Shown one piece after another: positions 1 to 64,000 of a DNA stretch of 64,000 nucleotides (position 1 is the first letter of the stretch; the number at the start of each line of letters is the position of its first letter). This DNA comes from Chlamydoabsidia padenii (Eukaryota > Mucoromycota > Mucoromycetes > Mucorales > Cunninghamellaceae). Location of the stretch: assembly GCA_025330725.1 (NCBI GenBank), contig JAIWND010000022.1, forward strand, positions 434,001 through 498,000, in the 5' to 3' direction. Under the pieces are notes generated by a model that was not told where the DNA came from, ran no database searches, and worked only from the letters and a program-made list of their open reading frames with translations. The translations under genes were made by a program, and so were the position numbers.

Positions 1-161
1 AAGAGCACTACTCGCTCCAATTGTCAACGGATGCTAATGATTAAAGTTGCGATGTGGACTCTATAGCATATTTCCAACATACTTTACCGCAAAAGCCAAG
101 CTCCAAGACCCTTGTGTTGGTATGTTGAGGCTTGCAATGACTTTTACTTGTCCTTTCTAGG

Positions 162-212
<51 letters not shown>

Positions 213-705
213 TACGGAGAGGAACCAGATTTCATTTTCAGATCCCGCCTGCCTCTACTAAGACTTGGAAAGAACTCAACTCGCTCCAATTGTCAACGGA
301 TGCTAATGATTAAAGTTGCGATGTGGACACTATAGCATATTTTCAAAATAAGTCACCGCAAAAAACAAGCACCAAAATCCTTGTGTCGGTCAGTCTAAGC
401 TTGCGATGACTTTTACCTGTCATTTGTAAGAAAAGAAAAAAAGTAGGAAGAGGGAACCAGATTTCGCTTTCAAACCCCGTCTGCTCCTTGATTCCCTACC
501 AAGATTTTTCAAGAGAACTACTCGCTTCAATATCAACAGATGCTAATGTTTAAAGTGGCGATGTAAATACTATGGTATATTTCCAACATACGCTCCAGCA
601 AAAGCCAAGCACTAAGACCCTTGTGTCAGTCTGTCCAAGCTTGCGATGACTCTTGCCTGTCTTTTGCGACGAAGATTCATTTTCAAACGCCGAATACCAA
701 AATTC
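1..705 (+). repeat. Tandem copies (three) of a dispersed ~190-245 bp repeat
   Basis: Three imperfect head-to-tail units lie at about 4-270, 271-512 and 513-705. Each opens with CTCGCTCCAATTGTCAACGG or a variant, followed by GATGCTAATGATTAAAG and GCGATGT. Next come a segment around TATTTCCAACATAC, then CCCTTGTGT, then a CTTGCGATGACT-like block, and the unit closes with a TTTCA(A/G)A(T/C)CCCG-like end. Unit A carries a 48-nt poly-A (162-209). The same units occur in opposite orientation near 38.99-39.37 kb, so the family is dispersed. I see no coding capacity; the apparent poly-Phe reading frame is just the homopolymer. It could be a SINE-like element or a non-coding satellite. Confidence 0.85.
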
Positions 706-1417
706 CGTGCGCCTAGCTAGTCCCTCATAACCAGGCTCTTTCTTGCATTGATCGGGGGTTTGGTTGAAATCCCGCCACCATTACAAACTGGCTGATGATA
801 ATGAATCCGTTTCCCCAACATTGATTAAATTGATTAATTCAGGATCACTTTCCGTTCTTCTACTATTGCTTCACATTGATTGACGAGAGTGATCCTTTAT
901 CTTATTAAAAAACTGCAATTTCTTCACCTTCACCTTCATTTTCTTTTCTTCACCCTCCTTCCTCTCCTTCAAACCCTTTTGACCAGGCGTGTCTTCTCTA
1001 TGCCCTTCTCCTCCCACTTCCCAGATGTTGCATAATCACACATTAATGTTGACAGGTGCCGTCGGGACTGCATCTGCCTTTTTTTTTTTAAAAAAAAAAG
1101 AAATCTTCCGGGAAGTTATCGCAACACACCCTACACTGCATGAAGTTGGTAAGTTTTATCATTCCCATAAGCAAAAGGGGCTGACCGCATGTACTAACTG
1201 ACTGTTTGCTTTCTTTTCCTATGTATGATCGCTTTTGATCATTTCTTTCAACTACTTTTAAACATCGTATATTTTATTGTTATTTTTATTTAATAAAACT
1301 AGTATCAAGTAAATAGCTATAAAGTAAGAGGAAAGGATAATATACAAGAGGAAGTGGGAGGGTTAATTGTTAATAAATAAACGGGGATAACAAACTATAA
1401 CTATAATGAAGATGATA
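706..1417. other. Intergenic, no gene seen
   Basis: The stretch holds AT-rich DNA with a pyrimidine-rich block at about 905-985. A TTGAAATCCCG element lies at 764-774, a variant of the motif found upstream of many genes here. A short reading frame at 989-1201 crosses a T9/A10 homopolymer junction and looks fortuitous. The last ~100 bases are the probable 3' UTR of the minus-strand SERINC gene. Confidence 0.6.
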
Positions 1418-3469
1418 CTAATAGTCGTCCAAGAATCTGTCAGGCATTAGTACGGGAGCCAATAATGTCCATCCATAAATAATCAAGCAGAGCCAACCGG
1501 ATACAATCTTCACCCATACAGCAGTATAACTTTGGCCAATACGCACAAAGTCACCATCTTGTCCCGGTGCAGCCATTTCTTCCATTGTGATTGTGTTCCT
1601 AAATGATAAAATAATGCCAGGTTAGTTCGATGCATTATTTTTAACTAACCATTCTTACCAGTTTGTCAGTAGCATTGCAACATACATTGCTGCGATAGCA
1701 AAGATAAAGTGGAAGAAGGAGTAACTATAGACAGCTCCATATCTTTCATCATCTTTATCATCCATTCCATCCATGTCGTCGGCTTCGTCATCATCTTCAT
1801 ACAACGCTGATCTAGGTAAAGCACTGAATCAGTAAAGAGAGAAAGTTAGTATTTGCTCTGTATCTTTTTACCCACATCCCCCCTTTTTTATGTCACCATG
1901 TTAAATTGTACTTACCCACTTTCCACAGCGGCAATCAAGTGTTCCCTACCACCTTGCACACTCATGCGTTGGACACCCGCATCGACTTGATTGGCCATGA
2001 GTGGCACGGCACTTGACGTATCCAGATCATCCACCCGCAATGCTTGATTTCCACGAGCCTTGACAAAAGTACCCCCCTGTGTTGCTGCTCGACTAGTAGA
2101 GTAAGCGACGGCCAAAAAGGTGAAGATAGCACCGAGCACCACAGTGGTTGTTTGACTGCCTTGAGATCGACGTAAAGGATTGCATTGTTTGTCGTTCGGT
2201 TCATTTGCAACAGCCGAAAGTACCAAGTAAGTACAGTAGATGACAACAATGGAGGATTGGGATAGACCGGATCGAGGATTGGCTTCTTGTACAGCAGGTG
2301 TCACACATAAAAAGGTGATAAGAAGACACAATATCATGTTGAAGGTGACAAAGAATTGATTTAAAGAGCAACCATTGGTGGCAAAGAAGGCATACATGAT
2401 CCCAGTCAGAGTGATTCCACCTGAGAACATGAGAATGGTTCCCGCTACAAAAAGAAAAAGAAGATAATGTGAGTAAATGGATAGAGCCTGTACGATGAGG
2501 GGGGTTGTGCCTTACCAATCAAAATATATTTCCACTTGTTTGATTCTTGAGTTTCCCAGTTTTCAAGACATCTTTCAGTCCAACTATGAGCAAAGTCGAC
2601 GAGAAGGACCAGGCCAAAAAGGATAAAGATGGCAGCACCAACCAAAGCAAAATAGTTACCCCAAACCATGAAGAACCCATTAGGGATTAGGAAAGAGATA
2701 CCAACTAGTATGAACCAACTGAGTACTTTTGGTCCCCACCAGCTAAGAAATTAAGTTGGTTAGTTAACAGTCTATTGATTGTCTGTCCATTTTTGTCTTG
2801 TTCTTACCCATTTTGGAGAGCTGCTCGTTTCTGTCGACTGTCATGGACACCAAGGAGTAAAAGGCCTAATATGGAGTGGAAGAGGACAAGAGCAAAACAT
2901 ACACGATGTACCTAAAAAAAACATTCAAGCAAGTGTGTGAGTTATACCATCCAATATCAGACTATACCTATACTTACAGCAATGATGCCATAACAGGTTC
3001 CCTCTGAACATTCGAGTTTGAGATAATCCAGTGTCAAATGTTGTAGTTGTTTGATGGCCCAATTTGATAACATGAGCCAGGCAAACTATAATAAAAGTAG
3101 AGGTTAGAGTTCATATTATAAAAAGATCGACTGAGTGTGTTTTAATTACTATAGAGTTGAGCAAGAAGATAATCTATACAAACAATAAAAAGTTGGATTA
3201 GTCAAGACATTCACTAACAGGTGAATTCATTCAACTTACAGCATAACCAACCCTTGTTGCGATAGAGTTGTTACAATTACAGCTACAAGTACAACAATAA
3301 AAATAAGAGTGAGTGGGTGGTAATTACTATTGCCAAGACTTTTCCATTTTCATTACGATTCATACCTTTTGCAAGCGAGAGAGCAAGCAGCTGCCGAAAA
3401 ACAGCTTGCCACCCAACCACCTACAGAGCCAAGCGCAGGAAGAGCAATACAACTAAGTGCCGCTCCCAT
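1418..3469 (-). CDS. TMS1: SERINC/TMS1-family multi-pass membrane protein
   Basis: This is a member of the serine incorporator (SERINC, TDE1/TMS1) family, membrane proteins linked to serine-derived lipids and lipid scrambling. The gene is read in many short exons. The first codes MGAALSCIALPALGS followed by a Cys-rich stretch (SCFSAAACSLACK). The next contains CNCNNSIATRVGYA, a family hallmark. Later exons include the hydrophobic GGITLTGIMYAFF and the block YLVLSAVANEP with the downstream Cys-Asn-Pro that is conserved in the family. A hydrophilic loop with acidic residues precedes the final membrane helices, and the protein ends MPDRFLDDY. The start is the only ATG that joins the SERINC N-terminus. 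The family function is known; substrate and organelle here are inferred. A ThrE/PRM10 gene is divergent upstream. Confidence 0.9.
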
Positions 3470-4427
3470 TGTTTAAGAATCAAAGTATAAAGTAAAAAAG
3501 AAGTGTGAATAGAATCAAAATCTTTTTTTTTTTCCCTCCAATTTTTATCCCGCGGAAGTTGAAAATGAGGTCATAGATTCTTCAACATTTCGCATCCCGA
3601 TGCGTCTTTTAAAAAAAAAGTTCATAAAATAGCCTTTCCTTTTGCTTAAACATTGTTTTTATTTATGAATGCGCCCACCAGTGTAATATGACCTACCTCG
3701 TTATGACTATATACAAAAGAGAAACCTTTACTTTGGTCGAAGCAACTGTAGCACGGAAGGGGAAAGGAAGGAGCAACGTTAACATTCTTCAACCGTCTTG
3801 ATGGGTGACACGACAACACGTCAATAACGATTGGTCGAGAGATACTTGTGATAAAACTAACACTCATAGTAAGTAATATATTCATATATATATATATAAG
3901 ATGGAGTGAAATGATCTACGTGGACCTACTGACATAATTCTCATTTTAGTCTATGCATTAACTTGTGCTCTGTGGTGATCGGGATAACTTTGGCGTGGCT
4001 CGTACCTTATATATAAAGTAAACTAGAACGATCCAAAAGTAGTTGAATATTCAGGTAAGAGAAACTCGGAAAACTTCAAAAGACTGTATACGTTAACTCA
4101 CTTTAACTATGTGGTAGGTTGATATCATTTATTTGACTCTATCATTCAAAATTGCCATGGATCCCTTCAAATTGGACTTTATTGGGCACCCGCTTACTCT
4201 TTTATGGTTATGATAATGATGATGCTGCATAATGGATTGAAATGGGTAAGAACAGAGATAAAGGGGGGGGGATGTTTTGCATCAAGGGCTGAAAGGAATG
4301 TTGGTGGGTGTAGAAAACGAAATATGTTAATTGTTAATCTAACTTTTTTTCTTTCTATTCTTTTCTTCTCCTTCCTTTTACAATAGATCTATCTCGATAA
4401 TCCTACTTTTAAGAAGAAACCCTTTTG
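3470..4427. promoter_or_regulatory. Divergent intergenic region, SERINC / ThrE-like
   Basis: The region separates two divergently read genes. Close to the SERINC start there is a TATCCCGCGG sequence (about 3545-3555), a weak relative of the TTTCAAATCCCG element. On the ThrE side, GT/AG signals bound a possible 5'-leader intron at about 4246-4386, preceded by short upstream ATGs (4158, 4204) whose frames close before the main start. No protein gene is evident; an open frame at 3646-3885 on the minus strand has no support. Confidence 0.5.
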
Positions 4428-6315
4428 ATGGAAACCATGTCATGCTCTTACTATATCAACGACAATTACAAGATTCACTCTGCAGGACACTACAAAAAGA
4501 AGAACAGTCGATCTAAATCTATGTTTGAATGGTCTCTATCAATGGACAACAGTATTATCTCTTCACCCAAGGTGACTCCAACATCAAGGCTGCCTCTCGT
4601 AGATCGACTCGGACAAGAAGACTCCTTGCCTCCCAGCGAATCATATACACACAACGACAAGATATCATCACCACACTCTGATTGCGCAGGGTCAAGAATC
4701 CCTCATCATCCACATTTAACAAAGCTTCTACAGTATCAAGTGAACGATAACAGCAACCATGACAATGAACCGTTTTTATGCACCATGCCACTCCGCAACA
4801 ACTTTGCCATACAACATGCTCAACGATTTCTGACTCGATTCGTCGAGGCATTTGTCTCATCAGGCGCACCTTCTCATCGACTGGACTACTGCACCCATCT
4901 TCTCTTACGCAAATGGAATATATCAGCACAATTTGGTTACTTTCCCGGGTTTCTGATCATCTCGTTTGATAATCCATATGGTAAGTAAAACTAGGTAGGA
5001 TGACTGCATGAATCACTCACACAAAACTCATCTCTTATTATATACAGTAGACACCTTCCCTACTCGTGTGCAACTGGTCAAAACGGATACCAATTTGGAC
5101 ATCAATCGATTGATTGGGATATATCAGGTCTTTGAAAGTATCATGACGGACGAAATGACCATACAAGAAGCAACACATCAATTGAATCATGTCACACGGG
5201 CGCCCCGATTATACTCAAATTGGACAGTAATCATTGCCTACGGGGCTGCATCAAGCACAAGTATGCCATTGTTTTTTTACGGTGGATTAATGGACATGGC
5301 CTTTGGTTTTGGACTCGGGATTATTGTGGCGATCGGATCAATCTATGTGTCTCGACGAATCACTCGGTTTACCAGCATCTTTGATGTCCTCCAATGTGCT
5401 CTGGTGGGATTCTTGGCGGCAACAGCATCCTCACGTCTATCATCTACCAATGTCTGTTTTTATGCGTTATCGGTAGGCGGAGTGGTCAATCTCTTGCCAG
5501 GATACTCAACTCTCGTGTCCATGTTGGAGATTGCGTCTGGGACAGTGGCATCAGGTACCTTAAGACTGACCACGACATTGGTGTATTCGCTACTACTTGG
5601 GTTTGGTCTCGCTATTGGTGCCAGCACTCATCAACTACTCTTCCCCGGTCTGGCGCTGATTTCATCCAATTCCTCCTGTGAAGACACCTTGCCATCCTGG
5701 ACTCATCTTGTTTTTGTGCCGATATTTGCCATTGCCAACGCCATTGTGTTGCGTGCTCATCAAAGGAAATTTGGTATCATGATTCTTCTCGCCATCCTCT
5801 CACACGGTGTTCATTATGTGGCTCTGATCTACTTTGTCAATTATCCTCACTTGGCCACCGTCCTTGCTGCTTTTGTTGTTGCTATGGTATCCAACATTTA
5901 TGCTCGAATCCAACCTACTGTTGGCTTTGTGGATATGATCACTGGGTTATTCTTTTTGGTACCTGGATCGGTGGGAGTGTCTTCTTCCTTGGATACTTTT
6001 GGTCATGCTCTCTCTAATGCCGCATCATCACCTCGGCCATCGAATAACAATGCGGTCTCGGAGATGTCGATTATTCTCAATGCTGGTCAACAAGGGATTT
6101 TATTTGCGGTGCATATCATGGTCATCACTGTCTCTGTCTCTATCGGTTTAGTGCTTGCTGCTCTTGTTATCTATCCGATCCGAAAATTACTCGAATACAA
6201 CGACAATCGAAAGGTGCCTATTGTTCATTCCTCCACGACAGCAAGATACTCAACTTCTTTGAAAACAAATTCCAGGTACCGAAGAAGAGACTGGATAGGC
6301 GAAGTTACCTTTTGA
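4428..6315 (+). CDS. ThrE/PRM10-family transporter (DUF1212)
   Basis: Two exons (4428-4980 and 5048-6315; GTAAGT...ACAG) give about 606 aa. The N-terminal ~100 residues are hydrophilic. The ThrE cytosolic domain follows, recognisable by VSSGAPSHRLDYC, then FPGFLIISFDN across the intron, and TRVQLVKTDTNLDINR. Two blocks of membrane helices follow: GGLMDMAFGFGLGIIVAIG through SVGGVVNLLPG, and a second half containing GLFFLVPGSVGVSSS. This is the arrangement of fungal pheromone-regulated membrane protein 10 and bacterial threonine exporters. The fungal substrate is not established. A stop codon lies in frame just upstream, and a second in-frame ATG at 4437 is a possible alternative start. AATAAA-like signals follow at about 6440. 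Confidence 0.9.
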
Positions 6316-6966
6316 TGAAATGGAAATTTAAAGAAAAACAACAACTCTGGATGGAATACAACATAAACCTTGGTTTGTTTAGATAGTATAGATATCGTTA
6401 TAATATTTGTTGCTACTATGTATATGTTATATATGTCTTATAATAAATAAACAACGTGTGTGTCTTTTCAGGATGCCGAATTACTCACAACGATAGATTG
6501 TTGGTGTTTCCTTATCTTATTGATCTCTCAAGCGCTTGGTGGTGACCTTATACTTGATGACAGTCAGTCAGTCAAAAAGAGCCCCTGTCATTAATACAGT
6601 TGTGCCAAAAAAAGACAACGGCGTTTGAAATTGATACAACTGTATCAACTGTATCAATTTACAATTTCATGTATGAATCGTGTAATTTACATGATCGGCC
6701 GTGGATTTTTTTTTCCCCGTATAACAAGATGATATTTTCCAAACTTGAAACATATGGTCTGCGTAGTAGTTTATAACCTTGAAAGTTTCGAACCATTTGA
6801 ATGACGCCGGCAATAGTTGTTCTTTTAAAAATGCCACCACCCACAAGGCGGAGTTTAGCAGCCAATCACATCACCCATTTTGGTATCATTGACAAACTAT
6901 GATGTGCGCAAGCGGAGGCGGAAGTTTAATGTGATATCCCGATTCTGCATGAATTTCACAATCCGG

Positions 6967-7043
6967 CAAGCTAAGTGGGATATTCAGGGGTAATCTGTGT
7001 AAGGAGATATTCCACTTTGAAAAAAAAAATCCCGAGTCTTTTG
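6967..7043 (+). repeat. Direct repeat copy 1 (~75 bp)
   Basis: This copy shares GATATTCAGGGGTA, then GGAGATATTC, TTTGAAAAAAAA and GAGTCTTTT in the same order and spacing with 7283-7355. By eye the identity is roughly 80 percent over about 75 bases. Confidence 0.75.
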
Positions 7044-7282
7044 GCCTACAAACCATACTCATACTTTACGGTCAACTTTTATCAACGTTAGTCTTCCGCC
7101 CAAGTCCACGCCCAAAGCCTTTTTTGATTTTCGCCCAACTTTTCCCCGGCCCAACCCCACGCCCAACTCTCACCCGACCGGTTCCAGTTGGCCTGAAACC
7201 CTCGGGTAAAAGTACAATTTTTTTTTGCAAATATGGGAAATTTATTTTTATATTTTTAATAGTGCATAAAATGCATAATGTA

Positions 7283-7355
7283 GCAAGCCTAGTCCGATAT
7301 TCAGGGGTAGTATATAAAGGGAGATATTCGAATTTGAAAAAAAACAGAGTCTTTT
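7283..7355 (+). repeat. Direct repeat copy 2 (~75 bp)
   Basis: This is the second copy of the element at 6967-7043, with the same ordered blocks (GCAAGC, GATATTCAGGGGTA, GGAGATATTC, TTTGAAAAAAAA, GAGTCTTTT). The copies are about 316 bp apart. Confidence 0.75.
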
Positions 7356-7388
7356 TATCATGGTATGACAATAGTAAACAAAAGGATT

Positions 7389-7700
7389 TTACTGATGGCA
7401 TGTTTTTTTTCGGTAATAGGCTGTCCTCACGGTGGTATCATCCTTGTAGGCCCAGAAGTGACCTTTTTCCCGGCCTTCTTTAAACATCGCTTTCCAAGGA
7501 ATTCTTTCTTTACCGTTCTTGATGGTGGTGGTGCCGAGGTCAAGCTTGGCAACACAACTTGTTGCAAATGCCCATTGGTCTTCAGGGTCTTGTTGTTGTC
7601 GTCGTCGTTTTTGTTGAGAAGGAGAAGGAGAGGACGAGCTGGGTTGTTTGTATTTGCTGCTAAATGCATTTAACAGTGTTGAAGCTGCCAAGGTCGACAT
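7389..7700 (-). CDS. Doubtful hypothetical protein, about 103 aa
   Basis: An open frame starts MSTLAASTLLNAFSSKYKQ. It has a Ser/Pro then Gln/Arg-rich segment and a more ordered C-terminal part containing DQWAFATSCVAKLDLG and ERIPWKAMFKEG. I recognise no family. Upstream on the same strand (about 7787-7935) a second open stretch ends in ATTG|GTAAAT, and an acceptor CCATAG lies near 7722. Splicing these two puts the downstream exon in another frame, giving only a ~36-aa peptide (MSKQMLQQKIIINNIVESL...). Either the real gene model differs or this is not a gene. The more ordered C-terminal part is the only argument for coding. Confidence 0.25.
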   Translation of the reverse strand: MSTLAASTLLNAFSSKYKQPSSSSPSPSQQKRRRQQQDPEDQWAFATSCVAKLDLGTTTIKNGKERIPWKAMFKEGREKGHFWAYKDDTTVRTAYYRKKTCHQ

Positions 7701-8094
7701 TGATCTTTAGCTGACGTACCTATGGAAATATAAAACAATCACTTTGGAATTAGAACAAGAGAAAAAAAGCCTATAGTGTATTTACCAATTAAAGATTCCA
7801 CGATATTGTTAATAATGATTTTTTGTTGTAGCATTTGCTTTGACATGACGTCTGAGCCAGGGAGTCGATTTGCGGGTAGTTGAAAAAAATAAACTTCATC
7901 AAGTTCCGTCTTTTTTTTTTTTTTGAGAGAGAGAGGTAAGAAATAAAGAAGTTAAAATTTTTTTCCCATCCATCATTTAAAAAACCACTAATTAGTTGTA
8001 AAGGGTCCTACCAAATTTGTTACACAAAGTAAAAAACAACCCTGTTTATTCATTAAAAAGACTAATACTACTAATGAGGGGAGGGGACTATTTA
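7701..8094. other. Intergenic, possible leader exon
   Basis: The stretch holds a possible minus-strand exon (about 7787-7935, see the doubtful ORF at 7389-7700), a poly-T run at about 7911-7924 and the 3' flank of the gene at 8095-9242. Nothing else is supported. Confidence 0.35.
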
Positions 8095-9242
8095 CTAAAA
8101 GAGGGTCGGATAGCCAGGTGTCAAGGTTTGCTGACAAAGGGAAGGCAAAGTAGTGCTTCGTTGGACGCCTTGTGGTTGCCGCATTTGTAGTAGATAATCC
8201 TGTTGAAGTTGATACAATCGAATCCTTTCCCATTCCAGCCTGAGTTGCTGTTGCTGTATATATAATAACTGCTGTTGGTGCTGGTAATACTGATGATGAT
8301 GATGATGATGAGAATGATGATGATGTGATGGTGGATTGAGTCTTTTCAAGTCAGGTTCACTTGTCATTGATTTGAGTCCATGTGTAAAGTGTTGATGGTG
8401 GTGTTGTTGTTGTTTCTTCTTGTGCTTGAAAGTGACGCCGATAATATCATCGTCTTCCCTACTTGATATCGATCCATCATTAGTTGTACTACTACTGGAG
8501 GAGGAGGACGGACATGAATCGATGGGTTGATTCAAGTGTTTGGGCTTGGTCAAAGTATGTGGTGACATCAAACGAGGATACATGTTGTTGGTATGTCGCA
8601 TCGTTTGGAATTTGACTTGTTGTCGATGTCGATCCTTCATTCGATCCAAGATATTGTTTTGCTGACATGCCATACTTCGATCGAGTTTTTTACGATTGCT
8701 GTTGGGTCGATGGTGTCGTTCCATGATCGGGTATAGTTCCTTGTTGGTGGTAATCAGATCATTATCATCGTCATCATTACCATTGTCTTCGTCTTCGTCC
8801 TCTGATACATCCGAGTCTAAATTGGTAGGTATCGATGGTAAGAAGGGTTCATTTGTGGGAGTAGATAGGACTGTGTTGTGTGAATTGGGTGATATTGACG
8901 GAGAGTCCAGTTGAGTTGGTGTCATGTTCGTATCAGTATCTAGAGTGGTAGAATTTTTTTTTTATAAAAAAAAAGTGTGTGAGATTTAGTAAGATGTAAG
9001 AAAGTCATAATATGTTTTAATGTACCTTGAATTGTTGGTAGTGATTGTGTCGGTAGTGATTGCCCAAGTTCCATAAAGATGTCGTCAAAGAAACTCGTAC
9101 CAGCCGAAGGATCTGTCCATGAATTAACTTGAGATGATAAAGCATAATCGTCGGGTTTTGCCTTGGTTGACGATGGAGGTTGCTCCGATGATTTGTAAAG
9201 TCCTTTGAAACTAAGACTTGGGAGTCTTTTGAGTAAACCCAT
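8095..9242 (-). CDS. Uncharacterised low-complexity protein (His/Gln/Ser/Asp-rich)
   Basis: Two exons (9242-9026 and 8939-8095) join in frame across a GTACAT...TCTAG intron and give about 353 aa. The N-terminus is MGLLKRLPSLSFKGLYKSSE, followed by a patterned segment with GTSFFDDIFMELGQSLP. The middle is Ser/Pro-rich with an acidic run (SDVSEDEDEDNGNDDDDN). Then come basic stretches (RHHRPNSNRKKLDRS), His tracts and a C-terminal Gln-rich part (LRLEWERIRLYQLQQDYLLQ) that could form a short coiled coil. No known domain is seen. The composition suggests a disordered regulatory or adaptor protein. Splicing is well supported because both sides keep the frame. Confidence 0.7.
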
Positions 9243-10033
9243 AGATCGTTATGATGGAAGAAGGATGACGATAGAAGAAGAATGACGAGAAAGAAAGAGA
9301 AAAAAAAAAAGTTCGAATTTTTATGGATGGTGCAGCGGGATATGAAAATGGTGTATCTTGATTATGATGGCCCCTTTTGTCTGGACTTGGAGCTTGAAGC
9401 GGGGGAGGACTTTTTTTTTTTGCCACTGCACCCTTTAATGAATGTGAGTTTCCCTTTAAGGGAAGTTGGACAATCAAGTCTAGACAGGGAGTCACCGTTT
9501 TTATCACACAATAACCTATCATCGATGGAGTTACTCCTTCCCTTTTCTGACCATTCCGATATATGCATTTTGGATTCCCGCTTGCCATATATACCCCTGG
9601 CAGTACACTCTTCTTTATAACATGTTTCATCCTTGGGCCATGTTCCCCTTAGGACTATACACATGTATATGGAATAAGCAAGAAACGAGTTTTGGTGACT
9701 TTTTCCCAAGACGAGTTCATAGGGGGGGGGAAAGTAGATAAGGGAAGGGTAGGTAAGCATTACACCAAAATACCTATTTTCAATAAAGTAGACTAAGCAC
9801 AGACCTATTAACAACATCTTGTGCATATCACAAAAGGCAGTAAAAGCTGAGTGTTTTGATTCAAAGCATAAAATAGAGTATAAAAGAGTTTTTTTTTATT
9901 ATTATAAACATTGTAAAGCATGTAGCATAAATAAACTAGAAGGGTGCATAAAAAAGGAGAGACCAAAGGGCGGGTTTTTTTTTCAAAAAAAAAAAAAGGG
10001 GGGGAGTAGAGACAAGGATATGTGTAGGGTTTA
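9243..10033. other. Intergenic, no gene seen
   Basis: This lies between the tail of the PARP gene and the start of the low-complexity gene, both on the minus strand. It holds pyrimidine/purine tracts, a G9 run (9722-9730), an A12/G7 run near 9986-10004, and short unsupported frames on both strands. It should contain the promoter of the 8095-9242 gene and the PARP 3' UTR. Confidence 0.45.
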
Positions 10034-13000
10034 CTATGTAGAATCATCACCAGAGTCTTCGTCATCGTCCGTAGCATCATTTTCATCACTTTCATTGTCG
10101 GTACCATCGTCAGTATCATCTTCATGATATGATTCATCGCCACTATCGATCTCCATTGTGTAATTGTTGATTTCATTTCCATTGTTATTGTCTTTAATGC
10201 CACTTGGTTTAGGAGTCCAATGTTGATATAGTTTCGCATGAGATAATGACGTGTGTTGAAGTTTGCATTGTCGCCCATCCCGGCAGTTTACCAGATTGAA
10301 GAAGGGATACTTGTTGTTGTCAGTGTTGGAATAGGTTTGTTGAAGTTGTTGTAATTCCTCGGTGAGCATCATTGTAACCATCTTGCTTGCACATCTTCCA
10401 CATACTTGACTTGTAGCTTCAATATCAAGAGGGAGAGACCAATCTTGTAAAGCTTTATCTAAAAAAAAAAAGGGTGGGGGAGAGGAGGAGGAGGAGGAGG
10501 AGGAGGTTCGATTAGTAACTGAGTATTGTTTCTGTTTCCCATATCCTACTTACTTGAGTTTTGATTCTTTAAAAAGTCAGGGAGTTTTTCATCGAAGAAT
10601 TGCTTTGGTGTTTTTCCAATATCTTGTAGATACATGTCGAAGATTTGTTGTTCAAAAGAGTTGACCTTGTCCCAAGCTACTGATTCGAGTTTCTGGTCTT
10701 TCAAACTTTCAAGACATTTTCGTGTGGTGCGGCTTTGGCAAAGGAAGCAGTAATCATTGTGTCGGACCAAAACCATATAACGAATCTTGACGCGGGCTTC
10801 ATCATGGACAATATATTCATTGTATGTTGTTCTTGAGTCATAGAAGGTGGTTTCTGTTTCAGGTGATTCTAATTTGACAGAAGGTCCCATTGGAATCATG
10901 ACCTGGAATAATATATATAAATAAATAAAAAGTAAGTACATGTCAAATATTTAAATCCCGCCTTGCATGAATTACCCCATTGATATCGTAGATAGAGTTT
11001 GACAGGTTAGGCCCTTCTTTTCCAACACCCTTGATAGATGTATACCCTTTATCTTCCTTGTATTGAGTGTACTTGTAGAATGTGTTTGGAGTCAGCGGGC
11101 ATTCGTCACCCAGCGCCACTTCACAGAGCAATAAAAGTCCATAAGCAGGATTATTGTTTCCGTAAATGTTCGTTGCAAAGTGGACAGATTTACAAAACAT
11201 GTCAGCAAAGTATATACCATTTCCAAACAATGATCCCTGTAAATAGAAATAGACAATGTTAGTATACTCTAGTTCTGTGGTCTTTCCCACTTTGCTTTTT
11301 TTTTTTCTTCTTTTTACCGATTCGTTCGCAGTGGATGGTTTGGAACGAAGTCCTTGATTCAGAATACCCATAAAGTTACCAAGTTGAGACCCATGCCAAA
11401 GTAGTTTTCTATTTGGTTCAGTAGCAAATGGCTTGAAGCGTTCTTTTTCTTGATCACGATCCACCGAGAAGAGATGAGCGATTTCATAGCCAGAGTCATT
11501 GGAAGTGCTTGACATATATTTGGACACCACATTGAATTCCCGAGAATCAGGATTGATTTCAGCCAACTGACAACCAAGAGACCGATAAGAGTAGTCAAAG
11601 GGATTGATTTCTTTCGCACGATGCTTGGCAGCCAGGACCACGTTCAGAGTAAAGTTGATATATCGAGCATCGTTCAATCTTGAGTTTTCCTTAACCAAAG
11701 CATTGTCGGTTAAGATGGGTTGGAGACCCCTTTTATCATTAGGGTTGTAGGTGGGCATCAATCGATAATATCGGCTGCTTTCTTGAATGGCGATATGGAT
11801 AAGTTCTGTGATAATAATAATAATAATAATAAAAGGTCAAGTTAGATACTGTGATTCTTTTCCAATGTATGTTCTTTTTAATTACCTTTTCTGCGAGCTC
11901 TTTGTTCAGAGTTCCCTTGGTGATGATTGTATTCTTTCAACTTGTCAACGATGGTGCGTAGTCGACCTAGAATGGCAGTTGCTTCACGGAGTGAGTCAGG
12001 GGGGACTTGGCCAATAGGAATGTCCAATTTGATGTTCTTGTAAGCATTTTTGAGAGTCTTGAAGTTACAAAATAGCTTCATGGTGTTGTGTAGGTTGTTG
12101 GGCAGTTGTGTGGGTTGGATTTCGTTGTGGATAAAGTTAAGATTGACATTGTCAAGAATAGCATCCTTGATAGGGTCTCGAGCCTTGATAAGTTGATAGC
12201 GTCCAGGCTTCTCCACAAAGTTATCGCGATGATCTTCCCAGTTATTCCCCGTTTTCGACTTGAAGATTGACTTGAATTCGGTGACAGCTTCTTCTTGTGT
12301 GAGATATGGTGTTTTTTGATGCATCCCTTCAACATCGCCAAAAGCGCCCCATCGAGTCCAAAGCACATAAAGATCCAAGAGCTTGTTATATATCACCGAC
12401 ATCTTGTAGAACCTATTCATTACAGAATCATGTTAGTATGCTTATGCCATGTAAGTATTTCTAAAGCATCTTTTTTTTTTTTTTTTTTGACTTACATGTT
12501 ACTGCTGTGTAGATAAGAAGCAACTTCCACCTTCATGATCATAATATCATAAGGTTCGCCTTGATCGAATACCATAGTACCAATCTTTTCCAATTTTGAG
12601 TAAGGGTCAATCACAGCCTTGTTGTCTTCTGTTGTTGGTTGAGCAGTTGTTTTCTTCTTGCGAGATTCCAAAAGCTTTTGTAGTGCCACACGTTCAGTCT
12701 CCGCATCCTTTTCCACAGTTTCGAGAGGTATTTGTTCCACATCCATTCGATCATCAAAAGTATTGTCATTGTCATTCATTTCTGTATCCATCAAAACAGG
12801 TTGGGCACCATATCGAATCAAAGCATCATAATGATCTTTTCTATTTTGCAAAAGGGCAACATGTGTAGGCCGGTTTTCTAAAATAAAGTTATGATCAGTA
12901 CTCTTTTTTTTTTTTAACTAGTACTAAAAGACTTACCACTGTGATCGGGGATTTCAACCACTTTCTTGTAAAGAGATTCACCGATATGTCCCACCAAATA

Positions 13001-16000
13001 GTCGAGGATTGAAGTGTTCTTGTAACCATAATTATCATTTATATTTACAACACGTGAGAATATGGTGCGTCCGTTGGAGTCGACAGTTGTCCAGTCAATG
13101 TCATGTTGAGTTGCTTCACAGACAGTTTTGAGAATATACAAATCATCATTAAGGACACAATGGAAAATGGCATTGACAGTATCATTGTAAAGATCAGTAG
13201 GTTCTATTTTCTTCTTGCAGCTTTTGATGTTAGGATTAGCACCAAGAGCAAGTAAGCGCTTTTTTCAACGAAAGGAGAGAAAAAAAAAAGTCAGTTCATG
13301 CAGTATTATGTTTTGTTTTGTATAGACTTACATCAACCAGAGCGATATCATGATTTCGAATGGCAACTTCCAGGGGCACCATACCAGTTTCTTCGTCTAC
13401 GATATTGACATTAGGACCAGGACTATGTTTGATCATCATTTCGTAGATGGCATCCTAGTGTAACAAAAGTATCAGTACAAAGTTGATTACCTTCAAAATC
13501 ATGACACTTACCTTGTATGACAATGTCTCCTTTTCAAAGAAGATGCTGTAAAATGCTGATCTGTTAGAATGATCATCCTTTGTGTCCACGTTGGCACCAT
13601 GTTCTAGTAAGAGCTAGATAATCATAATCAAAGAAAAATGGTTAGTGACAAAGATATTGTAAAGAGAAGGAATGTGTTTTCTTTCTTTTCTTTTCTTTTC
13701 TTTTTACCTTCACATTATCTGTTCGATCATTGCAAATGTTAAACATCAGACACGATCTACCATCCTCCACATTTTGATCCTTGGGTCCAATAACATTCGT
13801 GTTTGCCGATGCATTCAGAAGAATCTATATGATTTGATACGAGAGGGTTAATATATATGCATGATTTCTTTCTTTTCAAGCTTACCTTTAGGATTTCGTT
13901 AGATTTATGGATTGAGCCCACAAATATAGGAGAGGTTATCGTAGAATACAGTTTACCGCGTTTACGTCGAGTAATACAGGAAGACTTGTCGACATTTGCA
14001 CCAGCATTCACCAAAACCTAATCATAATACAGCTGTTAACACCTTGACATATCTACAATTAATCATACTTACTTGAAGGATATCAGCCCTTTCTTTGACA
14101 CAAGCCGCCATAACCGAGTTTTGTCTTCCATAATCACTATCCGTGTCTAGATCAGCCCCATGTTGTAAGAGGAGTTTGACCATTTCCAGATTATCATTGT
14201 ATATAGCTTGAAGAAGGACGGATGGCTTTGTCTTGTGGCTCCCGGCTGTCAAGGGCAAACCAGCATCCAATAGCATCTAAAAGGAAGGTGTGATTATCAA
14301 GTCATTAGTTTATCAGGTTAAAGTTGTGTTGTTCACTTGTCTTACCTTGACGCAGTTTATATTATTGGAGAAAACTGCTGCCCACACCTGAGATTGCGAG
14401 TGAGTGGCGTCGTATGTGCATTGAGGTCGAGGATCCAATGTGAGCAAGTGTTTCACCATCGTCTCTTGACCATTGAGAGCAGCATAATAAAGTGGCGAGC
14501 AGTTGTTTTTGTCAAGAGTGAATTCCAAGTCGAGTAGTTCCAATCTTTCCAGGAAATCGGGCAAATAGTCGTTCCACATATCACTAATAAAGATGCAAGC
14601 ATATAAAAAAGGGGGAGGGGGTGAGTGCCATGCAATAATCATGTCAAGTAGTTGGGTACATTATTTCTATTGATCCACTTACACATCAAAAGGGGTAAAG
14701 TTGCTGATTACATGCCACAAGTTTTGATTGGTCTGTGCAATCGTACCTTTCAGTACCAAATCACTAGCGTTCCGAAGAAGAGTGTGTGCAAAATGGAATT
14801 TACCTAGAATCAAAAAGAAGGGGGATGAGTAAAGACAGTTGTTTCATTTTAGCATATTAGTCTTACCCTTGATCAAAGAGTCAGATAAGGAATCTATAGA
14901 TAAAAAAAGGTTGGTTAGTTCATCAAATGTTTGTTTACCCAATCAGTCTTTACTTAAGACAGTTTCGGTGTTGGACATAAAGAGGTAGCTGACATTCATG
15001 TAGGAGTGAGACAGGCTGTAGCTGATAGCAGAATCCTTGTGACCATCAGGGAAAACAATATCGGAATCATTACCACCACGATTGTGTATCATCACCGCCA
15101 TGTTGGAATGACCATACCGTAATGCCAATTGTACTCCGCCATTCTATAAAAAGTATAACAAAAAAAAAAGTTAAAGGATCATATCTTCTTTTTATTGTTA
15201 TTATTATCAAAGCGACTTACGGTATCATAATCTTTAGTGTTGACATCAATCTTGCCCGAGTCTAGCATCATGTTCACACATGAAATGGCATCCACAATGA
15301 CAGCATAATGTAGTGGTGTACGGCCAAAAGAGTCCATCAAATCGAGTTCAATCCCAGGAGTGTCCACCAGATCCTTCAGCATGTCCACAGGGTCAAATGG
15401 TGCGATTTGAGAATCTTGTTCAAATGTATAATCCAAGTACTTGACTAGTGTTACTCGATCATGATCTGTCAGTTTGGTCGCCTCATCGTCCTCCGAGTTG
15501 TTTTTAGTTTCACAAGCCTTGAGTAGTTTTTCTTGTTCCACCGCCATTCGTTTGTGTTGCTCCAACCAGGCATCTAAATCGTCATTAACCTGACCATATT
15601 TCTCCACATACTGCTTGATCGTATTTTCTTCTAATTTGGCCAGAGTTTGTTCCGCAATCAGAGCTTTCACCTTTTTGTAAGTTAAATCCGTAGTTTTCAT
15701 TCGAGGTACGACATGTAATCCAGTAAAGATAATATGTAAGGGAGTTCGATCTATCCAATGGAAGGAAAACAAAGGGAGAGAGGTCAGTAAAAGGATATGT
15801 TGTGTCAGATTAGTTATGTCTTACCAAATATATCCTTGGCGTTGATATTCGCACCAGCTTGAAGAAGTAAGCGTTCTACCCGCATGGATCGATTGGTTTG
15901 ATTCTTTGACAATTGGATGGCCCAGTGCAATGGTGTTTGGTACATTTTATCAACAAGATTTGGAGATGCCTTTTGTTTCAAAAGAAGACGGACGAGGGCG

Positions 16001-17341
16001 ATCTTTTCGGATTTGACAGCATAATGGAGAGCGGAGCTACCAGTACCAGATTCTTGAGCATCGGGATTTGCACCAGCACAAAGGAGAGCTTCCACCACGT
16101 CAATGGATTTGGATTTGATTGCTTCAAAAAGAGGATTCTTGTCACCTGTTGCATTATTCGGGTCTGCTTGATATTCCAGAAGAGTACGGGCACCATCCAG
16201 AGCACCTTTAGAAGCAGTCAATGACAAAGGGGTATTATGTTGATGATCCATTGCATTTACGCAATTCTTGATATCTACCGAGCTGTTCACAGTAAAGTCG
16301 TTTCCTAGGCGGGCCAGATAGATTTTGAGTGCCATCGGACTTCCCATTTTGCATACAACAATCAAAGGTGTTTCTCCATCTAGACCCAAATATGATAACA
16401 GAAACAAAAAGTAAGTTACCTAATCATTGATACAAGTTAATAAAACCCTACCTTCATTTGTAGCCATATGATTCAAAGGAGTTTGAGACAATTGAAGAAG
16501 AGATTCCACCAAAGGGTAGTAACCAAGACGCAGGATTTTCATCAATACCGTATCGCCATTTTCAAAAGTTGCATTGACGTTAGCGCCAGCGGAAAGTAAA
16601 TGAGTGACAGCCGTCGTGTCCACCTTTTCCTTGTCATTGGCTGCTTTATACTCAGTTTCATAAGCCGAGAAAGCAATCATCAATGCAGTCGCGTTTGATG
16701 CATCGCAATTGTTGATTCCCCCAAAGTCACCATAAGATTGGATGAGAGAGTTACACATTATTTGCACCGCCTTCCCGTCGAGCGCCATTGCAGCTTTCAT
16801 CAAAGCCGAAGTACCTTTTCCATCAGGGAGACAAGGATTAGCACCGTACTTGATAAATATGTCCAAGGAGTCGTACCGGTCGTTTTCAAAGGATGGCATG
16901 ACAATGTCAAAGAGCTTGTGAATACGTTCTTGAGCAATGGTGGTGTTCCCGGAGAGATAGAGGGAGCTGTCATTCCATCGCGTAAAGTAGCAGTAAACCA
17001 AGGGTGGCATTCCACTACCATGAATTGTCTTTTGCGCTTGTTGATTAGGATCAGCACCATGGGAAAGTAAAAAGTCCAGCAAAGGTACATGCTGGGTATA
17101 AGCGACTATAGAATGAATGAATATATTGGTTAGTAATGGGTCACTTTTTCTTTTCATTTTGTCAACTACATACCTAGTTGGAGCACACTACATCCTGTTT
17201 CCCGAGGGTAGTCATCAGGTTTGGCCTTGGGATTTTTCTTGAGATAGCCCTTGGGCAGCTTGACCACAACATTAATATCTGGTTTAAAGTGATCCAACAA
17301 CTTTTTGGCGTAAATAAACTAGAAGAGAGAGAGAGTATGTT

Positions 17342-17378
<37 letters not shown>

Positions 17379-20300
17379 ATTTATTGGGCGGACTTACAAA
17401 ATGATCAAATTTGAATACAAAGCGCATTGGTCGGCGGATTTCAGTTGCTGTGTCTTCGGTGGTAAGGCGATGATGATATCTTGAAGAAGAGCTTTCCTTC
17501 ACAATTTCCTTTTCCTTGGCAATGTATTCTTTTTGCATCTTGATAGCTTCCAAGATACCATACAAAAGTGCTGTATATCCTTGATTGTTAACGTGATTGA
17601 TCTATTACAAAACTGAGTAAGTACATACATAATCCATAATATCCCTCTTCACCTGATTCTTCCTTACCTTAATTTCGCCGACTTGATCAGCAGGTACAGG
17701 ATTAGCTTGGATGGTATCCCAGATGGAAGAGATAGATTCCACATAACGAGATTGAATGATGTCGAGTTTATCCCAAGTGATCTCGCCCTTTTCGTCCAAT
17801 CGCACATTATCCAACTGAGCTGTACCATATAAGAGACCATGGAAAAAGGTATTACCATTGTTATCCACGTCACTCCAGTACTTGGCACCCTGTTCGATTA
17901 ATAAAGCCACCATGTGAAAGTTTTGACTAGCCATAGCAAGAGCAAGAGGAGTATTCTTGGATACATTGACAGCATTGATATCGGCACCGGCATCCAAAAT
18001 AAGACGGACCACCCTTTGTTGATATTCGATGCAAACTTGATCATCAGCTAGAAAGCCAGAAGTCTTGGACCTTTTCAGAAGATGCTTGTTATAGTAATTT
18101 GCCATCATCAACGAATGCAAAACGGTATTTCCTAATAGTAAATAAAAAAAATGTGTTTAGTCTGAGATGTATTCCCAAAGATTGTTTTTAGTATTACCAT
18201 CAATTGTAGCAGCATTCACATTTGCATTCTTGTCCAAAAGCACTTGAATACGGCGCAGATTTTGATCGATTTCGCTGGTGTTGGTGACTTTTTCCACGAC
18301 TGCATGATGTAGCATTGTAAATCCATCTTGATCCTTGAAATCCACATTGACACGACCACCCGGCAGAGACAAGAGATACTGGACAATAGCAATATGACCT
18401 TTCAAATTGGCCACGGAACAAGGAGTAGATCGCCACACGTTGTTGGAGGAGGGGTCGGCGGATCCAAATTCCACCAATAGTTTCAAAACTTCCATATGAC
18501 CAAACGCGCAGGCATAGTGAGCAGGTGTGTTGTTAGAAGAGTCATGAGCATCCGCATCCAAACCTTGCACCAAAAGGTACTTGGCGACCTCGTAATGTCC
18601 TGTCATACAAGCCAAATGTAATGGTGATCTGGTAAACTTGTCCACCAAGTGCAAACCGGCACAGCCATGCTCCACCAATGTCTTTACACAATCCAAATGA
18701 CCACGGTGAGAAGCAAGTATTAGAGGAGTCGCCTTTTGAGTAGATTCCACAGCATCCACAGTAGCACCACAATCGATTAGTTCTTTACACGCTTCGGCAT
18801 GACCAAACGCAGCAGCATAGTGAAGAGGACGACGTCGGTTCCGAAGTAAAGTATGATCAGCGAATTCGGTGCAAGGGAAGTGGTCGTTCGAGAGATATTT
18901 GAGTAAAGGTCGAATGTTCTTATATCGGCCAAAACGAGCAGCTTGTACCAATGGAGTCAATCGATATTTATCGCCTTGAGAGAAGTTGTAGTTTTGAGAG
19001 ATCAAGTATTCCAAACAATCGGGTGTTGAGCTAGCAGCGGCATAATGAGCTACCGTCCGAACAAGATCATCCGTTTCCACACGTTCTGCAGCATCCAGTT
19101 GTTCGAATAGACGAGTCAAGTGAGAAGCAGAAGGGTTGATGGCAGCACACAAGAATGGCGAGATGTTGTAGGTATAGGTCGCTTTCTTGAGGATTTGATT
19201 TTTACGGTGAGAAGGCAAGTCCTGGTTCTATAAATAGAGTACATACATAATATCGTGTTAGTATCTCTTTTTCCTTCCGATTTAATTAATCTGTGGCTTA
19301 CCAGTAACACAGCATGATGGAGCATATTGTACCCACTTGCTTCCTTCACGTCGTCCATCAATTTGACAGATAAATTAATATTTCCAGAGGCAACAACATG
19401 ATAGACGAAATCACCACCAGTACCGAATTGATGCAGGCAGTTGATTACCGATGACTGTTCGATTAATGGAGAGTGTAGCAGAGAGAGGTATTCGTCCATA
19501 TTATCGGGATGGCACTTGTAGTCCAAATTGAAGTCTTCATAAGAAGCAGTACGATAAAATGCAGAATTGCCTTGTCGATTACCCCTAGATTCATTCACCT
19601 GCCTATTAAAAAAGAAGAAGTTTTATTAGTATCTTCCTAGCAGATTTCAGTCCCCCCCTCCCCTTTTTTTTTTTTTTTCTTTTCGTAATCAGGATCCTTA
19701 CTTGACAGCATGACCAAAAGTGTATCGACTAACATATCCAGTATTGCTTCCATAAGTGGTGATACTTTTAGAGAGTTGTATGCGTTTGACCTTCTTGTCT
19801 TCTTTCAAAAGTTCCACCACAGTACTATTACCCAGAGAGAGAGCCAATTTCAGCACATTGTCTTCAAGCACGCCACGGTCCTCCAGAGTCCAGGAAGGGT
19901 AAGTCTTGGTTTGTTCCAAAAGTGTTTTCAGTTGAGGCAAGTCATTGTTGATGATAGCTTGTCGATAGGCCTTGATAGAGCAGCGCAGACAGCAAGAGAT
20001 GGTTTCCACAGAAGAATGGTCGTGATCTTGCCATGGATGAGTGTCAAGCCAAAGAGCACGGTCGTTCTTGCGTTGTTTAATGAGATCCAATTGAAGTTTG
20101 ATGAGAGCTTTGCCGCGAGCGGTGAGAGAGGTCGTTTTTTTCTTGTTGGTTGAGGCTCCACTTCGTTTGCGTTTCTTCATATATCTGGGTTCAGAGTCAC
20201 TATCGTCACTATCAAGAATCCAAGTTGACGCTTCTGTTGTTGTAGTAGTGGGTTCCATCAATCGTAACATGGCACGGGTCTTTGATGTACGTCCAGGTCG

Positions 20301-20877
20301 TCTTGTTGTTACATCCACCTTGTTTACAGTCGAATCAATAGCGTTGAATTCACCTGTTGTTGAAGTTGAAGCTTCGCTGATATTGTTGGTTCCATTAGTA
20401 GAGTAGCCAGTAGAGGTGAAGACACGTTCATTAAAGGTAGTAAGAATGTCCAAGGATTCAATCATGTCTTCAGTTTCCCAAGTATCTTCATGTTGTTCCA
20501 GTTCACCACGTTGGACAAGATAAAGTGTTTTGCCCTGCAAGTGTGCATCATTAAAATAAAATTAAAAAAAAGTAGCGGAAAGAAAAGCAAAAGAAGTAAA
20601 AATGGTAAGCGCATTATTTGAAGTGAGTAGTCGGGTTTTGAATTTAAAAGTTTAAAATCAACTCACGTTCAACTGTTTGAAATCTCGAATAGATTTAGCT
20701 GGCTTCTTTTCAGTCATCTTCTTGATTGATGATCGTTGAGAAGCAGGTTTTTTGATGGGGCTTGTTGTGGTATTGATCACTGGAGTGGACTATATAAAGA
20801 AAAGGTGAGAAAGGGGATTTAATCAGAGTGGGTGACTTTACAGTTGAGCGAAGAGATCTACGATTTGCTTTGGTCAT
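10034..20877 (-). CDS. Giant ankyrin-repeat/WGR/PARP protein (tankyrase-like poly(ADP-ribose) polymerase)
   Basis: About 27 exons with short GT-AG introns code for roughly 3,000 aa. The start is MTKANRRSLRST at 20877. A basic, Ser/Thr-rich N-terminus (19.7-20.9 kb) is followed by a very long ankyrin array (about 12.9-19.6 kb), with many repeats of the type TPLALA, GADINA and SPLHLACMTGHYEVAKYLL. Next comes a WGR domain (about 12.2-12.6 kb; RWGAFGDVEG, then GNNWEDHRDNFVEKPGRYQLI). A PARP regulatory segment contains IPIGQVPPDSLREA (11.9-12.1 kb), and the ART catalytic domain follows. The catalytic triad is complete: His in LWHGS (~11,394), Tyr in GNGIYFAD (~11,211) and Glu in YNEYIV (~10,818). 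A tail of about 210 aa with CFLC, CGRC and an acidic end closes the protein. The order ankyrin-WGR-PRD-ART recalls nematode tankyrase PME-5. PARylation activity is inferred from the intact H-Y-E triad; the cellular role is unknown. Confidence 0.88.
10745..11610 (-). other. PARP (ART) catalytic domain within the giant gene
   Basis: This domain segment spans the exons from RSLGCQLAEINPDS through the fold core: RKLLWHGSQLGNFMGIL, LFGNGIYFADMFCKS, YGLLLLCEVALG and NEYIVHDEARVKIRYMVLV. The His, Tyr and Glu of the triad are all present. One intron with a Lys/Ser-rich boundary (about 11,235-11,318) falls after the Tyr motif exon, and another (about 10,902-10,975) falls before the Glu exon. Confidence 0.9.
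12180..12600 (-). other. WGR domain within the giant PARP gene
   Basis: The domain runs across the intron at about 12.42-12.50 kb. It starts with PYDIMIMKVEV, continues with FYKMSVIYNKLLDLYVLWTRWG and ends FVEKPGRYQLI. The name-giving Trp-Gly-Arg is Trp-Gly-Ala here (RWGAFGDVEG). In DNA-damage PARPs WGR binds DNA ends and activates catalysis, which is inference for this protein. Confidence 0.8.
17345..17375 (+). repeat. Poly-A (31) inside a PARP intron
   Basis: A homopolymer of 31 A on the plus strand (poly-T on the coding strand) sits inside an intron, forming the polypyrimidine side near the acceptor. It is probably length-variable. Confidence 0.9.
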
Positions 20878-21646
20878 TGTATCAAGAGTATAAAGAATCA
20901 AAAGTGAAGAAAGAAAGAAAGAAGTGGAAGCATTTTGCAATTTATAGTAGATGAGGCTGGTGCTTCCGCATTAGGCTCGTTGCCATGGCAACTGTAATAC
21001 CTAACCTAAAATAGAAGAATGAGACGACCAGAGGTATGCACAATCTATTGCACACCTTTATGCTCCCGTTGACCGCAGTGATTTATGTAAATCAAATCAC
21101 ATTCAACTGTCGATGATGATACCTAGTTTCCGAACAACTTGCAAAAGAGCAAATCTGTTTGAACTATTGGGGAGTACTGTTTACACTGTGGTAGATCACA
21201 GGTCATCATCACACTAACGTTAGCTACATTTTTGCCGAGAAACGTATAAATGTTTTCGATAATAATTGGTATACAGTACTAATAAGATGTATCTACATCC
21301 TCAGGCTTTTTCAGCCGAATAAAACGATAATGAGTAAAGGGGTTCCTGATCGTGTTATGCAGCAATAAATATATTTCCGACTCCGACAACAATGGAGCCG
21401 AATTTCGGATCCTAGGAAGACGATGTCCATGAATAAATGATGGATGGTAACAGTATGTTGATTAATAGTAATGTTTGTTTTTTATTTCAAGTATTGATGT
21501 TAAAATGAAGTAAATTATGTACAAGTACAAAACAAAGTATCAAGATAGAAGATGGGAATGAGTGTGCACTATAAAAAGGGGGAAGAGTATAAAATGATGA
21601 TAAAGAGTAATAAAGTCTAAAGTCTAAAAAAAAAAGTATAACAAAT
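20878..21646. other. Intergenic, PARP promoter and GPD1 3' flank
   Basis: No gene is seen. The region upstream of the PARP start (20,878-21,400) contains no copy of the TTTCAAATCCCG element, unlike many neighbours. The 3' flank of GPD1 is AT-rich. A minus-strand open frame at 21487-21693 overlaps the GPD1 end and is low-complexity. Confidence 0.45.
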
Positions 21647-22971
21647 CTAAATATCACGGACAATAGATTCAACAGGAGCGTTTTCGTATACAATACGGTA
21701 AACCGTGTTGAATAGAGGGAATTCGGCGGTCATCTTGCGAGCAGACAAGAATTCGTGGACTTCAGCAGCACTGAGGGTTCCTTGAAGTTTTTGACCATTG
21801 AGCAATTCCTTTTCCAAAACGTCGATAGGTTTACCAGTAGTGACAAAGGCTTCAGCGACCTTTCTGTTACGACCCCCTGAGCAAGTAGTAATCAAATCAG
21901 CCACACCACAAGATTCAAAGAAGGTTTCAGTTTGCACCATATCACCGAAAAACATTTGTCCAAACTTGCGCATTTCCACTAATCCACGACGAATGATGGC
22001 AGCCTTGGTGTTGCTTCCATAGCCCAAACCATCAGTAAAACCAGCACCGACTATAAAATAAAATAAAAAGTGTGTGAGTTTTTATCAACATATTCAATAA
22101 CGCGCACCTATGATGTGATCCCCCCCCATTCCTTTTTATATATATAGATGACTTACCGGCAACAACGTTTTTGAGAGCACCACACAATTGCACACCAACA
22201 GAATCTTGGATGACATTGATACGGAAGTATTCGGTATCAAAGAGATGATGGAAGAGTTGACCATCTTGGACATTAGGGCAACCAATGGTAGATTCACAGA
22301 ACTTTTCTTTGGCAACTTCATCAGCAATGTTAGCTATATAAGTAATATAAAAAAGAGAGAAGGAGGGGGGGACATCAGTAAAGTGATCATCTTTTTTTTT
22401 TTTATTTTATCTATACTTACCACCAGACAAAGCGGCACAGGGGATGCCCAAGATACGTTCGATTTCTTCAGAGAAGAGACGGACACCAGAGGAAGTGATT
22501 TCGAGACCCTTGATCAAAGAGATAGCACGAGCATTAGGAGCCAAGTGACCCTTCATTTGTTCACAGACACCACGGACGAATTGATGAGGTACGACAAAGA
22601 CGACCAAACTAGCACCTTTACAAGCATTGACCACATCAGGGACAGCAACAATGTTTTCAGGAAGCTTGATACCTTGAAGATACTTGACGTTTTCATGTTC
22701 CCGGTTGATAATGTCGGTCAAGTTTTCGCCATTCACCTTTTCTTCAAAGACCCATTGACGGACAGTGTTTTCAAAGAGATTACCATGATGTTGAGTGTTG
22801 GTACCGATTAACTTGGCGACAGCGCTTCCCCTAAAAATGAGAACAAGAGAGAGTTAGTAAAGGGATCTATTATTGTCATTATTTACCCTATTCCTTATCA
22901 TTCCCTCCCCATTGTTTATAAATACATTACCAGTTACCAGATCCAATGATGCAGACTTTTTCGAGAGACAT
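21647..22971 (-). CDS. GPD1: Glycerol-3-phosphate dehydrogenase, NAD(+)-dependent
   Basis: The enzyme reduces dihydroxyacetone phosphate to glycerol-3-phosphate with NADH, feeding glycerolipid and glycerol synthesis and cytosolic redox balance. Four exons with three introns code for about 350 aa. The start is [14 protein letters not shown], and splicing completes the NAD-binding motif [14 protein letters not shown]. Further hallmarks are the [25 protein letters not shown] block, [17 protein letters not shown], and the substrate/catalytic stretch [20 protein letters not shown] with its Lys. [15 protein letters not shown] and [20 protein letters not shown] follow. The end is VESIVRDI. There is no obvious peroxisomal or mitochondrial signal, so the enzyme is inferred to be cytosolic. 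Length and motifs are normal for the family. Confidence 0.96.
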
Positions 22972-24421
22972 GATGACAAGTATAAATAGATATAGATAGG
23001 AGGTAAAACAAAAAAAGGTTGACAAAGTTTTTTTTTTGTTGTTGTTGATAAAGAGAAGAAGCAACTCGGAAAGTGAAAAAAGAAATCCCTTTTTATATCA
23101 CGGGCGGGGCTTGAAGTGCTTAGTGAGCGATTGGAGAGGTGCCTGAACACTTGAACTTTAAATGATAAAAAAGGCACCTGTAAAAAGATTTGTCAAATGG
23201 CAACCAAATTTCCCTTACCAATCAATTCCGAGAGCCCTATATGGTGATTTCAATGGGTCTTTCCTTTTGATCTGTTTCCATCTGATGCACAGTCAGCGAA
23301 TGCTTCTTTTCCCTTTTTATTACATTCTTGTCAACAATGCCCTTATCATATGATGATGATGTTCAAGAAGGCACTTGTCTAGTCTAGCACTTTTTTTTTA
23401 AATCACCACTGATATCGCCGCCCATTCTCCGCGATAAGGGAAAACTAACTGCAGGGTCCTGGATGCATGGATTGAGTGATCCTTTTTCATTCTTTTTAAG
23501 TATTGTCGAGTATCATCACTCTATCATGGTTTGGGTTTAGTCGTCATTGAATGAAATGTCATTTTGAATGCTTTTTTCCGGATACTCAATCGGCTCACGT
23601 TTTATTTGACTACCTATTATGGATTTTTCGGTACCTGAAAATGACTAATTTCAAATCCCGCATTTAGTCTTTCAACCAACCATTCGTATCAACGATAGAG
23701 AATCATGACGTTTCTAGAGGGTGCGCTAATTAAGTTTTTTTTGGGGGGCAGAGGGTTGGTTGCATTTTTTGATACTCACTGGTTTGAATACTTGACGTCA
23801 TGATAGGGTTCTACATGCTGCACCCGTCTTTTTTTTTTTTTCTTTCATTATACTGAATATGCATGACTAGTCCATACATGGTCAATGAGCAGAACCGAGA
23901 AATCATGGGTAACATTGGATTTACGTCCTGTCAATCGGTTCATTTATCGATGGATGGGATCAATAAGGGGTTTCCCTTTTGTGGTATTTGCGGTAATTGC
24001 TGATAAAACAAGATGGATGGGATGGAAATACTTTGTTTACCAGAATCTCCCTTTTCATTAAGCTTTTTCCTGACACCCCGTGTTCCACATTTGTCGATAT
24101 ATTACGGAATCAAGGGTGTTGATTTTCACAAATGATCAAAATGGATCGGGATTCGAAATATACCATTTTTATTTTCCACCATGCTTTTTGATGATCCCAA
24201 CCATGGAAGGGTTGGGTTTTCTTTCATCGAGTTATCTTGATTTATATCTAGTAGTAGCTTCAAATGACTCTTATGACTAGCGCCAATGAAAAGAAAGGTT
24301 TGGAAGTCTATCACTGGCACTGTAAGTTGGTCTTTCTTTTTCATCGGTGTCGGGTTTTTCGGGGTGTGAATTAATTTTATTGCTTTACTTTCATTTCCCC
24401 CCTTTTTTTTTATTCTTCTTT

Positions 24422-24465
<44 letters not shown>

Positions 24466-25157
24466 GTCAACTTTATCAATGTAACAAACAAAGGTGGAAG
24501 TATTGAACCATTTATCAGCAGTAACATGTAAATCGTAAATAGGTGGGTCTCTGTACTTTCCTACTGTCAAGCTTGAAAAAGTGATCGGATCTCTCTTCCA
24601 CCTTCAATGACACGAGTACCAACACCATCATTCCTCTCTACTTTCACGACAAACATTTTGTTATTAATAGAAAGGCACAACAACATCCTTGACGGTATGA
24701 TTGAAACACAGTGGGGTCGGGCTCACAAGCACAGTGTTACTTTTTTTCCAACATTGGCCTGAACAGAACTACCAAAAGCGACACTCTATGAGCACTGTTT
24801 TGTCTAATACTGGATTGACACATCATTGGCTATACAACCTACTAGGAAACACCGACTCTAATGACCCCTTCCCAAAGACTTCAGTTTGAATAGTATTGCT
24901 CTAGTTTATTACTCTTCCCCTATTGTTATTTGTCTGCAATAAAGAACTTTTTTTAAACAATCTCACAATGCCAATGTTTTAACCCCCGGTTACCATTTTA
25001 GAATAATTGCGATGACTTGTTGCCCTTTTTTCACATGGAGCGGTGTCTCATTTCCCCACTATTTCTAAAGACTTTTCATTTTTTTTTTTTTTCATTTTGT
25101 GCTTTCTCTTCTCCAATTCTTTTTTTTTATTTTTTATTTTTTATTAAACTTGACGCC
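22972..25157. other. Long gene-free intergenic region between divergent GPD1 and ALDH genes
   Basis: About 2.2 kb. A GC-rich ACGGGCGGGGCTTGAA lies about 130 bp upstream of GPD1. An exact TTTCAAATCCCG lies at 23649-23660. There are several homopolymers, including T38 at 24424-24461, and a T-rich leader before the ALDH start. Short open frames (23162-23353, 24080-24280, 24701-24889) show no domain. An unannotated transcript near the 23.65-kb element cannot be excluded. Confidence 0.5.
24424..24461 (+). repeat. Poly-T (38)
   Basis: An uninterrupted T run is followed by AATAG, preceded by further T-rich sequence. It creates a false poly-Lys frame on the minus strand. Confidence 0.9.
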
Positions 25158-27149
<1,992 letters not shown>

Positions 27150-27597
27150 TGGTGTTTGGTTAGTTGACTATTTATTTTGTAGTATTACTCTTTATCATGT
27201 TCCCCCTCCTCCTTGTTTAAAATAAATAAAAAATAAACTTTTATCTGATTAATACCTTTGTTGACTTATGGTGATGGACGGTTTCATCTTCTAGATGTCT
27301 GTCATGCATTTTGGCTTTTTTACCCGCCGAAAATGTAAACCCCGATACAGTCATCTTATCCAAAACGACATGATAGATTATGCACATACATACCTGCGTA
27401 CATATTAGCACAAGACATATTTATTATAGGGAGACATGAGTATATCAAGAGTTTATTAATAATAATGTATACATATAAGGCTGATAATAAGGACTAGTAA
27501 GTAATTTAAATCTAAATGTAAGAATGAGAGAAGGGGTTGTAAATGATGATACAAAGTACAAGGTGGAATAATAGTGGGGGGGTAGTGGATAGGAGTT
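27150..27597. terminator. Convergent 3' flanks of ALDH (+) and J-protein (-)
   Basis: AATAAA-rich sequence (AAATAAATAAAAAATAAAC near 27,220-27,240) follows the ALDH stop. The rest is the 3' UTR side of the minus-strand J-domain gene. No gene is seen. Confidence 0.5.
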
Positions 27598-29083
27598 TTA
27601 ATGTTCACCAGCTTGAGTGATCCGACGATTGGGATCAATTAAAGATTGTACCTGTTCCAAATCATCCAGATCACCCATAGTTGAAACCATCATGAGACAA
27701 GGCAAGCAGCAACCACAACAGCAAATGACAACGGCCAATACGATAAAGACAGGTACAAAGACGGTGGCCATACTAATATACCAATACCCATCCAATCGAC
27801 GAGCCACCATCCCCACTAGAGCATAGACCAGAGCACACACGACCACCCACATCACGACACCCACCAACACCGTCATTTTACCCTGTTGAGCCACTTGAGG
27901 TTGCTGTGACAATCGAGCAAAGCGATGATAACTAATACCCAATTGGATCGCATACTTGACCGCCACCAAATAAAGAGGAATAAACACGACAGCCCAACTA
28001 CAAGTGATTGTATGATCAATTCGCAGGGCAATCAAGACAAACAAGACGAGTCGAAGACAAAAGAGCCAAAACTTGTTGAAGAAAAGAGACAAAGCCATTG
28101 ACCAAGGCACCATCGATAACGCCAGACCATAATCCACCACAGTCAATATAAAGTTCAATCCTTCCAATATAAAGTAAGGAATGAAGATAACAGCTGCTGA
28201 CCAAGATACCTTTTGATCCAAATTGATGACAATGAAGATTTGGAATAAGAGTGTCAAGATAAAGTACACCATAAATACACTTTTAGTCACCCATCGCATT
28301 CGTCGTCGAGTTGCTGCTTTCTTTGATTTCCTATTATTATTATTATTATTATTATCGTCTTGTTGTTCGTCGTCGTCGTCGTCGTCGTCGTCGTTATCTT
28401 CATCGTCATCGTCAGAAGAAGACAAGGAGGAGAGAAGGAATCGACCAAGGATATAAAGTAAGAACACATCAATGATCCAAAGAGGTATCCATACAGTTGC
28501 CCAAGCCCAGTTGACTCTACTATCAATTTTGACCGCCAAAAAGGAGAAGAAAATGATCAATAGTACAAGAATGATATCCAAACCCAATACCACCGTACAG
28601 ATCATGGACTCCACTTCTGGATCAAATAAAGGACTAGCCATGGTTCCCATCATTTGTAACCCAAGTTCACCATATCGATCATATACTTTGCGTTTCTGCT
28701 CGTCTCCTAAAACCTATTGTTAAATTATAAATAAGGAGAATGTTATGCTGTTGTTCTTTGTTGTCGGTCAAGGTTTTCTTACTTCATAGGCATGGCTGAT
28801 TTCCTTGAACTAGATAAATAAATAAATAAAGAAATGAGTCATTTGTATTTGTTTAAGCATGGTAGCTTATACTTACTTTGTCTGCACTGTCTGGGTTCTT
28901 GTCAGGATGGTATCGTAAAGCAAGACGTCGATAAGCCTAATAATAAACATTAAACACAACAATAAATAAAAGAGTGCTGAGCAAACAAGATAATTTCATA
29001 TTCCTTACCTTTTTTATTTCATCAGGAGTAGACGATTTACTAATTCCCAAAGTTTCGTATAGTCCAGTAGTGTTTCTATCCAT
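27598..29083 (-). CDS. J-domain protein fused to a TMEM185-like multi-pass membrane region
   Basis: The N-terminal ~70 residues are a J domain: MDRNTTGLYETLGISKSSTP, then AYRRLALRYHPDKNPDSADK with the HPD signature, then EISHAYEVLGDE and YDRYGELG. It would stimulate an Hsp70. The rest is read in one large exon with about eight hydrophobic segments. Four of them carry a repeated W/S-x-A-x-V-[FW]-[IV]-P pattern (WATVWIPLWIID, AAVIFIPYFILEG, WAVVFIPLYLVA, ATVFVPVFIVL), as in TMEM185/TMEM60-type proteins. Between the second and third helices lies an Asp run then an Asn run, coded by trinucleotide repeats at 28,331-28,393. Three introns, one bounding a micro-exon of 27 nt (FKEISHAYE), divide the J domain. 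ER or Golgi location is inferred, and the client is unknown. Confidence 0.85.
28331..28393 (-). repeat. Trinucleotide repeats coding Asp and Asn tracts
   Basis: On the plus strand ATT repeats (about seven) and GTC/GTC-type repeats (about nine) are adjacent. On the coding strand they read Asp8 then, after EQQDD, Asn7. They lie in the cytosolic/lumenal loop of the J-domain membrane protein and are prone to length change. Confidence 0.9.
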
Positions 29084-29175
29084 GCAAGTAAAACAATAAA
29101 AGAACGATCAAGTAAAAGAAAAAGAGGTGAGTCGGTTTCAAAAAAAAAAAAAAAAAAAAGTTACTTTACTTCAAA

Positions 29176-29187
29176 TTTCAAATCCCG
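29176..29187 (+). promoter_or_regulatory. TTTCAAATCCCG element upstream of the J-protein gene
   Basis: An exact TTTCAAATCCCG lies about 93-104 bp upstream of the minus-strand start at 29083. The element recurs upstream of several other genes in this window. Confidence 0.6.
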
Positions 29188-29285
29188 ATCCAAAGGCAAA
29201 GAAAATGAGAGTATAGACAAAGACACGTTTTATTCATTTTATTGGTTCAAAATATGTATATATACCACTAGATGAGCTACTCCTA

Positions 29286-31555
29286 TCAATCCACAATGAT
29301 TTTAGATTCAAGGGCTTGGAATTCTTCGAAGAAGGCCTATTGACAGATAAGTTAAGTCAGTTTTATCCCAGCTATCATCCCCCCTTTTTTTTCATTTGTC
29401 TTACCCATAACAATTGAATAGAGTGCTTGACATCATCCACACCACTTTGTTCGCGAATAGAATGCATGCTGAGTTGAGGGTTACCAATATCTATCAATAT
29501 AAAAAAGTTAGTACGTTTAAGGAGAGAGAGGAGACATCTTGTACATACCAACAGTTCGAAGACCAAGTTTGGCAGAAAGCATAGGACCAATTGTGCTGCC
29601 ACAGGATGAATCATTTCTAACAACAAATTCCTTTTTTTTTTTTTTTCCTCCCGATATTAGTGATCACGATTACTTTTTTTGCATCTTTTATTTGATTTAC
29701 CTGGATAGGGATATTATGCTTCTTGGCCAATTCCTTCAATACCAAAGTAGTGACAGCAGTCGTAGCATATCTCTAATCCATCATATACATTAATACATTT
29801 CATCCACACGCACACACTATTTGTATGACATTTTTTACCTGATTCGCATTGATTTTGACAACAGTACCCTTGTGCATTTGAGGACGATGGTTTTCTTCAT
29901 GTTTATCAGAGTAGTTGGGATGGATCGCATGAGCCATATCAGCACTGACGAGGATACTCTTGTGAATGGCTTCTTCAAACGCAGTGGCAGAGATATCAGG
30001 TGTACCAAGTACTTGAGTGTTGGCCAATCGTTGGAGAGTGGTGGGCAAGAGATTAGAGTCGGCGCCATGAGCAGTCTGAGATCCAACTTCTTCATTGTCG
30101 AATAAAGCCACCATACGGATGTTGCCTTCTTGTTCCAGATGTTCGGCCTTGATCAAAGCTTGGATTGAGCAGTATGACATTTCCAGGTTGTCCAGGCGAG
30201 GAGAGAAGATGAATTCGTTACAGGCACCACCAACAGTTGATCCCTATATTAACATGTTCGTTAAACTGTATTCCCCCCCCCTCTCTTACACTTTCCCTGA
30301 ATCACCTTTACCTGAGTATCATAAAGAGCGAGTTCAAAGTCTCGGATTTGGCTGGCTACAAGTCAAACAAGATAAATTTTCAGTGGTTTCCTCTTTCTTT
30401 TCAATAGCAATACATTACCTTTGGCGTTCAATTCTTCGGCCAAAATACGGATAAGGAGAGGATGATGACTAGCGTCAGCTTCGACATCGTCTTCCTTGAC
30501 AAATCCACTTAAAGCACTATATAAGAGAAGGTCAGTAAAAAAAAAAACACAAGGTCTATCTTTGTAACAGATCAAAAACTTACGCTTTGATTTCGGTGGC
30601 AAGGATAGGAGCAAGTTGGGTTTCCTTGTTAAATTTAAACTATAGTAACAAGATAAAGTTAGTCAAAAGTCCCATCCTTGCTATCAAATTACATTTACTT
30701 ACACCGTCATTGGCTGTACGATCCAAATGAATGGCCAAAGTGGGGATTCGAAGTAAAGGACGATCGACTTTGACCAAAGAATGCTTGAAGGTACCATCTT
30801 CTTGTTCCACCAAAACACGACCAGCAATAGAGAGATCACGATCGAACCAGGTATGCCTATATCAAACATTCCATTTAGTCTTCTCCACTTCAACTTTCTA
30901 TATTTCTTTGTGTTTGTTTATTACCAGATACCACCACCATAAGTTTGACAGCCAACTTCCAAATAAGAGGACTTTTCTTTCTTTGAGACGGGTTTCAGCT
31001 AAAAGAAAGATAAAAGCATTAGTTTATACTGTAAAAGAGTAGTAATCAGTCATTCCTTACCTTGAGACAGGGAGAATCTGTGTGAGCACCAAGAATAGAG
31101 AAACCATTCCCAGGTTTGTATTGACCACCAATAGCAAAAGCCACAAGAGCAGATCCATTGCGTGTAAAAAAGTACTTGCCCTGTTGCTTGAGTACACCAT
31201 TGTTCCAACTATCGCGTTCTTTGATTTCTTGGTACCCAGCCTATAAACAACAACCTTGTAAGTTATCGTTTTATCGCACAAGTTACTTTTTTATATACCT
31301 TCTTTAACAATTCAGCAGCTTCATGAGTCGCATGGAAAGGAGAGGGAGACTTGTTAATGTAATCAACCAGATCAAGAGCTGATTTCCCCCCATCCACCAC
31401 ACAAGATAAAAAGTAAGTAACAAGTTTTTGAATGTATTAGTTCCATTGTTGTTTATATTACCTTCTTGGGGAATACTAGGGTTGAACTAGGAATACAATA
31501 AAAAGGGGTTTAGTAGGTACTTTTATGATAAAGGCTATTTCATTCTTACCACCAT
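29286..31555 (-). CDS. APE4: Aspartyl aminopeptidase (M18 family)
   Basis: This cytosolic metallo-aminopeptidase removes N-terminal Asp/Glu, as yeast Ape4 and human DNPEP do. About a dozen exons code for it, and the first is only two codons (ATG GTG). Joined exons read [20 protein letters not shown], then [15 protein letters not shown]. Metal ligands appear in [11 protein letters not shown] (His), the [16 protein letters not shown] block, the DNEEVGS motif (two Glu) and DMAHAIHPN. The C-terminus has [20 protein letters not shown] followed by [17 protein letters not shown], and ends with ESKIIVD. No targeting signal is seen. The overall arrangement matches the ~470-aa family norm. The tiny first exon is well supported by splice frame and by the promoter element 85-96 bp upstream. 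Confidence 0.95.
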
Positions 31556-31639
31556 CTTTTTATGTCGATTAAATAAAGTGAAAGAGAGGCGTGAGAAGGG
31601 AAAAAAAAAAAAAATCTGACGGAATTTTCATTACCCATT

Positions 31640-31651
31640 TTTCAAATCCCG
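31640..31651 (+). promoter_or_regulatory. TTTCAAATCCCG element upstream of APE4
   Basis: An exact copy lies 85-96 bp from the minus-strand start codon at 31555. Confidence 0.6.
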
Positions 31652-32094
31652 GGTTTTTGGTTTCCGTTTTTGACAGAAACAACCAAAAGAGGGTCAAACG
31701 AAGATGCAGCACCATTAGTGACACTCAAACTCGAAATTGATATAATATACATATTCCAACTGAAAGGAACAATGGTGGCTAACTATCTGGGTGAGTAAAA
31801 GAGAATCATAGAAGATGGATTCTGCATGATATAAAAACTGGCCCCTGGAATCAGGGCTATGAAATGGACCAAGTATGTAGTGATCTTGTCAAAGCTTCGG
31901 CGTTTGAATTGTTATTTGCTTTTTTCTTGTAGACGAGAGATTAATCCCTTTAGCTTGATCTGACTGATACAAGAGTATTGATGCTTGATTTGCTTAACAA
32001 AGTGACGGTATATGCCAATGTAATATAAAATAGTCCTCATAGTGATTATAATATGTTGGCATTCGAGGACTGAGCGGGATTCTAGGGCCACCTG

Positions 32095-32139
32095 GTGAGG
32101 ATTGTGAGGATTGTGAGGATTGTGAGGAAAGTGAGGAAG
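32095..32139 (+). repeat. Tandem nonamer GTGAGGATT x5 (last two diverged)
   Basis: Three exact GTGAGGATT units are followed by GTGAGGAAA and GTGAGGAAG, 45 bases in all, ending 10 bases before a perfect hairpin. Confidence 0.9.
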
Positions 32140-32149
32140 TTAAATTAGC

Positions 32150-32189
32150 CTCATAGGCTCCATTGTCAACATTTTGAGGAGCCTATGAG
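32150..32189. other. Perfect 12-bp inverted repeat, 16-nt loop
   Basis: CTCATAGGCTCC at 32150-32161 is exactly mirrored by GGAGCCTATGAG at 32178-32189, with a 16-base loop. It is not followed by a T run, so a transcription terminator is not indicated. It could be a cruciform, a protein-binding palindrome or a miniature element end. Confidence 0.85.
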
Positions 32190-32451
32190 AATCCAGAAAT
32201 TTCGGGGTGTGGTGCCGCCTGGATCGGGGTTTTAATTGTGTTGAAAGTGCTCCTCTCTTTCTTTCTTTCTTTTTTTTTTTCTCGCATGCCTTTTGATCAA
32301 GTAAACATCCGACGATAAAAAAAAACACCTCTCGACAGTGGATGGCTCTTGACCGAATCACAACCAAAAGGCAGCGACGATAAAGGACATTTAATATCTT
32401 GACTTTTTATTTGACTTCCCTCGACTTTATAATCAATCTAATCACGAGTTG

Positions 32452-32817
32452 ATGCGGACGCTCATTGGTGTGGTGATATTGGCTTTTTGGCTTGGTTATC
32501 TATCTGCATCTTGTGGTCTGTTTGATGCACTTGTGCAATTGGTAGGTTATATATAGTTAGAATAACAAGTGATGACTATGATTGGTACTTAAATAATTCT
32601 TATAGAAAGAAGTCCTGTATATCCATTGCACTATTGGTGCCATATACCTTATTATATTGATCCCATTGGAAAGAATAGCCGAAGCTGAAGCACACAAGGT
32701 AAAGACGATATTAAGAAAAAGACAAACACTGATCGATTCTTTTTCTTTATATAGAATCCCAAATCGACCTTCCGAACATCAGCCAAAGAACATTTACAAA
32801 GACGTGGTAGTTTTTAA
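32452..32817 (+). CDS. Small two-pass membrane protein (81 aa)
   Basis: Three exons (32452-32541, 32606-32698, 32755-32817), each boundary in phase 0, give exactly 81 aa. The N-terminus MRTLIGVVILAFWLGYLSAS is a membrane helix or signal anchor. A second hydrophobic segment is CTIGAIYLIILIPLERI. The tail is charged and ends KEHLQRRGSF. Two helices plus a C-terminal Ala-Lys...Arg-Arg-Gly end loosely recalls DPM3, the small ER subunit that holds dolichol-phosphate-mannose synthase. The middle conserved acidic segment of DPM3 is not evident, so this is only a suggestion. The clean splicing and consistent phase make coding likely. Confidence 0.7.
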
Positions 32818-33008
32818 TATTATAATTGTTTATTATTTATAAATAAAAAGTGGACGGATAATACAAAGGTGAATAAAGTCATGTGGAAGTGATAACAAAG
32901 GGAAAACATGTACATTGAAATAAACTAGGGTTGGGAAGGGGGACTACTACTACTAAGGGATGGATGGTAAATGATAATAAAAGAAGAAGGGGGGGGGAGA
33001 TAAATCAA

Positions 33009-33736
33009 CTAGTTTGCCATCACCAACTGTTGTTTATGTTGACTACCGTCTTCATCGTCATTATCAGTGGCAGCTGGAGTGACCTGGTTGGATAATGGTG
33101 AGGCTTGATTGATGTGATTTTTGATCTTTTGTGCTTCTGGACTATTAGGTGGTGAGATTCGAATAGGTGTGGATGTTCTTGGTTGTAAATATTGTAACAA
33201 TGGACTATTGGATGGACTTGTCATGCCGTCATGGGTGATGGTCGCAGTGGAATGGTGTGTTTGTGGTTGACTGTTGTTGTTTGGATCCAATTTTAAGGTG
33301 ACCCTGCCACGACTACGATCTTCAAATAGTGTCATTATATTACCATGATCACCAACACGATATGATACAGAGAAGGGATCAATCCATAATACAAAATCAC
33401 GAGGAAGATGGGCTTGTAAAGCGGCAGGAGAAATGCATGTGTCAGTGGCAGCTACCATTTACAATACGTAATAAAAAGTGTTCAGTTACTTAACTACATC
33501 ATCCTTTTTCTATAGTTTTTACCTTTTACTATTATAGTATCCAGTTGACCATTGAAATTGGATAAGGCTCTAAAGCCATTGCCTTTGTAAGGTTGTTGTA
33601 CATCCCAGTGATCAGTAAACTTGACTTTCAAAAGTTCCGTCAATGTTTCCTTAAAGCCTGAGAGTTTATCTTGTTCAATCTTGGTGTTTAAAAGTCGACC
33701 AAGGAATTCCACTGCTTGTGCGATTTCAATATGCAT
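33009..33736 (-). CDS. BTG/Tob-family anti-proliferative protein
   Basis: Two exons (33736-33523 and 33451-33009) give 218 aa. The BTG domain fills the first ~110 residues: MHIEIAQAVEFLGRLLNTK at the start, KFTDHWDVQQPYKGNGFRAL (box A), then LPRDFVLWIDPFSVSYRVGD (box B) and ITLFEDRS-like sequence. The C-terminal half is Ser/Pro/Thr/Gln-rich and ends HKQQLVMAN, with no domain seen. BTG/Tob proteins bind the Caf1 (Pop2/Ccr4-Not) deadenylase and slow growth; that role here is from the family. RPP40 is divergent, with 457 bp between the two starts. Confidence 0.92.
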
Positions 33737-34193
33737 GGCATTAATATATAAATGTAAAAGTGTAGAATAATGAAAAGAAGTGTAAAGATATGGCTGGGAA
33801 AATATCGACAGCAAAGACTTTTTTTTTTTTTTTCTTGCTGGCTCACTGGCGGTGTTTAAATCAAAATCCCAAACTTGCTCTTTTTGATTGGATCGATTTG
33901 CCTTAAAGCATGGCCGTTCTTAAACAAAGCCTGCTCTCTCTCTATATTGGATGATGTTATTGACATTGTCGAAATTCCAGTTTGTTGGTTTTTCGTTGGA
34001 TTGTATGTAACAAACATTGTTTCAACAAAGAGGTTTTTCTTTTGCTTTTTATATCAACACATATTGTTATGAACGGAAGCATTTACTTGACAGGCGCAAA
34101 GGGGATAATTTCAAATCCCGCATTTAACCTAAAAAGTTTTTTTTGACTCTGCAAAGCTGTTATCCTCTTTTACTCTTGTAAATTCCTGGATCC
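33737..34193. promoter_or_regulatory. Bidirectional promoter region, BTG / RPP40
   Basis: The region holds a T15 run just upstream of the BTG leader, an AAATCAAAATCCC relative of the common element near 33,859-33,870, and an exact copy at 34109-34120 facing RPP40. No gene is seen. Confidence 0.5.
34109..34120 (+). promoter_or_regulatory. TTTCAAATCCCG element upstream of RPP40
   Basis: The exact 12-mer lies 74-85 bp before the ATG. It is embedded in a 20-bp stretch (TAATTTCAAATCCCGCATTT) that is identical to one at 23.65 kb. Confidence 0.6.
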
Positions 34194-34940
34194 ATGAGTC
34201 AGACTACTTATCTACCTCATGCTGATTCGCAAGCATCCTACTGCGATTTGTCTTACTTTGATTATGAACTACACGAAAAGACCTGGAAAAAGATAATCGA
34301 CCAACACCCCTTTAATCACAAGGTAAGGAAAGAAGAACCACTAAACATCACCCTATCGTTCAACTTTTTGTTTCTTTTTTTATTTGATTAGGTATCATTG
34401 TTTTTACCTTATTGCACAGTAGGCACCGCCAAAAAACACTTTTCGCACCAACAAGAACCTTTCTATTACCAGGTCAGATTGTCTTTGGTGGAACTACTAC
34501 AACCTGACTTTTACACACGCTTTATCAAATCAACACAAGGTAAAATGACTAATCGTGAGAAGGGTATCTTTTTTTTTATAATACTCAACTCTTCTTCTGG
34601 TAGGGCGACTTTTACTTCATACAACAAGTAAACGATTAGATTCGGATACAGTGGTAATATTGAATCATCAAGGCCACTTGATACTCAGCATGGACAAGTC
34701 TACATATGAAGCGTTTGGTATTGTAGGGAAAGCACAAAGGGACATGGATCGCAAGAAAAATAGATATGGTAATCATAGAAACAACTTGCTATGTCTTGAT
34801 ATACTCACCTCTTATTTTTTAATAGTGGTGGATATCGATCTAGGTAATATGGGATCTAGTATGTTTGATCGACTGAAATGGTGCTTTGAAAACACAATGA
34901 CAGAAGAGTATGATATGGTGGCAACCTTTGTTGATCAAGG

Positions 34941-34980
<40 letters not shown>

Positions 34981-35687
34981 CATTCATTACTCTCTAACCT
35001 TTCTTCTTCTTTTTTTTTTGTAGGGGTCACTAAGGATATAGAATGGGCGGTAAATGTAAAGGCAAAGAAACAAACAATGGAAATGACAGTAGAAGAAATC
35101 GGGCCAATGAACATTCCTCAGTTGACATCAACACTTGGACGAGATCTGACAGGGGAAATGGATGAACAATGGGAACATGATACTCTACAAGCTATGGAAT
35201 GGATTGGGTTGGCTCACTTGAATGCAACCAGAATTAACAGATCGAACAGTGTGGTGGACCCTTTTATATCGACTTACCAACCACCCTCACCTACGAAACA
35301 TAATGGATTTGGTGTCATAGTTACTTGGACTGGACTTGTTGATTCTTCTTACATAATTAATCTATTGGTCAATCTCAGGTATAAAATAAAAAATAAAATA
35401 AAAAATAAAAAAAAACGTGGGAGGGGACGGGTTAATGACAATATAGATTGATTCTTCTTCCTCTTCTTTTGTGTAGGAAACTGATGATCGCTGGTACTGT
35501 GCAAGATTGGGCATCCTTCAGTGTCTGGGGCTATAGGGACTCTCCTTATACTTGGGGAAATAAACAACATTACTATAGACTAAATGGTGAAAACGATTAT
35601 ACTTTTATATTATTCCCCCCTCATGCTAACAACCAACAATCATTCGCTTCTATGCAAATGTATGGCTCGCAGCATATCTTTAGATAG
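34194..35687 (+). CDS. RPP40: Ribonuclease P/MRP subunit RPP40-like
   Basis: Six or so exons start MSQTTYLPHADSQASYCDL. Family signs are HLILSMDKSTYEAFGIVGK, where human RPP40 has a similar SLDKETYEELGLQG block. VVDIDLGNMGSSMFDRLKW follows, then WIGLAHLNATRIN, DPFISTYQPPSP and the C-terminal TVQDWASFSVWGYRDSPYTWG with NDYTFILFPP. The intron/exon joins keep frame at each step I followed (34194-34322 codes exactly 43 residues). RPP40 is a protein subunit of nuclear RNase P and RNase MRP, for pre-tRNA 5' processing and pre-rRNA cleavage. It is less conserved than other subunits, so the match is on several short blocks. An (AT)n tract lies in an intron at 34943-34978. Confidence 0.85.
34943..34978 (+). 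repeat. (AT)n microsatellite in an RPP40 intron
   Basis: About 18 AT units lie inside the intron after CATFVDQG-type coding. Similar tracts occur at 40963-40991, 59848-59870 and 63379-63400. Confidence 0.9.
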
Positions 35688-36011
35688 TAGTTTATTAGTT
35701 TTATTAAAATCATTCGTTTTTTTACATGTACTATGTCTTACATTTACACAAGGAACTGATTAGTCATATGGAAGTAGGGTGGTGGGGCTGATGTCAAACG
35801 GTTAGTGGAACAGGGGAATCCTGACAAATAAATGCAAGCATGATTGGATTCAACTCCCGACAGGCGAAAAATACTTGCCGCCTTTTTATTGGGTGATCAC
35901 AATAACCTAACATACCGGCGCCCAGAAATGTTATTTAAATTTTTTGGGAGCAGACCTTATCTTTTTTTTTTTTTCTTTCACTCTTTTTATTACATCAACC
36001 TATTCATCATC
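35688..36011. promoter_or_regulatory. RPP40 3' flank and PDI promoter
   Basis: Both genes run rightward. A TTATTTAAATTTTTT stretch (about 35,931-35,945) and a T-rich leader lead into the PDI start. No TTTCAAATCCCG copy is evident and no gene is seen. Confidence 0.45.
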
Positions 36012-37610
36012 ATGGTCAAGAAAACACTCTTGTGGTCTGCTATTGCTGCTTCTTTTGCCTCCATCTCTACAGTATTGGCAAGTGATAGTGATGTGTTGAC
36101 TTTGACTGATAAAACCTTCAACACTGAAGTATTGGATAAAGATCTCATGTTGGTTGAATTCTATGCTCCTTGGTGTGGACACTGCAAAGCTCTTGGTAAG
36201 TCAGAATAAAGAAGAAGAAAAAGGAGGGGCGGGTGGATAGGTATACATGTATATATGAAAGAGTGAAACTAATACTTACTTTTAAATCTAGCTCCTGAAT
36301 ACGAAAAAGCTGCTACGGATTTGAAAGGTACGATTCCTTTGGCCAAGGTCGATTGTACTGTGAATCAAGCCATCTGTCAAGAACACAATGTGCAAGGTTA
36401 CCCTACTTTGAAGGTCTTCCGTCAAGGTGAATCCTCTGAATACAATGGTGCTCGTAAACACGAAGGTATTGTCAGCTACATGAAGAAGCAATCCCTCCCT
36501 GCCGTCTCTGACTTGACCGAATCTGCCAAATTAAAGGAATTCAAGGATGCTGACCGTGTGGTGGTGGTGGCCTACTTGGGATCGGACGACAAGGCTAACA
36601 AGGATGCCTTTGACACATTGGCCAACAAACATCGCGATGACTATCTGTTTGGTGTGGTGACTGATGCTGAACTCGCCAAGGAAGAAGATGTTCAGGAACT
36701 CCCTGCCTTGGTTATCTACAAGCAATTCGACGAAAAGCGTGTGGATCTCACTGGTGCTGATCTCAAGGAACAAGACTGGTCTGGTTTCGTCAAATCCAAT
36801 GCCATCCCCATGCTCGATGACATTAGCGGTGACAACTTCCCTACCTACATTGACTCTGGTTTACTTTTAGGCTATGTCTTTACCGCCAACAGCGATGATC
36901 GTGCCAAGTACGATGCCATCTTCCGTCCTTTGGCCTCCAAGTACAAGGGTAAGATCAATTTGGTCCATATTGATGGTGAAAAGTATGGTGGTCACGCTCC
37001 TAATGTCGGTCTCAAGACAACTGATTTCCCTGCATTTGCCATCCAAAACCTCGAATCGGCTGCCAAGTATCCTTTTATCACCACTGATCTTACCACCGAA
37101 TCCGCTGATGACTTTGTCTCTGGTGTGTTGACTGGTACCATCCAACCTTCTCTCAACTCTGCTGATGTGCCTGAATCCAACGATGGACCTGTCAAGATTG
37201 TCGTGGGCAAACAATTCAACGAGATTGTGTTGGACAAGTCCAAGGATGTGTTTTTGGAAGTCTATGCGCCTTGGTGTGGTCACTGCAAGAACTTGGCTCC
37301 TACCTGGGAAAAACTCGGTGAACAAGTAAAGTCAGCAAATAACAATGGATTGGTCATTGCCAAGATGGATGGTACTGAAAACGATATTCCTACTGAAGCT
37401 AAAATCAATGTCCAAGGCTTCCCTACTCTTAAATTTGTCAAGGCCGAAACAAACGAAATCGTCGATTATGAAGGTGACCGCTCTTATGATGATCTTGTCC
37501 GATTCATCAATGAACATGTTACTGACAAGTCATTCAAGTTGGAATCTGATGCTGCCCCTGAACAAGATGCCGATGTAAAGACCGATGCTGCTGATCACGA
37601 TGAACTCTAA
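36012..37610 (+). CDS. PDI1: Protein disulfide isomerase, ER
   Basis: Two exons (36012-36195 and 36292-37610) give 500 aa. A signal peptide ([20 protein letters not shown]) precedes four thioredoxin-fold domains in the order a-b-b'-a'. The two active sites are both [20 protein letters not shown], near residues 57 and 350 or so. The intron falls inside the first thioredoxin domain, right after CGHCKAL. The C-terminus is DAADHDEL, so HDEL retains the protein in the ER. It makes and rearranges disulfides in secreted proteins. The length and domain order are standard. A secreted Cys-rich protein gene follows 326 bp downstream on the same strand, a plausible but unproven client. Confidence 0.97.
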
Positions 37611-37936
37611 AATTTGATGCTCACCTAGTTTATTAGTATATCTCCTCCCCTTCCATTGTAAATTCTACTATCTACTTTTGTTGTTTTATCATTTGTTTAA
37701 ATCTGGGTCATAAAAAAAAAAACAATAAAAAATATATATCTTATCTTATTTGAATAATGTTTTTGGTTGTATTTGGGATCAGTAGGTGATCTCGAACTTT
37801 CTTGGGTCTCCATAGTTGGTTTTTAACTTGGTGGAAATTGAAATGATGGGCTATAGGTATAAATACTCGAGGTGTTCGTTTTTTTTTTTTTTTTTTTTTT
37901 TTTAAATATACAACAATATCCTTCCTTATCAAAACA
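37611..37936. other. Intergenic, PDI 3' flank and promoter
   Basis: The stretch holds AATAAAAAATATAT polyadenylation-type sequence, then a T25 run (37879-37903) just before the next start. No gene is seen. Confidence 0.5.
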
Positions 37937-38585
37937 ATGAAGTCCTTTTTTATTCTTGCCATTGCTCTTATGAGTCCTCTCTTGGTATCTGCCGGCTGTC
38001 AATGTGAAGCCAGTAATACCGCATGTACTCAGAAATGTGGTATGCGATCGAAACCCTGCACGTGGTATTTGAACCCCCGCTTATTCTGCATTTCATTTTA
38101 TTTTTAGGTCAGGGCATCATTCAATGTTTATATGGATGTGAAGCCAATGAAACCGATGCCTGTGTCAATCAGTGCCTGGATACCTACTGGCCTATTATTG
38201 GCACACAAGAAGAAGTGAATGCCAAATTACCTTTTGTCAAACGTGGGGAAGAAGAATCGCATGATGGCCATAAAGACTCGCATGGCCATGGTGGTTCTAG
38301 AAAGGAAATGCCTGAAAAGGGTAGGTAGACCCTTTTTTTTTTTTTTTTCTTCTCTCATTTGTGTTGACTTTTTATTTTTCGTATATAGAAAAAATCCCTG
38401 AAGAGAAAAAGTTACCTCCTCCTCCTCCTCCTGCCATTGAAGTCCCTCATGACAATCGTCCCAATGATGTGAAGGATGAGTTCAAGAAGGGTGAAGGGTT
38501 TGGTCGTTCGGGTGCCAATTCGATTCATGCATCCGTTAGTGTCATGGCACTGGCTTTGGTGGGTGCTTTATTGATTGCCCTTTAG
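37937..38585 (+). CDS. Secreted eight-cysteine protein, probable GPI anchor
   Basis: Three exons (37937-38039, 38108-38320, 38389-38585) give 170 aa. A signal peptide (MKSFFILAIALMSPLLVSA) is followed by a compact cysteine module with eight Cys within ~40 residues: GCQCEASNTACTQKC, then IIQCLYGCEANETDACVNQC. The spacing alternates Cys-x3-Cys pairs. A His/Asp/Lys-rich linker, a Pro run (LPPPPPPA) and a Ser/Asn site precede a hydrophobic C-terminus (SVMALALVGALLIAL), typical of GPI attachment. It resembles CFEM-like modules in Cys number but not clearly in spacing. Function is unknown; a wall or plasma-membrane protein is the likely location. Confidence 0.8.
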
Positions 38586-38989
38586 TTGTTATTGTTTTTT
38601 ATATTTGTTTAACCCCTTCCCATATGTGATTATGTTTTGTTCTTTTAATTAATATGTTTCCAAATAAACGATCTTTTACACTATTACAAGCAAACAAAAA
38701 GGGTAACTCATGCACATTTGAACCGCCGATTAAAAATGATAATCAACATTCAAAGAGGTCGTTTATTTGCTGCATAGAAGTAATCGGAATGCAAAAGGTG
38801 TTGGAAGGGTTGAATGAATTGATTTGCATTAATGAATGGATGGATGGATGAAGCGGCGGCTGATTTTTTTTTTTCTATGAAGAGTATGCCCCCGCAAAAA
38901 GGAAGGCACGGGGAGAAGCTGGGTAGAGAGAAACTTTTACAAACTAGAATAGAGTGAGTTCCTCCACAAAGAGTGCGTCTCGGAGAGAA
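38586..38989. other. Intergenic with partial repeat sequence
   Basis: The 3' flank of the Cys-rich gene is followed from about 38,890 by a partial, degenerate copy of the dispersed repeat. GAGAAGCTGGG occurs twice, with CTTTTACAAACTAGAAT-like sequence between. No gene is supported. Confidence 0.5.
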
Positions 38990-39370
38990 GCTGGGAAGAG
39001 AGGATAGGTAAAACTTATTGCAAGCTAGGAATGACTGACACAAGGGTCTTGCTGCTTGACTTTTGCGGTAAAGTATGTTGGAAATGGGCCAAAGTGTTTA
39101 CATGGCCACTTTAATCATTAGCATCGGATGGCAATTTAGCGAGTAGGGCTCCTTCCAACTCCAGGCGGGATTTGAAAACGAAGTGTAGTTCCCTTTTCGC
39201 ACCATTTTTACAAAAGACAGGTAAAGCTCAGTGCAAACTTGGACTGACTGTCACGAGGAACTGGGTGCTTTGCTCTTGCGGTAAAGCATGTTGGAAATAT
39301 GCCATAGTATACACATCGCCACTTTGATCATTAGCATCTGTTAACAGCCAAGCGAGTAGTGCTCTAGCGT
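38990..39370 (-). repeat. Two inverted copies of the dispersed repeat found at the left end
   Basis: On the minus strand two units (about 39,185-38,990 and 39,370-39,186) show the same block order as positions 1-705: ACTCGCT, GATGCTAATGAT(T/C)AAAGT, (C/G)CATATTTCCAACAT or a variant, TTACCGCAA, then CAGTC and CTTGC. The TTTTCAAATCCCGCC unit end is seen at 39166-39177. The orientation is opposite to the left-end array, about 38 kb away. Confidence 0.8.
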
Positions 39371-39606
39371 TTCTTTTTCTTTGCCCACTTTAGAATTTTA
39401 ATTCCGCTATTCATGTCAAAATCAATGCCTACACTATAACACCGCCCGTCATAGTCCAATCATTAAAAGACGCCCATTATATCCCAATCATTTAAAAACA
39501 CTAGATAGAGCTCGAATGGACGCCAGTCGGCGACCTCTGGTCGTTTATTAGATAAAATAAAAAGAGAAGAGTATATATGTATATTGTATAAAGAGGAAGA
39601 ATCTAA
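39371..39606. other. Repeat edge and ECT1 3' flank
   Basis: The stretch has direct CGCCC-type blocks (ATAGTCCAATCATTAAAAGACGCCC and a near-repeat ending at about 39,490). No gene is seen. Confidence 0.4.
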
Positions 39607-41203
<1,597 letters not shown>

Positions 41204-41301
41204 GATAATATAATAAAAATGGATTTAAGAAATAAAATAAAAAAGTAAAAAGTAAAAGAGAAAGAGAGAGAGGGGGGAAATCAAGGGTCCGAATGTTTAA
41301 A

Positions 41302-41314
41302 TATACAAATCCCG
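41302..41314 (+). promoter_or_regulatory. ATACAAATCCCG element upstream of ECT1
   Basis: A one-arm variant of the TTTCAAATCCCG element lies 99-111 bp upstream of the minus-strand start at 41203. Confidence 0.5.
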
Positions 41315-41358
41315 CTACACAGAAACTTTATTCGTAAATGTATCATATGATAAAAGGT

Positions 41359-42925
<1,567 letters not shown>

Positions 42926-43193
42926 AAAGTTGAACTTGATAGAAGGTGATGAAGTAAGGCAAAGGCGTTTGATAAAAACAGTGTAGTTGTTGTGGGTGTA
43001 TGATATAGGATAGTTGAGTCACCTATCTATTCTATGACATGACCGATTAAAAAAGTGCAAAGAGGGAGGACAAGAGACAAAAAGAAAGGAAAAAAAAAAC
43101 AAGGTAAACATTTAAAATCCGATTTTAACCCCGACCAAATACAGTAGGTAAAATAAAGCGTTTTTATTGCATATTATTAAACTAGCATGACAT

Positions 43194-44375
43194 CTATTCT
43201 TCTTTTTTCTTTTCTAAACCATTCTTTTCATATTCCATTAATTCGAGTCCAATAGAGTTGACCACCTTGGCTAGGTCTTGTTTGGCTTGTGCTTCATTTT
43301 CACCCCGCAGTTCCGAATAATACTTGATCTTGGGCTCCGTGCCACTATAGAAGAAAGTGTGAGTATGGTTTTGTTTCCTGTGGTTAGGTTATGATTACCT
43401 TGTTCTGATAGTAAACACGGTGCTATTTTCCAGGCGGAAGGTGATCATTTCTGAGGAGGAAGAGACAGGAAGGGTCGGTTTGAAATCAGATTTGCTTGAA
43501 TCGTAGCCAATAGTAAGATCACGGATGGATGTCACCTTGTACCCACCAATCGTCTTGGGATAAGAGAGTTCATAGCCAAAGGAGGAATCTTCTGCACGAA
43601 TCTATCAATCAAAAACAAATGAGTAAGCCAATTCATTTTCATCAATCAAAAGGTATATATACTACTTACAGGTTGATCACCGAATCGAATACGGCGGAAG
43701 ATAGTTTGGATCAAAGATTTGTCATGGCAGATAAAGTATGAGTTGTCGGAAACAAAGTAGCCATACTTCTTGTAAAGATCTTCCAAGTAGTCGTACACAG
43801 TTGTGCCGCGTTTGTCGTAGAGTTGAATAGCCCATTCAGAGAAGAATGCCAAAGCACTGACACCATCCTTGTCCTTGACGATACTGCCCACCGTGAATCC
43901 AATAGCTTCTTCGAATGCAAAAATTACTTCATAACCTTCTTTTTCAAGTTGCTTTGCCATATTGCCGATCCATTTAAAGCCAGTTAACGATTCTTCAAAT
44001 CTAAATCCTTCTACCTGGCCCATTCGTTCCAAGAATTTCGATGACACAGTACTGGCCACCATAGCGAGTTGTTCTACCAACTAGTTAATATACAATGATG
44101 ACATGGTATATATATATATATATTCGTTTTACCTGCTTTCTTGCCTGATGCAAGTGCCTTTTCATAGCTTGCCGCACCGAGGACAGCTCCAATTTGGTTA
44201 CCAGTGAAGATCTTCCATTCCCCATCTTTTTGTTTTTCCGCAATGGCGAGTCGGTCCGCATCAGGATCATTTGCCAAAATCAAGTTTGCACCGTTCTTGT
44301 CAGCTTCCTTGATAGCTAGACTCTTAAAAAAAAAAAAAGAGTTAGTTTCATATTACACTTTCGTATTTTTTTTTT

Positions 44376-44407
<32 letters not shown>

Positions 44408-45759
44408 CAATGAGCCTTTTCCTTCTTCAGGATTGGGGAATGCCACTGTGGGGAAATCAGGATCAGGTTGGACTTGTTCTTTCACAGGTATAAAAGGAGC
44501 CAATTTGAAGGAATCAAAAGCACGTTCAGCAAAAGGTGTACCAACGCCATGCATAGCGGTATAGACAAACTTGACATTAGACTTGGCATTATCATCACTA
44601 TCATCATACAACAAGCAAAAAAAAAAAACCCCCACATCGAGTGTTAAAAGTATGGCCATGTAATGATTATTCCCTCTCCCCTGTCTTTTTCTTCTTCATC
44701 TTACCTGTAACTGGATAACGCTGCCACTTCTTCAAAGTAAGCATCAATCACACCTTGACCAGTAGGATCCACACACAAGTCACTTGTATCCACCAAAGAA
44801 TGGTCCCAGCCCCAAGGTTCCAAATGTTGTAAGATCGAGGCGGCGATACCTTCGTCATGCGGCGGTATAATTTGACATGCATTTTCCCAATAACTAGAGT
44901 AAGATTAAAGTTTGAGTCAGTTTAGCGCATATATTCATAATACCCTGTTTTCCAACTTACACTTTGTAACCATTATCATCCTTGGGGTTCTGGAATATAT
45001 ACAACTTTTGTTAGTATAATGTTCATAGTTCCATGGTTAGTGTAGAGACTTACGTGTGAAGCTGTGATCATCACACCACCGGCAGCATTCAATTTCTTGA
45101 TTGTGTAAGGCTATTAATATATATAAATATAAAAAAAGGATTAGTATTACAGTTAGACCTGGGCAACTTTAACTTACCACCAAAGGAGTATGGACCAAAT
45201 CGTGATAATACCACACTTTAAACCCACGTTGGATGAAAGCAGCAGCAGTTAACCGGGCAAAACTATCAGAGTTGTGGCGATGATCATGACCAATGACAAC
45301 TCCTCTTGTTTTAGCATTCTTCACATTTTGTTCAATATACATGGCAAGACCCTATTACATGAAAACGATCGAGCAAGTTAGTCTTGGGTACTATTCGTTC
45401 ATGTTTATCATACCTGAGAAGCTTGAAGGACAGTCAGGTCGTTCATTCGAGCAAACCCTGCTTCCATTCTTGCACGCAACCCTAAAAAAGACAACCACCA
45501 AAAGACGTCAGTCATTTCATGAATCGTATTTTCATTCTTATACTTACCGGCAGTTCCAAATTCAATACGCTGAGCTAGTCGTTTTTCAAGTTCGGTGGTG
45601 TTGTTAGCTGCTTGTAGATTAGCGATTTCTTGTCGAGTGGTTTCATTCTAATGATAGATAGTAAGGTTAGACAAAACCAATTTCCCTAGCAGTTATGTTA
45701 CTTGCCTTATCCAGACGAAGCCATTCTTCTACGAGGGTGTTTAATTTGGCAGAGACCAT
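43194..45759 (-). CDS. Phosphoglucomutase-2/phosphopentomutase
   Basis: This alpha-D-phosphohexomutase enzyme of the PGM2 (phosphopentomutase) branch interconverts ribose-1-P and ribose-5-P, or glucose phosphates. It is read in about nine exons from [19 protein letters not shown]. Motifs are GTAGLRARM, where the subgroup has FGTAGLR, and the catalytic serine loop [34 protein letters not shown] binds the metal (DxDxD), and [12 protein letters not shown] with FAFEEAIGF forms the sugar-binding loop. The phosphate loop is [16 protein letters not shown]. The end is EKKKEE. It is near 600 aa as expected. A poly-A-rich stretch and a GCGGGATTCGAA element lie just upstream. Confidence 0.95.
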
Positions 45760-45863
45760 AATTTCAAAAGTTGAGAAGGAGAAAGAAAGAGGGAACAGGG
45801 CTCACTCCACTTTTTTTTTTATTTTCCACGAAAAAAAAAAAAAAAAAAAAAAAAAAATCGAGG

Positions 45864-45874
45864 CGGGATTCGAA
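45864..45874 (-). promoter_or_regulatory. CGGGATTCGAA element upstream of the mutase gene
   Basis: A variant (CGGGATTCGAA, the reverse of TTCGAATCCCG) lies 105-115 bp upstream of the start at 45759, amid A-runs. Confidence 0.5.
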
Positions 45875-46897
45875 AAAAAAAAAAAGAAAAAAAAGACTTG
45901 ACCAATCTATACATGGCGAGAACGTTCAGCTACGTATCCATTCTTCGATTACAACCATAGTGATACTGATATTGTAACAAAAGTCTACTCCGAAAAAGAT
46001 TAGCCCGCAGGCAATACAGTATATAAAAATGATGTACGAATGTGGTTGTAATCGTAGATATGATGACCATGATCCAAACCCCCGAGCTGGTACTCCTCCA
46101 TAGTAACACACTCTACTACCATGTATCTTTTCTTGTATTGATGGTTAAAGGGGTACTCGATTGCCTTTTTAGAACCCCGAAAATAAATCAATGACAGGAA
46201 TCATTTTGACGATCGCTTTGGATACTTTGGATTCAATACTTTATAGCGTCTTGACACTATCAATCAAGTTTGGACATGTTATTCAATTCTATGTCGGTAT
46301 TTGAAATGTAATAGGCTCTTTCGTTCTCTCCTCTCTTTATTGAATGCTCTAGTAATGCTTGACCATTGACTTTACTATTTTTGTATCCTTGAATACAAAG
46401 AAACACTTGCTTACTTTTAATACACTTTCAATGTAGAGTGGAAATAAAACTCGCAGTGTCCATGACCCCAGTGGGGTCGACTTTTGACATGGCAAGCTGC
46501 ATGAAAAAAGTAGGGTCGGGTTTTTAAATTTTCATACATGGAATGATCTAGATACTCTACAAGTCCTCCTTTTTTCTTTTTTTTCTAATCACTAATAGTG
46601 ATTGTTCACTAAAAGTGAGCTTTTACTATCATTATATTTGATACCCAATCGGGATCTAGTTGTTTATATCGATATGCATGTCTCCCATTGTGATTGTTTT
46701 TTTTCAATCTCAGTTTGTTTTTCTATCGCGGGAATCTTTTCCTCGTGAGAAGGGTGAAATAATTTTTTTTATCAACTCGCCTATAAAAGACCACTTTTTT
46801 CATTTCTCTTTTTTTTTTTTTCTTTTCTTCTTCTTCTTCATCTACTTTTTTCTTTTCTTCTTCCCCCTAAACCCCCCCCCCACACACACACACACCA

Positions 46898-47215
46898 ATG
46901 GCATCCATGGACTTCTCTGGCTCTTTACACGACTCCATGGACATCTCTGGCTCTTTATACGACGACGAACGACGAACGAACGAACGAACGAACGACTTTG
47001 GATATTTATTTATTTATTTATTAAACCCTCGCATACGTTGTTGCCTAGCCGGCGGGCAACAGTCGCTGGCGGGATGGCTGCACAGGGTCGAAGTCTCCCA
47101 GTCCTTTGGACTTGCAGGTGTGAAAAAAAGTTGCTACATAGAGGTTGAAATCCCCAGCTTGAATGCATGTAGGTGTGAAAATGAATATCAATATAGTTCT
47201 ACCTCCACGTGGTGA
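46898..47215 (+). CDS. Doubtful ORF with tetranucleotide repeats
   Basis: An ATG-started frame of 105 aa. It begins with two near-identical decapeptide-like units (MASMDFSGSLHDSM / DISGSLYDDER, coded by a duplicated TCTCTGGCTCTTTA block). It then crosses a (GAAC)n tract and a (TTTA)n tract. A TATAAAAG box and a long pyrimidine-rich stretch lie just upstream, as expected of a promoter. No domain is seen, and the rest is basic and Cys-containing. Because both repeats are tetranucleotides, any slippage changes the frame. It could be a small lineage-specific gene or a decayed one. Confidence 0.25.
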   Translation: MASMDFSGSLHDSMDISGSLYDDERRTNERTNDFGYLFIYLLNPRIRCCLAGGQQSLAGWLHRVEVSQSFGLAGVKKSCYIEVEIPSLNACRCENEYQYSSTSTW

Positions 47216-47362
47216 TATTTGGTTAATACTAAATGAACTATTAGTTATAGCTTTGTCTTGTTACTTTTAAATAAAAACCATCTTTACATCCTTTTTGTTT
47301 TGTCTTCAAGTGGGCCCACCATATATAGAAAAGGCTGTACACCGTTAAAAGTCCATCCGTGT

Positions 47363-47373
47363 CGGGATTTAAA
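47363..47373 (+). promoter_or_regulatory. CGGGATTTAAA element upstream of CYM1
   Basis: The reverse-orientation element lies 88-98 bp before the start codon. Confidence 0.5.
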
Positions 47374-47460
47374 CTTACCCACGGACTAGGTGGAATGAAA
47401 CTAAAAAAAAAAAAAAGTTTCTCTCTTCTTTACTTTACAAATTCAAAAGCACCGATCTTG

Positions 47461-50400
47461 ATGGCTAGCCGTATTCTCCATGCTTCGCCTCTTACTCATT
47501 GTGTGAAGAGATTGTCTCTTCGTAACTATTCCAATAAAGGTAAAGATTCAAAAAAAAAAAAACTCCCTTGTTTGACCATTACTGATTGTTTGTCCTTCTT
47601 GCCTCTTTACCAACTATTTTTATTAACATTCACACAGCAACACTTCGTGCCGGTGATAATGTATTGGGATATCGTGTGCAACAGGTAAAATAACAAGAAC
47701 GAATAAAATCTAGTCAAACATTACTCATCTTGTCTTTTGTTTTAACGAATAGGTACGACGTGTTCCCGAACTTGAATTGACAGCTATATCTTTGGAACAT
47801 GAAGCAACGGGAGCCAAGCATTTACATATTGATCGTGAAGATAATAACAATGTCTTTGCTGTTGGCTTTAACACTTCTGTTGAGGACAGTACTGGTGTTC
47901 CTCATGTTTTGGTAAGTATGAAAGGGACTATAGAAACTGTTTGCTTTTTATTGACCTTTATCTTTTTACTAGGAACATACGACATTATGTGGAAGTGACC
48001 GATATCCTGTCCGAGATCCTTTCTTCAAGATGCTCAACCGAAGTCTTGCCACCTTTATGAACGCCTTTACAGCCTCCGACTTTACTATCTATCCATTTGC
48101 AACGACAAACAAGGTGGATTACAACAACTTGCGGAACGTTTACATGGATGCGGTTTTCCACCCCCGGCTTGAAAATCTGGATTTTGCTCAAGAAGGCTGG
48201 CGGTTGGAACACAAGGTGCCCACGGATTCCTCTACTCCTATACAATTCAAAGGGATTGTGTATAATGAAATGAAAGGTCAAACGGTAAAGTATAAAAGAA
48301 TGACAATCAAACTTTTGATCAACCTCTTATTAAATTAACATTTCTCTTTTTTCATCTAGTCGGATGCCAATTATAGGTTTTATGCTGATGCTCAGGAAAA
48401 GTTGTTCCCTGGAACGGCTTACGCTCATTCAAGTGGCGGTGACCCTCGTTATATTACTGATTTGACCCACCAACAACTCGTCAAATTCCATCAAAATCAT
48501 TATCACCCTAGCAATTCCCGATTCTTTACTTATGGTAAGAAGATAAAGAAGGAAAAAGGGAAACCATTGACTGATTACTAAACACTAATACTTTTTTCTC
48601 TCTCTTTTACTTGGTTATCTTAATAGGTAACTTTGGTCTTGAAGAACATCTGGAACACATCGGACAGCAATTGAAAGGATATGAACGTATTAAACCAGCT
48701 GTTGTCAACAAATTTGTAAATCCATGGACTGAACCCAAGACTGTCCAATCAACTTGTGCCCTAGACCCTCGTAAGTCTACAGAAAAAGAAGAAAGTAAAA
48801 GGTAAAACGATGGGATATAAACTTTTTGTATATAGTATCACCTGCTGACAAACAAACGAAACTATCATTGTCATACTTGGCTAATGACACAACCGTAAGT
48901 ATTTTATGGAATAGTAAAAGGACTAGGAAAAGAAACTTATCAGTATCTCTTTACAGGACACATTTGAAACATTTTCTTTGAAGCTCATGTCTTCTCTTCT
49001 TCTTGATGGACATGCTTCTCCTATGTACAAGGCTTTGATTGATACAAACTTGGGCTCGGAATTCTCTTCCAATACTGGATATGACCCTTCAACTAGGTAA
49101 GATGATACTCACATATCGAATACAGTGGAAGATACTTACACCTTTTAATTCAATGTAGAACGAGCTCTTTGTCTGTGGGTTTACAAGGTATCAAGGATGG
49201 TGACATTGAAAAGGTATGTATCATGGTAATTATGCGGATAAAGGAATATTCATGTACCTATTTTTTTTTTTGCTAGGTTACACGAACGATCGAAAGTGTA
49301 TTGGAAACTGTCAAAAAGGAAGGTTTCGACCCGAAACGGATTGATGCAGCTTTACATCAAATGGAACTTGGACAAAAACACGTAAGAAACAATATATCCA
49401 CTTACTTTGGGAACTGGCGACTTGGTAATAGTACTCTTTGTTAATCTGTAACTTTATATAGAAAACGGCTGACTTTGGACTGACGATAATGCATGGTATT
49501 TGCTCGGGATGGTTTAACGAAGTGGATCCGATTGATCTTCTTGAAATCAACAAGGTAAAACTAGAAAGAAGAAAAGGAAGAAGGAATGTTGAACTGATTA
49601 GAGATTGGTGTATTAGAATCTAGATCGATTAAAGAAGGAATTGGCTCAAGGCAACTTTTTTGAATCACGAATTGACAAATACCTACTCAGCAACCCTCAC
49701 AAATTGACATACATCATGAAACCTGATCAACATTACTCTGCCAGCTTGATTACCGAAGAACAGACTCGTTTGGCACAAAAGGTCGATCGCCTCGATGACT
49801 TGGACCGACAATTGATTTTGGAGCGTGGCGCGGAATTGCAAAAGAACCAAGAAAAGACCGAAGACCTATCATGCTTGCCAACTTTGGAACTTGGGGATAT
49901 TGCAACGAAATCGAAACGAACACCACTGGATCATACTGGTTTATGCAACACCCCGGTACAATGGCGGACAACAGCGACCAATGGACTCACTTACTTTAGA
50001 GCCATTAGCAACTTGCCACCCTTGTCAGATGAATTGAAGATGTATTTGCCCTTGTTTTGTGATGTAAGTACACAGAGTAAATGAAAAAGGGTGACATGAT
50101 GATTAAACTATTTTTTTTTTTTTTTTTGGTAGACTCTGTTATCTCTGGGTACCAAGAATCAATCTATGGCTGAAATCGATGATGAAATCCGTCTGTACAC
50201 TGGTGGTTTGCGTGCTTCCATGACTGTCTCCACAAATCACTCTGGTAAGAGAAAAAGAGAGAGAAAAAACAAACTCACTTTGATACTAGACTATGTACTA
50301 ACGATAATTACTACTTACAATTAGATATTGATGTGATGGAAGAAGGTATCGCTCTCATGGGAAACTGTCTAGATCGCAACATTGATAAGATGTACGACAT

Positions 50401-51491
50401 TCTCACCAAACTTATCTTGGAAACCAACTTTGACGACGCCGAAAAACTCAAAACACTCATTATCGGGGTAAGTTCTTCTGGGGGGGGAGAAGAGCTGATC
50501 AGAATAATCTTTGACATATAACTAACCTTATACCTTATGCACCTTCTTTCTTCTTCTACAGAATGCAAGCGGACTTGTAAACTCTATCGCAGACTCTGGC
50601 CATGTCTTTGCCCGAACTTATGCTAGCTCTAGTCTGACTCCTGCTTTAAACAACTCTGAAAAGTTTGGTGGATTAACACAGGCTAACTTTATGAGCCAAC
50701 TGGCTAATCTGGAAGATATGTCGGAAGTATCGAACAAGTTGAAGGAAATTGCTGGTCTGGTTTTGAAACAAGATACTCTCCGTGTGGCCGTTACCTGTGG
50801 TGAAGATGCTGTTTCTGCCAACGAATCCTCTCTGATCAAATTCCTCACTCATATGCCACCTTCAGTACCTCCATCGGCACCATCTACTTTAACATCAGCG
50901 TTGTTTGTACCTAACTATCCCAAGACCTTCTTCCCTCTGCCATTCTCGGTCAACTTCTCTGCCAAGGCCCTGCGTGGAGTACCCTACACAAACGAAGATG
51001 GTGCGAAATACCAAGTACTGTCCTCTCTCATGACTAACCATTACCTGCATCGGGAAATTCGTGAAAAGAACGGCGCTTATGGTGGTGGATCAAGCTATGC
51101 TGGTTTGAATGGTGTCTTCTCGTTGTATTCTTATCGAGATCCTCGGGCGATGGAAACCTTGGATACTTACCGATCTGCTCTGGTGTGGGCTTTGGATCGC
51201 AACTTTACTGATCAAGAACTTACTGAAGCCAAACTATCCATCTTCCAAGGTATTGATGCTCCTCAAAGCGTATCTGACGAAGGAATGCTTCAATTTGTTT
51301 ATGGTATCTCGGACGAAATGCGGCAATGGCGAAGAGAACAATTATTGGCGGTGACACAAGCGGATGTACGACAGGTGGCTGAATCTCTCGCTTCGCAACC
51401 AGCATCGATGGTGATCCTCGGTGAACAGACGGACGATCTCTCTTCTCGCTTGGATGGTTGGGATATCAAACAGTTTGGTGGTGCTTCTTAA
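47461..51491 (+). CDS. CYM1: Mitochondrial presequence protease (M16C)
   Basis: This large zinc metalloprotease degrades cleaved mitochondrial targeting peptides in the matrix (yeast Cym1, human PITRM1). It is read in about 15 exons to give roughly 1,000 aa. The N-terminus [20 protein letters not shown] is basic and amphipathic, a fitting mitochondrial presequence. The inverted zinc motif HxxEH appears as [11 protein letters not shown], with an intron between Leu and Glu. Other family blocks are [46 protein letters not shown] and [10 protein letters not shown]. The second Zn-ligand Glu region follows, and the C-terminal half has [16 protein letters not shown] and VSDEGM. The end is QFGGAS. 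It is complete. A pyrimidine-rich stretch and a CGGGATTTAAA element precede it. Confidence 0.95.
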
Positions 51492-52586
51492 ATATAGGCG
51501 GTAGATTAGGTTATATAAGATAGACTACTTTAATTAGTGGATCATATTAGACACAGTGTTTTTTTTTTTTTTTTTTGTTTTTGTTGTTGCTGTTATCATT
51601 CTGTACCTTAATTAATAAAAACCATATCACTACTTGACTAATAAAAACACACTTTATGTACTTATCGATCGAATTTATTTGTTGGGTCCTTTTTAATGAA
51701 ACTGGTCAACTATTAAGACATCCTTGTACTATCTTATTGTTGATGGAAAGAAGAGAACCCTTATTTAAGGCCTGTATAACAGTAGACAATCTGTATAACA
51801 GCAATCCTTATTATCTTCTTTTTAAGAGTGCTTATCAAATAAGAGTAGGATTGTAGACAGGTCAATCACACAACCTGTCTTTGGGAGAAGAGAACCTCAA
51901 TATTTTCAAATCCCGACATGTTACACAATGATATCATGCCCACTTTTCATGCAAAAATCTGGACAGTGTGTTTGAAAAGGGGGGGTAAATGTCAATGCGA
52001 TTTCTTTTTTTTTTTTTTTCTTTTTTCCTTTTTCATTGATAATAAAAACTATTCTTGTTCTTTAGTGCACAAGACCATTATTAGGGTTATCATACCAAAT
52101 CATCATTTAACAAAATGTGACATTCAATGAGCGCACAAAATGATTCGCTGGCATTAGGATTTATCCATTGTGGCCAACAAGTTAATAACTGGATGATAAT
52201 GATGATGATGATGAAATGAGTAATAAAAATCGGTGGAAGAAGGGAAGGGGAGAAAGGCGGTTGACTATTGATCAACAAAGGGGGGCCATGAAATGACTAT
52301 ACATAAAAAGATGACAAATGAGCATTGTAAAAGGTGTTGAAATTTTGCGGAGAAGCCGGAAGAATTGGCTGATGGTAGAATTAAACTCCATTGGTTTTTC
52401 ACATGGACCTGGCTACTCTTACGGGGATTCAAACCATATCACATGAAGTAAGAGGAAAAGTAAGGATAGCGGGATTTAAACATTTGAGTGAAACAAACCT
52501 ATTTAAGTAGGCGGTGAAAGGAACTCATTCTTACCTCTCTCTTTTCTCTTTATATCTCTCTCAGAAAAAAAAAAACACTCTACATC
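51492..52586. other. Intergenic, CYM1 3' flank and ICL promoter
   Basis: Poly-T and AATAAAAACC signals follow CYM1 (51,558-51,650). An exact TTTCAAATCCCG lies at 51904-51915, away from any start. T-runs lie at 52,004-52,030. CGGGATTTAAA (52470-52480) is followed by a CT-rich leader before the isocitrate lyase ATG. No gene is supported. Confidence 0.5.
52470..52480 (+). promoter_or_regulatory. CGGGATTTAAA element upstream of isocitrate lyase
   Basis: It lies 107-117 bp before the ATG, in the same orientation as at CYM1. Confidence 0.5.
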
Positions 52587-54448
52587 ATGGCCGATCAAGA
52601 ATTAATCGCTTTCCAAAAAGAAGTCGAACAAGTGAAACAATGGTGGACATCTCCTCGCTTCCGTAATGTCAAGCGTGTTTACACTGCTGAACAAGTCGTC
52701 TCCAAACGTGGTGAATTGCCAACTGAATATCGCTCTAATGTCATGGCCAAGAAACTTTGGGAACTCATTGAAAAGAATAAGGCTACTGGTGAAACTAGTC
52801 ATACCTTTGGTGCTTTGGATCCCGTTCAAGTAAGTACATATTCATCCTCATTCTTCTCTCATCTTTGACACTCATCTATGTCTTTTTTTATGTAGGTGAC
52901 CCAAATGGCCAGTGCTGGTATTGAAACTGTCTATGTTTCTGGATGGCAATCATCTTCTACTGCTTCCACTTCCAACGAACCTGGACCTGATCTTGCTGAT
53001 TACCCTATGGATACTGTGCCCAACAAGGTCGAACATCTTTTCAACGCTCAACTCTTCCACGATCGCAAACAACGTCAAGCTCGTTTGTCCATGACTCCTG
53101 AAGAACGGGCCAAGACTCCCAAGGTGGATTACCTCCGTCCTATTGTTGCTGATGGTGACACTGGTGTAAGTACTTTTTTTTTTTTTTACTGAAAACAGGG
53201 GGTAAAGGGGATGATACTAATCACCTTCTCTTTTTTTTTTTTCTGTTTATTTAGCATGGTGGTATCACTGCTGTGATGAAGTTGACCAAGATGTTTGTCG
53301 AACGTGGTGCTGCCGGTATTCACGTTGAAGATCAATGTCCTGGTACCAAAAAGTGTGGTCATATGGCTGGTAAGGTGTTGGTGCCTATTGCCGAACATAT
53401 CAACCGTTTGGTGGCCATCCGTTTACAATATGATATCATGGGTGTGGACAACATTGTGGTGGCTCGATCCGATGCTGAAGCCGCTACCTTGATTAGCAGC
53501 AACATTGACAACCGTGATCACGAATTCTTGGTGGGTGCTACTGTCCAACTTCCTCCTTTGGCCGAATTGATGACTCAAGCTGAACAACAAGGCAAGTCTG
53601 GCGATGCTCTCCAAGCTATTGAAGATGAATGGGTTGCCAAGGCTGGTCTCAAGCGTTACGGTACCGCGGTGGCTGATGAACTCAAGAAGGCTGGTAAGGT
53701 CCAAGCTGCTGATGAATTCTTGACCAAGATCCACTTCAAGTCTAATGCCGAAGCCCGTGCTATTGCCAAGTCTTATGGTGTTGAAATCTTTTGGGATTGC
53801 GACTCTCCTCGTGTGCGTGAAGGTTTCTACCGTTATGAAGGTGGTACCGAAGCTGCCACTGCTCGTGCTATTGCCTTTGCTCCTTTTGCTGATATGTTAT
53901 GGATGGAAACCAAGAAGCCTATTCTCTCTCAAGCCGAACAATTCTCCAAGGGTGTCTTGGCCGCTTACCCTGAAGCTAAGCTCTGCTATAACTTGTCTCC
54001 TTCCTTCAACTGGTAAGAAAAAAAAAAGAAAAGAAAAACAGCAACAACATTATCATGTCATTTTCTTTATACTCATTGGTCCTTTTTTTTGGGGGGGGTT
54101 GCAACTAATAGGGATGCTGCCGGTATGACCGATGACGATATGGAAGCTTATGTCTGGCAATTGGGTAAACTCGGTTTTGTCTGGCAATTCATCACTTTGG
54201 GTGGTCTTCACGCCAACGCTCTTGCCACCGCTACCTTTGCTCGTAGCTTCAAGGCTCGCGGTATGTATGGTTATGTCAGCAATGTCCAACGTAAGGAACG
54301 TGATGAAGATGTCGATGTCCTTCAACATCAAAAATGGTCTGGTGCCAACTATGTGGATGAATTGATCAAAGTCGTTACTGGTGGTGTGGCTGCAACTGCT
54401 GCGATGGGTAAAGGTGTCACCGAAGACCAATTCTCCAAGAAGGCCTAA
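52587..54448 (+). CDS. ICL1: Isocitrate lyase (glyoxylate cycle)
   Basis: The enzyme cleaves isocitrate to glyoxylate and succinate for growth on acetate or fatty acids. Four exons (52587-52830, 52896-53165, 53255-54012, 54112-54448) give ~536 aa. The start is [20 protein letters not shown]. Visible signs are [39 protein letters not shown] with the catalytic Cys in KKCGH, and [28 protein letters not shown] follows, with the intron between Asn and Trp. The C-terminus is QFSKKA, which is not a canonical PTS1 tripeptide, so cytosolic or non-canonical peroxisomal location is possible. Codon use is strongly biased (GGT, GCT, AAG), as in highly expressed genes. The neighbours are not glyoxylate-cycle genes. 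Confidence 0.97.
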
Positions 54449-56025
54449 ATGATTTAGAATAACTACTCTCCCCTCCCCCCTCTTTTTATACATGTATATT
54501 TTTTTTTATCATTCCTTTACGTATTTGATGATTCTACAAACACATATACACACTCACTCTTCAAATTTGTATTATAATAAAAATCTGATCTCTCTTCTGT
54601 TTACTTTTGACTCACTTGTATAGATCTGGTGTGACAAAACAGTAATGATGATGATTTACTACCATGAAATAAAGTTTACTCCTTCATCATTGACTGGTAC
54701 CTTTGATTTCCATATCCGTCCTAATTGATAAGATAGTACAAATCTTCAGATTGGTGGCAGTTGAAAAGCTGAATGCTCGGTAAAGCGACCTTTTACTCGA
54801 TTTGGATACTATACCTTCATGGTAGGCTCATACAAATCACCCCTTTTATTCGATGCATAGACATACTTTGGCATGGATGGATATGTTGTTGTTGTTGTTG
54901 TTTTTATTTGTTCTGTGCACTTTGATTGGTTCCTTTTTTCTGGATTGCGGGGTTTGAAGTTGACATTTTGAAGCATGTTGTCATCTGTCAGCAAAATTAA
55001 TAGCCTCCACATTCTCCCCCACTATTACCTTTTCCCGGGGAAAAAATAAAAAATTGAATATGGGTGCACCATATTACCCTTTTTTACTATTAGTCTCATT
55101 TAGGTGATCTTTCTCATGACTGACATGTCTCTCGCCAAAATGATTTGCCTAAGAGTGGAGCAACATTTCTGATCCCGCTCCGTTCGTTTTCTCTTTGTCA
55201 GCCTAGATCCATTTAGAACAAAAAATAGATTCATGCAAAAGGGTACCATGAGAAAAAAAAGGGGGGTAGCAAATTCGAAACCCGCTTATCTGGAGTTTGT
55301 TTTTATATCGCTTTGACTATGCTGAACCAAGGGTGGCATCTGTTTGCCTTGAAACTCTCAGCCAACAAAAGAACTTCACTTTTGTTACCAATTTTTATGT
55401 ATCCTAATGGAAGGAATCCCTAAAAGTATCGTCTTTTTTTTTTGATAATTGCATGAAGAGGAAAGCGGGGTTAAATCGGCGTTTAAATATTTTGAAGAAA
55501 TGTCTTTCTTGCATCCCTTGGTCGATCTGCATCGTACTGATCCATAATATAATAACAATAAAGCAAGTATATTAAACTTTTACAAGTTTTTAAAAGTTGT
55601 GTAATGATTTGTTTGATAAATGGTACGTTATTGACGTATACCCATCTTCGGCGCCGTTTGAATTATCTGCATGATTACTATAATGGGCAAACGTACGATC
55701 CTTACAATGAATGACCATCATTACTCTAGTATGATTCTATTCGAACTAATTTATTATGATATATCAAGCAAGGAGCTGAAACATGCTAACAATCCAAGAG
55801 AGGGAGGGAGAGAATAAAGGAGAAGAGCACAAGTCCTAACCCACTGATAATCCCATTCACAAGTAACAACATCATACAACACATCATACATATTTACATT
55901 GATCCAAACCATTTATTTTATTTTAATAGAGTAAAAAGCTATATAATAAACTAAATATTTATACAAAGTCAAACTAATCTAGTTTGAAAAGGAGATCCGT
56001 CCCGGTATACCACTAGTCGTCATTA
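54449..56025. other. Long gene-free stretch downstream of isocitrate lyase
   Basis: ICL polyadenylation-type sequence (ATAATAAAAATC near 54,573) lies at the left. The rest is AT-rich with T/A runs and elements such as AGCGGGGTTAAATCGGCG (about 55,462-55,479). Short open frames (54809-55012) have no domain. Confidence 0.45.
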
Positions 56026-56520
56026 AGATTGAAGGAGATCCACCATCTTATCATTCTTGATGTTGAAATAGATTCTATACAAAGCCTAAAAGGTAAATTA
56101 AAAAAAAAAAAGGTATCGTAAGATTAAAAAAAATAGAATAAAAAAAAAAAAAACAGTGTCCTCACCCACCCGCTTTTTTTTTTCTTTGCCGACAGATTAT
56201 TGTATATGACTTACCATCCATCAAAGCGCTTCACAACAGAAAAAAGTTAATCCCATCCGATAGATCGACGCCGCAAGACATATTCTTTGCTTCACAGTTG
56301 TTTCTTCGTAAGGATTAACTGGTGTTGTATCGCGTTTGCCCAAAGGATTAAATCGCCCAAAGGATTAAAGTGGATGTGCATCCACTGACAATTCGCTTAC
56401 AAATAGTTGGTCGTTGATCACCCCATACAAGGTATACTGTTTCTTTTATTTACCTGATGCTAACAAAGATGAACGGATGCAAGTGGATTGTGAAGGAATA
56501 AAGTGTGGGTAAAGAGTGAA
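56026..56520 (-). other. Possible spliced small transcription unit of unknown product
   Basis: On the minus strand a pyrimidine-rich leader (about 56,520-56,455) ends ATCAG|GTAAAT. A central open stretch reads VNPYEETTVKQRICLAAS, then IYRMGLTFFCCEAL. It ends GATG|GTAAGT near 56,215, and an acceptor TTTTAG near 56,087 leads to ALYRIYFNIKND, DKMVDLLQS and a stop at about 56,026. An in-frame TGA lies just before the second donor (CEAL, TGA, Trp, Met, then Ala-Leu-Tyr), so a simple open gene is not obtained. CGGGATTCCAAA and TTTTAAATCCCG elements lie 35-72 bp upstream of the leader. A tandem CCCAAAGGATTAAA(T/G) duplication lies at 56,339-56,370. Confidence 0.3.
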
Positions 56521-56580
56521 AGGGATATATTTTTTGAACAAACCCCCTTTAAACCGGGATTCCAAACAGGCACGTGATTT

Positions 56581-56592
56581 TTTTAAATCCCG
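56581..56592 (+). promoter_or_regulatory. TTTTAAATCCCG element
   Basis: It lies 46 bp upstream of the tRNA gene and 60 bp upstream of the possible minus-strand unit at 56,026-56,520, so it could serve either. Confidence 0.4.
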
Positions 56593-56637
56593 ACGTTGTG
56601 ATTTATATAATACTTTGAAAACTAATCTTCATCGGAA

Positions 56638-56708
56638 GCGCGGTTGGTTAAGTGGTATAATCTTCGCCTGCCACGCGAAGGGCCGGGGTTCGATTCCCCG
56701 ACCGCGCA
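56638..56708 (+). tRNA. tRNA-Gly (GCC)
   Basis: This is a complete 71-nt cloverleaf. The acceptor stem GCGCGGT pairs with ACCGCGC at the 3' side, and the discriminator is A. The A-box-like part is TGGTTAAGTGG. The anticodon stem is TTCGC/GCGAA with loop CTGCCAC, giving anticodon GCC. The B box GGTTCGATTCC lies in the T-arm (GGGGTTCGATTCCCC). There is no intron. A T7 run immediately downstream (56,710-56,716) is a Pol III terminator. Confidence 0.97.
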
Positions 56709-56716
56709 CTTTTTTT
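56709..56716 (+). terminator. Pol III terminator of tRNA-Gly
   Basis: C followed by T7 directly after the tRNA discriminator base. Confidence 0.85.
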
Positions 56717-57800
56717 GCCACTCATATTAAAATTAAAGCGCCGAGTAAAATATCGGATTGGGAATTGTTGTTGTCTATTGTTACGGCTAAATGTGTATGG
56801 ATTTAGGTAACGTGGGTGTGTTTTTGTGGTTTTTGTGTTTTTATATGAGTGTTGTAGATATGTTATTATCTTTAGGTAATGTAAATTTGCGTTTATAGAG
56901 TCCAAATAGGAAATTCAGGAACCAGTCAAAGTGTGCTTGGTTCGGAGGTTAAATTGATTTTCTTTTCTCTCTTGTAGAGATGGATTGATTCAAGTAGATC
57001 GTTTGAGTTTAAAAAGTAGTGAGCACCAGAATATTTGTGGTTAATATTCAACCTTTGAAGTAAAATAATAAAATAAAATAAAGTCAAGACTTATAGTCTG
57101 AAGTAATAAAATAAAGGACTTCTATATCAATGATAGAGTCAAAAACAAATCAAGTTTCTATATAGACGATAGAAACAAAGTAAAATAAGACAGTAGTTTT
57201 GGTGGATCAAAGTCCTTTGTACTGAATTTTATATAAAGAGGGTGAGTTAAATATATATGATAAGATATAACTTATAACTTATATAAAACTAAAGAAAAAT
57301 AAATTGTGGGGAAAGATGGGGTATTTATACTAAATTATGAAATAAGGGGTAATTATATGTAAGGGGGCGGTCATGGCGGTGAGTACGGTAGAAAATGTGA
57401 AGACAGTAAGTGCGGCAAAAAAATTATGAGAAGCGCCAAAGATGGCTTGCAGGAAATTGTCCATATTAGGCCCGAAATTTTGTGCCTCAGGCTCAACACT
57501 ATTAGTTGTGATGGTTGATGGCTATTAGTTTTGTTTTTATACAATGTATTCGGTATTATCAAGTTATATTTATGCTAATACAAGGTTGTGATTGTCTAAA
57601 CTAAAGCAAGTTGGTATGTAGAGGGATCGATATTTAAACTTTTAAACGCCACTGGAATCAGTCCTGACGCAGCTTTGGATCATGAATACAATCTTTTGGG
57701 ACGATGAATGAGTATATTTTTGATCATTTGTTTAATACAGTCTATAGATAATTTATTTTAGTAGTTGTAACAGGACTAATATACAGGATAATCAACTAAA
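56717..57800. other. Gene-free stretch with clustered hairpins
   Basis: Four short inverted repeats lie within 57,087-57,224: AGACT/AGTCT; GACTTCTAT/ATAGAGTC with one bulged T; GTTTCTAT/ATAGAAAC with a 7-nt loop; and CAGTA/TACTG. The rest is AT-rich with no credible reading frame. Its place just downstream of a tRNA gene would suit a decayed retroelement, but no LTR pair or protein remnant is visible. Confidence 0.45.
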
Positions 57801-57924
57801 CTATTTTGATAACCGTTCCTGATATCGCACCCAACCATAGTAGCTAGAGCCAAATAATGCCAAAAGAATACCGACAGCGTTCTAAAAATAACCATGATTA
57901 GTATCCACTATTGTAACAAATCCC

Positions 57925-57973
<49 letters not shown>

Positions 57974-59074
57974 TGCGTTCCTGAACTTACCATTCCGGAG
58001 ATCGGGTTTTGGAAGATCATCACAGCCAACACTGTTTGAACACATGCCTTAGCGGTGCCACAGATGGTGTTTGTCAAGGCCGAAGTGTACTTGACCTGCA
58101 AGAACATGGCCACATTGATCCCGAATCCAGTGCACCCGGTAATTGTCATGAGGACCCAAAATCCAAGATCATAGATAGCTTCGGATGTAGCCCAGATTTC
58201 TGATAGTTCACCAGAGAAGAGCACCAAGGGGAATAAAAAGATGATAGCCAAGGTGGTGTTGTAATGCAGCAGTTTCCACTGATTGTTGTCCACAGCCGCC
58301 AAGGTCTTTTGCACGTAAATACCATACAGAGCCACAAATGCCGAGGATCCCACACCGTAGATAACACCCGCCCATGAAAAGTTGATTTCACCATAGGAGC
58401 CGATCGCAAAACCCAAAAACACAATAAAACATGCTACCAATGCTGGGAAGGAAGTGGTTTTACCGAGGATCATGTAAGTGAAGAGGATCGTAAAGTTGAT
58501 GGATAATGATCTGGCTACCTAAAATCATACAAACACAAGCTAGTTTATATATACCGCATTTCTCTCCCCCATCCATTCTTGACTTACTTGATAAAATGTC
58601 ACTTCCACGTATTGTAAACACAGATTGTTCAGGGCAAGCATAAGGACATAAACAATAGTCAAAGGTGCAACTTTTTTCGCTATTTGTTGCTCGAATTCAT
58701 ATGGAGGGATGATACTGAAGGTTTTGTTTCTAATGAAATAAGAGATTTAAGTTAGTAAGGACACTTTATAAAAAAGCCACATGGGAAGGGGATTCAACTT
58801 ACGTTTTTCCAAGATGTGCAAAGATCAATAGTAAAACAAGAGCCACCACCAATTGATACCATGTCACAAAGAGAGCATAGTTAAAGTTAGAGCCACTCAT
58901 GATAATCTTGTTTAAAAACACCACAGACAGAGAGATAAAGAAGTAAAAGGCAATCACCGCGGCGATGAGTGAGACAGGGTGGTTGTTATTAAGACGCCTT
59001 TGAGTAGCAGGATTGGGAAGGGAATCATCTTTATCCTTTCGAGACAAGTATATATCGTCTTTAGAGGAGGACAT
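57801..59074 (-). CDS. Nucleotide-sugar transporter, GDP-fucose transporter-like (SLC35C1)
   Basis: This multi-pass Golgi/ER transporter of the drug/metabolite superfamily starts MSSSKDDIYLSRKDKDDSLP, with about ten hydrophobic segments following. Landmarks shared with SLC35C1 are LSVVFLNKIIMSG, FVTWYQLVV, NNLCLQYVEVTFYQVARSL, FLGFAIGSYGEINFSWAG and KTLAAVDNNQWKLLHYN. SGTAKAC-type sequence (ICGTAKACVQTVLAVMI) follows, and the end is WVRYQERLSK. GDP-fucose is the likely cargo from the NNLCLxY, AVDxxxW and GTAKACxQTVLAV matches; GDP-mannose is the alternative. Mucoralean walls contain fucose-bearing polymers, which fits. An intron holds T45 (plus strand) at 57928-57972. TOP3 is divergent. Confidence 0.9.
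57928..57972 (+). repeat. Poly-T (45) in the last intron of the transporter gene
   Basis: Uninterrupted T on the plus strand, the longest homopolymer intron block in the window (poly-A on the coding strand). Confidence 0.9.
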
Positions 59075-59493
59075 GATGGCCAATGTGTAATAAAAAGTAA
59101 AAGAAGATGAAAGAAAGAGGTACCCGAAAGAAAAAAAGAAAAGAAAAAAAAAAAAAGTTTAAATTAACGGCGGTGAATGAAATATCGATCTACAGTTCAG
59201 TGCACACCACGAGTTTGGGTGTCATAAAAAGGGTCTTGGCTTGAAATAGTAAATCAACTTTATGAGAGTTTACTCAAATTCATGGTTACTAACTTTATCA
59301 GTTTTAAGCATAAGCACAGAAATGGTGAGACTAAATGAGACCGACGACCAAAGTTCAGGAACATGAGTAGTTTGACAGGTACGCACCAAGCTCCGTCGGC
59401 ATTTGAAAAAGATGAACTTTTTTTATTTTTTATTTCAGATTTGCTTTGCCCCTCACTTCTTTCTCTTCCCACTTTATTAACATTGATGGAAAC
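59075..59493. promoter_or_regulatory. Divergent promoter region, transporter / TOP3
   Basis: A-rich runs lie just upstream of the transporter, with TTTAAATTAACGGCGG (about 59,158-59,173) and T/C-rich sequence before the TOP3 ATG. No gene is seen. Confidence 0.45.
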
Positions 59494-62230
59494 ATGAGGG
59501 TTTTATGTGTGGCGGAAAAACCCAAAGCAGCCAAACACATTGCAGAAATCCTATCTCAGTCAAGCTTCCGAACGGTCCGTAATAATTCACACCGTTTTTA
59601 TCTATACTGTCTTACTAATGCTTCTTTTTGGCTTTTATAGGAAAGTACAAGCAACACTTTTGTCAAGAATTATATCTTTGATTACACTGTCAATCAACGT
59701 ACGGCCTCTTTTGTCATGACCTCTGTACTTGGCCATTTGACTGATCTCGACTTCCCCCCGTCCCACAAGAGTTGGCAATACTCTAACCCTGCTGATCTAT
59801 TTTGTTTGGAAACGGTGGAATTTGTTAATGATGTAAGTTCAATTCAATATATATATATATATATATATATATTTGACCTGATTCCACTAACCTTCGTTCT
59901 TTTTTACTCTGCATACATAGGACATGAAAACTGTGGCCGCTAATCTACGTCAACAGGTACGGGCGGCTGATATCTTGTTTATATGGACTGATTGTGATCG
60001 TGAAGGTGAAGGTATTGGTGGGGAGGTGGTCCAAGAGTGCCGAAAAGTCAAACCAAACATACAAGTATGGCGCGCTCACTTTTCAGCAATGCAACCTGGG
60101 TAATAATGAAAATGGCAACAGCAATCTTCAACAGCATAACCATCTATTTTACACTTTTACTCTCTCTTTTTTTTTGTAGGCCAATCCATAGTGCTGCTCA
60201 AAACCCGCAAACATTGGACGAACGGACTGTACAGGCTGTGATGGCTCGAAGAGAACTGGATCTTCGTACTGGTGCTGCGTTTACGCGACTTCAAACTCTC
60301 AATCTCAGAAGCTGCATTGGTGGTGGTGAATCAATGGTGATCAGTTATGGTAAGATAAGGAACTTCTGTCATTCCCCCCTCCTTCCTTTTTTTTTTTTTT
60401 TACTAATCTCATCCATCTTAATTGATTATAGGAAGCTGTCAATTTCCAACATTGGGCTTTGTGGTGGAGCAATACTTGAGCCGCGAAAACTTTGTCTCTG
60501 AAGATTTCTGGAAAATCAACCTTACTTATACGGAAACAAGACCCAACGAACCGCCTCTACATACATCATTCAACTGGGATCGGGTGCGATGTTTTGACAG
60601 ACATACTTGTTTTGTCCTTTACAACCAATGTGTAACCAATCCTTTGGCTACAGTTACGAAGGTGACAAGAAAGAACGTGCAAAAATGGTAAGATGAAAAC
60701 ACTTTACTCGTCTCATTGAACTCACTCTGTTTTTTAATTTTATTGTAACGATTGTAGGAGACCAATACCCCTGGCAACACTAGAACTTCAAAAAATGGGT
60801 ACCAAGTATCTACGCATGACTGGTGACGAGATCATGACTGTAAGTTGATAAAAAAAAAATGCTATTGATTCTCTCTCTAATCCCTATCAATTCCTCCAGA
60901 TTGCTCAAGGTTTATATACAGAAGGTTTTATCAGCTACCCTAGAACCGAAACTGATCAATTCGACGACACATTCCAATTCATGCCTCTTATTCAAATGCA
61001 AACACAACATCCAGAATGGGGTCAGTATGCTCAAGGGTAAGTAAATGAGGGGAAAAAAAAAGTAAAGGAAGACCAACTCAAACTTGTTTTATACAGATTG
61101 GTCGATGGTAACTTTGAAACCCCAAGACGCGGACGTAGTAATGACAAGGCACATCCACCTATCCATCCGACGGCTTTCAACTCTAGTCTCACCGGCAATC
61201 AAAAGAAGGTATACGATTTCGTGGTCCGACGATTTCTTGGTTGCTGCTCAAAGAATGCACAAGGTGATGAAACTGTGGTTAATATATCCATTGCAACAGA
61301 AACATTTGAAACTAAAGGTAATATAGAAATATATCTCACTTGTCTCAAATTCTACATTGGCTAACCAATTTTTATCATGAAAATAAAACTATAGGTTTAG
61401 TTATCAAGGAAAAGAACTACTTGGAAGTCTATACTTTTGATGTCTGGTCGGGGCGTACAATCTCTAACTTCATCCATGGGCAACAATTTACACCTTCTGA
61501 ATTGACCATGAATCCTGGCCGAACAGAACCACCACAACTATTGACGGAATCGGATCTGATTGGGAAAATGGAACAAAACGGAATCGGGACGGACGCAACT
61601 ATCTCTGATCTAATTAAGAAAATTCTACTACGACAGTATGCATTCAAGGTATCTCAAAAGTACTTTATTCCATCTACATTAGGTATTGCTCTGGTAATGG
61701 GGTATGAAGACGTTGGACTAGAAGAAAGTTTGATCAAACCAAAACTGCACCAAATGGTATGTGATAAGAAAAAGGGACAATTGACTGTGTTGGTCATTAT
61801 GCTAATTTGTTGATTATAGACCGAAGCTGACTTGAAACTAATCTGCCAAGGTGTCAAGACGAAGGAACAGGTGCTCAGGGAAAGCGTAACCAAGTATCAA
61901 TCCATGTTTTCTCAAATTGTTTGGGAGTTTGGTAAACTAGTTCAGGCGGTGCGAACATATTATGATGCTGAAGAAGATAAACGACGAAAACTTGGCCAAG
62001 GACGATTTTTAGGACATCAGGATTTGAACTCGAATGGTGACAATGGTGACAATGGTGGGACGGCGACTAGAGGTGGTCGAGGTCGGGGAAGAGGTGGCAC
62101 AACCTCTCGTGGATCAAACAACAATACTGCTCGCGGACTTGGACGGGGCAGCACTACTTCTACTAGAGCTCGGGGCACCTCTTCAACTCGTGGTCGTGGA
62201 CGGGCATCTACTCGTGGCAGAGGACAATAG
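59494..62230 (+). CDS. TOP3: DNA topoisomerase III (type IA) with RGG tail
   Basis: This single-strand decatenase works with a RecQ helicase and Rmi1 to dissolve recombination intermediates. It is read in about ten exons from MRVLCVAEKPKAAKHIAEIL (Toprim). The acidic Toprim residues are in WTDCDREGEGIGGE. YGSCQFPTLGFVVEQ, GFISYPRTET with the active-site Tyr, DKAHPPIHPT, ENGIGTDAT-type (QNGIGTDATISDL) and EADLKLICQG follow the TOP3-alpha pattern. The C-terminus has no zinc fingers. Instead there is a ~75-residue Arg/Gly/Thr-rich tail (GGRGRGRGGTTSRGS, SSTRGRGRASTRGRGQ). The last helicase-interaction elements cannot be judged. The start is chosen at the conserved MRVLCVAEKP. Confidence 0.94.
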
Positions 62231-63042
62231 TGGCCATCATCATGAACAACAACAACGATGGTCACCCTTACAATCACTGCTACTCTCTTTGGAATGCATC
62301 ATCATCGATATTTTTCCAATCTTGGGCTATAACATGCATGCTTTGTACTTTAGTCTACTGTTTATTTGCTACATTATAGTATTTTCCCTTTGTATTATAT
62401 CTCATCATACCCTTTACATCATATGTACCACTTTTTAGCATGATTTTTATTTTATTTTAAATATCAAATTAATAAATTTTTATATTATAACATTAATGCA
62501 GTATGATAACTTTTTATTTGGTGGAATGACAAACTTAATAAGCAATAATGAATTTACATACCACTGTCCAATCCATCTGATCACGCCTTTTATTACCATA
62601 GATGTAAGACCGATACAGTTGTATCAATTTCAAATTCCGGTGGCTCTCTTTGATACAGCTGTATCTAGGGAAAGACAAATACCTATTTCTACAAGCTATT
62701 CCCAGTTAAAAGAGGTCACCATAATTTAAAAGAGAAGAAATCCGTGAAGTCCAATGCTAATATCATTACCCAATATCACATGCCATGCATCCTATCAACA
62801 AATGTTGTATATACTACGTTTGAATTTTATTGAGAAGTGTAAAGAAGACACAGTAAGGATTGTAATACAAAAGAGTAAGGGTGTAAATTAAGATAAAGAG
62901 AAAAGGACTATTAGTTTTAAAAAAGGGGAAGGGGGAGGAAAGGAAGACATATAATAATAACAGTGATTTTGCATAAACAAGTAAGACATAAAATTGAGCT
63001 ATACTAAAAGGTCATGTAAAGCACAGAGGTCATAGGTTGAGG
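62231..63042. other. Intergenic, TOP3 / CK1 convergent flanks
   Basis: The stretch includes GATACAGTTGTATC (62612-62625) and GATACAGCTGTATC (62652-62665) palindromes, A/T-rich sequence, and the CK1 3' UTR side. A downstream open frame at 62034-62438 overlaps the end of TOP3 and is a frame shadow. No gene is seen. Confidence 0.55.
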
Positions 63043-64000
63043 CTAGGCTAGGGCACCGCAAGTGATCAAAGACATAAAGCTATGCCAGAATCCACGATCG
63101 TTCTTTTGTTGTTGTTGTGGCTGTTGTAATTGTTGCGGTGTTTGTGCTGGTATATCTTGATGTGCTGAAGTCACTTGTAATCCATGTTGAGGTGAAGGTG
63201 GCATTACTGGTGGTTTCACTTCATCCATCAATCCTTGGCTCGATTGATGGTGTTGTTGTTGTTGCTGTTGTTGTTGAGAATGGTGTCGTTTTGCTGATAC
63301 TTGTTGTTGTTGTTGCTGTTGAGGTATGCGTCGTCCTTGATTTGATTCACGAGTATGGCGATGTCGGCTCATGGTCTGTATATATATATATATATATATG
63401 GAGAAGATCAAGAGGAGTTGGATTAGTATGACAGGATATGTATATGTTTAGTATGAGTTAAATTACCTCCCAGCCTTTGCCATGGTTTAATAAACACCAA
63501 TCGTAAACACCATCGTCGGTTTCATTGTTGTTACGAAGGACCTTGTTAAACAATTCCCGTAAGAATTCATAATCAGGAGTTTCTTCAAAACCAAGTTTGC
63601 GCACGTATTGTAGATAGACACCGAATTCCTCTAATTGAATCATATCATGGTTAGTCAATGTATGTATAAAGGAATGAGCATCATTTAATTATAGATTTTA
63701 CCTGGATAGTTGGCACAAAGTTCCTTGATTGGTGTAGATTGTTTCTTTTCACCAATCTTTTCATACTTTTGTTTGTTGGTAGCAGCCTTGAGTCCTTGCC
63801 ATGGTAGAGATCCACGTAAAAAGTACATAAACACATGACCCAATGATTCCAAATCATCTCGTCTTGATTGTTCTATTAAAAAAAAAAAAAAAGACATTAG
63901 TACATTAGCATTAACAATAAGTATCATTGCCTTCTTCTTCTTCTTCTTACCTCGTCCTAAATGGGTATTGATACTCATGTATCTTGCTGTTCCAGATAAA
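63043..64000 (-). CDS. Casein kinase I, Yck-like (3' part, cut by the window edge)
   Basis: The gene enters from beyond the right edge; only C-terminal exons are inside. The kinase part shows [20 protein letters not shown], with the CK1-typical [16 protein letters not shown], then [32 protein letters not shown] follows, then the long tail-ward block [20 protein letters not shown] and [16 protein letters not shown], as in plasma-membrane Yck1/2. The C-terminus is Gln-rich (CAG/CAA tracts) and ends [15 protein letters not shown], with one Cys rather than the Cys-Cys palmitoylation end of yeast Yck. The N-terminal lobe and ATP-binding Lys lie outside the window. Confidence 0.9.

What the first reader, a model, noticed from the sequence alone, without database searches (positions are those of the whole stretch)
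10034..20877. Giant tankyrase-like PARP: long ankyrin array, WGR, PRD and intact catalytic triad in a fungus
Seen: about 27 small exons on one strand give one continuous series of ankyrin repeats, then WGR, then a PARP regulatory segment, then ART with His (LWHGS), Tyr (GIYFAD) and Glu (YNEYIV). Known: vertebrate tankyrases have ankyrin-SAM-PARP without WGR, while nematode PME-5 combines ankyrin with WGR. Inference: a fungal PARP that couples DNA-end sensing (WGR) to a very large client-binding scaffold. It may be a lineage-specific family with unknown clients.
Basis: partly seen in the sequence, partly recalled or inferred. Interest (0 to 1): 0.8.

Follow-up and report, generated by a model that had tools for sequence, protein, structure and literature searches.

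The report
Fungal PARP with built-in PAR reader
This is one very large fungal enzyme of a known ankyrin-containing PARP family; its fungal members also carry the poly(ADP-ribose)-binding module of the human checkpoint protein CHFR and lack the arginine that human PARPs need to respond to DNA breaks, features I did not find described for them.

Summary
One minus-strand gene of 27 exons (20877..10034) encodes 2960 aa, identical letter for letter to an NCBI protein of Chlamydoabsidia padenii (Mucorales). It has at least 26 ankyrin repeats, WGR, PARP regulatory domain and an intact H-Y-E catalytic domain, and is the only PARP and only WGR gene found in its genome. The basic architecture is known ('Clade 1A' PARPs: fungi, amoebae, ciliates and, here, many animals). 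It is neither lineage-specific nor a tankyrase.

Best reading: a chromatin-associated PARP that reads its own product. In this species both reader pockets look eroded. Function is inferred.

The parts
10034..20877 (-). Whole coding region, 27 exons, 2960 aa (ankyrin-type Clade 1 PARP)
   Evidence: Gene model; identical to P0001, Chlamydoabsidia padenii
20424..20687 (-). Chromodomain-like segment, residues 47-90 (exons 2-3)
   Evidence: Pfam Chromo 16.7 bits in the whole protein, 20.4 in the N-terminal piece, both under the 25.1 cut-off; profile of 13 fungal N-termini, some of them clear chromodomains, hits MPP8 at E 2.1e-14; the 50 listed PDB matches of the model are all chromodomains, best E 9.3e-3
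19554..19592 (-). Conserved ESRGNRQGNSAFY motif, residues 335-347, before the ankyrin array
   Evidence: Family consensus in fungi and a related form in non-fungal members
13223..19334 (-). Ankyrin region, residues 421-2055, at least 26 repeats in several blocks
   Evidence: Local HMM; Pfam Ank families
12223..12548 (-). WGR domain, residues 2261-2341; signature reads W2299-G-A2301 instead of W-G-R
   Evidence: Pfam E 1.7e-13; motif comparison; coordinates
11585..12108 (-). PARP regulatory (helical) domain, residues 2380-2527
   Evidence: Pfam PARP_reg E 1.4e-9
10762..11545 (-). PARP catalytic domain, residues 2541-2750; His2591, Tyr2625, Glu2732
   Evidence: Pfam E 1.1e-46; WGR-PRD-ART part matches PARP1 structures, best E 3e-52
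10364..10749 (-). CHFR-type cysteine-rich domain (zf-CRD), residues 2755-2851, C2755-x2-C2758 and C2839-x2-C2842
   Evidence: Pfam zf-CRD 22.5 bits in the whole protein (under the cut-off 26.3), 29.1 in the isolated tail (over it)
10220..10285 (-). PAR-binding zinc finger (PBZ), residues 2878-2899: C2878, C2884, H2893, H2899 kept; aromatic before Gly replaced by Asp
   Evidence: Alignment A4; Pfam's own PBZ model does not match this protein
10037..10147 (-). Acidic C-terminal tail, residues 2924-2960 (20 of 37 residues Asp or Glu)
   Evidence: similar acidic ends in many fungal members

Best explanation
Shown: this is the only PARP found in Chlamydoabsidia padenii, a member of the ancient ankyrin-type Clade 1 (Clade 1A), and it belongs to a fungal branch in which the ankyrin-WGR-PRD-ART core has a CHFR-type CRD-PBZ directly after the catalytic domain, lacks the WGR arginine and, in many members, carries a chromodomain-like N-terminus. 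Inferred mechanism: a chromatin-associated poly(ADP-ribose) polymerase that reads its own product. The ankyrin array holds client proteins, WGR and the N-terminal fold contribute to docking on DNA or chromatin, the H-Y-E active site makes PAR on itself and its clients, and the CRD-PBZ binds the nascent PAR in cis or on neighbours, so the enzyme is retained and activity spreads where PAR already is. Human CHFR binds PARylated PARP1 in trans through the same zinc finger; here it is fused in cis. Because the WGR arginine is gone, activation probably depends less on the PARP1-3 break-to-active-site relay and more on PAR feedback or chromatin. In this species the PBZ and the chromodomain have lost pocket residues, so PAR reading may be weak here and is better tested in Mucor, Basidiobolus or chytrid relatives.
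Against: No activity, localisation or binding data exist here. In this very protein the PBZ has Asp where 27 of the 30 fungal members with the motif have Tyr, Trp or Phe, Pfam's PBZ model does not match it, and the chromodomain lacks Trp and Tyr of the methyl-lysine cage (cage positions recalled), so both readers may be weak or dead in C. padenii. 13 of 43 fungal rows lack the full PBZ pattern; several of these models are cut short, but P0012 and P0016 look truly degenerate. The tail match is partial in several rows (P0011, P0121, P0122, P0126). Against a lost break relay: the WGR Trp (41 of 42) and the PRD are kept; the other relay residue, the WGR-HD contact Asn (N567 of PARP1), is Asn in 28 of 42 fungal rows including this one, more often than in the animal ankyrin PARPs (3 of 11); and R591A PARP1 in cells only moderately lowers XRCC1 foci (PMC7515702, passages). 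The profile and model evidence for the chromodomain leans on clearer relatives in the same alignment.
Confidence: 0.55

Rival explanations
1. It is a DNA-break-activated repair PARP, doing the job of PARP1 and PARP2 in a genome in which no other PARP was found; the ankyrins recruit repair factors and the tail is a minor add-on.
For: Sole PARP and sole WGR gene found; a 60-residue stretch of WGR is the most conserved in the Mucorales alignment A1; the WGR Trp that contacts the DNA end is kept in 41 of 42 and the WGR-HD contact Asn in 28 of 42; PRD present; best structure matches are PARP1; R591A PARP1 keeps much of its behaviour in cells; PME-5 has a proposed DNA-damage role (PMC4245714).
Against: WGR Arg lost in 42 of 42 fungal members, and that loss abolishes DNA-dependent activity in PARP1, 2 and 3 in vitro.
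Confidence: 0.3
2. It works like a tankyrase: the ankyrin array binds peptide motifs in clients, which are PARylated for turnover, without a role at DNA.
For: At least 26 ankyrin repeats; HYE triad intact.
Against: No SAM domain; WGR and PRD present; no tankyrase among the 51 distinct PDB sequences matched under E 0.001, which are PARP1, 2, 3 and 4; [quoted passage not shown]
Confidence: 0.1
3. In this species the C- and N-terminal reader modules are vestigial: folded zinc-binding or structural elements that no longer bind PAR or methyl-lysine.
For: Among the 30 fungal rows with the PBZ pattern the aromatic is replaced in P0001-P0003 only; chromodomain score under the Pfam cut-off.
Against: All four PBZ zinc ligands and both CxxC pairs kept; the fold is predicted with confidence; the CRD part of CHFR may supply binding contacts of its own (not checked).
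Confidence: 0.3

Closest known systems
Clade 1A PARPs (ankyrin + WGR + PRD + PARP; Dictyostelium, Paramecium, fungi; Citarelli 2010, PMC2964712)
   Same: Same domain order and HYE triad; same side of the tree as Paramecium, Pelomyxa and animal ankyrin PARPs.
   Different: Fungal members add a CHFR-type CRD-PBZ and, in many, a chromodomain-like N-terminus, and lack the WGR arginine. In the section and passages of that paper seen here none of these is described for this family.
C. elegans PME-5
   Same: Ankyrin repeats with a Clade 1-like PARP (as described in PMC2964712 and PMC4245714).
   Different: No PME-5 sequence was compared here; of 17 non-fungal relatives in which the catalytic-Glu motif was located, 16 end 22-30 residues after it, and none of the 196 other proteins has the tail.
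Human CHFR C-terminal cysteine-rich domain with PBZ (PDB 2XOC, 2XOY, 2XOZ, 2XP0)
   Different: Fused behind a PARP catalytic domain instead of behind FHA and RING (CHFR layout recalled); only the C-terminal part of the CHFR domain is matched; PBZ aromatic missing in this species.
Tankyrases (Clade 4)
   Same: Long ankyrin array and PARP domain with an intact triad.
   Different: No SAM; WGR and PRD present.
PBZ-bearing PARPs in Dictyostelium, Entamoeba, Filasterea and lancelet (mentioned in PMC4245714)
   Same: PBZ and PARP domain in one protein: that combination as such is not new.
   Different: Not compared in sequence here; that passage mentions no CHFR-type CRD, and says of fungi that the motif could not be found.

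Membership tests
Clade 1A ankyrin-type PARP | Ankyrin repeats N-terminal to the PARP core | tested here: met
[quoted passage not shown]
Clade 1A ankyrin-type PARP | HYE catalytic triad | tested here: met
   His2591, Tyr2625, Glu2732
Clade 1A ankyrin-type PARP | Groups with ciliate and amoebozoan ankyrin PARPs, apart from PARP1, PARP2, plant and fungal BRCT PARPs | tested here: met
   82-row WGR-PRD-ART tree: 66 ankyrin-type rows against 16 others, SH-aLRT 100; quick search, no bootstrap, rooted on the 16; no PARP3, tankyrase, PME-5 or Dictyostelium row
Tankyrase (Clade 4) | SAM domain between ankyrins and PARP | tested here: not met
   No SAM in Pfam scans of this protein up to E 0.05
Tankyrase (Clade 4) | ART domain groups with tankyrases | not tested
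   No tankyrase row was in the tree
DNA-dependent PARP (PARP1-3 type) | WGR tryptophan | tested here: met
   W2299; 41 of 42 fungal rows
DNA-dependent PARP (PARP1-3 type) | WGR arginine needed for break-dependent activation in vitro | tested here: not met
   A2301; 0 of 42 fungal rows
DNA-dependent PARP (PARP1-3 type) | WGR asparagine that contacts the HD (PARP1 N567) | tested here: met
   Asn in this protein and in 28 of 42 fungal rows
DNA-dependent PARP (PARP1-3 type) | Activity stimulated by DNA breaks | not testable with these tools
   Needs purified protein
CHFR-type CRD-PBZ module | Sequence profile match to CHFR CRD | tested here: met
   E 5.7e-16 with the family profile; single-sequence Pfam zf-CRD 29.1 bits on the tail against cut-off 26.3, but 22.5 in the whole protein
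CHFR-type CRD-PBZ module | Fold | tested here: met
CHFR-type CRD-PBZ module | PBZ zinc ligands C-x5-C and H-x5-H | tested here: met
   C2878, C2884, H2893, H2899
CHFR-type CRD-PBZ module | Aromatic residue before the PBZ glycine (consensus recalled) | tested here: not met
   Asp in this protein; aromatic in 27 of the 30 fungal rows with the pattern
CHFR-type CRD-PBZ module | Match of this protein to Pfam's PBZ model (zf-CCHH) | tested here: not met
   No match in this protein up to E 0.05, or up to E 5 for the isolated tail; 6 of 17 and 6 of 18 fungal members match
CHFR-type CRD-PBZ module | Binds poly(ADP-ribose) | not testable with these tools
   Needs protein
Chromodomain | Profile and fold of the family's N-terminal segment | tested here: met
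   MPP8 E 2.1e-14 with a 13-row profile; the 50 listed of 556 matches of the window's own model are all chromodomains, best E 9.3e-3, none under 0.001
Chromodomain | Pfam cut-off reached by the window's own sequence | tested here: not met
   16.7 and 20.4 bits against 25.1
Chromodomain | Aromatic cage (positions recalled) | tested here: inconclusive
   Trp and Tyr of the cage align by eye with Arg and Leu in this protein; kept in the Endogone member P0024

The most novel reading that the evidence does not exclude
On the stem of the fungi, the ankyrin-type PARP exchanged the break-triggered WGR relay for a product-triggered one: the WGR arginine went, a CHFR-type CRD-PBZ was fused directly behind the active site, and a chromodomain was placed at the other end. 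Early-branching fungi would then have a PARP switched and kept in place by its own poly(ADP-ribose) and by chromatin marks, a writer and two readers in one chain and, in C. padenii, the only PARP found in the genome. This would be the in-cis counterpart of the CHFR-PARP1 partnership that human cells carry out in trans. (Probability set at 0.3 rather than 0.35 after weighing the kept WGR-HD asparagine and the cell data on R591A, which I had first left out.)
Probability: 0.3. Interest if true: 0.8.

Novelty: new variant of a known kind. Interest (0 to 1): 0.62.

Why it matters
It joins a PAR writer to the PAR-binding module of the CHFR checkpoint protein in one polypeptide across many fungi, a group for which a 2014 survey reported that PBZ could not be found (PMC4245714; a PBZ in Mortierella DNA ligase E has since been reported, PMC10665377; PBZ-PARP combinations are known from amoebae, Filasterea and lancelet). 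It also supplies a natural experiment on PARP allostery: a whole clade with an intact active site that lacks the arginine whose mutation silences DNA-dependent activity in human PARP1, 2 and 3 in vitro. And it gives a simple system, one PARP found and no PARG found (by a search whose control did not ring), in which to ask what PAR does in a fungus.

Tried and rejected
Two genes instead of one: rejected on open exons 22 and 26, on identity with the NCBI protein and on long relatives with the same layout. Lineage-specific family: rejected. Tankyrase: rejected (no SAM). Origin of the module: a search for other proteins of about 380-1200 aa that carry the CRD-PBZ, with the tail of a chytrid member (P0027), gave 931 candidates and none at E <= 0.01; it also failed to return P0123 and P0125 (914 and 934 aa), which have the tail and are of fitting length, so the search was too insensitive to mean anything; the donor and the presence of a CHFR with a CRD in fungi stay open. 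PARG: none found in the own genome, but the control rang nowhere, so absence is not shown; PMC4245714 found no obvious PARG in Mucor circinelloides and Rhizopus delemar. PBZ elsewhere in the own genome: two matches under the cut-off only, and the search did not find this gene's own divergent PBZ either; the zf-CRD search likewise missed this gene's own domain, which is split by an intron, so neither shows absence. The PARP and WGR searches of the genome are six-frame, exon by exon, and score only the best candidates. ADP-ribosylglycohydrolase-type matches (two loci) and macrodomain matches (two loci) were found; the one tested matches archaeal MJ1187 and human ARH3 only weakly (4.1e-5, 5.6e-5). 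HPF1 could not be searched. In the structural second look no protein other than CHFR came near; a family not listed there is not excluded.

Choices behind the counts: the 17 tails of A4 were picked from members that already showed the PBZ pattern, so invariance of the zinc ligands in A4 is partly by choice; the fairer counts are 42 of 43 (tail profile, partial matches included, 17 of the 43 being its source rows, E-values for a file of 239 proteins) and 30 of 43 (full PBZ pattern). The 43 are the proteins named as fungal and of the ankyrin type or its clade (P0001-P0036, P0047, P0121-P0126); the 196 others are the rest of the 239 proteins listed in those calls, some unnamed. Pfam scans at E <= 0.05: zf-CRD in 12 of 17 and 12 of 18 fungal members, PBZ 6 of 17 and 6 of 18, Chromo 4 of 17 and 4 of 18; none of the three in 18 non-fungal members, which were chosen by hand from the 83 proteins not named as fungal. 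P0031 was dropped from the fungal set and P0040 from the other to meet a size limit. The tree has 42 fungal rows (P0047 left out) and 40 others chosen by hand. One search found 175 proteins and listed 120; one search found 1499 and listed 120; the unlisted ones were not examined. Organism names are as the sources wrote them; calling these fungi early-branching is recalled.

Literature: 'not found described' rests on the searches, 106 of an open-licence library only. PMC2964712: section 7 read, and passages; PMC4245714, PMC8529158, PMC4081085, PMC7515702, PMC4741567, PMC10665377, PMC6264785: passages only. Two look-ups for structure papers on the APLF PBZ and the CHFR CRD found nothing held (the second identifier was from memory).
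Full report
WHAT IS THERE. The gene lies on the minus strand, 20877 to 10034. A dynamic-programming gene model, with four exon edges then set by eye, gives 27 exons, GT..AG introns of 52-132 nt and a 2960-residue protein. This protein is identical, letter for letter, to an NCBI protein of Chlamydoabsidia padenii (P0001), whose contig is as long as the window's contig (597356). The species is a Mucoromycota, Mucorales, Cunninghamellaceae.

DOMAINS. Pfam finds ankyrin families, WGR (2261-2341), PARP_reg (2380-2527) and PARP (2541-2750) over their cut-offs, and zf-CRD (2755-2851) just under it in the whole protein and over it in the isolated tail. At least 26 ankyrin repeats lie between 421 and 2055, in blocks with gaps. 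His2591, Tyr2625 and Glu2732 form the triad. In the own genome, no other PARP catalytic domain and no other WGR domain was found, in six-frame searches that score only the best candidates.

ONE GENE. Exon 22 runs in one open frame from a stretch that looks ankyrin-like by eye into the start of the WGR domain, and exon 26 holds the catalytic Glu and the first CxxC of the C-terminal module. The identical public annotation and the long relatives of the same layout (most of the 36 best fungal matches are 2,400-3,700 aa) make a split gene unlikely. RNA evidence was not available.

FAMILY. Citarelli et al. 2010 (section 7 read) defined Clade 1A as the Clade 1 PARPs with ankyrin repeats besides WGR, PRD and catalytic domains, found in Dictyostelium, fungi and Paramecium; they also wrote that Rhizopus oryzae and Mucor circinelloides have Clade 1 PARPs and Phycomyces blakesleeanus none (passages). 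Here a protein named as P. blakesleeanus has the full layout (P0010, 2668 aa). A tree of the WGR-PRD-ART part (82 hand-chosen rows, 503 columns, IQ-TREE quick search, no bootstrap) puts 66 ankyrin-type rows from fungi, animals, ciliates, other protists and metagenomes on one side of a branch with SH-aLRT 100, apart from 16 PARP1, PARP2, plant and fungal BRCT rows; the 42 fungal rows form one clade (98) and the 11 animal rows another (100). So the family is old and widespread, not peculiar to this lineage.

THE N-TERMINUS. Pfam sees a chromodomain clearly in the Endogone member (P0024, 42.6 bits, cut-off 25.1) and only weakly in the window's protein (16.7 in the whole protein, 20.4 in the piece). 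A profile of 13 fungal N-termini hits the MPP8 chromodomain at 2.1e-14 and then CBX and HP1 proteins. The model of the window's own segment (pLDDT 79.1) matches only chromodomains in the 50 rows listed, best E 9.3e-3, none under 0.001. Of 17 fungal members with more than 200 residues before the RGNR motif, 13 match a chromodomain-like HMM at E < 1e-5; that HMM was seeded with seven of them. Profile and model both lean on the clearer relatives in the alignment.

THE WGR ARGININE. In an alignment of 82 proteins the third WGR letter is Arg in 38 of 40 non-fungal or classical rows and in 0 of 42 fungal ankyrin-type rows; the Trp is kept in 41 of 42. In human PARP1, R591A leaves DNA affinity unchanged but eliminates DNA-dependent activity; in PARP2 and PARP3 the matching changes cut DNA affinity to about a quarter and abolish DNA-dependent activity without affecting DNA-independent activity (PMC4081085, passages). 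Two results pull the other way: the WGR asparagine that contacts the HD (PARP1 N567), also essential in that paper, is Asn in this protein and in 28 of 42 fungal rows, but in only 3 of 11 animal ankyrin rows; and in cells R591A PARP1 only moderately lowers XRCC1 foci, though it exchanges faster (PMC7515702, passages).

HOW IT MOST LIKELY WORKS. Inference: the enzyme is held at chromatin by WGR and the N-terminal fold, carries clients on its ankyrins, makes PAR, and binds PAR with the CRD-PBZ placed just behind the active site. In human cells CHFR binds PARylated PARP1 through its PBZ, and C623A/C629A abolishes this (PMC4741567, passages); the fungal protein has the same pair of parts in one chain. 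The likely results are retention on PAR and local spreading, a product-feedback logic that fits the loss of the WGR arginine. Only the parts list is shown; binding, activation and location are not.

AGAINST IT. In this species the PBZ residue before the glycine is Asp (Asn in Absidia cylindrospora, Lys in one Cunninghamella echinulata protein; aromatic in the 27 other rows with the pattern). The finger spans 22 residues here; 21, 22 and 26 all occur in the family, so that length is not odd in itself. Pfam's PBZ model does not match this protein. The chromodomain's cage residues (recalled) are Arg and Leu. The readers may have decayed in this small group while the folds stay. A second lineage (P0012, P0016) also has a degenerate finger.

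LITERATURE AND NOVELTY. Perina et al. 2014 state that PBZ distribution follows PARPs except in Fungi, where the motif could not be found, and mention PBZ in PARPs of Dictyostelium, Entamoeba, Filasterea and lancelet (passages); so a PBZ on a PARP is not new as such. A 2023 paper reports a PBZ in Mortierella DNA ligase E (passages), so PBZ in fungi as such is no longer new either. The searches named under Tried and rejected found no report of a CHFR-type CRD-PBZ or a chromodomain on fungal ankyrin PARPs, nor of the arginine loss; the library is open-licence only. I file it as a new variant of a known kind.

VERDICT. The finding is real, correctly placed and partly known.

Noticed in passing
G000 contig C30 (L004, L005), C2 (L006), C12 (L007), C33 (L008, L009): Two macrodomain loci and two ADP-ribosylglycohydrolase-type loci: candidate erasers in a genome where no PARG was found (control did not ring).
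   Followed up: partly
P0010 (relative, Phycomyces blakesleeanus, 2668 aa): A complete ankyrin PARP in a species that Citarelli 2010 listed as having no PARP.
   Followed up: no
P0012 (Cunninghamella echinulata) and P0016 (Halteromyces radiatus): A second lineage of the family in some relatives, with a finger lacking the PBZ glycine; C. echinulata records hold both types (P0003, P0012).
   Followed up: no
window 19592-19554: Motif ESRGNRQGNSAFY just before the ankyrin array, conserved in fungi and, as RGxKEGNNAF, in animals and protists; function unknown.
   Followed up: no
WGR domain of animal ankyrin PARPs (rows of the tree): The WGR-HD contact asparagine (PARP1 N567) is Tyr in 8 of 11 animal ankyrin rows, so animal members may also have a changed relay, by another residue.
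   Followed up: no
P0044, P0051, P0065-P0068 and similar (metagenome proteins): Ankyrin-WGR-PARPs of about 3,750-3,840 aa from unnamed organisms on contigs of about 11.6-11.9 kb, larger than the window's.
   Followed up: no
P0005 and P0028: Public models that also hold a CAF1 ribonuclease or a She9/Mdm33 domain: probably merged neighbouring genes (assigned by the precomputed Pfam lists).
   Followed up: no
P0063 and one more row of A6: An AXH domain in 2 of 18 non-fungal ankyrin PARPs (P0063 by its precomputed Pfam list).
   Followed up: no
window about 21650-22850, minus strand: NAD-dependent glycerol-3-phosphate dehydrogenase gene directly upstream of the PARP gene (Pfam).
   Followed up: partly
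window 4999-6315, plus strand: ThrE-type threonine/serine exporter-like membrane protein (Pfam).
   Followed up: partly
window 8095-8961, minus strand: Open frame of 288 aa rich in His, Gln and Ser with no Pfam match, downstream of the PARP gene.
   Followed up: no
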